Origin: an uncultured Hyphomicrobiales bacterium
Lineage (GTDB): Bacteria; Pseudomonadota; Alphaproteobacteria; Rhizobiales; Beijerinckiaceae
Direction of reading: 5' to 3'
Assembly (NCBI GenBank): GCA_903851305.1
Contig: CAINNX010000034.1
Location: 1 to 52,334 of the forward strand
Length of the DNA stretch: 52,334 bases
Notes under the pieces: model-generated
What the model was told of the DNA's origin: nothing
The model's database searches: none
Seen by the model: only the letters and a program-made list of their open reading frames with translations
Position numbers and translations under genes: made by a program
Shown here: positions 1-52,334 of the stretch, piece after piece
How positions within the stretch are numbered: the first letter of the stretch is position 1
Layout of the letters: the number at the start of each line of letters is the position of its first letter

Positions 1-4
1 ATTT

Positions 5-80
<76 letters not shown>

Positions 81-94
81 ACGTTTTTTTCGCC

Positions 95-110
95 AGACCC
101 CTAGGGGTCT
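95..110. repeat. 16-base perfect palindrome upstream of tRNA-Ala
   Basis: AGACCCCTAGGGGTCT is its own reverse complement. It lies 15 bases from the 5' end of tRNA-Ala, in the spacer between that gene and the FYDLN gene. On the minus strand it is followed by an A-run rather than a T-run, so it does not look like a terminator for the FYDLN gene. It could be a protein-binding site or a processing hairpin; its role is unknown. Confidence 0.5.
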
Positions 111-202
111 TTCGGCAGATTGTCCTTTTGGGGAGGACACGCGCTGCCGACAGCGAACCAATTCACTGATTGCTCAGAGCTGTTTGGTGGGCGGCTGTGT
201 AA

Positions 203-2760
<2,558 letters not shown>

Positions 2761-2784
2761 AAAGCCCCGTTTTATCGAATCAAC

Positions 2785-2813
2785 TTGCCAGTCAGGGCAC
2801 CCCCCTGCTAGAA
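2785..2813 (+). promoter_or_regulatory. Likely rpsA promoter (-35/-10)
   Basis: TTGCCA, then exactly 17 bases, then CTAGAA. This fits the relaxed alphaproteobacterial housekeeping promoter. The -10 context TGCTAGAAGGC is repeated exactly at the proposed fabA promoter. Transcription would start near 2820 and give a leader of about 190 bases before rpsA. Confidence 0.5.
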
Positions 2814-2895
2814 GGCGCTCGAATTCGGGTGGAGAGATAAGTCCTCTTCGCTCGGTTTCATTTGGACCCCGCTTTTCCGCTCCGGCCAGCCGGCA

Positions 2896-2931
2896 TGCTC
2901 CATGGAGCAGATCCGGTCGCAACGCCGACCG
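2896..2931 (+). promoter_or_regulatory. Inverted repeats in the rpsA leader
   Basis: The 14-base palindrome TGCTCCATGGAGCA (2896-2909) is followed by a stem CGGTCG (2914-2919) / CGACCG (2926-2931) with a 6-base loop. Both lie between the proposed promoter and rpsA, so they would be in the leader mRNA. S1 autoregulates translation through a structured leader in enteric bacteria; an equivalent role here is only a hypothesis. Confidence 0.3.
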
Positions 2932-3006
2932 ACATCCGGATGCGAAACAGCACATTGAAACACAAACCCAGCCGGCCGCCCGACCTCGGGCATTTCAGGA
3001 GACCAT

Positions 3007-4764
3007 ATGCCTATTTCCACTGAATCGAGCCTCAACCCGACGCGCGATGATTTCGCTGCGCTTCTCGATGCAAGCTACGGTGAAAACGAAGCTTTTGAGG
3101 GTTCCGTTGTTAAGGGAACTGTTGTTGGTATCGAAAAAGACGTTCTCGTCATTGATATCGGTCTGAAGACCGAAGGTCGCGTGGCGATCCGTGAATTCAC
3201 TGGCCCCGGCCGTGACGCTGCCCCCAAGGTCGGCGATGTTGTTGAAGTTTACCTGGAGCGCATCGAAAACGCGCTCGGTGAAGCTGTCATCTCGCGCGAC
3301 AAGGCTCGTCGTGAAGAGAGCTGGGTCAAGCTCGAGAAGGCTTTCGAAGCTGGCGAGAAGGTCGACGGCGTTATCTTCAATCAGGTCAAGGGTGGCTTCA
3401 CCGTCGATCTCGACGGCGCTGTGGCCTTCTTGCCGCGTTCGCAGGTGGACATTCGTCCGATCCGCGATGTCACCCCGCTGATGGGCGTTCCGCAGCCCTT
3501 CCAGATCCTCAAGATGGATCGTCGTCGTGGCAATATCGTCGTGTCGCGTCGTACGGTTCTCGAAGAGAGCCGCGCTGAACAGCGTCATGAAATCGTGGCC
3601 AACCTTGAAGAAGGTCAGGTCATTGAAGGTATGGTCAAGAACATCACCGATTACGGTGCATTCGTGGATCTGGGTGGCATCGACGGCCTCTTGCATGTCA
3701 CCGACATTGCATGGCGTCGCGTCAATCATCCGACCGAAGTGCTCAACATCGGCCAGACGGTGCGCGTGAAGATCATCAAGATCAATCACGACACGCATCG
3801 CATCTCGCTTGGCATGAAGCAGCTCTTGGATGATCCGTGGCAGGGCATTGAAGCCAAGTATCCGATCGAAGCCCGTTTCCATGGTCGCGTCACGAACATC
3901 ACCGATTACGGTGCATTTGTTGAACTCGAGCCTGGCATTGAAGGCCTCATCCACGTGTCTGAAATGTCGTGGACGAAGAAGAACGTGCATCCCGGCAAGA
4001 TCGTCTCGACGAGCCAGGAAGTCGATGTGCAGGTTCTCGAAGTGGATTCGGTCAAGCGCCGCATCTCGCTCGGCCTCAAGCAGACACTCGCCAATCCGTG
4101 GGAAGTCTTCGCTCAGAAGTATCCTGTCGGCGCCGAAGTCGAAGGCGAAGTCAAGAACAAGACCGAATTCGGTCTGTTCATCGGCCTCGACGGCGATGTG
4201 GACGGCATGGTCCATCTCTCCGACCTCGACTGGAACCGTCCGGGCGAGCAGGTCATCGAAGAGTTCAAGAAGGGCGATATGGTCAAGGCGAAGGTCTTGG
4301 ACGTGGATATCGAGAAGGAGCGTATCTCGCTCGGTATCAAGCAGCTCAGCGCCGATCCGTTCGAAGGCAAGGGCGGTGGCAACACCACCGCTGCCAGCGC
4401 ATCGGGTGAAGAAGGCGGCGACCTGAAGAAGGGCGCTGTTGTCACCTGTGAAGTTGTCGAAGTGAAGGAAGGCGGCATCGATGTTAAGCTGGCCGGTACT
4501 GATCTCGTCACCTTCATCAAGCGCAACGATCTCGCTCGTGACCGTGCAGACCAACGCCCTGAGCGTTTCGCTGTTGGCGAAAAGGTCGATGCACGCATCA
4601 CGCAGTTTGATCGCAAGGCCCGCAAGGTTGCCGTGTCGATCAAGGCGCTTGAAATGGCCGAAGAAAAGGAAGCCATTGCTCAGTTCGGTTCAGCCGACTC
4701 GGGCGCTTCGCTCGGCGACATTCTCGGCGCAGCCTTGAAGGCTCGCGAAGGCGACAAGAAGTAA
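3007..4764 (+). CDS. rpsA: 30S ribosomal protein S1
   Basis: A 585-residue ribosomal protein that binds single-stranded mRNA and helps load it on the 30S subunit. Six consecutive S1 (OB-fold) repeats are visible from about residue 36 to 540. Repeats three and four carry the typical ITDYGAFV cores, and the later ones are more divergent. A good Shine-Dalgarno sequence AGGAGA lies 5-6 bases before the ATG. Synonymous codon choice is strongly biased (many GTC, CTC, AAG and GAA), as expected for a highly expressed gene. It has its own likely promoter and an intrinsic terminator, so it appears to be its own transcription unit. Confidence 0.98.
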   Translation: MPISTESSLNPTRDDFAALLDASYGENEAFEGSVVKGTVVGIEKDVLVIDIGLKTEGRVAIREFTGPGRDAAPKVGDVVEVYLERIENALGEAVISRDKARREESWVKLEKAFEAGEKVDGVIFNQVKGGFTVDLDGAVAFLPRSQVDIRPIRDVTPLMGVPQPFQILKMDRRRGNIVVSRRTVLEESRAEQRHEIVANLEEGQVIEGMVKNITDYGAFVDLGGIDGLLHVTDIAWRRVNHPTEVLNIGQTVRVKIIKINHDTHRISLGMKQLLDDPWQGIEAKYPIEARFHGRVTNITDYGAFVELEPGIEGLIHVSEMSWTKKNVHPGKIVSTSQEVDVQVLEVDSVKRRISLGLKQTLANPWEVFAQKYPVGAEVEGEVKNKTEFGLFIGLDGDVDGMVHLSDLDWNRPGEQVIEEFKKGDMVKAKVLDVDIEKERISLGIKQLSADPFEGKGGGNTTAASASGEEGGDLKKGAVVTCEVVEVKEGGIDVKLAGTDLVTFIKRNDLARDRADQRPERFAVGEKVDARITQFDRKARKVAVSIKALEMAEEKEAIAQFGSADSGASLGDILGAALKAREGDKK

Positions 4765-4788
4765 TCAGCTCACGTGTGAGCTTCATGG

Positions 4789-4818
4789 GGCCCGCGCAGA
4801 AATGCGCGGGCCTTTTTT
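4789..4818 (+). terminator. Intrinsic terminator after rpsA
   Basis: The 10-bp perfect stem GGCCCGCGCA/TGCGCGGGCC with a GAAA loop is followed directly by six T residues. It lies 25 bases after the rpsA stop. Confidence 0.93.
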
Positions 4819-4843
4819 GTGAGACGCCGCTACCAGATGATTC

Positions 4844-4872
4844 CTTGCGTGGACCTGCGAGCGGCACTAGAT
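4844..4872 (+). promoter_or_regulatory. Possible sppA promoter
   Basis: CTTGCG, 17 bases, CTAGAT, just after the rpsA terminator and about 38 bases before the sppA ATG. The -10 resembles those proposed for rpsA and fabA. Based on sequence resemblance only. Confidence 0.4.
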
Positions 4873-4909
4873 TTTGCATCACCCTTCATTCTGACGAGAG
4901 GCGCGCAAC

Positions 4910-5881
4910 ATGCCATCTTTTCCCGATCCGGATTATCTGATTGATCGGCGCATTCTGCGGCGCAAATTGACGTTTTGGCGTGTGGCGCTTTTTCTGGTGC
5001 TCATTGCTGGCGTTGTTGGCATTGGTGTGCATTACGCTGACAGCGACGCACCCACGAGCAAACATATTGCGCGCCTGTCGATTGAAGGCGTCATCACCGG
5101 CGACAAAGACACATTGAAGCTTGTACGCGAGATTGGTGAATCCAAAAATGCGCAAGCCCTGATCGTCTCGATTGAAAGCCCGGGTGGAACAACTACGGGT
5201 TCAGAACGCCTCTACAATGAATTGCGCCGCGTCTCCGAAAAGAAACCTGTTGTCGCAGTTGTCGGCACGATGGCTGCCTCAGGTGGCTATATTGCAGCGC
5301 TAGGCACTGAGCGTATTTTTGCCGAAGGCAATTCATTGGTGGGCTCGATCGGCGTTCTGTTCCAGTTTCCGAACTTTGGAAAATTGATGGAGACAGTCGG
5401 CGTCTCGGTGGAATCGGTGAAGTCCTCGCCACTGAAAGCTGCGCCCAATGGCTTTGAACCGACCAGCCCCGAAGCCCGCGCAGCCCTAGCATCACTCGTC
5501 TCGGATTCTTTCCTCTGGTTCAAAGATCTCGTCAAAACCCGCCGCGTGATGAATGATGAGGAACTGACCAAAGTCAGCGATGGTCGTGTGTTCACCGGCC
5601 GCCAGGCCGTCGGGCTGAAACTGGTCGATGCGCTGGGGGGTGAGCGGGACGCTATTGCTTGGCTGGAAAGTGACAAGAACATCGACCACGACCTGCCGGT
5701 GCGTGACTGGAAAAAGGACCGCAGCCTTGAGCGGCTCGGCATTATGGGTGCATCCGCGAGCCTTTTGGAGCTGATGGGCTGGAGTGGCGCCGCGACCCGA
5801 CTCGAACGCCTGAGCCAATTGAGTGAGACGCGTCTCCTTGACGGTCTCGTCTCAGTTTGGCAAGTTACCCCAGTTGATTGA
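4910..5881 (+). CDS. sppA: Signal peptide peptidase SppA, short form
   Basis: A 323-residue inner-membrane serine protease (S49 family) that degrades cleaved signal peptides in the membrane. A single N-terminal membrane segment spans about residues 22-42, after a basic stretch. The nucleophile is Ser124 in MAASGGYIAA. Lys176 is the likely general base, since its 52-residue spacing matches the Ser-Lys dyad of the short SppA of Bacillus. The length fits the one-domain form, unlike the double-length E. coli protein. It follows the rpsA terminator and precedes ihfB by 66 bases. Confidence 0.94.
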   Translation: MPSFPDPDYLIDRRILRRKLTFWRVALFLVLIAGVVGIGVHYADSDAPTSKHIARLSIEGVITGDKDTLKLVREIGESKNAQALIVSIESPGGTTTGSERLYNELRRVSEKKPVVAVVGTMAASGGYIAALGTERIFAEGNSLVGSIGVLFQFPNFGKLMETVGVSVESVKSSPLKAAPNGFEPTSPEARAALASLVSDSFLWFKDLVKTRRVMNDEELTKVSDGRVFTGRQAVGLKLVDALGGERDAIAWLESDKNIDHDLPVRDWKKDRSLERLGIMGASASLLELMGWSGAATRLERLSQLSETRLLDGLVSVWQVTPVD

Positions 5882-5947
5882 GCTTTTTCTGACCAACAGG
5901 TCCGCTAATTCTGGGCCGCATTTGCAGTCATTTTCCGGGGGCCAAAA

Positions 5948-6235
5948 GTGATCAAATCTGAACTCGCCCAACGCATCGCTGAACGCAATCCCCATCTCTA
6001 CCTGCGAGATGTCGAGAATATCGTGAATGCCATTCTCGATGAAATTACCCACGCCTTGTCGCGCGGTGATCGCGTTGAACTACGTGGCTTTGGCGCTTTT
6101 TCCGTCAAGCGCCGTGATGCCCGCCTGGGCCGCAACCCGCGCACCGGTGCCCATGTTGAGGTTGACGAGAAGGTTGTGCCATTCTTCAAGACAGGCAAGG
6201 AAATGCGCGAGCGTCTGAACGACGTGCAGGGCTAA
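5948..6235 (+). CDS. ihfB: Integration host factor subunit beta
   Basis: A 95-residue DNA-bending protein. As a heterodimer with IHF-alpha it would make sharp turns in DNA at specific sites for transcription, recombination and replication. The dimer core is in the first half, the GFGAFSV strand follows, and the DNA-clasping arm carries GRNPRTG with the conserved intercalating proline. Translation starts at GTG, since [11 protein letters not shown] aligns with the family N-terminus and no ATG is available upstream. The position after sppA and before a LapA-like gene is normal for Rhizobiales. Confidence 0.95.
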
Positions 6236-6266
6236 ACTCCACGCCAGACCGCGCGGGGGGCTTGAG

Positions 6267-6611
6267 TTGAAAACATTTTTGAAATGGCTCTTTCTGACCC
6301 CGCTCGGCCTGATCCTTTTGGGTCTGGCCGTTGCCAATCGTGACATGGTGCGGGTGGTTCTGGACCCCCTCCCGGGCAATGGCCCCCTTTTCGAGACCCA
6401 AGCTCCTCTGTTTCTCGTGGCCTTTGCCGCAGCCATTCTGGGTATTGTGGCAGGGAGCTTTGTGACTTGGTGGTCGCAAGGTCGACACCGCCGCGCAGCC
6501 CGCCTGGCCCACGCCGAGACCGAGCGCCTGCGGCAAGAGGCTGCACGACTACGCTCAGACCTCGCCAGTCGGCTGCCAGCCCCCTTTGAGCGACCGCGCG
6601 ACGCAGCCTGA
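6267..6611 (+). CDS. LapA-domain membrane protein
   Basis: A 114-residue inner-membrane protein of the lipopolysaccharide assembly protein A (DUF1049) type. It has two hydrophobic segments, at about residues 7-24 and 48-68, separated by a short loop beginning ANRDMVRVVLDP. A basic, Arg/Ala/Glu-rich tail follows that would be cytoplasmic and helical. Translation begins at TTG, 31 bases after ihfB; no ATG fits. In enteric bacteria LapA works with LapB in controlling LPS synthesis, but no LapB lies next to it here, so that role is only suggested by family membership. Confidence 0.82.
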   Translation: MKTFLKWLFLTPLGLILLGLAVANRDMVRVVLDPLPGNGPLFETQAPLFLVAFAAAILGIVAGSFVTWWSQGRHRRAARLAHAETERLRQEAARLRSDLASRLPAPFERPRDAA

Positions 6612-6733
6612 GCGGCCCCGCGCCGCTAGACTTGACCAGCAAGCCATGCGAGCAAAGCGCCATGTCGACCCTGCCTGACTTTTTCGATGGACTAGCCCTT
6701 CCAGCACCGCTGCGCGCGGCGCTTGGCGGATCC

Positions 6734-7420
6734 ATGCGCACAGGGCCTGCAGTCAAGATTTGCGGCCTGTCGACACCCGGCACGCTGGAAGCGGCCCTGA
6801 GCGCGGGCGCTGAGCTGGTCGGCTTCGTCTTTTTCCCGAAAAGCCCACGAAATCTGACACTTGAGGCGGTTCCCCCGCTCGCCGCCCAAGCCTCCAACCG
6901 GGCTGTCAAAGTGGCACTTAGCGTCAATGCAGGGGATGACCTCTTGGATGCCATTGTGGACCAGATGCAGCCCGATATGCTGCAATTTCATGGCACCGAG
7001 AGCCCCGAGCGCGTTTTGGCGGCCAAAGCACGCTATGGCCTGCCGATCATGAAGGCGCTGGGCATATCAGGGGCCGAGGATCTCGCCGCCATCCCCGCTT
7101 TTGACGGGGTTGCCGACCGGCTCCTGTTTGATGCCAAGCCCCCCAAAGGCGCTGATCTGCCAGGCGGGAATGGCCTCGCCTTCGACTGGGATCTGTTGGC
7201 CGGATTGACCCTCAAATCCCCCTTCATGCTCTCGGGCGGGCTGGACGCCAGCAATGTGGCTGAGGCTGCAAGCCGCACGCGGGCAGGGGCTGTCGACGTC
7301 TCCTCAGGGGTCGAAAGTGCCCCCGGCCTCAAAGACCCGGCCCAGATTGAAGCCTTCATCACCGCACTGCGTGGACACCAACGCATGGAACCGCTTGGTT
7401 CAACACGCGCAACGCGGTAA
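6734..7420 (+). CDS. trpF: Phosphoribosylanthranilate isomerase
   Basis: A cytoplasmic TIM-barrel enzyme for the third step from anthranilate to tryptophan: it rearranges N-(5-phosphoribosyl)anthranilate to CdRP. The catalytic cysteine is in VKICGLS near the N-terminus, and the phosphate-binding segments LSGGLDASNV and GAVDVSSGVES are near the C-terminus. The frame stays open upstream to 6632. The ATG at 6734 was chosen because it lies five codons before the VKICGL strand that opens the fold; the ATG at 6662 is a weaker alternative. trpF, trpB and trpA are contiguous, as is usual in alphaproteobacteria, separate from trpE and trpDC. Confidence 0.9.
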   Translation: MRTGPAVKICGLSTPGTLEAALSAGAELVGFVFFPKSPRNLTLEAVPPLAAQASNRAVKVALSVNAGDDLLDAIVDQMQPDMLQFHGTESPERVLAAKARYGLPIMKALGISGAEDLAAIPAFDGVADRLLFDAKPPKGADLPGGNGLAFDWDLLAGLTLKSPFMLSGGLDASNVAEAASRTRAGAVDVSSGVESAPGLKDPAQIEAFITALRGHQRMEPLGSTRATR

Positions 7421-7450
7421 GACACGGCCCGACTTGAGGAGCCAAAAGCG

Positions 7451-8668
7451 TTGAGCACCCAACTTCAGAATTCCTATCGCACCGGCCCAGATGAGCGCGG
7501 GCATTTTGGCATCTTCGGCGGACGCTTCGTCGCCGAGACATTGATGCCGCTCATCCTCGATCTTGAGAAAGCCTATGAGGTCGCCAAAGCCGACCCCGCT
7601 TATCAGGCTGAGCTTGATGATCTGGCCAAACATTACGTCGGTCGTCCGAGCCCGCTTTATTTTGCGGAACGCATGACCGAAAAATGTGGTGGCGCGAAAA
7701 TCTATTTCAAACGCGACGAGCTGAACCATACGGGCGCGCAGAAGATCAACAATGTGCTGGGTCAAATTCTGCTCGCACGGCGCATGGGCAAGAAGCGCAT
7801 CATCGCTGAAACAGGTGCTGGCCAACACGGCGTGGCCACTGCGACCGCCTGCGCGAAATATGGCCTCGAATGCGTGGTCTATATGGGCGCAGTCGATGTC
7901 GAGCGTCAGAAACCCAACGTCTTCCGCATGAAAATGCTCGGCGCGAAAATTGTGCCTGTGCAATCAGGCGCACGCACGCTGAAGGATGCAATGAACGAAG
8001 CCCTGCGTGATTGGGTCACCAATGTTGCAGATACGTTCTATTGCATCGGCACAGCCGCAGGCCCGCATCCCTATCCCGCCATGGTGCGCGATTTCCAATC
8101 GATCATCGGCAAGGAAGTGCGTTGGCAGATGGAAGAAGCCGAAGGTCGTCTTCCCGATTCACTCGTCGCCTGTATCGGCGGCGGTTCGAACGCGATTGGC
8201 TTGTTCCATCCTTTCCTCGATGACAAAAGCGTCGAGATTTATGGTGTGGAAGCAGCTGGCCATGGTTTGAGCGTTCCGGATGGCCATGCAGCCTCGCTCG
8301 CTGGCGGCAAGCCCGGCGTGCTGCACGGCAATCGCACCTATCTTTTGATGAATGACGATGGCCAGATTAATGAAGGCCATTCGATTTCTGCTGGCCTCGA
8401 TTATCCCGGCATCGGCCCGGAACATGCTTGGCTGCGTGACATTGGGCGTGTGACCTACACATCTGCGACTGACAAAGAAGCGCTTGATGCTTTGCAGCTC
8501 TGCTGTCAGCTGGAAGGTATTATTCCGGCTCTCGAGCCCGCACATGCGCTGGCTTATGTGACCAAACTCGCGCCGACAAAACCAAAAGATCATCTCATGG
8601 TGATCAATGTATGTGGTCGCGGCGACAAGGACATCTTTACGGTCGCTGAACATCTGGGGGGCATGTGA
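7451..8668 (+). CDS. trpB: Tryptophan synthase beta chain
   Basis: A 405-residue PLP enzyme that joins indole, channelled from the alpha subunit, with serine to make tryptophan. The PLP lysine is Lys98 in HTGAQKINN. The phosphate-binding GGGSNAIG and the [10 protein letters not shown] loop are intact. The start is TTG, preceded by a strong GAGGAG; no ATG lies in a suitable place. The stop overlaps the start of trpA, consistent with equal production of the two subunits of the alpha2-beta2 complex. Confidence 0.97.
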
Positions 8669-9507
8669 TGACGACGCGCATTGAAACGCGCTTCGCGAAA
8701 TGCCGTGCTGAAGGACGTGCAGCGCTCGTGACCTTCCTGATGGCGGGCGATCCTGATCCGGCGACGTCGCTGGAGCTCATCTCCTCGCTGCCCAAGGCTG
8801 GCGCCGATGTGATTGAAATCGGCATGCCCTTCACCGATCCGATGGCCGATGGCCCCTCCATTCAGGCCGCGGGCTTGCGCGCTTTGGCCGCGGGCATGTC
8901 ATTGGCCAAGACACTCGATCTGGTGCGCGCCTTCCGCAAAGGCGACAATGAAACCCCAATCGTCTTGATGGGCTATTTCAATCCGATCTATGTGCGCGGC
9001 GTCGGCAAATTTTTGGCTGAGGCCAAAGAGGTTGGCGTCGATGGCTTGATCGTCGTTGATCTGCCGCCGGAAGAAGATGATGAGCTTTGCCTTCCAGCCC
9101 TCAAAGCCGGCCTCAACTTCATCCGCCTCGCCACGCCCACGACCGACGACAAGCGTCTGCCCAAAGTGCTGACCAATACGTCGGGCTTTCTCTATTATGT
9201 GTCGATCACCGGCATCACGGGTGCTGCCACGCCTGACTATTCCAAAGTCGCTGGCGCTGTGGCACGCATCAAGAAGAGCACGCAATTGCCAGTTGCTGTT
9301 GGCTTTGGCGTGAAGAATGCGCAAACCGCGGCCTCGCTGGCTGAATCAGCTGATGGCGTTGTGGTGGGCTCAGCCTTGATCAACACGTTGAAAAATTCTC
9401 TCGACGAGAAAAACGCGGCAACCGCAAAGACCATTCCTGCCGTGACCGCTCTCGTCTCTGACATTGCCGATGGCGTGCGCCGCGTGCGCAAAGCCGCAGC
9501 CGAATAA
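8668..9507 (+). CDS. trpA: Tryptophan synthase alpha chain
   Basis: A 279-residue TIM-barrel subunit that cleaves indole-3-glycerol phosphate to indole and glyceraldehyde-3-phosphate. The catalytic pair Glu50 and Asp61 lies in [18 protein letters not shown], and the phosphate site [10 protein letters not shown] is near the C-terminus. The ATG at 8668 shares one base with the trpB stop; the GTG one codon earlier could also serve. It is followed 15 bases later by accD, the common Rhizobiales order. Confidence 0.96.
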
Positions 9508-9522
9508 GCACCGAGGATTTCG

Positions 9523-10380
9523 ATGAACTGGATTTCCAACGTCGTCCCGCCGAAGATCCGCTCCATTCTGAAGCGCGAGACGCCCGAAAATCTCTGGGTG
9601 AAATGCCCGGATTCCGGCCAGCTCGTTTTTCACAAGGATCTCGAAGCCAATCACTTTGTGGTGCCAGGCTCTGGCTATCACATGCGCTGCCCGGTCAAGT
9701 CGCGCCTGACCCATCTCTTCGACAATGGCGCTTATGAAGAGATCGCGACACCAGACGTGCCCGCTGATCCGCTGAAGTTCAAGGATGTGAAGCCATACAC
9801 AGACCGCTTGAAAGAATATCGTTCAAAGACCGGTGGACAGGATGCGGTGAAACTTGCTTACGGCAAGATTGAAAATGCACCCGCCACTGTTGCTGTGCAG
9901 GATTTTGAATTCATGGGTGGCTCGCTTGGAATGGCCGCGGGCGAAGCCATTGTGACGGGCATGGAATTGGCTGTCGCGCGCAAAACGCCGTTCATCATTT
10001 TCACAGCATCGGGCGGTGCGCGCATGCAAGAGGGTATGTTCTCGCTCATGCAAATGCCACGCACGACCGTTGCCGTGCGCCGCCTGCGTGCAGCCAAGCT
10101 CCCCTATATTGTTGTGCTGACCAATCCGACCACGGGTGGCGTCACCGCCTCCTACGCTATGCTCGGCGACATCCATATTGCTGAACCCGGCGCTGTCATT
10201 GGCTTTGCCGGCGCGCGCGTGATTGAACAAACAATCCGCGAGCGTCTGCCGGAAGGTTTCCAGCGCGCAGAATATCTGAAGGCCCATGGCATGGTTGATA
10301 TGGTCGTGCCACGCACTGACATGCGCGCCACGCTGGCACGTCTGTGCCGCCTGCTCACCAACGCACCGGCTGCGGCCTGA
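9523..10380 (+). CDS. accD: Acetyl-CoA carboxylase carboxyltransferase subunit beta
   Basis: A 285-residue subunit. With AccA it transfers the carboxyl group from biotin to acetyl-CoA, giving malonyl-CoA for fatty acid synthesis. The crotonase-like fold is clear ([32 protein letters not shown]). The N-terminal ribbon that binds zinc through four cysteines in E. coli keeps only Cys28; the other three positions are Ser31, Val47 and Ser50. This loss is, to my knowledge, seen in other Rhizobiales AccD proteins. The linkage to trpA and folC is conserved. Confidence 0.96.
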
Positions 10381-10384
10381 TCCG

Positions 10385-11722
10385 GTGAGCGAGGGCGCGC
10401 CAGGCTCGCCAAAATCCGAGGAAATGCTCGAGCGTTTCCTCTCACTTCACCCGCGCAAAATTGATCTCTCGCTGGGCCGGACCTTCGATCTGCTGGCCAA
10501 GCTCGGACACCCAGAGCAAAAATTGCCGCCTGTCATTCATGTGGCAGGCACCAACGGCAAAGGCTCCACCGTTGCGCTGATGCGCGCCATGCTGGAAGCC
10601 GCCGGTAAAAGCGTCCACGTCTACACCTCCCCCCATCTCGTGCACTTTCATGAGCGGATTCGTTTGGGCCAAAAAGGTCGCGGGCGTCTGGTCACCGAGT
10701 CTGAACTGGTCGATGCCTTCGCGCGTTGCGAGGCTGCCAATGCAGGCGCTCCGGTGACGATGTTTGAAATCACCACCGCAGCTGCGCTTCTGCTGTTCAG
10801 CGAACACCCAGCGGACTATCTGCTGCTCGAAGTGGGGCTTGGTGGCCGCTATGATTCCACCAATGTCATTGCTGCGCCGCTTGCCGGCGTGATTACGCCT
10901 GTCTCTATGGATCATCCTGAGTTTTTGGGGACGGCGATTGCGCAGATTGCCTCGGCTAAAGCAGGAATTATCAAACCCGGAGCACCCGTCTTTGTTGCTC
11001 AACAACTCGATGACGCCATACGTGAAATTGAACGCGAAGCCCGTTTGATGCGCGCATCAATCCGCCTTGCAGATCGTGACTTTTCTGCCCGCGAAGAAAA
11101 TGGCCGCCTGATATATGAAGATGCGCTAGCGCTTCTCGATCTCCCCTTGCCGCGACTGCCTGGTCGCCACCAGATCAACAATGCAGCGCTCGCCATTGCC
11201 TGCCTGCGTTACTGCGCCCCTGATCTGACACAAGACGATATGGCACAGGGTCTGACCCGTGCTGAGTGGCCAGCACGCTTACAAAATCTGACACGCGGCG
11301 CGCTTGTTGATCTGATACCTGCCGGCGCTGAGCTGTGGCTGGATGGCGCACATAATGAAGCCGGCGGGCGCGTGCTGGCACAAGCTATGGTGGAGTTTCA
11401 TGAGCGCCAGCCGCGCCCCCTGATCTTGCTCTGCGGCTCGTTGGCGACCAAAGACACAAACGGCTTTTTGCGCCATTTCAGCGGATTGGCGCAGGAGCTC
11501 CTCGCCCTCCCCATCCCGGGCGAACATGTCGCGCGCGAAGCGGCCGAGATTGCCAGCCTCGCCCAAGCAGCCAATATCCCGTCCTCTATTGCAAGCGGGA
11601 TTACTGAAGCCCTCAAAGCATTACGCGCCCGCATCTGGCCCGTGGCCCCGCGCATCCTGATCTGTGGTTCGCTCTATCTGGCCGGCGAGATTCTCAAGGC
11701 CAATGGCACACCACCCGATTGA
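10385..11722 (+). CDS. folC: Bifunctional dihydrofolate/folylpolyglutamate synthase
   Basis: A cytoplasmic Mur-ligase-family enzyme that adds glutamate to dihydropteroate and to folates. The P-loop GTNGKGST lies near residue 55, followed by YTSPHLVHFHERI and the LLLEVGLGGRYDSTN and PVSMDHPEFLG segments. The C-terminal domain has LWLDGAHNEAGG. The GTG at 10385 is preferred because it gives about 21 residues before the conserved LHPRKIDLSL; the ATG at 10424, after GAGG, is possible. It begins four bases after accD, suggesting one operon. Confidence 0.92.
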   Translation: MSEGAPGSPKSEEMLERFLSLHPRKIDLSLGRTFDLLAKLGHPEQKLPPVIHVAGTNGKGSTVALMRAMLEAAGKSVHVYTSPHLVHFHERIRLGQKGRGRLVTESELVDAFARCEAANAGAPVTMFEITTAAALLLFSEHPADYLLLEVGLGGRYDSTNVIAAPLAGVITPVSMDHPEFLGTAIAQIASAKAGIIKPGAPVFVAQQLDDAIREIEREARLMRASIRLADRDFSAREENGRLIYEDALALLDLPLPRLPGRHQINNAALAIACLRYCAPDLTQDDMAQGLTRAEWPARLQNLTRGALVDLIPAGAELWLDGAHNEAGGRVLAQAMVEFHERQPRPLILLCGSLATKDTNGFLRHFSGLAQELLALPIPGEHVAREAAEIASLAQAANIPSSIASGITEALKALRARIWPVAPRILICGSLYLAGEILKANGTPPD

Positions 11723-11738
11723 GGGCTAGACTACCGCC

Positions 11739-13427
11739 ATGAACACAATCGGTCGGCCAGCGCATCCCGGACGTGGGGGACACGCCCGCAGCACGCAAAA
11801 AGGGCGCGTCGCGGACGAAGCCGCTTTGCAAGAGATTGCCGGCTTGGTTGGCGACGGCGTTTGGCAGCGTGATCTGCTGATCGAATATCTGCATATGATC
11901 CAGGACCATTTTGGCTGCATTTCAGCACGCCATCTGGCCGCGCTCGCAGAACACCTCCGCATCGGCTTAGCGGAAGCCTATGAGACCGCGACTTTCTACG
12001 CGCATTTTGATGTGGTGAAGGAAGACAGTGCGCCTGTTGCACCCCTCACGATCCGAATCTGCGATAGCATCGGTTGTTGCATGGCGGGTGCTGAGGCGCT
12101 GATTGCTGATTTGCAAAAGACTACACCAAAAAATATCCGTATCCAGAGTGTTCCCTGCATCGGCCGATGCGCTGAGGCGCCTGCAGCTGTGGTTGGGACA
12201 AAAGTCGTGATGGGCGCCTCGGTCCAAAAACTGGATGCGTGCATAGACAACGGCGACCATGAGGCAGACGAGGATTGCTGCATGGATTATGCCGCTTATT
12301 GCGCGGATGGCGGCTACAAACTTTATGAAGCGATCCGCAGCGGAAAATTGTCAGCAGACAATGCTTTGGATGTCGTCGAGGCCTCGGGACTTCGCGGTAT
12401 GGGGGGCGCCGGCTTTCCAACAGCACGCAAATGGCGTGCTGTGCAATCAAGAGATGGCATCAAATATCTCGTCATCAATGCAGATGAAGGCGAACCCGGG
12501 ACATTTAAGGATCGGTATATTCTTGAGCGTGATCCGCATCGTGTTCTCGAAGGCGCTTTAATTGCGGCCAATATCATTGGCGCACGCGAGATTTATTTTT
12601 ACCTGCGTGATGAATATGCAGGTCTGCGCGCAACACTCACGCGTGAAATTGCCAAACTACCTGCTGGTTGGCCGCATGTTCAGTTGCGGCGCGGCGCGGG
12701 CTCTTATGTGTGCGGTGAAGAATCAGCGCTCATCGAATCACTGGAAGGCAAGCGCGGCTATCCACGCCAGCGCCCCCCTCTGCCTGTTGAATCCGGGCTC
12801 TTTGGACGCCCCACCGCAACCAACAATGTCGAGACACTCTTCTTCCTGCGCGACATTCTGGAACATGGCACAGATTGGTGGCGCGCGCAGGGCCGCAATG
12901 GTGGCATTGGCCTGCGGCATTATTCCGTCTCGGGGCGCGTGAAAAATCCGGGCGTCAAACTGGCGCCTGCCGGACTGACCTTGTCAGACCTGTTGTACGA
13001 TTATTGCGGAGGCATGGCGGAGGGGCATGACTTGCTTGCCTATTTGCCCGGCGGAGCCTCGGGCGGGATAATGCCTGCTCAGTTGAGCAATGTTCCACTC
13101 GATTTCGGCGCACTTGAACCACATGGCTGTTTCATTGGCTCAGCTGCTATCATTGTCTTGTCGCAGCACGATGATCTCAAAAGTGCCGCACGCAATCTGA
13201 TGGCCTTCTTTGCTAATGAATCGTGCGGTCAATGCACGCCCTGTCGGCTTGGCACAGCCAAATCGCTCAAACTGATGCAGGCCCAACATTGGGATGTGCT
13301 TTTACTGCAGGATCTCGCACAGGTCATGCGCGATTCATCTATCTGCGGCCTGGGACAAGCTGCACCCAATCCTGTGCAATCTTTGTTGCGATATTTCCCT
13401 CACCTGTTTGAAGGAGATCAGGCATGA
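11739..13427 (+). CDS. fdh1B: NAD-dependent formate dehydrogenase, fused beta subunit (NuoE-NuoF type)
   Basis: A 562-residue diaphorase subunit that passes electrons from the formate-oxidising subunit to NAD+. Residues 25-165 are NuoE-like, with a thioredoxin-fold [2Fe-2S] site (Cys108, Cys113 or 114, Cys140, Cys144). Residues 185-560 are NuoF-like: FMN loop GLRGMGGAGFPTA, NADH region GAGSYVCGEESAL, and a [4Fe-4S] site at Cys496, Cys499, Cys502 and Cys536. The same fusion is known for Fdh1 of Methylobacterium extorquens, whose beta subunit has nearly the same length. No strong Shine-Dalgarno sequence precedes the ATG, so the start is less certain. It begins 16 bases after folC and overlaps the alpha-subunit gene by four bases. 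Confidence 0.9.
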   Translation: MNTIGRPAHPGRGGHARSTQKGRVADEAALQEIAGLVGDGVWQRDLLIEYLHMIQDHFGCISARHLAALAEHLRIGLAEAYETATFYAHFDVVKEDSAPVAPLTIRICDSIGCCMAGAEALIADLQKTTPKNIRIQSVPCIGRCAEAPAAVVGTKVVMGASVQKLDACIDNGDHEADEDCCMDYAAYCADGGYKLYEAIRSGKLSADNALDVVEASGLRGMGGAGFPTARKWRAVQSRDGIKYLVINADEGEPGTFKDRYILERDPHRVLEGALIAANIIGAREIYFYLRDEYAGLRATLTREIAKLPAGWPHVQLRRGAGSYVCGEESALIESLEGKRGYPRQRPPLPVESGLFGRPTATNNVETLFFLRDILEHGTDWWRAQGRNGGIGLRHYSVSGRVKNPGVKLAPAGLTLSDLLYDYCGGMAEGHDLLAYLPGGASGGIMPAQLSNVPLDFGALEPHGCFIGSAAIIVLSQHDDLKSAARNLMAFFANESCGQCTPCRLGTAKSLKLMQAQHWDVLLLQDLAQVMRDSSICGLGQAAPNPVQSLLRYFPHLFEGDQA

Positions 13428-16180
13428 GTGAAACCATTCGCTTTTTACTCAATGGCCAAGACGTCGAGGCTCAGGCCGATGAGACCATCTGGCAAGTGGC
13501 TAAACGTCTCGGAACTGCGATACCGCATTTGTGTCATCGCGATGCACATGGCTATCGACCAGACGGCAATTGCCGTGCCTGCATGGTTGAGATCAAAGGC
13601 GAGCGTGTGCTCGCACCCTCGTGCCGCCGCCATCCTACGCCCAATATGGATGTCACAACCACTAGTGCACGCGCTGAAAAGTCCCGTACGTTAGTGATGG
13701 AATTGCTACTGGCCGACCAACCCGCACGGGCAAGCTCGCATGATCCTGATTCAGATTTCTGGCATCAGGCTGACCTGATTGGCATCACAAATAGCCGCTT
13801 TCCCAAAACCACAGTGACACCAGATGTGGATGCAAGCCATCCAGCCATGCGCGTCAATCTGGATGCTTGTATTCAATGCGGCCTATGCGTTCGCGCCTGC
13901 CGCGATGTGCAGGTCAATGATGTGATCGGCATGGCCTATCGCCATGACCATGCAAAAATCGTTTTTGATTTTGATGATCCAATGGGTGAGTCCACCTGTG
14001 TGGCTTGTGGCGAATGTGTGCAGGCGTGCCCGACAGGGGCTCTTATGCCAGCCAGCCTTCTGGATGACACTCAGCAGCGCACTGTCTTTCCTGATCGCAA
14101 AGCTGATTCACTATGCCCCTATTGCGGTGTTGGGTGTCAGGTCACCTATGAGGTGAAAGACAATGTCATTATTAATGCGCAAGGTCGTGATGGCCCCGCC
14201 AACCACAACCGGCTGTGTGTGAAGGGTCGCTTTGGTTTCGATTATATTAACCACCCGCATCGCCTCACCACGCCGCTGGTGCGCTTGCCCGGCAAGGCAA
14301 AGCATGCCCGTGATGTGGTTGATCCCGCCAATCCCTTCACGCATTTTCGAGAAGCAAGTTGGGCAGAAGCGCTCGATATTGCCGCACATGGCCTGAAAAA
14401 GATTCGCGAGAAGCAGGGGCCCCGTGCCTTGGCGGGCTTTGGCTCAGCCAAAGGCTCGAACGAAGAGGCTTATCTTTTCCAGAAGCTGGTGCGCACAGGC
14501 TTTGGCAGTAATAATGTCGATCATTGCACGCGCCTCTGTCACGCATCATCCGTTGCAGCCCTGATGGAAGGGCTCTCATCGGGCGCTGTTTCTGCTCCGT
14601 TTGAGGCTGCACGTAATGCGGACTTCATTCTGGTGATTGGTGCCAATCCAGCCGTCAATCATCCGGTAGCTGCGACCTTTATCAAAAATGCGGCGCGCAA
14701 AGGCGCCAAGCTTGTTATCATTGATCCACGCCATCAATCCCTATCACGACATGCATGGAAACATCTGGCGTTCCGACCTGGCAGCGATGTGGCTCTGCTC
14801 AATGCCATGTTGAACGTGATCATCAGCGAAAATCTGGTTAATCACACATTTATCGAAGCCCATACTTCGGACTTTGAAGCACTGGTTATGCATGTCACGG
14901 ATTTCACGCCCGAACGCATGGCGCCACTTTGCGGAATTGACGCACAGACCTTGCGCGTCGTGGCGCGTGCTTATGCCACCTCACGCGCCTCTCTTATCTT
15001 CTGGGGTATGGGCATCAGCCAGCATGTGCATGGCACAGATAATGCCCGCTGCCTGATTGCGCTGGCCTTGATTACGGGACAAATAGGCCGACCCGGCACT
15101 GGTCTGCATCCATTACGTGGCCAAAACAATGTGCAAGGCGCATCAGACGCTGGTCTCGTCCCTATGCTCTATCCTGATTATCGCAGTGTCGAATCTTCTG
15201 ATGTCCGTGATATTTTTGAAATCTTTTGGGATAAGCCACTTGATCCGCAACGCGGCCTGACTGTTGTTGAAATCATGAAAGCCGCCATCAATGGTGACAT
15301 TCGCGGCATGTATATCGAGGGCGAAAATCCGGCTATGTCGGATCCAGATCTCAACCACGCACGCGAAGCGCTCGCGTCTCTTGATCACCTTGTTGTGCAG
15401 GATTTATTCCTGACCGAGACAGCCTTCCATGCCGATGTGATTTTGCCAGCATCGGCTTTTGCTGAAAAAGACGGAACTTTCACCAATACGGATCGGCGCG
15501 TGCAAATGGCGCGCGCCATCGTGCCGCCACCCGGAGACGCCAAGCAGGATTGGTGGATCATTCAGGAAATGGCGCGCCGCATGGGACTTGATTGGTCCTA
15601 TCAATCGCCTGCTGATGTGTTTTGCGAAATGGTCGCCATCATGCCATCGCTTCAGCACATCAGCTGGGAACGGTTGCAGCGCGAGGGCGCCGTAACTTAC
15701 CCTGCGCACGCTGATGACAAGCCAGGTGAAGCGATCATTTTCGCCGATGGATTCCCAACACCATCAGGTCGCGCACGCATCGTGCCAGCGCGCATTGCAC
15801 CGCCCGACGAAGTGCCTGACGCAGAATATCCGATGATCCTCTCGACAGGGCGCGTGCTGGAACATTGGCACACAGGCTCCATGACGCGACGCGCCTGCGT
15901 GCTCGACCAACTTGAACCGGAAGCCATGGCGCTGGTGAACCCTCGTGAGGTCACACGACTGAAGCTCGCTATTGATGACTACGCCCAGATCGAAACGCGG
16001 CGCGGGGCTATCCGGATCAAACTGCGCGAAGATCGTAATGTGCCAGTCGGGATGATCTTCATGCCCTTCTGTTATGCAGAGGCCGCAGCCAATCTCCTGA
16101 CCAATGCGGCCCTTGATCCCACAGCAAAGATACCGGAATTCAAATTCTGCGCGGCGCGGTTAACCTCTGACGCCCCCTAG
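13424..16180 (+). CDS. fdh1A: Formate dehydrogenase alpha subunit (Mo/W-bis-MGD, cysteine type)
   Basis: A 918-residue catalytic subunit that oxidises formate to CO2. In order: a plant-type [2Fe-2S] domain (Cys37, 50, 53, 67), a double-cluster ferredoxin domain (Cys149-159 and Cys192-202), the [4Fe-4S] motif of the molybdopterin domain (Cys231, 234, 238, 265), the bis-MGD body, and a C-terminal dinucleotide-binding domain. The metal ligand is Cys372, followed by His373, in DHCTRLCHASS; selenocysteine is not used. The His/Cys cluster motif that NuoG proteins carry after the [2Fe-2S] domain is not seen; SSHDPDSDFW stands there. The metal (Mo or W) cannot be told from sequence. No fdhD or other maturation gene is in the window. 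Confidence 0.93.
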   Translation: MSETIRFLLNGQDVEAQADETIWQVAKRLGTAIPHLCHRDAHGYRPDGNCRACMVEIKGERVLAPSCRRHPTPNMDVTTTSARAEKSRTLVMELLLADQPARASSHDPDSDFWHQADLIGITNSRFPKTTVTPDVDASHPAMRVNLDACIQCGLCVRACRDVQVNDVIGMAYRHDHAKIVFDFDDPMGESTCVACGECVQACPTGALMPASLLDDTQQRTVFPDRKADSLCPYCGVGCQVTYEVKDNVIINAQGRDGPANHNRLCVKGRFGFDYINHPHRLTTPLVRLPGKAKHARDVVDPANPFTHFREASWAEALDIAAHGLKKIREKQGPRALAGFGSAKGSNEEAYLFQKLVRTGFGSNNVDHCTRLCHASSVAALMEGLSSGAVSAPFEAARNADFILVIGANPAVNHPVAATFIKNAARKGAKLVIIDPRHQSLSRHAWKHLAFRPGSDVALLNAMLNVIISENLVNHTFIEAHTSDFEALVMHVTDFTPERMAPLCGIDAQTLRVVARAYATSRASLIFWGMGISQHVHGTDNARCLIALALITGQIGRPGTGLHPLRGQNNVQGASDAGLVPMLYPDYRSVESSDVRDIFEIFWDKPLDPQRGLTVVEIMKAAINGDIRGMYIEGENPAMSDPDLNHAREALASLDHLVVQDLFLTETAFHADVILPASAFAEKDGTFTNTDRRVQMARAIVPPPGDAKQDWWIIQEMARRMGLDWSYQSPADVFCEMVAIMPSLQHISWERLQREGAVTYPAHADDKPGEAIIFADGFPTPSGRARIVPARIAPPDEVPDAEYPMILSTGRVLEHWHTGSMTRRACVLDQLEPEAMALVNPREVTRLKLAIDDYAQIETRRGAIRIKLREDRNVPVGMIFMPFCYAEAAANLLTNAALDPTAKIPEFKFCAARLTSDAP

Positions 16181-16355
16181 TAAAGCTGAAATACCGTTCT
16201 AAACTTGCTTAATAAAGCACTGTTTAACCCTAATTTAGCCATTACTAGCCAAGTTTTTTGAAAAATAGTCACGAAACAACTCAACAACTATATTGTTTTG
16301 ATCTATCTTAAGCTCAGCTTTATTGAACAAATCCCACTCGGGGCAGGAGATAGGG
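16181..16355 (+). promoter_or_regulatory. AT-rich intergenic control region before the response regulator gene
   Basis: This stretch is clearly richer in A and T than the surrounding DNA. It holds two small inverted repeats, AACAA-N5-TTGTT (16283-16297) and AAGCTCAGCTT (16310-16320). It is the only gap between fdh1A and the response regulator gene, so it probably carries that gene's promoter and perhaps operator sites. No intrinsic terminator for the fdh genes is evident. Confidence 0.4.
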
Positions 16356-17123
16356 GTGAAGGACATCGAAATCCTTCTCGTCGAGGCCGCGCATGGCCTG
16401 CGACACGAAATCTCCGCGTCTCTCGGCAAAGCCGGAGCCCGGGTGGAGGCGCTCGCCAGTATTTTTGAAGCCCGTCAGTCGCTACTACGCCTAAGACCGC
16501 GGTTTCTCATCCTTGATGTTGACGGACAAAGTGATGATGTCTTCAGCTTCCTAAGCGAGCTCGACAGCTTGAATGTCCAAACAATCGTCTTGGCCGATGA
16601 CACACAAATCAACCAACGCATCGAGTATTTTGAGCGCCGCGTGATGGATGTTATCCCTAAGCCGCTACATTTGCATGAAGTAAACCTGCGACTGCGTCGC
16701 TTCTTGCGCCCACATCCCGTCACAAAGCCTGATCTGCAAATTGAACTCGCGTGCGGTCGCGCGACACTCGATATTGCAACTCGCTCCTTACGCCAATCAC
16801 GTAAGAAATCCGTGGCTCTGACAGCAAGCGAATTCCGTTTGCTTTACCTGCTCCTGCAGAAAGATGGCTCTGTCATTGATCGCGCGATCATCATGCGTGA
16901 TGTGCTGGGACAAAGCCAAGACAGCACGAGCCGCTCCATTAACGTCATCATTAGCAAACTGCGCCGCAAACTCGATGATATCGACTCGGGTTGCTTTATT
17001 CGCAGTGTACGATCTGAAGGCTACATACTTGTTGACGAACAAAGATACGCCCCTCGTACAGAGGCTTCTGATGCATTTCCGAATAACAAGATGTTCGGCA
17101 GTCTGAACGGAACTAGCGAATGA
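16356..17123 (+). CDS. Atypical OmpR/PhoB-family response regulator
   Basis: A 255-residue DNA-binding protein. Residues 1-118 form a receiver-like domain and residues 125-240 a winged helix (LTASEFRLLYLLL, then SRSINVIISKLRRKL and RSVRSEGYIL). The phospho-acceptor Asp54 (LILDVDG) and the conserved Lys102 are kept. The acidic pair is Glu10-Ala11 instead of Asp-Asp, and the switch Thr/Ser is Ala80, so normal phosphorylation is doubtful. The start is GTG with AGGAGA six bases upstream; a TTG further upstream has no such site. No histidine kinase is nearby. The stop overlaps the next gene, an HU/IHF-like protein, by four bases, so the two are probably made together. The regulated genes are unknown. 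Confidence 0.85.
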   Translation: MKDIEILLVEAAHGLRHEISASLGKAGARVEALASIFEARQSLLRLRPRFLILDVDGQSDDVFSFLSELDSLNVQTIVLADDTQINQRIEYFERRVMDVIPKPLHLHEVNLRLRRFLRPHPVTKPDLQIELACGRATLDIATRSLRQSRKKSVALTASEFRLLYLLLQKDGSVIDRAIIMRDVLGQSQDSTSRSINVIISKLRRKLDDIDSGCFIRSVRSEGYILVDEQRYAPRTEASDAFPNNKMFGSLNGTSE

Positions 17124-17461
17124 TGACGTCCAAAGATCAGGTCAATATCACGCGCGCACATCTGGCGGATGCCATTTGTCGAGCTACTGGCTTGTCACGT
17201 ACTGACGCAAGCGACTTTGTCGAACTCTTTCTCGATCTTATTAGCGAGACATTGCTACGCGAAGAGAGCGTAATGTTTTCAGGCTTTGGAAAGTTTCAAG
17301 TCGTGAAGCGCGCGGCGCGCAAAGGCCGCAATGTTAAGCTTGGTGTCGATGTGATGATTGAGCCGCGATTGGCGATTATTTTCAAACCGGCGCCAGGTTT
17401 GGTGTCTCGTCTGAATGAGGCGTCTGATCGGGCCGAAAAACGCACCATTGCCGCAGCCTAA
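17120..17461 (+). CDS. HU/IHF-family DNA-binding protein lacking the arm proline
   Basis: A 113-residue member of the bacterial histone-like family. The helical dimerisation part (THLADAIC-like start, residues 11-50) and the MFSGFGKFQVVKR strand are clear. The DNA-contacting arm reads GRNVKLG around residue 72: the near-invariant proline (GRNP) that wedges between base pairs in HU and IHF is Val. The arm is followed by a C-terminal extension of about 20 residues. The ihfB gene in the same window keeps GRNPRTG. Translation is coupled to the response regulator gene through ATGA. It probably binds DNA with less bending, perhaps as a partner of that regulator; this is inference. Confidence 0.82.
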   Translation: MMTSKDQVNITRAHLADAICRATGLSRTDASDFVELFLDLISETLLREESVMFSGFGKFQVVKRAARKGRNVKLGVDVMIEPRLAIIFKPAPGLVSRLNEASDRAEKRTIAAA

Positions 17462-17626
17462 ATCGCGTTAAGAAACCAAGGCGAATACGGTCGTTGCGCG
17501 CCTGATGCAGGGCAGCCATGCGCAGATCTGCAACGGAAGCCCGTGCGGAGCGAAAAAAAGCATGACATTGTGATGGCAATCGGCAATCGGGTCAGCTAGA
17601 AGCACCCGGTAATAACTGGTGAGGCC

Positions 17627-17917
17627 ATGACTGCTGCTTGGAAAACAAAATTTGGTGGGCGCCGTGTGCGTCACGATCCTCCTACAATTGAGGAGGCGCT
17701 CGAGGCTGCCGAATGTTTTGCAGAAGGCCTCGACAACCAGATTGAAGTCGCAGCCCAGCTGATGGGGGTCACCGAAGACGAAGTGCGTGCTGTTGCTCTG
17801 CGCGCGCAGCGTCGGGCGACCACCATACAGCGCGTGGCACCAGCCACACCATCAGCCTCAGGCCGAGCCGTGATTGTCGAGCGGCGGACCACCCGACGGC
17901 GGATCGCTTCGCCCTAA
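17627..17917 (+). CDS. Small conserved hypothetical protein
   Basis: A 96-residue basic protein. The N-terminus WKTKFGGRRVRHDPPT followed by IEEALEAAECFAEG resembles a small protein family I recall from Rhizobiales genomes, with no known function. The middle (residues 22-60) is probably helical (IEVAAQLMGVTEDEVRAVAL). The C-terminus is rich in Arg, Thr and Ala and looks disordered. A GTGAGG sequence lies just before the ATG. It stands alone between the HU-like gene and the cold-shock gene. No signal peptide or membrane segment is seen. Confidence 0.72.
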   Translation: MTAAWKTKFGGRRVRHDPPTIEEALEAAECFAEGLDNQIEVAAQLMGVTEDEVRAVALRAQRRATTIQRVAPATPSASGRAVIVERRTTRRRIASP

Positions 17918-18116
17918 AGGCCGCGTATCTTAACCAAGTCAGCCTGTTTTGACCAAATTGCGCTCTTGGGAGCGCCAAACGCCCAAAAACGAATCTGTTT
18001 GCTTGCTATTTGTTGGCGAAGGCCTCAAGGTGGGCAGATCGGATATCTGGCTTGCGATTTAGCCCAGCGCTCAGGCGCTCCGCTGACACCTCATCCCTTC
18101 TTCGATTCACAACAGG

Positions 18117-18134
18117 TCTCGCGAGAGGCCTCTC
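18117..18134 (+). promoter_or_regulatory. Overlapping palindromes in the cold-shock gene leader
   Basis: TCTCGCGAGA (18117-18126) and GAGAGGCCTCTC (18123-18134) share GAGA, so only one of the two hairpins could form at a time. They end 28 bases before the start codon of the cold-shock gene. Cold-shock mRNAs are known to change leader structure with temperature, so a structural switch is possible but untested. Confidence 0.3.
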
Positions 18135-18162
18135 TTTACGTATGTCTATAAGGATATCACCC

Positions 18163-18372
18163 ATGAGCATGGGCACAGTTAAGTGGTTCAATTCTGAAAA
18201 AGGCTATGGCTTCATTCAACCGGATGACGGCGGCGCCGACGTGTTCGTTCATATCAGCGCTGTTGAACAGGCTGGTATGCGTGGCCTGAACGAAGGCCAG
18301 AAGATCAGCTACGAAGTGCAGCCTGATCGTCGCACTGGCAAGTCTTCAGCGACGAACCTTCAGGCCGCCTAA
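18163..18372 (+). CDS. Cold-shock protein (CspA family)
   Basis: A 69-residue single OB-fold protein that binds single-stranded RNA and DNA and acts as an RNA chaperone. RNP1 (KGYGFIQP) and RNP2 (VFVHIS) are intact. The ATG at 18163 follows an AAGGA sequence by about 8 bases; the Met two codons later could also serve. The 245 bases before it hold no gene and are likely to include a long structured leader. A 13-bp terminator hairpin follows, so it is probably a single-gene unit. Confidence 0.95.
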
Positions 18373-18393
18373 GCGCCTGACGCGATACAATCC

Positions 18394-18433
18394 AGGCGTT
18401 CTGCCGCTTGCGGCAGGGCGCCTTTCATCTTTT
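18394..18433 (+). terminator. Terminator after the cold-shock gene
   Basis: The arms at 18394-18406 and 18411-18423 pair over 13 positions, including two T-G pairs, around a CTTG loop. A T-rich stretch (TTTCATCTTTT) follows. Confidence 0.7.
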
Positions 18434-18446
18434 ATGGGCCCCGCAG

Positions 18447-18644
18447 ATGATCAAGACACATCTCTATGAAATCGACGAAGTCGTGGCTTTTCAGCCCGCT
18501 GGTCAGACCGAGCAGATGTTCAAGGTCGTTCGCCAAATGCCCGCCGAACGCGGAACTCCTCAATACCGCCTGCGCTCCTGCGCAACGGGGCAGGAGCGCG
18601 TCGCGGAGGAAGCGCATCTGAAAAGCGCGCCCCCGCAACCATGA
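18447..18644 (+). CDS. Small conserved hypothetical protein
   Basis: A 65-residue protein beginning MIKTHLYEIDEVVAF. The central pattern (FKVVRQMP, then YRLRSCATGQERVAEE) resembles a small uncharacterised protein family from Rhizobiales. The short predicted strands could form an SH3-like or similar small barrel, but that is speculation. The ATG at 18447 is preferred over a TTG at 18408, which falls inside the terminator hairpin of the cold-shock gene. It precedes the DUF6481 gene by 35 bases. Confidence 0.65.
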   Translation: MIKTHLYEIDEVVAFQPAGQTEQMFKVVRQMPAERGTPQYRLRSCATGQERVAEEAHLKSAPPQP

Positions 18645-18679
18645 CCGGCGCCCGGCGCCCATTGTCACACTGAGGACTC

Positions 18680-19069
18680 ATGAGCTTTCTGAAATCCAAT
18701 GACTTCGCTGAACGGCAGCGCAATGCCAATGCAGCCCGCCTCGCCATTGCGGAAAAATTCAAAGTTGCCGCACAAAACCCCATTTCCGAGGAAAAAGTTG
18801 CCGCCCGCGCCGAGATCGTCCGGGCCCGCGAAATCCGCACCGCTGAACGCGACGCCGCCCGCAAGGTGCAGGCCGCTGAACGCGCTGAAGCCGCCAAAAA
18901 AGCTGCAGCCCAAGCCGCTGAACAGCGTGCTGCCGATGAACTTGCTGCTTTGAACTTGAAGCGCTCTGAGGAGGAAGCGGCGGTCGCCCTGCTTGCCGAG
19001 CAAAAGGCTGTTCGCGATGCCCGTTATGCCGCCCGCAAGGCTGCTAAAAAAGAACGTCGCAAGGGCTGA
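18680..19069 (+). CDS. DUF6481-like Ala/Lys/Glu-rich helical protein
   Basis: A 129-residue protein made almost entirely of Ala, Glu, Arg, Lys and Gln, with a long predicted helix or coiled coil from about residue 30 to 120. The N-terminus MSFLKSNDFAERQRNA resembles the Rhizobiales family DUF6481, of unknown function. There is no signal peptide or membrane segment. A strong terminator-like hairpin follows 40 bases after the stop. The composition could indicate a nucleic-acid or ribosome-associated role, but nothing in the sequence proves it. Confidence 0.75.
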   Translation: MSFLKSNDFAERQRNANAARLAIAEKFKVAAQNPISEEKVAARAEIVRAREIRTAERDAARKVQAAERAEAAKKAAAQAAEQRAADELAALNLKRSEEEAAVALLAEQKAVRDARYAARKAAKKERRKG

Positions 19070-19108
19070 CACCTGCCCGATTGCAGGGCGTGCCCCAATC
19101 GGCTAAAA

Positions 19109-19137
19109 AAGGCGGGTCTGAACCCGCCTTAATTTTT
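19109..19137 (+). terminator. Terminator-like hairpin abutting tRNA-Arg
   Basis: The 9-bp stem AAGGCGGGT/ACCCGCCTT with a CTGA loop is followed by AATTTTT. The last T is the base just before the first base of tRNA-Arg. It would terminate the DUF6481 transcript. Confidence 0.82.
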
Positions 19138-19214
19138 GCACCCGTAGCTCAGCTGGATAGAGCGTTGCCCTCCGAAGGCAAAGGTCGCACGTTCGAATCG
19201 TGCCGGGTGCGCCA
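19138..19214 (+). tRNA. tRNA-Arg (anticodon CCG)
   Basis: A complete 77-base cloverleaf with encoded CCA. The acceptor stem pairs GCACCCG with CGGGTGC. The anticodon stem TTGCC/GGCAA closes the loop CTCCGAA, which gives anticodon CCG and reads codon CGG. The T-loop is TTCGAAT. It starts directly after the T-run of the upstream hairpin. Confidence 0.96.
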
Positions 19215-19306
19215 AAATTCTTCACCTCGTGTTGATCGAGGCCTCTTCCCCTTCCTGCACCAAGCTGGAATAATAACGTATTGTTTTTTTATTTTGGTTT
19301 TTTCAA

Positions 19307-19882
19307 ATGCGATTTCTTTTTGGCTCCGCGGCATTGGTCGCTATTCTTCTGTCGGGCTGCGCCAACAAAAGCACGACTGATATTCTGCTAGAGGATGCAG
19401 GTCAGGCGTTCAAAACGCGTTACGGAACAATTCTCAGCCACCGTCCGGTTAGTGTTCGTAGCGATTCTTCCCTGGCCGTTGGCAGTGGCGCCTTTTTAGG
19501 CGGCGTTGGTGGCGCGGTTGTGGGCAAGACTAACGGCACAACCCTCGCAGGTTTTCTGCTGGGAATGGTCGCAGGCGAAGCACTGCATGAGCTGGCCGAA
19601 ACAGACAATGCCATCGAATATGTGGTGGCCTTTGGTGATAGCACAAGCATGATCATTGATCAGGTTCAGCGGGATCGTGAACCCGTATTGCAACAAGGCA
19701 CGCGCGTGATTGTGCAATTTGGCGCCAAAATCAACCGCGTCATGTCAGCTGAAAACTTGCCAAAAAACATAGCGCCGCCTGCTGAATTGCAAATCAACGA
19801 TCCGGAACAAGCGCGCAAATCTGCCCGTAAAAAGCTTCCTGCTCTCCCGCCGCGTGTCTTGCACGCGGGCGATGCAGCCTGA
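19307..19882 (+). CDS. Glycine-zipper lipoprotein
   Basis: A 191-residue predicted lipoprotein. A short signal sequence ends in the lipobox LLSGC, so Cys18 would be lipidated. Residues 58-92 form a glycine-zipper segment (SGAFLGGVGGAVVG, then AGFLLGMVAGEAL), as in SlyB/Pcp-type outer-membrane lipoproteins. The C-terminal part has a predicted beta-rich region and a Lys/Pro-rich tail. It ends 16 bases from the convergent gyrB stop, with no terminator hairpin between them. The exact role is unknown; envelope integrity is a family-level guess. Confidence 0.83.
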   Translation: MRFLFGSAALVAILLSGCANKSTTDILLEDAGQAFKTRYGTILSHRPVSVRSDSSLAVGSGAFLGGVGGAVVGKTNGTTLAGFLLGMVAGEALHELAETDNAIEYVVAFGDSTSMIIDQVQRDREPVLQQGTRVIVQFGAKINRVMSAENLPKNIAPPAELQINDPEQARKSARKKLPALPPRVLHAGDAA

Positions 19883-19898
19883 AAAAAGACGCAGCAGA

Positions 19899-22355
<2,457 letters not shown>

Positions 22356-22443
22356 TCAATTTTTGGAGGGAAGGACCGTCTGGAAAACGCTCGAAAACAC
22401 TCGTTCCGAAGGCCCTTGTTCAACACGCGATTCGTGACTGAAA

Positions 22444-22456
22444 ATATAGCCTATAT
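22444..22456 (-). promoter_or_regulatory. Possible -10 element of gyrB
   Basis: The 13-base inverted repeat ATATAGCCTATAT contains CTATAT on both strands, a good alphaproteobacterial -10. It lies about 105 bases before the gyrB ATG. No convincing -35 is seen, so this is tentative. Confidence 0.3.
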
Positions 22457-22506
22457 CGAGGCCAAAAGGCACGAAAAAGGGGCCGAAATTGTGTGGTTTT
22501 CCCCGC

Positions 22507-24333
22507 TCAGGCGTGCCTCACGCTTCGCTCAGGAGAACCTCCAAAAAAAGCCTCCCCGTAGCGCTCCAGTTTGGCCGCCCCGATCCCGTGAATGGCGGCC
22601 ATATCGTGCAAGCTCATGGGCCGCTGGCGGGCCAGCTCCAGCAGGGTCCGGTCAGCAAAGATCACATAGGCGGCAACGCCATCGGCACGAGCTATTTCAA
22701 GGCGCCGCGCGCGCAAAGCCGCAAACAGGGCGGCATCGGCCGAATCAAGGCCCTCCACTGCCGCAGCCTGCGTGCCATTGCTGCGCGCGGGCCGTGGTGT
22801 CCGCACGGCCTCTTTGCGTAAAGACAGGGCCTCGTGCCCGAGCAGAATGGCCTGTCCGCGCTCGGTCAGTCGAAAACCACCATGTTCATCGCTGGCGCTG
22901 GCCAGCGCATCGGCGGCAAACAATTGGCGCAGGATCGACGCCCAAGCGGCCTTGGGCCGGTCAGCGCCGACACCAAAGGTCTTGATCTGATCATGCCCAT
23001 TGCGCGCGATGGCATCACTGGTCACGCCTGTCAGGACGTCCGACAGATAGCCCGCCCCAAAACGCTGGCCTGTGCGATAGACTGCAGACAAAGCTTTTTG
23101 AGCATCAACAGTGCCGTCATAAAGATCCACCTCACCGCGGCAGATATCGCAATGCCCGCACGGGTCTGCCTGCTCATCAAAGCAGGCCAGCAGGGCCTGG
23201 CGTCGACAGATCGCGGATTCGCACAGCATGGTGAGGCGGCTGAAGCGGGCATGTTCGATGCGGCGGCGCTCGTCGTCGATGGCCTTTTCATCAATCTGCC
23301 TGCGCCGCAGCGCCATATCCTCAACGCCATAAAGCGTCAGCGTCCAGGATTGCAGACCATCACGACCGGCGCGCCCGATCTCCTGATAATAAGATTCAAC
23401 ACTGGCAGGCATGTCAGCATGAATGACAAAGCGCACATCGGGCTTGTTGATGCCCATGCCAAAGGCGACTGTGGCAGCCACGATGACGCCGTCTTCCTGC
23501 AAGAAGCGATCCTGATTGCGCGCGCGCAAGTCGCGATCCATGCCTGCCTGATAGGCCACCGCTTCAAAACCGTTTTCATTGAGCCAATCGGCCATGCGCT
23601 CGGTGCGGTCACGCGAGGAACAATAGACAATCCCGCTTTGGCCGCGCCGTCCTTGCAAAAAAGCTGCGATCTGACGGCGCGGCTGATCCTTGGCGGCAAA
23701 GCGCAAATCAATATTGGGCCGGTCAAAGGAATGTAGAAAGACACTCGGTGGCTTATCAAAGAGCCGCTCGACAATATCATTGCGTGTGTTGCGATCAGCA
23801 GTGGCGGTAAAGCCAATCACCTGCACTTGCCCGATGGCCTCAACGGCGGCCCGAATCTGCCTGTATTCGGGCCGGAAATCATGACCCCATTCGGAGACGC
23901 AATGAGCCTCATCAATGGCAATGCGTTTCACGCCTGCGCGCGCCAACCTTTGTCGCAAGCCATCCATAGCAAGGCGCTCGGGGGACAGGAACAGAAGCCG
24001 CAAACTCTGATTTTCCAAAGCCTGCCAGACGCGCTCTGTTTCTGCGTCGTCGTTAGAAGAGTTGAGCGAGCCCGCCTCAACGCCCAAAGCCTGTAATTGA
24101 TGGACTTGATCACGCATGAGCGCGATCAAAGGGGACACAACAATGGTCAACCCATCATTCACCAGTGCGGGAAGTTGGTAGCACATGCTCTTGCCGCTGC
24201 CGGTGGGCATCACAGCAAGAACCGGCTTGCCGGCAAGCACAGCTGCAATGACATCGGCTTGGCCAGGGCGAAAATCATCGTAACCAAAAATGGTTTTCAA
24301 ACAGGCGCGCGCGCCTGCCATCAAATCAGTCAT
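22507..24333 (-). CDS. recQ: ATP-dependent DNA helicase RecQ
   Basis: A 608-residue 3'-5' helicase in DNA repair and fork restart. In order: Walker A TGSGKSMCYQLPAL, DEAH box DEAHCVSEWGHD, motif VI GRAGRDG, the RecQ zinc-binding cysteines (CRRQALLAC and CGHC) and a C-terminal HRDC domain. The ATG at 24333 was chosen because AGGATGG lies about 7 bases before it; a TTG six codons upstream lacks such a site. It begins 14 bases after recF, which places it in the dnaN-recF-recQ run. Confidence 0.96.
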   Translation of the reverse strand: MTDLMAGARACLKTIFGYDDFRPGQADVIAAVLAGKPVLAVMPTGSGKSMCYQLPALVNDGLTIVVSPLIALMRDQVHQLQALGVEAGSLNSSNDDAETERVWQALENQSLRLLFLSPERLAMDGLRQRLARAGVKRIAIDEAHCVSEWGHDFRPEYRQIRAAVEAIGQVQVIGFTATADRNTRNDIVERLFDKPPSVFLHSFDRPNIDLRFAAKDQPRRQIAAFLQGRRGQSGIVYCSSRDRTERMADWLNENGFEAVAYQAGMDRDLRARNQDRFLQEDGVIVAATVAFGMGINKPDVRFVIHADMPASVESYYQEIGRAGRDGLQSWTLTLYGVEDMALRRRQIDEKAIDDERRRIEHARFSRLTMLCESAICRRQALLACFDEQADPCGHCDICRGEVDLYDGTVDAQKALSAVYRTGQRFGAGYLSDVLTGVTSDAIARNGHDQIKTFGVGADRPKAAWASILRQLFAADALASASDEHGGFRLTERGQAILLGHEALSLRKEAVRTPRPARSNGTQAAAVEGLDSADAALFAALRARRLEIARADGVAAYVIFADRTLLELARQRPMSLHDMAAIHGIGAAKLERYGEAFFGGSPERSVRHA

Positions 24334-24347
24334 TGGACCATCCTGCG

Positions 24348-25511
24348 TCAAGCGATGCTCGCTTGACCGGGCATCACCTGAATCATGGTTGCGCGACCCG
24401 CCACTTCAAGAAAAGCGCTGCTATCGGCGCCCGTCATCCAGACTTGCGCGCCAAGTTCCGCCAGTGCCTCATAAAGTGCGCCGCGCCGTAAAGGATCAAA
24501 ATGCGCTGCAATTTCATCTAACAACACAATCGGTACAATGCCCGTCATGCTCGCCACCAATCGCGCATGGGCAAGTACGAGGCCAACCAGCAAAGCCTTT
24601 TGCTCTCCTGTTGATGAGCGCGCAGCGTCCATACCTTTCGGGCCATGGCGAACAACAAGATCTGCCGATTGCGGGCCAATGAGCGTGCGCCCGGCCGCGG
24701 CATCACGCGCGCGATTGGCGCGCAGCAAGGCCCGATAATGATCCTCAACTTCAATTGCTGGCCGGTCGGGAAGCATGGCCTCCAATTCACCAGACAAAGC
24801 GAGATCCGCCCATGGGAAAGGCGTTTCTTTGACTTTTTCAGCTTCAATCAAAGCGGCAAGCCGCGACACAGTCTCACTGCGCGCAGCGGCCACACCAATC
24901 GCAATTTCGGCGATTTCGCGCTCTGCTGCATCAAGCCAGATGGTTTCAGAATAATGATCCTCAAGCAGGCGATTGCGATTGCGCAGGGCTTTTTCAAGCG
25001 CCGAAACGCGGCCGCCATGTTCGGGATCAACAGCCAGCACAAGCCGATCAAGAAAACGTCGCCGATCGCCAGCAGGCCCCGTAAACAAACCATCCATGGA
25101 CGGTGTCAGCCAGACCACACGCACATGATCGGCAAAAGCTCGCGCCGAGCCAACAGGCGCACGATCGATGCGACATTTGCGTGATTGCGGCAGACTGCCC
25201 TCCGAAGGCTCACGCCCAGTGCCCAGCTGAACCCGATGGTCATCATCTTCGAGTTCAACAGAGACAACCCAGCCACCCGAGCCCGTCTCGCGCGCGCAAT
25301 CGGCAAGGTCGGCACGACGCAAACCGCGCCCCGGTGTCAGCAGCGAGAGAGCTTCCAGAATATTTGTTTTGCCTGCGCCATTCTCGCCAGACAGCACAAT
25401 CAGATCACCATCAACGGCGAGATCGAGTGCGGCATAGGATCGGAAATCAGACAAAACAATCCGCCGCACTTTCGGGCGGCGGAGTGAGGATACCTGCGCG
25501 AAAAAACTCAC
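24348..25511 (-). CDS. recF: DNA replication and repair protein RecF
   Basis: A 387-residue SMC-like ATPase that helps load RecA on gapped DNA. Walker A is GENGAGKTN, the ABC-type signature is SSTGEQKALLVG and Walker B is IVLLDEIAAHFD. The gene starts with GTG, whose bases overlap the dnaN stop (GTGA), so its translation is probably coupled to dnaN. The length is normal for alphaproteobacteria. Confidence 0.96.
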   Translation of the reverse strand: MSFFAQVSSLRRPKVRRIVLSDFRSYAALDLAVDGDLIVLSGENGAGKTNILEALSLLTPGRGLRRADLADCARETGSGGWVVSVELEDDDHRVQLGTGREPSEGSLPQSRKCRIDRAPVGSARAFADHVRVVWLTPSMDGLFTGPAGDRRRFLDRLVLAVDPEHGGRVSALEKALRNRNRLLEDHYSETIWLDAAEREIAEIAIGVAAARSETVSRLAALIEAEKVKETPFPWADLALSGELEAMLPDRPAIEVEDHYRALLRANRARDAAAGRTLIGPQSADLVVRHGPKGMDAARSSTGEQKALLVGLVLAHARLVASMTGIVPIVLLDEIAAHFDPLRRGALYEALAELGAQVWMTGADSSAFLEVAGRATMIQVMPGQASIA

Positions 25512-26626
25512 ACGCGCATCGGCATCAGAACATAGAGCGCGGCAGCACCATCACGATCCTGAATGAGCGTGGGCGAGCCTGCATCCGCAAGTTTGAACAG
25601 AGCCGTGTCGGAATCCAGCTGACTTGTGATGTCGAGCAGATAACGCGCGTTAAAGCCGATTTCGAGCGGGCCCGAATCATAATCGACTTCGATTTCTTCT
25701 GTCGCCGAACCCGAATCCGGATTGGTGACCGACAGCGTCAAACGGCCATCGGACAGCGCCAGCTTCACGGCGCGGCCACGCTCGGATGAAATGGTCGACA
25801 CGCGATCCACAGCTGCCGCGAAGGGCGCGCAATCGATCACCAGACGCTTGTCATTGTTGGCAGGAATGACACGCGCATAATCGGGGAACGTGCCATCAAT
25901 CAGCTTGGATGTGAGCACAACGTCACCAAAGGTGAAGCGAATTTTTGTGGTCGACAACTCAATGGTGACTTCTGCATTGGCGTCTTCGACGAGCTTTTGC
26001 ACTTCAGCTACAGCTTTGCGCGGAATAATGATTCCAGGCATGCCAGCCGAACCAGCCGGAGCCGGGATTTCCACACGTGCCAAACGGTGGCCATCGGTGG
26101 CCACAGCGCGCAGCATCACGTGTCCATCGACATCGGTCGTATGAACATAAATGCCGTTGAGATAATAGCGTGTTTCTTCAGTCGAAATCGCAAATTGCGT
26201 CTTTTCGATCAACTTCTTCAGATCACCCGCGGGCAACGAGAAGCGATGCGACAGATCACCCGCATTGAGATCGGGAAAATCGCTTTCGGGCAAAGATTGC
26301 AGGTTGAAGCGCGAGCGGCCCGAGCGCAGCAGGAGCTGGCCAGCCTCACCGGTCATCTCGAGGGAGACCTGCGCGCCATCCGGCAGCTTGCGGACGATGT
26401 CATAGAGCACATGTGCGGGAAGCGTGGTCGCGCCAGCCTGACCGATGTCGGCGGCGACGGTTTCCGTCACTTCGAGGTCAAGGTCGGTGGCTTTCAAAAC
26501 CAGCTTGCCATTGTCCGCCTGGAGCAGAACGTTGGCGAGAATCGGGATTGTGTTACGGCGTTCAACGACACGGTGCACATGGCCCAGCGACTTGAGAAGC
26601 GCCGCTCTTTCGAGAGTGACTTTCAT
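25508..26626 (-). CDS. dnaN: DNA polymerase III subunit beta (sliding clamp)
   Basis: A 372-residue clamp subunit with three DNA-clamp domains, which tethers polymerase III to the template. The start is the ATG giving MKVTLERAALLKSL; the frame stays open upstream but without family similarity. The C-terminus ends LYVLMPMRV, as usual for beta clamps. dnaA is not next to it: the neighbour upstream is the divergent PBP1A gene. A terminator-like hairpin lies in the leader. Confidence 0.97.
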   Translation of the reverse strand: MKVTLERAALLKSLGHVHRVVERRNTIPILANVLLQADNGKLVLKATDLDLEVTETVAADIGQAGATTLPAHVLYDIVRKLPDGAQVSLEMTGEAGQLLLRSGRSRFNLQSLPESDFPDLNAGDLSHRFSLPAGDLKKLIEKTQFAISTEETRYYLNGIYVHTTDVDGHVMLRAVATDGHRLARVEIPAPAGSAGMPGIIIPRKAVAEVQKLVEDANAEVTIELSTTKIRFTFGDVVLTSKLIDGTFPDYARVIPANNDKRLVIDCAPFAAAVDRVSTISSERGRAVKLALSDGRLTLSVTNPDSGSATEEIEVDYDSGPLEIGFNARYLLDITSQLDSDTALFKLADAGSPTLIQDRDGAAALYVLMPMRV

Positions 26627-26645
26627 AGGGCCTGATCCATCCTCA

Positions 26646-26696
26646 AAAAACACGTCAAAGCCCCGGCGCAAATCGCCGGGGCCGCGACTTTGACGC
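26646..26696 (-). terminator. Terminator-like hairpin in the dnaN leader
   Basis: Read on the minus strand, a 9-bp stem (GCCCCGGCG at 26661-26669, CGCCGGGGC at 26675-26683) is followed by TTTGACG and then six T residues (26646-26651). An outer inverted repeat CGTCAAAG/CTTTGACG (26654-26661 and 26689-26696) encloses it. It ends 20 bases before the dnaN ATG. No minus-strand gene lies upstream for it to terminate, so it may be an attenuator or the remnant of a terminator of a lost neighbour. The remaining intergenic DNA to 26856 shows no clear promoter or gene. Confidence 0.6.
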
Positions 26697-26856
26697 GGTG
26701 CGGAACCAAGAGCAAGCGCCAGGTGCACCCAGAAGCCGAAACAGGGCTGAAAGTCCCCAAATTTCTGGCTTAACCGGGCCTTAAGCGCGCAAGGCGCAGG
26801 ATGATTTCATTGATCCCTGCACTGAGGTCGATTTTTCCGCTTTTTTCTGAAGGCCC

Positions 26857-28968
26857 ATGGCATCCAAACGGCACGAATCCCGCTTTTCTAGCGATCCTGA
26901 AGAGGATGGCGACAAGGGGCTGCGTGCCATGCCCGACGACCGAATCGGTGGGTCCAAAAAAAACTCTGCGCGCTGGGTCCGCTACGAGGACGAAACAGAA
27001 GACGAGCCAAGTCCCCGTAAAAGCTCAGGCCGCCGTCGCAAGCAGCGCCGGTCTTTCTTCGGCTGGCTGTTCTACTGGGGCTGCGTTGCTGCGGTCTGGG
27101 GCTTTATCGTCGTGGCAGGGGTCGTCGCCTGGCAGGCGACGCTTTTGCCCCCTATCGACAAACTCGCGGTCCCCAAGCGCCCGCCCAATATTGCAATTAT
27201 GAGCGAAGACGGCCGGCTACTCGCCAATCGCGGCGATACAGGCGGGGCTGAAGTGCGGCTGTCAGATCTGCCGGCTTATGTGCCCAAAGCCTTTATAGCG
27301 ATCGAGGATCGGCGCTTTTACAGCCATTGGGGCATTGATCCGATTGGCATCACCCGTGCCATTCTGCGCAACGTTTCGGGCCGCGGCAATATGCAGGGCG
27401 GCTCCACGCTGACCCAGCAACTCGCCAAAAATCTCTTCCTCACACAAGAGCGCACCATGTCGCGCAAAGTGCTGGAAGCCATTCTCGCCCTTTGGCTGGA
27501 ACAAAAATTTTCGAAAGACGAGATTCTCGAGCTCTATCTGAACCGTGTTTATTTTGGTGCGGGCGCTTATGGCGTGGAAGCCGCCACGCGCCGCTACTTT
27601 GGCCATGGCGCAGCGCAAGCCAGTTTGCAAGAGGCCGCCATGTTGGCGGGCCTGATGAAAGCACCCACCAAACTGGCGCCCACGCGCAATCCGGCAGCCG
27701 CCACAGAGCGTGCTGCGCAAGTCATCACCGCCATGCAGCAAGAAGGGCACATCACCGAGACCATGGCGAAAATGGCCACCGCCAATCCCGCCGGCGTATC
27801 GCGCGACAATGCGGGCTCGATCAATTATGCCGCCGATTATGTGATGGATGTCCTGGAAGAGATCGTCGGCGTCATCGATACGGATCTCGTGGTCTCGACA
27901 ACCATCAGCCTTGAAAAACAGGCCATGGCAGAAAAGGCGCTGACAGAAGAGCTCGAAAAATCCGGCAAGCGTTTCAATGTCACGCAAGGCGCACTTGTCT
28001 CGCTTGATCCCAATGGGCAGATCAAGGCTCTAATTGGTGGACGCAATTATCAGGAAAGCCAATTTAATCGGGCTGTTTCGGCCAAGCGCCAGCCAGGATC
28101 GTCTTTCAAGCCGTTCGTTTATTTGTCGGCTTTGGAAAAAGGCCTGACGCCTGAAACTGTTCGCGATGATGCGCCTATCAATGTGCGCGGCTGGCAGCCT
28201 GAAAATTCAACCAATGAATATCAAGGCGCCGTCACACTCACGCGCGCACTGGCCATGTCACTCAATACGGTTGCAGTGCGCTTAGGACTTGAAGTCGGCG
28301 CAAGGACGGTTGCGGACACGGCCCATCGTCTTGGCATTGTCTCGGATCTTCAGGTCAATGCATCGATTGCGCTGGGCACATCAGAAGTCTCACCACTCGA
28401 ACTTGTCTCGGCTTACGCACCTTTCGCCAATGGGGGTATTCGCGTGCAGCCGCACATCATCACACGCGTCAAAAAGGGCGATGGAACGCTGCTCTATCAA
28501 CGCAAGGGTGTGAGTTTTGGTCGCGTTATCGAGCCGCAACATGTGGCGATGATGAACGCCATGATGCAGGAAACACTGCTCATTGGCACAGCCAAACATG
28601 CCGAACTTCCCGGCTGGCAAGCAGCCGGCAAAACAGGCACGTCACAAGATTATCGTGATGGCTGGTTTGTTGGCTACACCAGCCAACTGATCACAGGTGT
28701 GTGGCTCGGCAATGATGATAATTCGCCGACAAAACGCGTGTCAGGCGGCAACTTGCCCGTAAACGTCTGGAGCCGCTACATGAAAGCCGCACTCAAAGAT
28801 GTGCCGCCTTCGCCGTTGCCGGGATATATGAACAAAAATGATCCCGGTGCCATGATTCCACCTGGTGATCTCGCCGGTACGCGGCCTGACCCCATTGGTG
28901 ATTTGATTGCGCCGCGCGACACGAATGCGCGCGAGCGCGGACTTTTTGAGCGCTTGTTTGGTAGATGA
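26857..28968 (+). CDS. Bifunctional penicillin-binding protein 1A
   Basis: A 703-residue inner-membrane peptidoglycan synthase. A cytoplasmic, charged N-terminus is followed by a membrane segment at about residues 67-92. The GT51 domain has Glu150 in IEDRRFYSHWGID and the GGSTLTQQLAKNLFLTQERT motif. The transpeptidase domain has Ser415 in SSFK, SLN at 468-470 and KTGT at 592-595. The stop lies directly against the stop of the convergent DUF1150 gene. Its 5' neighbour is dnaN, in the opposite direction. Confidence 0.95.
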   Translation: MASKRHESRFSSDPEEDGDKGLRAMPDDRIGGSKKNSARWVRYEDETEDEPSPRKSSGRRRKQRRSFFGWLFYWGCVAAVWGFIVVAGVVAWQATLLPPIDKLAVPKRPPNIAIMSEDGRLLANRGDTGGAEVRLSDLPAYVPKAFIAIEDRRFYSHWGIDPIGITRAILRNVSGRGNMQGGSTLTQQLAKNLFLTQERTMSRKVLEAILALWLEQKFSKDEILELYLNRVYFGAGAYGVEAATRRYFGHGAAQASLQEAAMLAGLMKAPTKLAPTRNPAAATERAAQVITAMQQEGHITETMAKMATANPAGVSRDNAGSINYAADYVMDVLEEIVGVIDTDLVVSTTISLEKQAMAEKALTEELEKSGKRFNVTQGALVSLDPNGQIKALIGGRNYQESQFNRAVSAKRQPGSSFKPFVYLSALEKGLTPETVRDDAPINVRGWQPENSTNEYQGAVTLTRALAMSLNTVAVRLGLEVGARTVADTAHRLGIVSDLQVNASIALGTSEVSPLELVSAYAPFANGGIRVQPHIITRVKKGDGTLLYQRKGVSFGRVIEPQHVAMMNAMMQETLLIGTAKHAELPGWQAAGKTGTSQDYRDGWFVGYTSQLITGVWLGNDDNSPTKRVSGGNLPVNVWSRYMKAALKDVPPSPLPGYMNKNDPGAMIPPGDLAGTRPDPIGDLIAPRDTNARERGLFERLFGR

Positions 28969-29244
28969 TCAGTGCAGACTCACCGTCTGCAAATCGTGTT
29001 CCCATGCATTGGCCACAGCTGCAGCGCGCGTATCTGTCACAACAAGTGGCGTGCCTGTAGCGCTGAGCAAAGCGAACAGCTGGAGTCCAGGTTCAATCTT
29101 GGGTGCCTGCGGAAAAAGTCGCATCACATCTTCTGAAAGCATGGGCTTCACATAAGCAACAGCGCCATCGCCCAGATGGGCAAATTGCTCCGGTGTCAGC
29201 GTCACAATTTCAAGGTCGGTCTTGGTTTTGTTATCGGCAATCAT
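28969..29244 (-). CDS. DUF1150 family protein
   Basis: A 91-residue protein of a small alphaproteobacterial family of unknown function. The typical pattern is present: LTPEQFAHLGDGAVAYVKPM near the N-terminus and GLQLFALLSATGTPLVVTD in the second half. It follows hsp20 by about 50 bases on the same strand, a linkage I recall from Rhizobiales, so it is probably part of the heat-shock transcript. Confidence 0.85.
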   Translation of the reverse strand: MIADNKTKTDLEIVTLTPEQFAHLGDGAVAYVKPMLSEDVMRLFPQAPKIEPGLQLFALLSATGTPLVVTDTRAAAVANAWEHDLQTVSLH

Positions 29245-29296
29245 GTCCGGCTCCTTTTGCGGTCTGCAAGAGACCCGCTGTTTCGCGTGAAGACAT

Positions 29297-29725
29297 TCAG
29301 TCCTTCACGGAAATTCCAATTTTCTTGACGGTACGTTCGGGCTGGGGTCGTGCAAGATCCACGCACAACAGCCCGTTTTTCAAATCAGCCCCCAGCACCT
29401 CCATGCCTTCGGCCAGCAAAAAGGCGCGCTGGAATTGGCGTGCCGCAATGCCGCGATGCAGATATTCACGCTCGCCATCATCTATCTGACGACCGCGAAT
29501 AAGGAGCTGGCGCTCTTCCAGAGTGACGTCGAGTTCCTCGGATGTGAAACCCGCAACAGCCAGCGTGATACGTAAACGCTCCGGCTCTGTTTCGGTGCCT
29601 CGCAGGCGCTCGATATTATAGGGGGGGTAGCCATCCGATGTGGCGCGCGTGACACGGTCTAGCGCGCGCTCAATATCATCAAACCCTAAGAGAAACGGCG
29701 AATTCAGATTTGGCAGTCTGGTCAT
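29297..29725 (-). CDS. Small heat-shock protein, Hsp20 family
   Basis: A 142-residue holdase chaperone. The alpha-crystallin domain covers about residues 35-130 (ERLRITLAVAGFTSEELDV, then LLIRGRQ and FQRAFLLAEGMEV). The N-terminal stretch MTRLPNLNSPFLLGFDDIERALD is typical of the IbpA-like group, and the C-terminal IGI-type motif is KKIGISV. A consensus heat-shock promoter and a hairpin covering the ribosome-binding site lie upstream, indicating two layers of temperature control. Confidence 0.94.
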   Translation of the reverse strand: MTRLPNLNSPFLLGFDDIERALDRVTRATSDGYPPYNIERLRGTETEPERLRITLAVAGFTSEELDVTLEERQLLIRGRQIDDGEREYLHRGIAARQFQRAFLLAEGMEVLGADLKNGLLCVDLARPQPERTVKKIGISVKD

Positions 29726-29727
29726 GA

Positions 29728-29748
29728 CGAAGCCCTTCAGGCACTTCG
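29728..29748 (-). promoter_or_regulatory. Hairpin over the hsp20 Shine-Dalgarno sequence
   Basis: On the minus strand, CGAAG (29748-29744) pairs with CTTCG (29732-29728), with a further CC/GG pairing inside. The SD sequence GAAGGG (29738-29733) lies within the hairpin, 7 bases before the ATG. The weak, interrupted stem is the kind of structure that melts with heat, as in RNA thermometers. Confidence 0.4.
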
Positions 29749-29782
29749 GGAGAACGGACCCTTACGGCATCCACACAACAGC

Positions 29783-29810
29783 ATATGGGGATGTTGCGGG
29801 GCCGTTCAAG
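29783..29810 (-). promoter_or_regulatory. RpoH (sigma-32) heat-shock promoter of hsp20
   Basis: On the minus strand, CTTGAA is followed by 14 bases and CCCCATAT, an almost exact match to the heat-shock sigma factor consensus. Transcription would start near 29776, giving a leader of about 50 bases before hsp20. Confidence 0.82.
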
Positions 29811-29851
29811 AGCCTGATCTAGGTGACTGAAGGTGCTTCTAAATCAGAGCT

Positions 29852-30847
29852 TCAGAGCATGCTGGGAAGGACGCGGTCCGGGGGGCGGTGCCCGTCGAGG
29901 AAGGTCTTCACATTGATGATGACCTTCTCGCCCATATCGACGCGTCCCTCATGCGTGGCTGAACCCATATGCGGCAACAGCGTCACCTTGCCAGCCTTCA
30001 CAAGCTTGATCAGCTTGGGGGAGACAGCGGGCTCATGTTCGAACACGTCGAGACCCGCACCGGAAATTTCATTGGCCTCAAGCATCCGCGCCAAAGCATT
30101 TTCATCGATGATTTCGCCGCGCGCCGTATTCACAATGATCGCATGGGGCTGCAACATCCTCAGACGGCGCGCGGAAAGCAGATGATAGGTCGCGGGCGTA
30201 TGCGGACAATTAACCGAGATAATATCCATGCGTGCGAGCATCTGGTCGAGCGATTCCCAATAGGTCGCTTGCAAGCTTTCTTCGACTGCAGCCGAAACAC
30301 GCCGCCGATTATGATAGTGAATCGACAGACCGAAAGCCGCCGCACGCCGTGCGACCGCCTGCCCGATCCGACCCATCCCGACAATGCCTAGGCGCTTGCC
30401 CGTGATGCGCCGACCCAGCATCCAGGTCGGTGACCAGCCTTGCCATTCGCCAGCAGGCACAACAGCAGCACCTTCAACAACGCGCCGTGCCACAGCCAGA
30501 ATCAGCGCCATCGTCATATCGGCGGTGTCTTCTGTCAGCACACCTGGCGTATTGGTCACGGTGATGCCGCGGCGCAAAGCAGCCGTGACGTCGATGTTGT
30601 CGACGCCATTGCCGAAATTGGCGATCAGTTTCATGTTGTCGCCAGCCTGCGCGATCAATCCCGCATCAATGCGGTCCGTCACAGTCGGCACAAGCACATC
30701 GGCCACGCGCAGTGCATCAGCAAGCTCGGCTTGGGACATGGGCTTGTCGTAGATGTTGAGACGCGTGTCGAACAATTCGCACATGCGTGTTTCGACGGCA
30801 TCCGGCAATTTGCGGGTTACAATCACCAAGAGCTTTTTCTTGGTCAT
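29852..30847 (-). CDS. D-isomer-specific 2-hydroxyacid dehydrogenase (glyoxylate/hydroxypyruvate reductase-like)
   Basis: A 331-residue cytoplasmic NAD(P)-dependent reductase. The nucleotide-binding motif GMGRIG lies at residues 157-162. The catalytic residues Arg243 (NTARGE), Glu272 (DVFEHEP) and His293 (LLPHMGS) are all present. The segment after the dinucleotide motif is NRRRV, which favours NADP rather than NAD. The family includes glyoxylate, hydroxypyruvate and glycerate dehydrogenases; the exact substrate cannot be told. It is divergent from the SH3 gene. Confidence 0.9.
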   Translation of the reverse strand: MTKKKLLVIVTRKLPDAVETRMCELFDTRLNIYDKPMSQAELADALRVADVLVPTVTDRIDAGLIAQAGDNMKLIANFGNGVDNIDVTAALRRGITVTNTPGVLTEDTADMTMALILAVARRVVEGAAVVPAGEWQGWSPTWMLGRRITGKRLGIVGMGRIGQAVARRAAAFGLSIHYHNRRRVSAAVEESLQATYWESLDQMLARMDIISVNCPHTPATYHLLSARRLRMLQPHAIIVNTARGEIIDENALARMLEANEISGAGLDVFEHEPAVSPKLIKLVKAGKVTLLPHMGSATHEGRVDMGEKVIINVKTFLDGHRPPDRVLPSML

Positions 30848-31190
30848 GCCTTACGTCCCAAGCTCATGCCAACATCCCTGTCGTTCTTGCATATCATTCT
30901 CGGAAGATTGACGGATTTATCCGCTTTTCACCATCCATTAACGCCGTCGGCGCTTAATCGGCACGAATGGACGGCATTCAGAGGTTTGGGCCTGTTCAAA
31001 ATGGGCCAAAGCCTCTCTAACAGATGCCCCGCCAAAGACAAGAATGCCTGACACAAGGACATCGCCATTGACAGGGATCGAGGATCCGCCCGTTGCGCGC
31101 CATAGCCCTGCGGCGAGACAGATTTGTGGGATGATTTGAATGACCGGGTTTTGTGCAAATGGCGTCAAGATGATTGAGAATTGGGGACAA
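30848..31190. other. Gene-free divergent intergenic region
   Basis: About 340 bases between the divergent dehydrogenase and SH3-protein genes. It contains CGCCGTCGGCG near 30944 and a longer imperfect hairpin with arms at about 30980-30992 and 31003-31016 (AGAGG/CCTCT and TTTGG/CCAAA, with a bulge and one G-G mismatch). No T-run follows on either strand, so it is not a terminator. A minus-strand open frame crosses the region and the SH3 gene but has no recognisable similarity, and I do not call it a gene. Confidence 0.5.
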
Positions 31191-31721
31191 ATGCCTCGTC
31201 TGGGTCGACTCTTCCCCATTCTGGCGCTCGGCTTTTTTCTCCCTATGATCCCGTTTGAGGCAATGGCACAGGCACAAGTCGGCCAGTCCACAGGCCTGCC
31301 CATCCCCCGTTACGTCAGCCTAAAGTCTGATCGCGTGAATCTGCGTGAGGGCCCGTCCAAAGATCACCGGACCAGCTGGGTCTTTCAACGCGCAGGGCTT
31401 CCGGTCGAAATCACGGCGGAATTTGAAAACTGGCGGCGGATCCGCGATTCGGAGGGCACTGAGGGCTGGGTGCTGCAATCGCTCCTGTCAGGCCGCCGCA
31501 CGGGGATTGTGGCGCCCTGGAAGCGTGGCGAAGTCATCCCGATTTATGTCAAACCCGTTGAGGGGGCGGGCCTATCGGCCAAGCTGCAATCAGGCGTGCA
31601 GGGGGTTTTGCGCAAATGCGATGCCCAATGGTGCCGCATTACGGGCGAGGGATATGACGGCTATATCCCCAAGGTTCTGCTTTGGGGTGTCTATCCGGAC
31701 GACAAAGATAAATTCGATTAA
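31191..31721 (+). CDS. Secreted bacterial SH3-domain protein
   Basis: A 176-residue protein with an N-terminal signal sequence (basic MPRLGR, then a hydrophobic stretch to AMAQA), so it is probably periplasmic. A first SH3-like domain covers about residues 40-105 (SDRVNLREGPS, then WRRIRDSEGTEGWV). A second, more divergent one follows, with a Cys pair in CDAQWC. The ATG at 31191 gives the cleanest signal peptide; ATGs at 31170 and 31140 are in frame. Such domains often bind peptidoglycan or metals, but the role is unknown. It converges on irr with an 11-base gap. Confidence 0.8.
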   Translation: MPRLGRLFPILALGFFLPMIPFEAMAQAQVGQSTGLPIPRYVSLKSDRVNLREGPSKDHRTSWVFQRAGLPVEITAEFENWRRIRDSEGTEGWVLQSLLSGRRTGIVAPWKRGEVIPIYVKPVEGAGLSAKLQSGVQGVLRKCDAQWCRITGEGYDGYIPKVLLWGVYPDDKDKFD

Positions 31722-31732
31722 GCCCTTTGAAA

Positions 31733-32221
31733 TCAGGCCTTTTTGCGCAAGCGGACGACCACGTCGACGCTTGAGATCTCCATGCCCTCGAGCGGATCTG
31801 GAAGCTTGAGGATGCCCACCAGATTGTCGGGAATATCAACCAGCTGGTTGGTTTCTTCGATCAAGAAGTGGTGGTGCTTCGACGTATTGGTGTCGAAATA
31901 CGTTTTGGAGCCATCCACCGCGATCTCGCGCAACAGACCCGCTTGGGTGAACTGATGCAGTGTGTTGTAGACGGTCGCCAGTGAAATGGTGACGCGCGAC
32001 CCCGTGGCTTCCTCATAGAGCTTTTCCGCCGTCATATGGCGGTCGCCCTTGGCAAACAGCAACCAACCAAGCGCCACGCGCTGGCGTGTCGGACGAAGAC
32101 CTGACTGGCGCAACTTGGCGCGCAGCTCATGAACCGGACAGCCAGACATGACATCGCTTACCGCCGCCTTGGGTCGGGCGATGGGCGGGTTGCTGTCGGT
32201 TGGCGGAGCCATGCGAGGCAT
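31733..32221 (-). CDS. irr: Iron response regulator Irr (Fur family)
   Basis: A 162-residue transcription factor that in Rhizobiales senses iron through haem and controls haem synthesis and iron uptake genes. The N-terminus has a GCP haem-regulatory-type motif (Cys28-Pro29), the winged helix has LRPTRQRVALGWLLF, and the HHH cluster at 116-118 precedes FLIEETNQLVDI, all hallmarks of Irr rather than Fur. The ATG at 32221 was chosen; a GTG five codons upstream and an ATG three codons downstream are also possible, and none has a clear Shine-Dalgarno sequence. It is divergent from fabA, a conserved Rhizobiales arrangement. Confidence 0.93.
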   Translation of the reverse strand: MPRMAPPTDSNPPIARPKAAVSDVMSGCPVHELRAKLRQSGLRPTRQRVALGWLLFAKGDRHMTAEKLYEEATGSRVTISLATVYNTLHQFTQAGLLREIAVDGSKTYFDTNTSKHHHFLIEETNQLVDIPDNLVGILKLPDPLEGMEISSVDVVVRLRKKA

Positions 32222-32289
32222 AAGAGGATCACACACTCAAAAGAAGGCGCCATCACGGCCTCAATCAGCCTTCAGACGCATAGTGGTGT

Positions 32290-32318
32290 AATATAGGAAA
32301 TCAGGTCCGGTCCGGCAA
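32290..32318 (-). promoter_or_regulatory. Likely irr promoter
   Basis: On the minus strand, TTGCCG, exactly 17 bases, TATATT: a close match to the housekeeping promoter consensus. Transcription would start near 32283, about 60 bases before the irr start. Confidence 0.6.
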
Positions 32319-32364
32319 CTTTTAATATCCCCCTGAGGTAGTGGCCCTGGACCCCTCACTCTCC

Positions 32365-32393
32365 CTTCCAGCGCGCAAGGGGCTGTGCTAGAA
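32365..32393 (+). promoter_or_regulatory. Possible fabA promoter
   Basis: CTTCCA, 17 bases, CTAGAA. The -35 is poor, but the -10 context TGCTAGAAGGC is identical over 11 bases to the proposed rpsA promoter, with the same spacing. Transcription would start near 32400, about 67 bases before fabA. Confidence 0.4.
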
Positions 32394-32466
32394 GGCCGTT
32401 TATGGGGTTCAAGACCGCTGACAAACCCTGTCGGCCAGCCCCGTCTGGAATGACGAAAGGTACGAA

Positions 32467-32973
32467 ATGAGCGATCGGCGCTCGAGCTTCTCATACGAAG
32501 ATCTGCTGGCCTGCGGCCGTGGTGAAATGTTCGGTCCGGGCAACGCCCAATTACCGCTCCCACCCATGCTGATGTTCGATCGCATTGCCCAAATCTCGGA
32601 AGAGGGTGGGGCTTATGGCAAGGGTGTGATCCGCGCCGAGCTCGATGTGCGCCCAGATCTCTGGTTCTTCGATTGCCACTTCAAAGGCGACCCTGTGATG
32701 CCCGGCTGTCTTGGCCTTGATGCCATGTGGCAGCTTGTCGGTTTTTATCTGGGATGGCTTGGTTCACCAGGACGCGGCCGCGCGCTGGGTGTTGGCGAAG
32801 TGAAATTCGTTGATCAGGTTTTGCCCAACGTCAAACATGTCGTCTATGGCATTGATCTGAAGCGCGTGTTTCGTGGAAAGCTCGTTCTCGGCATTGCCGA
32901 TGGCTGGCTCGAAGCTGATGGCAAGCGCATCTACGAAGCCAAAGATCTGCGCGTTGGCTTGTTCCAAGCGTAA
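32467..32973 (+). CDS. fabA: 3-hydroxydecanoyl-ACP dehydratase/isomerase
   Basis: A 168-residue hot-dog-fold enzyme. It dehydrates 3-hydroxydecanoyl-ACP and isomerises the product to the cis-3 form, the branch point to unsaturated fatty acids. His71 in [14 protein letters not shown] and Asp85 in LGLDAMWQL are the catalytic pair. It is the first gene of fabA-fabB-fabI, which together make and elongate unsaturated chains. Confidence 0.97.
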
Positions 32974-32982
32974 TTCTTTCCC

Positions 32983-32998
32983 TCGCCGCTTTCGGCGA
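32983..32998 (+). other. Hairpin between fabA and fabB
   Basis: The perfect 6-bp stem TCGCCG/CGGCGA with a CTTT loop lies ten bases after the fabA stop. No T-run follows, so it is probably an mRNA-stabilising or processing element rather than a terminator. Confidence 0.4.
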
Positions 32999-33042
32999 AA
33001 GTTCTGACACGACATAGGCCAATGGCCTTTGAGGAGAATGCA

Positions 33043-34266
33043 ATGAGACGCGTCGTCGTCACCGGCATGGGCATCGTTTCCGCAATCGGCAACAACAAGC
33101 AGGAAGTGTTCGTATCGCTGCGCGATGCGAAGTCCGGCATTGTTCATGCCAAACCATATGCTGAACTCGGCTTTCGCTCGCAGGTTCACGGTGAACCCAC
33201 GATCAAGCCTGAAGATGTCGTCGACCGTCGCGCCATGCGCTTTCATGGTGGCGGAACGGGCTGGAATCACATTGCCATGGAACAGGCGGTTGCTGATTCA
33301 GGCTTGGAAGAGAAAGACATTTCCAACGAGCGCACTGGCATCATCATGGGCTCAGGTGGCCCCTCTGCCCGCACGCTTGTTGATGCAGCCGACATTACAC
33401 GCACCAAAGGACCCAAACGCGTTGGCCCCTTTGCTGTGCCCAAAGCCATGTCATCCACCGCATCTGCAACACTTGCCACCTGGTTCAAAATCAAGGGTGT
33501 CAACTATTCCATATCGTCAGCTTGCGCGACATCCAGCCATTGCATCGGCAATGCGTCTGAAATGATTCAATGGGGCAAACAGGATGTGATGTTTGCCGGC
33601 GGCTGCGAAGAGCTCGACTGGACGCTCTCCGTTCTCTTCGATGCCATGGGCGCTATGTCATCAAGCTACAACGACACCCCGGCTACCTCTTCACGCGCTT
33701 ATGACAAGAATCGCGATGGTTTTGTGATCGCAGGCGGTGCCGGTGTTGTGGTGCTCGAAGAATATGAACATGCCAAAGCCCGCGGCGCGAAAATCTATGC
33801 CGAGCTTGTTGGCTATGGCGCCACTTCAGATGGCTATGACATGGTCGCGCCATCTGGCGAGGGCGCGATGCGCTGCATGCGCCAAGCGCTTGCGACTGTG
33901 AAGACGCCAATCGACTATATCAACCCGCATGCCACATCGACGCCTGTTGGCGATGCCAAGGAAATCGAAGCACTGCGCGAAGTCTTCGGGTCCGGCGACA
34001 AATGTCCGCCGCTCTCAGCCACCAAATCGCTGTCCGGGCATTCGCTCGGTGCCGCTGGCGTGCAGGAAGCTATCTATTCGCTGATCATGATGGAAAACCA
34101 ATTCATCTGCGAAAGCGCGAATATCCAGGAACTTGATCCTGACTTTGCGGATATGAACATCATCCGCAAGCGCATCGACAACCGCCCGCTTGGTACGGTT
34201 TTGTCGAATTCATTCGGCTTTGGTGGCACCAATGCGAGCCTCGTCTTCAAACATATCAACGCATAA
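33043..34266 (+). CDS. fabB: 3-oxoacyl-ACP synthase I
   Basis: A 407-residue condensing enzyme that elongates the cis-3-decenoyl-ACP made by FabA. The catalytic triad is Cys161 (SACATSS), His296 ([10 protein letters not shown]) and His333 (SGHSLGAAG), with Lys328. The C-terminal [11 protein letters not shown] loop is present. The start is the ATG at 33043, seven codons into the longest open frame, because GAGGAGAA precedes it. The pairing with fabA supports FabB rather than FabF. Confidence 0.96.
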
Positions 34267-34278
34267 GGGCGAGACCGC

Positions 34279-35085
34279 ATGACCAACGCCGGATTTATGA
34301 AAGGCAAGCGGGGCCTGATTATGGGTGTCGCCAACGATCATTCGATCGCTTGGGGCATTGCCAAAACTCTTGCCGATCACGGCGCTGAACTCGCATTCAC
34401 CTATCAAGGTGAAGCGTTGGGTAAACGCGTCAAGCCGCTGGCGGAAAGCGTTGGCTCAGACATTGTCTTGCCATGCGATGTTGAAGACATTGCCAGCGTC
34501 GATGCTGTCTTCGATGCGCTCAAGACCAAATGGCAATCGCTCGACTTTGTCGTCCATTGTGTGGCCTTTGCAGATAAGAGCGAGTTAAAGGGCCGCTACG
34601 CCGACACATCGCGCGAGAATTTCTCGCGTGCCATGGTCATCTCAGCTTTCTCATTCACAGAAATCTCCAAGCGCGCATCCGATATGATGCCCAATGGCGG
34701 TTCCTTACTGACGCTGACCTTTGGTGGTGCAACCCGCGTCATGCCAAATTACAATGTCATGGGTGTCGCCAAAGCTGCGCTCGAAGCCAGCGTGCGTTAT
34801 CTCGCTGCTGATCTTGGCCCGGTTGGTATTCGCGTCAACGCGATTTCAGCTGGCCCCATCCGCACACTCGCAGGCGCTGGCATTGGTGATGCGCGCAGCA
34901 TGTTCAATTTCCAGCGCGCCCATTCGCCACTGCGCAAGAGCGTAACAATTGAAGAAGTCGGCGGCGCGGCTCTATATCTTCTGTCGGACCTCTCCGTAGG
35001 CACGACAGGTGAGGTGCACTTTGTCGATGCTGGCTATAATATTATCTCGATGCCGCATCCAGAAAACCTCAAAGACGAAGGCTGA
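34279..35085 (+). CDS. fabI: Enoyl-ACP reductase (NADH)
   Basis: A 268-residue short-chain dehydrogenase that completes each fatty acid elongation cycle by reducing enoyl-ACP. The catalytic Tyr158 and Lys165 are in NYNVMGVAK. The nucleotide site begins IMGVANDHSIAWGIA. Ten residues before Tyr158, where many FabI proteins have a second tyrosine, there is Phe148 (TFGG). It begins 12 bases after fabB and is followed by a terminator. Confidence 0.95.
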   Translation: MTNAGFMKGKRGLIMGVANDHSIAWGIAKTLADHGAELAFTYQGEALGKRVKPLAESVGSDIVLPCDVEDIASVDAVFDALKTKWQSLDFVVHCVAFADKSELKGRYADTSRENFSRAMVISAFSFTEISKRASDMMPNGGSLLTLTFGGATRVMPNYNVMGVAKAALEASVRYLAADLGPVGIRVNAISAGPIRTLAGAGIGDARSMFNFQRAHSPLRKSVTIEEVGGAALYLLSDLSVGTTGEVHFVDAGYNIISMPHPENLKDEG

Positions 35086-35107
35086 TTTTTTAAAGTCGGC
35101 GCAACAT

Positions 35108-35139
35108 AAAGCCCGCCAATCGGCGGGCTTTTTTATTTT
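35108..35139 (+). terminator. Terminator of the fabA-fabB-fabI operon
   Basis: The 10-bp stem AAAGCCCGCC/GGCGGGCTTT with an AATC loop runs into TTTTTTATTTT, 22 bases after the fabI stop. Confidence 0.93.
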
Positions 35140-35313
35140 AGTGATTATGCCAGACTTGCGGCATTTAATAGCGCAGATGAACAAAGTGTAATGCGGATGG
35201 AGAAAGCTTAATTTGATTGTACCCAGCGGGGGGGCGCATCGTCCTATGCGTCATACAAGCCGCTTGAGTGCTCCGCTTGGCTCGCAATGACAGTGGCATA
35301 AAGGAGTTTTCTG

Positions 35314-35859
35314 ATGAAACGCCGCATGTTGTTTACCTCTGCCGTTGTTGCCATGGGCGCCGGTCTGATTGCGTTCACCGCGCTGGCCCAGCCAACAACA
35401 CCGCCCACACCGCCAGCTGCCACAGCCTCAAAGAATCCTGCCATTTCAGCAGAAGACCACGCGGCGATGATTGATGCACGCATAGCGGCCATTCGCGCCG
35501 GACTCAAGCTGACGCACGAACAAGAAAAACTCTGGCCGCCCGTGGAAACAGCGGCGCGTGATATGGCCAAGCTGATGCACGATGGCCACGCAACGCGTGG
35601 CGCTGACAAACCATCCAGTGATCCGCTCGAGCGCATGTCGCGCATGGGTGAGGCGATGTCACAGCACGGAACGGCCATGGTCAAAGTCGCCACCGCCGCA
35701 CGCCCGCTTTATGCCACCTTATCCGAAGATCAGAAGCGCCGTTTGCACATGTTGATGCGCCAAAACAGAATGGAACACGGCGAGCGTCACGGTCATCGTG
35801 GCGATGACAGCATGATGGGCCACCATCGCGAACATCACGGCTGGCACGAACGACGTTGA
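35314..35859 (+). CDS. Spy/CpxP-like LTXXQ periplasmic protein
   Basis: A 181-residue exported protein with a signal sequence ending FTALAQP. Two LTxxQ-type motifs appear, LTHEQ near residue 68 and LSEDQ near residue 137, as in the periplasmic chaperone family Spy/CpxP. The linker is Pro/Thr-rich, and the C-terminus is rich in His and Met (HGERHGHRGDDSMMGHH), which may bind copper, zinc or nickel. A strong AAGGAG precedes the ATG. It stands alone between two terminators. Envelope stress or metal tolerance is a likely but unproven role. Confidence 0.85.
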   Translation: MKRRMLFTSAVVAMGAGLIAFTALAQPTTPPTPPAATASKNPAISAEDHAAMIDARIAAIRAGLKLTHEQEKLWPPVETAARDMAKLMHDGHATRGADKPSSDPLERMSRMGEAMSQHGTAMVKVATAARPLYATLSEDQKRRLHMLMRQNRMEHGERHGHRGDDSMMGHHREHHGWHERR

Positions 35860-35902
35860 TGAGGGGCTGAACCCTCAGACATTTTGAAAGACACCCAAAC
35901 TG

Positions 35903-35936
35903 AAAAGGGCGGCTCTCACGAGCCGCCCTCTTTTTT
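35903..35936. terminator. Bidirectional terminator between the Spy-like gene and pnp
   Basis: The 10-bp stem AGGGCGGCTC/GAGCCGCCCT with a TCAC loop is followed by CTTTTTT on the plus strand and by TTTTCA on the minus strand. It serves both convergent genes. Confidence 0.88.
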
Positions 35937-35956
35937 GGTCTGAAGAAAAGCTGCGA

Positions 35957-38101
35957 TTATTCGCCAGCTTCATTCTTCTCGGCCGTATCCTTGCCTTCGA
36001 TATCTTCGCCCGTTTCCTGATCGACAACGCGCATCGACAGACGAACCTTGCCGCGATCATCGAAGCCCATGAGCTTCACCTTGACCTTATCGCCTTCCTT
36101 GACGACATCGGTGGTCTTGGCAACGCGTTGCTTCGACAGCTGTGAAATGTGGACGAGACCGTCCTTCGCACCGAAGAAGTTCACAAAGGCACCGAAGTCA
36201 GTGGTCTTGACGACCGTGCCTTCATAAATCGCGCCGACTTCCGGATCAGAAGCGATAGACTTGATCCAGGCAATCGCTGCCTTGATAGAATCGCCATCGC
36301 TGGACGCCACTTTCACAGTGCCGTCGTCTTCGATGTTGACCTTAGCGCCGGTCTTTTCGACGATCTCGCGGATCACCTTGCCGCCGGTGCCGATCACTTC
36401 ACGAATCTTGTCGGTCGGGATCTTCAGCGTTTCGATGCGCGGAGCAAATTCGCCGAGTTCCGAACGCGCGCCCGAGAGCGCCAGATTCATTTCGCCGAGA
36501 ATGTGCAAGCGGCCTTCCTTGGCCTGGCCAAGTGCAACACGCATGATCTCTTCGGTGATGCCGGCGATCTTGATATCCATCTGCAGCGACGTGATGCCGT
36601 TCGACGTACCCGCCACCTTGAAGTCCATGTCGCCGAGATGATCTTCATCACCCAGAATGTCGGAGAGAACTGCAAAGCGCTCACCTTCAAGGATCAGGCC
36701 CATGGCGATACCTGCCGTCGGGCTCTTCAGCGGAACGCCCGCATCCATCAGCGACAGAGAAGCGCCGCAAACGGTGGCCATCGACGATGAACCGTTCGAC
36801 TCGGTGATCTCCGACACAACACGGATTGTGTAGGGGAATTCAGCCGGGGTCGGCAGCATCGGACGAATAGCGCGCCATGCGAGCTTGCCGTGGCCGATTT
36901 CACGACGACCCGGCGAACCCATACGGCCCGTCTCACCCACTGAATAGGGAGGGAAGTTATAGTGAAGCAGGAAGCGTTCTTTGTAGGTGCCTTCCAGCGA
37001 GTCGATATATTGCTCGTCTTCACCTGTGCCCAAAGTCGCAACAACCAGCGCCTGCGTTTCACCACGTGTGAACAAAGCTGAACCGTGGGTGCGCGGCAGA
37101 ATGCCAACCTGCGAGAGAATCGGGCGCACTGTCTTCACATCACGTCCGTCAATACGCACGCCCGTGTCGAGAATGTTCCAGCGCACGACCTTCGCCTGCA
37201 AATCATGGAACACTTCGCCCACCATCTGCTTGTCGAATTTCGGTTCCTGGCCTTCCGGGAACATGGCGGCCATCAGCTTGGCTTTCACCTTGTCAACGGC
37301 GGCATAACGCTGCTGCTTGACAGTGTTCTTGTAGGCGACGCGCAATTCGGCTTCTGCGACTTCGGCAACAGCCTTTTCGCAAGCCGACTTATCGACAGTG
37401 ACGAGATCGCGCGGTTCTTTCGCGGCCTTTTCGGCGAGGCGAATGATCGCTTCAATCACTGGCTGGAAGCCGCGATGACCGGTCATCACAGCGTCAAGCA
37501 TCGTGGCTTCGGACAATTCCTTGGCTTCAGACTCGACCATGAGAACGGCATCAGCCGTACCCGCGACAACGAGATCCAGCGAGGATTCTTTCATCTCGTC
37601 AATGGTCGGGTTGAGCTTCAACTTGCCCTTGATATAGCCAACGCGTGCGCCGCCAATCGGGCCCATGAAGGGAATGCCTGAGATGGTCAGCGCAGCAGAA
37701 GCTGCAACCATCGACAGCACATCCGGATCATTTTCCAGATCATGGCTCAGCACAGTCACAACCACTTGCGTGTCGTGACGATAGCCTTCAGGGAAGAGCG
37801 GGCGGATCGGACGATCAATCAAACGCGAGACGAGCGTTTCTTTTTCTGACGGGCGACCTTCGCGCTTGAAATAGCCGCCAGGAATGCGACCGGCTGCGAA
37901 AGCCTTTTCTTGGTAATTCACGGTGAGCGGGAAGAAGTCCACGCCGGGCTTCGGAGCCTTGGCAGACACAACAGTGGCGAGAACTGTGGTCTCACCCCAA
38001 GTGGCCAGCACAGCGCCGTCAGCCTGACGGGCCACGCGGCCGGTTTCGAGCACGAGCTTACGCCCGGCCCAGTCGAGTTCTTCGCGATGGATTTCGAACA
38101 T
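35957..38101 (-). CDS. pnp: Polyribonucleotide nucleotidyltransferase (PNPase)
   Basis: A 714-residue 3'-5' phosphorolytic exoribonuclease of the RNA degradosome. Two RNase PH-like domains (the first with [19 protein letters not shown]) flank a helical linker. A KH domain ([17 protein letters not shown]) and an S1 domain ([15 protein letters not shown]) follow at the C-terminus, with an acidic tail. The Shine-Dalgarno sequence is weak. It is the last gene of the rimP-to-pnp run and follows rpsO, the near-universal linkage. Confidence 0.98.
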
Positions 38102-38279
38102 GTCGTCTATCTTTCATGGGCGGGATGTTTTGAGCGGCCATGAGCAAGACGGCAAGAAGCTGCTCGAAAGAACAGCGTCCGGCGATCCTGCCATGACACG
38201 ACCATTTCCCCGCGTGAGCCGAAAGCCCCATGCCTTCGGTTCGGAAATAGCGCCTTGGCGCCAACATACAAATTGCGAG

Positions 38280-38303
38280 CGCCGACCCAGTGAGGGGTCG
38301 GCG
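38280..38303 (-). promoter_or_regulatory. Hairpin between rpsO and pnp
   Basis: The perfect 9-bp stem CGCCGACCC/GGGTCGGCG with a 6-base loop lies ten bases after the rpsO stop. The T-run is poor on the minus strand (CTCGCAATTTG). A second short palindrome, TTGGCGCCAA, lies at 38255-38264. In E. coli the same interval holds a terminator and an RNase III site used in pnp autoregulation; these hairpins could be the equivalent. Confidence 0.5.
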
Positions 38304-38313
38304 TTCGACAGGC

Positions 38314-38583
38314 TTAGCGGCGAATGCCGAGACGTTCGATGATCGTCTTGTAGCGCGCTTCGTCGTGCTTCTTGACGTAGTCGAGAAGCTGGCGACGCTG
38401 CGAAACGAGCTTCAGAAGACCGCGACGAGAATGATTATCCTTGACGTGGCTTTTGAAATGCTCGGTCAGGTTCGTAATGCGTTCCGTGAGGATCGCTACC
38501 TGCACTTCCGGCGAACCCGTGTCGCCAGACTTCGTCGCATGTTCCTTGATGAGCGCTTGTTTACGCTCTGCAGTGATCGACAT
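38314..38583 (-). CDS. rpsO: 30S ribosomal protein S15
   Basis: An 89-residue primary 16S rRNA-binding protein of the small-subunit platform. The typical start [12 protein letters not shown] and the core [16 protein letters not shown] are present. Length is exactly that of the family. It sits between truB and pnp, as in most bacteria. Confidence 0.98.
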
Positions 38584-38745
38584 CGTGTTTTCCTTTCGGA
38601 TTAGAGGAAACCCCGCTCAAGCGGCCGGGCCGGGATGTCGTCCAGCTCGGTCACGGATAGGCGGGCGCGGGACAAAGAGACTTTGTCCACAGGAGGCTTA
38701 TACACGAAAGGGCGGAATTGACCAGTTTTTTGGCCGGGCCGGGCG

Positions 38746-39651
38746 TCAGATCGGCAGATTGAAAACGCGGCTAGGCACCAGCTCACCACGTTCAACTTCA
38801 CCAAAAGCCACAGGCACACCACCGCATGAAGCATAGGCCGTTCCGCCCATGGGCGCATCGCGCCCGCGCAAAAGCAGGGACTGACCGCGACGCAACCGCG
38901 CGGCTCCGTCACGGTCCACCACCACGCAGGTCACTTCCATCAAACCGGCCTCTACCGGGCGTAGCAGATTGAAGGCTGCCTCCTGGCTCTCCTCAATCTC
39001 GTCCAGCTGACAGGAATCCGCTTCAGTGAAAGGCCCGACCCGGGTCCGGCGCAGCGACGTGACATGCCCGAAACAGCCTAGGATACGGCCTAAATCACGA
39101 GCAATGGCACGGACATAGGTGCCTTTGCCACATTGCGCCTCAAGCACAGCCTCGTCGGGCGTGGAGGAGACCATGACCAGCGAATGAATGGTGATGGGCC
39201 GAGCTGCCAGCTCCACCGTCTCGCCATCGCGCGCCATGTCATAGGCGCGTTCGCCGTTCACCTTGATGGCCGAAAAAGCCGGCGGAACCTGCATGATCGT
39301 GCCGACAAAATTGGGCAGCATGGCCTCGATCTGATCGGTCGTAGGGCGGTTGTCGGAGGTCTGTGTCACACGGCCTTCCGTGTCATCGCTTTCTGTCTCA
39401 ATGCCCCAACGCACAGTGAAGCGATAGGCTTTCTCGCCGTCTTGGACGAAGGGCACCGTCTTGGTGGCCTCACCGAAGGCAATTGGCAATAGACCCGAGG
39501 CCAGCGGGTCCAACGTGCCAGCGTGACCGGCCTTTTTCGCATTGAAAGCGCGCTTGAGACGCGAAACCGCATGGGTCGAAGTCATGCCAACCGGCTTGTC
39601 GAGAATGACCCATCCATTGATCTCAACACGTTGCGAGCGAGGCGCGCTCAT
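38746..39651 (-). CDS. truB: tRNA pseudouridine-55 synthase
   Basis: A 301-residue enzyme that converts U55 to pseudouridine in the T-loop of tRNAs. The catalytic Asp48 is in [25 protein letters not shown] precedes it, and a PUA-like C-terminal domain follows. Its start overlaps the rbfA stop by four bases. The 160 bases between it and rpsO hold no gene. Confidence 0.97.
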
Positions 39652-40061
39652 GCCTCGTCATCCTCTGGCGTGCCCAGATCCTGTTTCACCTTGGGTGAAT
39701 TCAGAAGGGCGTCGATCTTGGCGGAGGCTTCAAAACCTTCATCGTGACGAAACCGCAATTCGGGCGCGAATTTCAAATTCACGCGTCGCGCAATTTCTGT
39801 TCTCAGAGGCTTTTTGTGGCTCTCAAGTGCGGCAATCACAGCGTCCACATTCAGGCCGCCAAGCGGCATGACATAGATGGTCGCCAGTTTGAGATCCGGG
39901 CTCATGCGCACAGCCGGAATTGTCACCACGGTCTTTTCCAGAACGGGATCGAGAATTTCACCGCGCGAGAGCAGTTCAGACATGGCATGACGGATCAATT
40001 CCGCCACGCGTAACATGCGCTGCGAAGGTTCACCGCTAGAGGCGTGATGGGTACGTGCCAT
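39648..40061 (-). CDS. rbfA: Ribosome-binding factor A
   Basis: A 137-residue KH-like protein needed for late 30S maturation. Typical segments are [17 protein letters not shown] near the N-terminus and [19 protein letters not shown] in the middle. The ATG at 40061 was chosen because GGAG lies six bases before it; the open frame extends 12 codons further without similarity. It is followed by truB through an ATGA overlap. Confidence 0.96.
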
Positions 40062-40144
40062 GGCCAGCTCCAGCATGCGGATTTTCTCCGCATGCACTCA
40101 GGATAAATGAACGTGACTGACAGATAAGATTCAGCATGCGCTCA

Positions 40145-42847
40145 TCAGAGCGAACGCTTGATCTCCTCGACGCGGTAACATTCGATCACATCGCCAGGAC
40201 GCATGTCCTGATAGTTTTCGAAGGCCATGCCGCATTCCTGACCGGCAACGACTTCCTTGACCTCGTCCTTGAAACGCTTGAGCGTCGAGAGTTTGCCTTC
40301 GTGCACAACAACATTGTCGCGGATGAGGCGCACGCTCGCGCCGCGTTCGACGCGGCCGTCGGTGACACGGCAACCAGAAACTTTGCCGACCTTGGAAATG
40401 TTGAACACTTCCATGATAGACGCATTGCCCAGCATTTCTTCGCGTAGCGTCGGCGCCAACATGCCCGACATCACGCCCTTCACGTCATCCACGAGATTGT
40501 AGATAATGTTGTAGTAGCGGATTTCGATGCCGGTGCGCTCTGCCAGCTCGCGGGCTTCTTTATGTGCACGCACATTAAAGCCGATAACCGCGCAGCCAGA
40601 AGCTTCAGCCAAAGTAATATCAGATTCGGTGATGCCGCCAACGCCCGCGTGAATCACGCGCGCTGCCACTTCATCCGTATTGAGCTTTTCGAGTGTCGCG
40701 ATAATCGCTTCTACCGAACCCTGCACGTCGCCCTTGACGAGCAGCGGGAATTCCTTGCGGCCCGCTGTCTTCAACTGCGTCATCATGTCGGCAAGCGATG
40801 CGCGCGCAGTGCCGCCACGTGCGGCAAGCTTGTCACGCTTCTGGCGTTCACGATATTCAGACACTTCGCGTGCACGCGCTTCATTTTCAACAGCCGCCAC
40901 GCGGTCACCCGCTTCCGGCGCGCCGTTGAAGCCAAGCACCTCGACCGGGAAAGCCGGGCCTGCTTCGCGCACATTCTTGCCCTGATCGTCGAGGAGCGCA
41001 CGAACGCGACCCCATTGCGAGCCGGCCACAACAATGTCGCCGAGCTTGAGCGTTCCACGCTGCACGAGAACAGTGGCGACTGGGCCTCGACCACGATCCA
41101 GACGCGCTTCGATGACTGTGCCTTCAGCAGCGCGATTGGGATCGGCCTTGAGGTCAAGCACTTCAGCCTGCAGCGCAATCGCATCGAGCAATTTGTCGAG
41201 ATTGATCTGCTTGGTTGCGGAGACTTCGACTTCCAGCGTATCGCCGCCAAAAGTTTCAACCTGCACTTCGTGCTGGAGCAATTCCGTGCGCACGCGCTCG
41301 GGCTTGGCATCCGGCTTATCGATTTTGTTGACTGCGACAATCATCGGCACGCCAGCGGCGCGCGCATGGTTGATGGCCTCGATGGTCTGTGGCATGACGC
41401 CGTCATCAGCTGCCACAACAAGCACAACAATGTCGGTGACCTTTGCACCACGCGCACGCATGGCCGTAAAGGCAGCGTGGCCTGGCGTATCGATGAAGGT
41501 GATCGCCTGACCGTTAGGTGCGGTGACCTGATAAGCACCGATATGCTGCGTAATGCCGCCGGCTTCGCCAGACACAACATTGGCTTTACGAATCGCATCG
41601 AGCAGCGAGGTTTTGCCGTGATCGACGTGACCCATGATGGTCACGACAGGCGGACGCGATTCCGTTGCGCCGTCTTCGTCAGGCGTATCAAAGAGACCTT
41701 CTTCAACGTCTGATTCAGCCACGCGCTTGACGGTGTGGCCCATTTCTTCAGCAACCAGCTGCGCTGTATCGGCATCGATCACATCAGTGATCTTGCGCAT
41801 GTCACCCTGGCGCATCAACAGACGGATGACATCCACGCCGCGTTCCGACATGCGGTTGGCGAGCTCCTGAATGGTGATCGTCTCAGGCAGAATAACTTCG
41901 CGCGAAATCTTTTCTTTGGGCTCGTTCTGATGCCCGCCCTTCATGCGCTGAACGCGGCGACGGAAGGCAGCAACGGAACGCGTGCGCTCTTCCTGCTCTT
42001 CGGTCGCATTGGTGACGGTCAGACGACCGCGGCTTTTCGGATCGCCACTGCGCGGCGTTTTGGGAACAGCAGGCATCACCAACTTGGGTGCCGGCATAAT
42101 GGGGCGACGAATCTCACCGGCTGGCGCAGACGGCGCACCCGTTGTGGGAGACGATGATGTGGGCATCGGCCGACGCATGGTGGAGGCAGACGGCGGCGGC
42201 GGGCCTTCGCCAGCCAGACGGCGGGCGGCAGCTTCTTCCGAGCGGCGCTTGGCTTCAGCATCCTGCTGACGACGAGCGTCTTCCTCACGCTTGCGGGCTT
42301 CTGCGGCTTCACGTTCGATGCGATCCTTCGCATCGCGCTCGGCGCGAATTTTGGCGTCTGCTTCGGCGCGATGACGATCGTCATCTTCGCGCTCTTTCGC
42401 GCCAGCTAGGGCGCGAGCGCGGGCGTCGCGTTCTTCTTCGCTCAGGGTGCGCAAAACAACGCCGCCAGCAGGCTTGCCTGCATTGGGCGAGGGACGCTTT
42501 TCTCTGGCGGGTGCGCGGGTTTCCACAACGGGTGCTGCGGGCGCAGATGCGGCCACCGGCGCTTTCGGGGCAACAACGGCTGCCGGAGCAGCAACCGGCG
42601 CAGGTGCTGGCGCAGCCGCGACTGGCGCGGCAACCGCCGGAGCTGGCTTGGCTTCGGCAACAGGTGCGGCCTTGGCCGCGGCCGTGGCCGGACCGATGGT
42701 GCGGCGCTTCACCGTCTCCACCACGACCGCTTTCGTGCGGCCATGCGAGAAGCTTTGGTGGACGACGCCAGCCTCGACCGGACGCTTCAGAGAGAGCGTC
42801 TTGCCGACAGTCAGAGGCTTATCGCCGTTATTCTTGGAGTCACTCAT
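40145..42847 (-). CDS. infB: Translation initiation factor IF-2
   Basis: A 900-residue GTPase that brings fMet-tRNA to the 30S subunit. A short N-terminal domain is followed by a long Ala/Pro-rich stretch and a charged Arg/Glu/Lys helix (about residues 130-215). The IF-2 N-terminal subdomain follows, then the G domain ([30 protein letters not shown]) and the C-terminal domains. The low-complexity N-terminus is typical of alphaproteobacteria. It overlaps the ylxR-type gene by four bases. Confidence 0.98.
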
Positions 42848-43647
42848 ATGGTCTCGATCCTAGGGACGTGCCCGCTCGTCATCACATTGGCGCCGGAGCC
42901 CTTCTCCGACTGGTCATCACAATGATCCGGGCCGCCGCCCCGCTGATTGCGGTCATCCGCTCCTGCTACAACCGGCACGCCCGATGCGTCCGGTCCCGAA
43001 ATTCCTAGCCGTCCGAGAGTGTTTTCTCCCGACATCCCGCCACGATAATAGACGAGACGGCGGCACCGCTCCAGAAAGGCTTCACTTGCCGCGCCGCTCT
43101 TGAGCGCTGCATGTATCACATTTGACCGCCCCAATGCCAAATCCAATTGGCTCGAGACGAAAAGAATGATCCGCGGCAGTTTTGCTGCGGCTTCACCCTT
43201 GGTCCGGGTCACAACCTGCCCCACCTTGCGGACGCCATCAGCGCTGCCATCAGTGGCATGGAGCAGAGCCGCAACCGGTGCGGACCCCAAAACCTTTTCA
43301 ATCTTGGCCGACCCCGCAGTCACGAGACCTGCCTTGTTGCAAATCGACAGGGCCTGAAGCGCCTGTTGCTCCAAAAGCCTGTCGATATCCTCTGGCAAGG
43401 AGGCGCTCGCGCGCACCTTGTCCTTGAAAGCTTTGGCAAAAAGCTGGCGCTTGACCGCTTGCGCGACATGCACGGCTTCTGCACTCACCCAGACACCCCG
43501 ACCCGGCAGGTTGCGCCTCAGGTCAGGGACGACGTCTCCGTCAGGCCCGACCACGAACCGCAGCATCTGGGAAGGCGCACGGATTTCGCGCGTGACGATA
43601 CAGGTCCGCTCAGAATCCTTGTCCGCCTTCCGGCCTGCCTGATCCAA
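42844..43647 (-). CDS. YlxR-domain RNA-binding protein with L7Ae-like domain
   Basis: A 267-residue protein. The YlxR/DUF448 domain is at residues 10-90 ([21 protein letters not shown], then NLPGRGVWV). An L7Ae-like domain follows at about 95-195 ([19 protein letters not shown], then [10 protein letters not shown]). The C-terminal 60 residues are Gly- and Asp-rich and look disordered. It lies between nusA and infB, the usual place for this gene, and probably acts with the transcription-translation machinery. Its exact role is not established. Confidence 0.9.
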
Positions 43648-43662
43648 ATGTCATGCTCCGTT

Positions 43663-45258
43663 TCACGCCTGAGCGTCGTCTTCCACCGCGTCTTCAGCGG
43701 GAGCTTCCGGCAGAGCCTCAATCCAGCCCGCTTTGACGCGTGCTTCCATAATCATCAATTCAGCTTCATCGCGCGAGATTTCGATCCCGTCGAGGAAGCC
43801 TGCATTCTTGATTGTTTCGCCGTCCTTGCGCTCGGTCCAGCCAACGAGATCGTCGGTTGCGCAACCAGCGAGATCTTCGATGGTTTTCACATCGTTCTCG
43901 CCGAGCTTGACCATAATGGCGCTGGTCACGCCGTTGATCTCACGCAATTCGTCAGCAACGCCCAGTTCCTTGCGGCGGGCATCCTGCTCGCCTTCGATGC
44001 GGGCAAGATAATCGCGCGCACGGTTCTGGATTTCGACAGCCGTCTCTTCATCGAAACCTTCGATGGCTGCGAGTTCGGCTGTCTCGACATACGCGAGTTC
44101 TTCAACAGAGCGGAAGCCTTCGGAGGCCAGCAACTGACCGACCACTTCATCAACGTCGAGTGCCGCCATGAATGTGTTGGTGCGTTCAAGAAATTCTTTC
44201 TGGCGGCGCTCGGATTCTTCCGCTTCCGTCAGAATGTCGATGTCCCAACCGGTGAGCTGTGAGGCCAGACGCACGTTCTGGCCGCGACGACCAATGGCCA
44301 GCGACAGCTGATCATCAGGCACCACAACTTCAATGCGTGCGGAATCTTCATCCAGCACAACCTTCACGACTTCTGCCGGCTGCAATGCATTGACGATGAA
44401 TGTGGCAGCATCTGCCGACCACGGAATGATGTCGATCTTCTCGCCCTGCAGCTCGTTGACAACGGCCTGCACGCGCGAACCACGCATACCCACGCAAGCA
44501 CCGACCGGATCGATCGACGAATCGCGCGAGATGACAGCGATCTTGGCGCGCGAGCCAGGATCGCGCGCGACCGACTTCACTTCAATGATGCCATCATAAA
44601 TTTCCGGAACTTCCTGACCAAACAGCTTGGCCATGAATTGCGGATGTGTGCGCGACAGGAAGATCTGCGGGCCACGTTGTTCGCGACGCACGTCATAAAC
44701 ATAAGCGCGGATGCGATCACCAGGGCGGAACATTTCGCGCGGGATCAGTTCGTCACGGCGCACAATGGCTTCCCCGCGACCAAGATCGATAATGACATTG
44801 CCATATTCAACGCGCTTGACGACGCCGTTGACGACTTCGCCGATGCGATCCTTGTATTCCTGATACTGGCGATCACGCTCGGCTTCGCGCACTTTCTGCA
44901 CGATGACCTGCTTGGCGGATTGCGCGGCAATACGGCCGAAGTCGAAGGGCGGCAGTGTTTCAGCAATCCAGTCGCCGACCTGCGCGGCTGGGTTACGCTT
45001 GCGCGCATCGACTAGCAAAATCTGGGTGGCATCGTTTTCGATCTGATCGACGACGAGCATCAGGCGCGAGGTGCGCACTTCGCCGGTGCGCGGATTGATC
45101 TCGACGCGAATTTCGGTTTCCTGACCGTAGCGCGAACGCGCTGCTTTCTGCAGCGCGTCTTCCATCGAAGCGAGCACAATGTGCCGCGAGATGGATTTTT
45201 CGCGGGCAACCGCATCAGCAATCTGCAAGAGTTCAAGCCTGTTGGCGCTAACGGCCAT
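43663..45258 (-). CDS. nusA: Transcription termination/antitermination factor NusA
   Basis: A 531-residue RNA polymerase-binding protein that promotes pausing and termination. In order: the N-terminal domain, S1 domain ([16 protein letters not shown]), two KH domains (the first with [18 protein letters not shown], the second with [19 protein letters not shown]) and C-terminal helix-hairpin-helix acidic repeats. It follows rimP by 29 bases. Since it modulates intrinsic termination, it may act on the hairpin in the leader of its own operon. Confidence 0.98.
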
Positions 45259-45287
45259 GGTCGTGTCTCCTCAAGGGACTAGTTGGT

Positions 45288-46019
45288 TCATCTCTTCGGT
45301 CGGCCAGTCGGCGCATTGCGGCGCGCGGCCAGTCCACCGGGAGAAATGGGTCGTGGTTTAGCGAAACGTCCGGAACCACGAGGCAGGGCCTCGATCCCGT
45401 CTTCTTCACTTTGCGGTTCTTCCAATGCGGCCTTGCCGGCGCGCAGGGATTCACGGATCAGCGCTTCGGTCAGCACCAGACGCGCTTCAGATATGTCGTT
45501 CACGGGCAGTTGCACGTCAGCTGGCTCTTCGGGGCGCGAATCGGTGCGGCGCAGAAGAACGATGGCCTCACGACCCTCGCCCTGCGTGCCTTCGATCCAG
45601 CCGCGGAACCGCTTGCGTCCATCAACGCCGAAATTCATTTCAATTCTCGCTTCATGCGAGATGGCGCGCTGGAAATCGCTCAAACGCACCAGCGGACGAT
45701 CAATGCCCGGCGAAGAAATTTCCAGTCGATATGCTTGTGAGAGAGGGTCTTCGAGATCAAGAACCGGCGACAGGCCCACACTGACCTTTTCGCAATCATC
45801 GACGTTCATCGTGGCATCAGCCCGTTCCGCCATGATCTGCAAAGTCGTTTCTTGATTTGACGATATTTTCACGCGCACGAGGCGGAAACCAAGGTCAAGC
45901 AGAACCGGGGTCACGATGGTCGCGACGCGCGCAGCCAACCCCGTCTCAACAATGAGACGTGGCTCGTCGAGCAGTTCCGGCACGTCCAACAGCGCCTCCT
46001 TGCTCTTGTCCTGCTCCAA
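45288..46019 (-). CDS. rimP: Ribosome maturation factor RimP
   Basis: A 243-residue factor for 30S subunit assembly. The N-terminal alpha/beta domain is seen at about residues 30-105 ([10 protein letters not shown], then [20 protein letters not shown]) and a C-terminal SH3-like domain follows. A tail of about 60 residues, rich in Arg, Gly and Pro, is longer than in E. coli, as in many alphaproteobacteria. It is the first gene of the rimP-nusA-ylxR-infB-rbfA-truB-rpsO-pnp run and has a clear promoter and leader. Confidence 0.95.
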
Positions 46020-46057
46020 ACCTCAACTCCTGCGGTCTGCCAAAGGGCGGGTTAAAC

Positions 46058-46090
46058 AAAAAAGAGCGGGTCCCGGTCGGGCCCCACTCT
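46058..46090 (-). terminator. Terminator (attenuator) in the rimP leader
   Basis: On the minus strand, AGAGTGGG pairs with CCCGCTCT (8 bp with one G-U), with three further C-G pairs inside, and runs directly into six T residues. It lies about 40 bases downstream of the proposed rimP transcription start and 38 bases before the rimP ATG. No minus-strand gene lies upstream, so it cannot be the end of another unit. Confidence 0.75.
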
Positions 46091-46139
46091 CTACAATTGA
46101 CCATCTGAATGGCCACACTGCGAAGATGTGAATAGCGCT

Positions 46140-46168
46140 CTTATACACGCCCACCCCTTCAGAGGCAA
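46140..46168 (-). promoter_or_regulatory. Likely rimP-nusA-infB operon promoter
   Basis: On the minus strand, TTGCCT, exactly 17 bases, TATAAG. Transcription would start near 46133, upstream of the terminator-like hairpin. The rest of 46169-46308 shows no gene. Confidence 0.62.
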
Positions 46169-46308
46169 GGATCGTCCGGCCAAGCCACCCATCGCGATAA
46201 CAAAGCACAGCTGCCATGCGCCAGCAGGCATGGACAAGCGCGGGGGCTTCGCCCTATCTGCCTGACATCCGCTGCGGATCTTTGTCCGCCGCCGTCCCGG
46301 ACAGGCCT

Positions 46309-47502
46309 ATGCAACTGAAGCCCGACACGCTGGCCCTGACCGTCATGCTCGCTTTCATGACGGCACTGGGGCCTTTAGCGACTGATCTTTACCTGCCCTC
46401 GCTCCCCCATATCGGGGCGGCTTTGGGCGCGAGTCCGGCGGCTGTCCAGCTGACGCTTTCCGCCTATCTCATTGGTTTTGCTGGAGGTCAGATCGTTTAT
46501 GGGCCGATCTCCGACGCGTTGGGCCGCAAGCCCGTGCTGATCGCGTCCTTTGCCCTGTTCAATCTGGCAACCTTGGCCTGCGCGCTGGCTGGCAGCGTTG
46601 AAATGCTGATCATCGCCCGCGCCCTACAGGCCTTTGGCGGGGCCGGACCGATTATTCTGGCCCGCACCATTGTGCGCGACCTCTACCAGGGCCATAGGGC
46701 TGGCCGGGAAATGTCCATGATGGGCACGATCATGGGCATTACCCCGATCATCGCACCTGTGTTGGGTGGTTTTCTACAAGTCTGGTTTGGCTGGCGGAGC
46801 GTGTTTTTCACCATGACCGCTGGCGGCGTTGCGCTTGCAGCCGTTGCCCTGTTTCTGGTGCCGGAAACAAACAGCAATCGCAGTCGGCTTTCTTTTGCTG
46901 GTGTTCTCGAATCCTACAAAATTGTGCTCGCGCACAAAGGGTATCGTGCCTATGCGGCCATGCTGTCGCTGAGCTACGGCGGCCTGTTTGCATTCATCTC
47001 CGCCTCGTCATTCGTCTTTCAAGGCGTCTATGGCCTCGATGAAATCATGTTTGGCATTGCCTTCGGAATTTGCTCGGTGAGTTTTGTTATTGGCACGATG
47101 CTGGGCACGCGCATTGTGACGCGCCATGGCTTCGATCATACGATTGCAGTGGGGGCAGCCTGCTTGGCTGTTGGTGGTGCCGGACAATGGTTGGGGGCCT
47201 ATTTCTTGCCGCAAGCTTTGCTCGCCATCATTGTCCCGGAGATGGTTTTTTTCATCGGCATCGGACTTGTGCTGCCGCAATCCATGGCTGCTGCCATGGC
47301 GCCATTTCCTGAACGCGCGGGCGCCGCTTCATCCCTGGTCGGCTTTGTGCAAATGGTGTTTGCATCAGTAGCAGGCGCAATTGTTGGGTCTTTTGTCGGC
47401 GGCAGTGCCATGCCGCTGGTGACGGCCTCAGCTTTGTCAGGCCTTCTGGTTTTTGCCGTGTTCATTGGCACAAAGAGCCTGCGCGCCAGCCAAACGCATT
47501 AA
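46309..47502 (+). CDS. MFS multidrug exporter, Bcr/CflA family
   Basis: A 397-residue inner-membrane transporter with about twelve hydrophobic segments. The loop 2-3 motif GPISDALGRKPVLI and the Bcr/CflA-type N-terminal pattern LATDLYLPSLPHIGAAL are present. Such proteins use the proton gradient to export drugs or small metabolites; the substrate cannot be told here. The ATG at 46309 begins just before the first membrane segment; the frame is open for 31 more codons upstream without a membrane or family signal. Its stop overlaps that of the convergent hydrolase by four bases. Confidence 0.92.
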   Translation: MQLKPDTLALTVMLAFMTALGPLATDLYLPSLPHIGAALGASPAAVQLTLSAYLIGFAGGQIVYGPISDALGRKPVLIASFALFNLATLACALAGSVEMLIIARALQAFGGAGPIILARTIVRDLYQGHRAGREMSMMGTIMGITPIIAPVLGGFLQVWFGWRSVFFTMTAGGVALAAVALFLVPETNSNRSRLSFAGVLESYKIVLAHKGYRAYAAMLSLSYGGLFAFISASSFVFQGVYGLDEIMFGIAFGICSVSFVIGTMLGTRIVTRHGFDHTIAVGAACLAVGGAGQWLGAYFLPQALLAIIVPEMVFFIGIGLVLPQSMAAAMAPFPERAGAASSLVGFVQMVFASVAGAIVGSFVGGSAMPLVTASALSGLLVFAVFIGTKSLRASQTH

Positions 47503-48278
47503 GCAATTCTGGCAACAGCAGTGATGAGCGCGTCGATATCTTCCTCGCGCGAGAGGCGATGATCGCCGTCCTTGATCAGACACAGCATGACGCAATCGCC
47601 CGCCAGATGTTCGACCAATTTCATCGCCTGTTGCCACGGCACATCGGGATCTTGCATACCTTGCAAAATATGCACGGGCGCATGTGCATCAATGGCACCA
47701 TCAAACATGAGATTACGCCGACCATCTTCAATCAGCGCGCGTGTAATGGGCGTGGGCTCCGGTGAATAAGCGCTTTCGCGCAGCCACACACCGTTGGTTT
47801 CAATCTCGTTGCGAATAGCGGGCGGCATTTGCGCCCACATCAAACATTCCGTGAAATCAACAGCAGGTGCAATCAACACCAAACCTGCGAGTCGTTGTGC
47901 GGCCTCATCAGCGCCCATGGCGCGTGCAACCAGCAAAGCAATCCAACCACCCATGGAGGAACCGACAAGAATTTGTGGCCCGTCGGTTTGCGCGCGGATC
48001 ATCGCAAGGCTTTCTTGTAGCCAAAGTGAAATGGTGCCGTCTTCAAAGCGCCCTTCAGATTCACCATGGCCCGAATAATCAAACCGCAAGCAGGAGCGGC
48101 CCTCCTCGGCAGCAAATGCATCGAGCCGCGCCGCTTTCGACGACAGCATGTCGGATTTGAAACCGCCAAGCCAAACAATGCCGGGCTTGGCTGGAACATC
48201 CTGTCGTGCAGGCCGCTTGCGGAAAGCCAAACGGCAATGGCCTGCATTATGAAAGCTCAATGGCAAATCGGCGGACAT
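47499..48278 (-). CDS. Alpha/beta hydrolase
   Basis: A 259-residue cytoplasmic hydrolase. The nucleophile is Ser108 in GSSMGG, the acid is probably Asp210 or Asp212 (QDPDVPW) and the base His240 (DGDHRLSR). The LRFDYSGHGES and WLGGFKSDM segments resemble small carboxylesterases/thioesterases of the ABHD10-like group. The start at 48278 (MSADLPLSFHNAG) is preferred to a longer frame. The substrate is unknown. It is divergent from the glycosyltransferase gene. Confidence 0.87.
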   Translation of the reverse strand: MSADLPLSFHNAGHCRLAFRKRPARQDVPAKPGIVWLGGFKSDMLSSKAARLDAFAAEEGRSCLRFDYSGHGESEGRFEDGTISLWLQESLAMIRAQTDGPQILVGSSMGGWIALLVARAMGADEAAQRLAGLVLIAPAVDFTECLMWAQMPPAIRNEIETNGVWLRESAYSPEPTPITRALIEDGRRNLMFDGAIDAHAPVHILQGMQDPDVPWQQAMKLVEHLAGDCVMLCLIKDGDHRLSREEDIDALITAVARIA

Positions 48279-48371
48279 TTGCGGTTCCGTTCGCCTCGCG
48301 GCTAATGTGACAACTGATGATTCGTCAGCCTTTTCTGGCTGACAGCGAAGCTTATAACGGCCGGGCGGGCA

Positions 48372-49595
48372 ATGCGACAGATCGCAAGGGGTGCTTTTGA
48401 GACGGGCGGGAGAAGCTTTCTCGCTGGTCGCACCGTTCTGCAAATTATTCCACGCCTCGATGCGGGCGGAGCCGAACGCACCACCATTGATATTGCTGCA
48501 GCCCTCGCAGACGCTGGTGCCCGCGCCTTGGTCGCAACCGAAGGCGGCCGGTTGGTGAGCGAGCTACAAGCCAAGGGCGGCATCTGGCTTCCATTTCCGG
48601 CGGCGACAAAAAATCCGCTGCTGATGTGGTTCAATGCGCGCCGACTGGCAAATATCATCCAACGCGAAAATGTCGATGTGATCCATGCACGCTCGCGCGC
48701 GCCCGCCTGGGTGGCGCTGGGTGCTGCGAGCAAAACAAACACGCCGTTCGTGACAACCTATCATGGGTCTTATTCAGCCCAATCGTCACTGAAACAGCTC
48801 TACAACTCAGTTATGGCACGCGGTGATGTGGTCATTGCCAACAGTGCCTATACGGCCAGCCTCATCACCAGCGCCTATCCGTTTGCGCAAGAGCGCATGG
48901 CGGTCATTCATCGCGGCACAGATTTACGCCGCTTTGCGCGGACCGCTGTGGACACAGCGCGTGTGCAACGCATGCGCAAGAGCTGGGACGTCGGCCCCGA
49001 AGATCGCGTCATTCTACTTGCCGCGCGGCTGACGGCCTGGAAAGGGCAGAAAATTCTAATCGAAGCAGCGCGCCTTCTGGCAGAGCGCGGCGTCACCGAT
49101 GTGCGCTATATTCTGGCTGGCGATGATCAGGGGCGCAGCGGTTACGTGCGCGAGCTCGATGCCGCGATCGAAAAAGCCAATCTCAAAGGATTGGTGACGC
49201 GCGTCGGCCATGTCAGCGACATGCCGGCCGCCCTTGCAGCTTCGGCCGTTCTGGCCGTGACCTCCACCAAACCCGAAGCTTTCGGGCGCTCCTCGGTCGA
49301 AGCGCAGGCCATGGGCACGCCTGTGGTCGTGACGGACCTGGGCGCTGTGGCGGAAACTGTTCTCACCCCGCCGCGCGTGACCCGCGAAAACCGGACGGGC
49401 TGGACCATTCCACCCAATGATCCGCAAGCTTTGGCCGATGTGCTGGAATCCATTCTGGTCATGGGAGCAGCCGGGCGTGACGCTTTGGCTGAGCGGGCCC
49501 GCAACCATGTCGAGAAGTCGTTCGGGCTCGAAAAAATGTGCGGACAGACGCTTGAGATCTACTCAAGGCTCATCGAACACACCGGTCGCTGGTAA
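48372..49595 (+). CDS. Glycosyltransferase family 4
   Basis: A 407-residue retaining glycosyltransferase with the GT-B fold. The N-terminal domain opens VLQIIPRLDAGGAERTTID, typical of GT4. The C-terminal nucleotide-sugar domain has LAARLTAWKGQ and the EX7E-type KPEAFGRSSVEAQAMGTPVV. It probably works in LPS or exopolysaccharide synthesis, but no other polysaccharide genes are close. No membrane segment is seen, so it would act at the cytoplasmic face. Confidence 0.9.
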   Translation: MRQIARGAFETGGRSFLAGRTVLQIIPRLDAGGAERTTIDIAAALADAGARALVATEGGRLVSELQAKGGIWLPFPAATKNPLLMWFNARRLANIIQRENVDVIHARSRAPAWVALGAASKTNTPFVTTYHGSYSAQSSLKQLYNSVMARGDVVIANSAYTASLITSAYPFAQERMAVIHRGTDLRRFARTAVDTARVQRMRKSWDVGPEDRVILLAARLTAWKGQKILIEAARLLAERGVTDVRYILAGDDQGRSGYVRELDAAIEKANLKGLVTRVGHVSDMPAALAASAVLAVTSTKPEAFGRSSVEAQAMGTPVVVTDLGAVAETVLTPPRVTRENRTGWTIPPNDPQALADVLESILVMGAAGRDALAERARNHVEKSFGLEKMCGQTLEIYSRLIEHTGRW

Positions 49596-49748
49596 AAAGC
49601 GCATCAGAAGCGATGAAATCGTAGCTCTCCCGTATGACTTCTGTTGACTTCGGGAGGCACTCCAACGATCTTCTGCCCGGGTCCGACCTGGCTATTTCCA
49701 TACGCCGCCGGGATTGGGTCCGGCTTATGCACCACAGGAGAGTTTGCC

Positions 49749-50288
49749 ATTCGTCGTCCCATGAAAGCCCCGCCAACACCGCAAAAAGACGGGCACCGCA
49801 CCAACCGAGACATTCGCGTCCCCGACGTTCAGTTGATCGACCAAGACGGTCAGAACCGGGGCGTCGTTGGAAGTCTTGAGGCCCTCCAGATGGCTGAAGA
49901 AGCCGGCCTCGACCTCGTCGAAATCGTCCCGAACGCCAATCCGCCGGTCTGCAAAATCCTCGACTATGGCAAATTCCGCTTTGCCGAGCAGAAAAAGGCC
50001 GCCGAGGCCCGGAAAAAGCAGAAGGTCGTTGAAGTTAAAGAGATTAAGCTGCGCCCGGGCATTGATGACCATGATTATGAGGTCAAGATGAAGGCCATGC
50101 GGCGCTTCTTTGATGAGGGTGACAAGGTCAAGGTAACCCTGCGCTTCCGTGGTCGCGAAATGGCCCATCAGGACCTCGGCTATCGTTTGCTCTCCCGCGT
50201 CAAGGAAGAGACCGGTCCGATTGCTAAGGTTGAGCTGGAACCCTCCATGGAAGGCCGCCAGATGATCATGGTCTTGGCACCACGCTAA
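49749..50288 (+). CDS. infC: Translation initiation factor IF-3 (ATT start)
   Basis: A 179-residue factor that checks the initiator tRNA-start codon match on the 30S subunit. The N-domain ([20 protein letters not shown]) and C-domain ([32 protein letters not shown]) are complete. The start is the rare codon ATT at 49749, giving RRPMKAPP next; AGGAG lies about 8 bases before it, while the first in-frame ATG (49761) is too far from that site. Rare start codons let IF-3 limit its own synthesis. rpmI and rplT follow. Confidence 0.95.
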
Positions 50289-50310
50289 ATTATTGGCTGG
50301 AATCGGATTT

Positions 50311-50351
50311 TGGCAACTGAAACCGTTTTCGGCCGTGTTTCAGACTTGCCA
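50311..50351 (+). promoter_or_regulatory. Long hairpin between infC and rpmI
   Basis: TGGCAA-CTGAAAC (50311-50323) pairs with GTTTCAG-AC-TTGCCA (50337-50351): 13 bp with one 2-base bulge and a 13-base loop. No T-run follows, so it is not a terminator. It could stabilise the infC 3' end, be an RNase III site or take part in L20-mediated control. Confidence 0.6.
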
Positions 50352-50374
50352 TCCCGGTCCTGCCTCATCTATAA
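50346..50374 (+). promoter_or_regulatory. Likely rpmI-rplT promoter
   Basis: TTGCCA, 17 bases, CTATAA, with a start near 50381. The -35 forms the 3' arm end of the preceding hairpin. This would allow L35 and L20 to be made at higher levels than IF-3. Confidence 0.5.
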
Positions 50375-50385
50375 GCCCACCTTCG

Positions 50386-50419
50386 AACCGCCCGGCTCAT
50401 CAGGGCTGCCGTGGCGGTT
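50386..50419 (+). promoter_or_regulatory. Hairpin in the rpmI leader
   Basis: The 7-bp perfect stem AACCGCC (50386-50392) / GGCGGTT (50413-50419) encloses a 20-base loop with further CGG/CCG pairing. It would lie at the 5' end of the rpmI transcript. L20 represses this operon in E. coli by binding leader RNA; whether this hairpin is such a site is unknown. Confidence 0.4.
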
Positions 50420-50506
50420 CTTTCGCTCATCGTGATGCGAACCGGACAGGTTTCGACCCGTCTGGCCAAGACTAACCGGGCGGGTCACCGCCTAATGGAG
50501 AGCCAA

Positions 50507-50707
50507 ATGCCCAAGCTGAAGACCAAGTCGGGCGCTAAAAAGCGCTTCAAAATCACAGGCACTGGCAAGGTGCTTTACGCCCAGCGCGGCAAGCGCCACG
50601 GCATGATCAAGCGGACCAACAAGCAGATCCGGAACCTGCGCGGCACCAACGTTCTGTTCAAGACCGATGGTGACAACATTAAGAAGTACTTCTTGCCCAA
50701 CGGCTGA
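50507..50707 (+). CDS. rpmI: 50S ribosomal protein L35
   Basis: A 66-residue basic ribosomal protein starting [18 protein letters not shown], the family signature. The ATG at 50507 follows a GGAG site; the longer open frame upstream has no similarity. It lies 47 bases before rplT in the conserved infC-rpmI-rplT order. Confidence 0.98.
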
Positions 50708-50754
50708 GACTTCTCCGCCCCCTTCCATCAAGCTTTCATTCCAGGAGATCAGTC

Positions 50755-51120
50755 ATGGCACGTGTCAAGCGCGGTGTAACCGCCCATGCCAAGCACAAGA
50801 AGACCCTCGCCGCCGCCAAAGGTTTTTACGGCCGCCGCAAGAACACCATTCGCGCCGCAAAGGCTGCCGTCGACAAGTCGATGCAGTACGCCTACCGCGA
50901 TCGCAAGAACAAGAAGCGCACCATCCGCGCGCTCTGGATTCAGCGCCTGAATGCCGCCGTGCGTGAACTCGGCCTGACCTACAGCCGCTTCATCGACGGC
51001 TTGTCACGCGCTGGCATCACGGTGGACCGCAAGGTTCTCTCCGAGCTCGCCATCCACGAACCGGCGGCCTTCAAGGCCATCGTCGACCAGGCTAAGGCTG
51101 CACTGCCCGCCACGGCCTGA
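50755..51120 (+). CDS. rplT: 50S ribosomal protein L20
   Basis: A 121-residue protein of early 50S assembly and, in E. coli, the repressor of its own operon. The N-terminus [16 protein letters not shown] and the central [20 protein letters not shown] are family hallmarks. AGGAG precedes the ATG. A strong terminator follows. Confidence 0.98.
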
Positions 51121-51141
51121 GGCGGTAAGCATCGCAATTTC

Positions 51142-51171
51142 AAAAGCCCGGCCTCGTTGCCGGGCTTTTTT
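51142..51171 (+). terminator. Terminator after rplT
   Basis: The 11-bp stem AAAAGCCCGGC/GCCGGGCTTTT with a CTCGTT loop, and the T-run ending at 51171, lie about 20 bases after the rplT stop. Confidence 0.93.
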
Positions 51172-51256
51172 CATATCAGACGTCTGCCTCGACAAGCTCG
51201 GGGCCTCATGGCAAAAGCCGCGCTAATAGCTCTCCATCTTGAAAACCGGACCCGAA

Positions 51257-52334
51257 ATGTCGGACCTGAACGCTCTTGAAACCGAAACGCTCGCAGCCAT
51301 TGCCGCCGCAGCCGATGAAGCCGCGCTTGAAAATGTGCGCCTCGCCGCACTTGGCAAGAAAGGCTCGATCTCCGCCTTGCTGGCTACGCTTGGCAAAATG
51401 TCGCCCGAAGAGCGCAAGACGGAAGGCGCCAAAATCAATGTGCTGAAGGACACAGTGTCCGATGCGCTCACGGCACGACGCACTATTCTGAAAGAAGCAG
51501 CCCTTGAAGCACGTCTCGCCTCAGAAACTGTGGATGTGACGCTGCCGGTGCGCGAAGCACCCGTCGAAACAGGGCGTATCCATCCCATCTCACAAGTCAT
51601 GGATGAGCTGACAGCCATTTTTGCCGACATGGGCTTTTCCATTGCTGAAGGTCCCGATGTCGAAGAAGACGACATCAACTTCACCAAGCTGAATTTTCCT
51701 GAGGGCCATCCGGCGCGTGAAATGCACGACACGTTCTTCTTCAATCCGAAAGTAGACGGCACGCGCAAATTGCTGCGCACACATACGAGCCCTGTGCAGG
51801 TGCGCACCATGCTCAATGGCAAGCCGCCGATCCGCGTGATCTGCCCGGGCCGCACCTATCGTTGCGATTCCGACCAGACGCATACGCCGATGTTTCATCA
51901 GGTCGAAGGTCTCGTCATCGACAAGTCCGCCAACCTTGGCCATCTGAAATGGATTCTCGAAGAATTCTGTAAAGCCTTCTTCGAAGTGCCGAATGTAAAA
52001 ATGCGTTTCCGGCCATCTTTCTTCCCCTTCACGGAACCATCGATGGAAGTCGATATCCAGTGCAACCGTTCGGGCGGCGAAATCCGCTTTGGCGAAGGCG
52101 AAGACTGGCTGGAAATTTTGGGCTGCGGCATGGTGCACCCCAATGTTCTGCGCAATTGCGGCATCGACCCTAACGAATATCAAGGCTTTGCCTGGGGCAT
52201 GGGTATCGATCGCATCGCCATGCTGAAATACGGCATGCCAGATTTGCGTCCCTTCTTTGAAGGCGATCTGCGCTGGTTATCGCACTACGGTTTCCGTCCT
52301 CTCGACCTGCCAAGTCTGGCAGGCGGTCTCAGCG
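51257..52334 (+). CDS. pheS: Phenylalanine-tRNA ligase alpha subunit (cut by window end)
   Basis: 359 codons of the alpha subunit of the class II enzyme that charges tRNA-Phe. The N-terminal coiled coil (residues 1-90) is followed by motif 1 ([19 protein letters not shown]), motif 2 ([12 protein letters not shown], then [22 protein letters not shown]) and motif 3 ([14 protein letters not shown]). The protein ends [10 protein letters not shown] at the window edge; the family usually ends one or two residues later, so almost the whole gene is present but its stop is not. pheT is expected next. The 85-base space before it holds no Phe-rich leader peptide. Confidence 0.96.

Follow-up and report, generated by a model that had tools for sequence, protein, structure and literature searches.

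The described systems that come nearest to the regulator considered here are the atypical OmpR/PhoB pseudo-receivers ChxR, HP1043/HsrA, CosR and NblR (PMC12632262, PMC3960148), which share its domain order and fold, are orphans, lack at least one of the five catalytic residues and keep the alpha4-beta5-alpha5 face intact. A 2025 review (PMC12632262) describes how such pseudo-receivers are switched on and off as a mystery. RitR of Streptococcus (PMC5965902) is likewise an orphan derived from a two-component regulator, is encoded beside a metabolic dehydrogenase and carries a conserved cysteine between its domains, having lost both the Asp and the acidic pair of the dimer face. Amongst architectural proteins, HU PG0121 of Porphyromonas gingivalis is co-transcribed with one specific operon and is required for its normal expression (PMC3969353), and the prolines of IHF intercalate and initiate DNA wrapping (PMC8421141). 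Each half of the locus described below has precedents, in pseudo-receiver OmpR proteins (ChxR, HP1043; PMC3960148) and in an HU protein whose gene shares a transcript with the operon that it serves (PMC3969353), but PG0121 comes without a response regulator and belongs to a different phylum and operon. In the limited set of literature searched, neither a unit of regulator, HU and formate dehydrogenase nor a proline-less IHF clade has been described.

The window, i.e. the whole stretch of DNA analysed, is a contig of 52,334 nucleotides from an uncultured member of the Hyphomicrobiales, and the features that concern us are the following.

11739 to 13427, forward strand: fused FdsG/NuoE-FdsB/NuoF subunit of an NAD-dependent formate dehydrogenase, lying 16 bp downstream of folC
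13424 to 16180, forward strand: formate dehydrogenase alpha subunit FdhA (TIGR01591, 730 bits, above the cut-off)
16181 to 16355, forward strand: FdhA-regulator intergenic region of 175 bp, probably holding the pair's own promoter
16279 to 16300, forward strand: 22-bp element ACTCAACAACTATATTGTTTTG, an AACAA-N5-TTGTT inverted repeat in the window and a candidate operator or promoter element
16356 to 17123, forward strand: OmpR/PhoB-type response regulator of 255 aa (GTG start at 16356, TGA stop at 17121-17123)
17120 to 17461, forward strand: IHF-alpha-derived DNA-binding protein of 113 aa, here called the partner (ATG at 17120, stop at 17459-17461), overlapping the regulator by ATGA
17627 to 17917, forward strand: conserved 96-aa protein with no function assigned, present after the module wherever a relative's sequence extends far enough

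The initial annotation had placed two DNA-binding genes overlapping by ATGA right after the formate dehydrogenase, and the coordinates bear this out; the junction between regulator and partner reads GAATGATGACG, and AGGAG precedes the GTG of the regulator. The dehydrogenase itself (11739-16180) lies in a trp-accD-folC run with its NuoE- and NuoF-like parts fused in a single 562-aa subunit, and no fdsC- or fdsD-like genes were seen in the window between it and gyrB. The 96-aa protein is 79-97% identical across the clade and has no Pfam match.

The tie of the regulator to the formate dehydrogenase, which the initial annotation had missed along with the receiver and HPt genes of one relative and the cyclic-nucleotide-binding protein encoded there (see below), is strict. 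A survey of 51 genomes of the genus, which make up one clade and include many incomplete MAGs, recovered this fused-subunit dehydrogenase in 12, and in 11 of these a regulator is encoded downstream of FdhA, ten times at full length (L019, L032-L038, L287) and once cut by a contig end (G347, L284 7223-7468), whilst in the twelfth genome (G008) the contig stops 400 bp past FdhA. None of the 39 genomes of the genus that lack the dehydrogenase has an orthologue of the regulator, the search scores dropping from 343 bits to 217, a value that comes from other OmpR paralogues. Fisher's exact test of this co-occurrence gives p = 2.5e-10, a figure that overstates independence as the genomes are related. 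The regulator is the next gene past FdhA in all regulator genomes except G026, and since folC lies 16 bp before the dehydrogenase in the window and at four other loci (G019, G027, G032, G331), the module occupies one ancestral place. The adjacency of regulator and partner also proved usual, the two lying together in eight of the ten complete loci with start and stop overlapping or a few bases apart, and the loci that keep this arrangement have regulators only 34-82% identical to that of the window. In the other two (G002, G025), which lack the partner, the gene next to the regulator encodes a cyclic-nucleotide-binding protein (PF00027, 61-62 bits) instead. Relatives of this last protein occur in 39 of the 51 genomes, G002, G025 and G026 each having one after the regulator at the dehydrogenase, and a normal OmpR-type regulator followed immediately by a cyclic-nucleotide-binding protein is found at L302 7172-8312 (G000:C65), an order repeated in G029 (L303).

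The partner had been annotated as HU-like, and its place in the HU/IHF superfamily is clear (PF00216, Bac_DNA_binding, 81.9 bits against a cut-off of 22.4), but it derives from IHF-alpha rather than HU: it scores 86.5 bits against the IhfA equivalog NF001401, compared with 36.3 for HU-alpha and 32.1 for the other of the two HU profiles (HupA/HupB). All these values lie under the curated cut-offs (111 for NF001401, 162 and 157 for the HU profiles), and a plain IHF-alpha or HU was therefore rejected as its identity. Profile, tree and fold agree that IHF-alpha is its closest family, with a shared GRN-x-G arm frame; an AlphaFold2 model (pLDDT 73.5) has the IHF/HU fold and matches IHF-alpha 1ihf_A with E 4.2e-08. 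The C-terminal extension pointed out in the initial annotation is present, but amounts to merely some 10-14 residues beyond IHF-alpha and is not conserved. The replacement of the arm proline by Val72 stands: Val72 sits within the motif RKGRNVKLG, where E. coli IHF-alpha and three normal IHF proteins of the same genome have the proline of GRNP, and the model places it in the turn after strand 67-71, at the arm tip. Normal IHF-alpha and IHF-beta are encoded separately in the genome, the housekeeping IHF-beta at 5948-6235, and directly after groEL lies another IHF-alpha-like gene, which has the usual arm proline (L004 1372-1827, G000:C52).

This valine is not private to the strain. All 14 members of the clade have it, namely the eight paired partners and six unpaired paralogues, which fall together with full support (100/100) and apart from the normal IHF-alpha sequences; on this tree the paired copies may be monophyletic or may form the stem from which paired and unpaired copies both arise. 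Of the partner relatives fetched, which were chosen by similarity and hence form no random census, the remaining 73 of the 80 genome loci have proline, as does every other family locus. Across 84,980 species genomes, every named match to the partner came from a MAG of Beijerinckiaceae or other Hyphomicrobiales. The unpaired paralogues (L040 8363-8719 in G000:C109, L039, L041, L029, L031, L154) occur in six genomes, none beside the regulator, and several adjoin an ABC transporter gene. HU/IHF relatives without the usual proline are also known from viruses. TF1 of phage SPO1 has Phe in its place, and eight of 84 phage-contig relatives (L187, L191, L193, L197, L199, L208, L209, L215), which are HU-like proteins, have Ile (RAARKGRNIQTGEE); both differ from the partner in being viral, of HU type and in the replacing residue. 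A phage origin of the partner was rejected, the closest viral relatives being 31-43% identical and carrying Pro or Ile, as was a plasmid origin, since no plasmid relative reaches 60% identity and the two inspected carry Pro. The partner evolves with a dN/dS of 0.06-0.11, indicating purifying selection, and a protein of this kind is probably non-kinking, bending DNA less than IHF or in a different manner.

It is conceivable that the partner is simply an independent accessory nucleoid protein, perhaps pairing with IHF-beta or acting as a homodimer, which shares a transcript with the regulator and has no special action with it. The presence of the same valine in the unpaired paralogues of six genomes is in keeping with this, and from the loci of G002 and G025, which have lost the partner and kept the regulator, it follows that the regulator can work without it. 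However, start and stop overlap or nearly so in eight genomes across the deep divergence noted above, and within the Val-type clade the paired and unpaired copies maintain separate arm motifs, RKGRNVKLG and RRARNVRAG respectively. On balance we regard such independence as unlikely.

The regulator has the domain order of the OmpR/PhoB family, an N-terminal receiver and a C-terminal winged-helix Trans_reg_C domain. The latter is recognised in the window protein without difficulty (65.1 bits, cut-off 26.2), whilst Response_reg scores 29.0 bits, slightly below its cut-off of 30.2, and 43.9-70.4 bits in the six orthologues scanned. The model of the regulator matches KdpE, PrrA and PhoP, and also HP1043 (2hqr), CosR (8uvk) and RitR (5u8k), matches that were used for fold confirmation only, as the full-length Foldseek TM-scores are low (0.4-0.5) and the models rest on eight sequences. 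Alignment verified the residues named in the initial annotation, the catalytic positions of the window protein being E10, A11, D54, A80 and K102. The other receiver positions are D81 (T+1), V99 (K-3) and L104 (K+2), and the dimer face carries R88, D98, E108 and R112 (R91, D101, E111 and R115 of PhoB), all four invariant in ten of ten orthologues. The T+1 residue is acidic in nine of the ten and K+2 is Leu, Val or Ile in all of them; small T+1 residues have been linked to phosphorylation access and aliphatic K+2 residues to active conformations (PMC12632262), and the two features seen here accordingly go with lower phosphorylation and a more active conformation.

A degenerate phosphorylation site had been proposed, and in the window this holds (A11, A80), but it is not a conserved signature. 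The catalytic quintet of two acidic residues, Asp, Thr/Ser and Lys reads E-A-D-A-K in the window, E-G-D-A-K in G012 and E-D-D-A-K in G019, so that Ala11 or Gly11 is private to the window and G012, and Ala80 to these two and G019. It is E-D-D-T-K in G027, G032 and G331 and E-D-D-S-K in G026, four orthologues that keep all five residues, and E-E-T-S-K in G014, E-E-A-S-K in G002 and D-E-A-S-K in G025, three that have lost Asp54. The fragment in G347, read by eye, has D-K-D-C. At least one catalytic residue is missing in seven of the 11 orthologues, and the degenerate site is, from the alignment, a trend of repeated decay. On a regulator tree with paralogues as the outgroup G026 is the outermost orthologue, albeit on a long branch that calls for caution, and the canonical quintet is therefore probably ancestral, having been lost at least three times and at different positions: Ala80 and then Ala/Gly11 (window, G012, G019), Asp54 to Thr or Ala (G014, G002, G025) and Lys11/Cys80 (G347).

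Loss of the metal-binding acid and of the Thr impairs both phosphotransfer and its read-out in this family. The residues suggest an activity of the regulator without Asp phosphorylation, and in contrast to the described pseudo-receivers the decay varies between close relatives and the window protein keeps Asp54 and Lys102, a retention that speaks against this reading. One must ask, then, whether phosphorylation still controls the regulator in the ordinary way, with a kinase encoded elsewhere or a small-molecule phosphodonor acting on Asp54 and with Ala11 and Ala80 just weakening the chemistry. Besides the retained Asp54 and Lys102, the canonical quintet of four orthologues fits such a view, and because three of them (G027, G032, G331) have no kinase nearby, phosphorylation by a distant one is possible. 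The genome does have kinases elsewhere, and orphan regulators are for the most part typical ones (PMC12632262). As the initial annotation had it, no histidine kinase lies nearby: there is no HisKA domain anywhere on the contig, and all 21 HisKA matches in the genome are on other contigs. One hybrid histidine kinase adjoins the closest OmpR paralogue (L280 7563-9692, G000:C12), where, in this assembly, a stop splits it into two open frames. Against an ordinary phosphorylated regulator stand the kinase-free contig, the absence from the window protein of the second acidic residue, a direct metal ligand, and of Thr/Ser, the loss of the Asp in three orthologues and the acidic T+1 in nine of ten, and we consider it unlikely.

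A different possibility is that the locus is a decaying relic in which regulator and partner are both losing function. Catalytic residues have been lost, the partner has gone from two genomes and the receiver evolves faster than the DNA-binding domain (dN/dS 0.12-0.25 and 0.07-0.15 respectively). These values are nevertheless far under 1, as is that of the partner, so that all three are kept by selection; all frames are open, the recognition helix and the upstream element are conserved and the spacing is fixed. The relic reading, very improbable overall, is already largely refuted by dN/dS and the open frames.

The most divergent locus, that of G026, has the order FdhGB, FdhA, a short membrane-like ORF, a receiver protein (PF00072, 68.2 bits), an HPt protein (PF01627, 36.1 bits, above the cut-off) whose final bases overlap the start of the regulator, the regulator with its canonical receiver, a Val-type partner, the cyclic-nucleotide-binding protein and the 96-aa protein. 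There is no complete kinase at this locus, but the receiver and HPt genes look like a phosphorelay feeding the regulator. A parsimonious history would have these genes lost in the window lineage and the receiver decaying afterwards; alternatively, they could have been gained by G026 instead of lost elsewhere.

If phosphorylation has been replaced, one candidate for the other input, by analogy with RitR, is Cys133. The regulator would then be a redox sensor, its invariant cysteine beside a redox enzyme operon taking over from the phosphate. Cys133 is the sole invariant cysteine (ten of ten orthologues), it is absent at that position from the paralogues checked, and in RitR, itself an orphan that lacks the Asp, a linker cysteine acts as the switch and the gene shares a transcript with a metabolic dehydrogenase (PMC5965902). 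The likeness extends to the inter-domain cysteine and not to an Asp-less receiver with an altered dimer face, since the window protein keeps Asp54 and its charged dimer residues, and any redox role here is by analogy only. Furthermore, Cys133 is also present in G026 with its receiver and HPt genes and canonical receiver, and so predates the decay; the model places it at a beta-strand end, the edge of the first strand of the DNA-binding domain, not in a helical linker; and a cysteine is present in 28% of such linkers (PMC5965902). A RitR-like switch is for these reasons improbable.

In ten genomes 171-175 bp separate FdhA from the regulator, despite strong sequence divergence of this stretch between the sub-clades. 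All six sequences of the window clade have the 22-bp element (ACTCAACAAYTNYANWGTTTTG) 56-77 bp upstream of the regulator, with flanks that are much less conserved. At two or fewer mismatches the genome holds a single copy (16279-16300), with five weak copies at three, and no second good copy lies near the dehydrogenase or elsewhere in the genome, which thus gives no sign of a shared operator. As a regulon signature the element was rejected, for with one such copy no regulon can be drawn; it does suggest a regulated promoter of the pair's own. Direct repeats are the usual binding sites of OmpR-type proteins, whereas this element comes nearer to an inverted repeat. A sigma-70 scan of the upstream region gave chance-level results, and there is no consensus IHF site near the promoter, the sole match in the window, at 52178, being at chance level.

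What is observed, then, is a real and conserved pair in a small alphaproteobacterial group, in which a decaying regulator and a Val-type IHF partner lie beside formate dehydrogenase. The explanation that we prefer, to which as a whole we would give a probability of about 0.48, is that a signalling cassette linked to the dehydrogenase has these two genes as its output end, with a pseudo-receiver and a coupled IHF-like protein acting locally. The genes would be the surviving part of that cassette, the phosphorelay input genes missing from the window lineage, and the regulator of this lineage would be a pseudo-receiver that pairs by way of its alpha4-beta5-alpha5 face, which is intact, and needs little or no phosphorylation to bind DNA. 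Its activity may be set by some other input or by the amount made, the promoter region being its own and carrying a conserved element that is unique. The gene that overlaps it would yield, in coupled amounts, a dedicated protein of IHF-alpha type with the usual DNA-gripping arms and Val for the intercalating Pro, and the two proteins would probably assemble into a local nucleoprotein complex on the 175-bp region and on the promoter of the formate dehydrogenase. From the comparisons above we infer the independence from phosphorylation, the reduced kinking, the joint binding of DNA and the dehydrogenase as target. A stricter version, in which a phosphorylation-free regulator and a dedicated non-kinking IHF make up an obligate nucleoprotein switch, the proline having been lost as the regulator gives sequence specificity and geometry and coupled production having replaced the phosphate signal, seems to us quite unlikely.

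The wider value of the locus lies in the fact that a single orthologous regulator is found in one place in four states: with the full quintet and receiver and HPt genes, with the quintet and no nearby kinase, without the Asp, and with neither the metal site nor the Thr left. As the dimer face is constant throughout, these form a ready comparison series for the switching of pseudo-receivers. Similarly, the arm proline is the best-known mechanistic residue of the IHF family, and a clade that has Val in its place and is under purifying selection permits a test of IHF-type function without proline intercalation.
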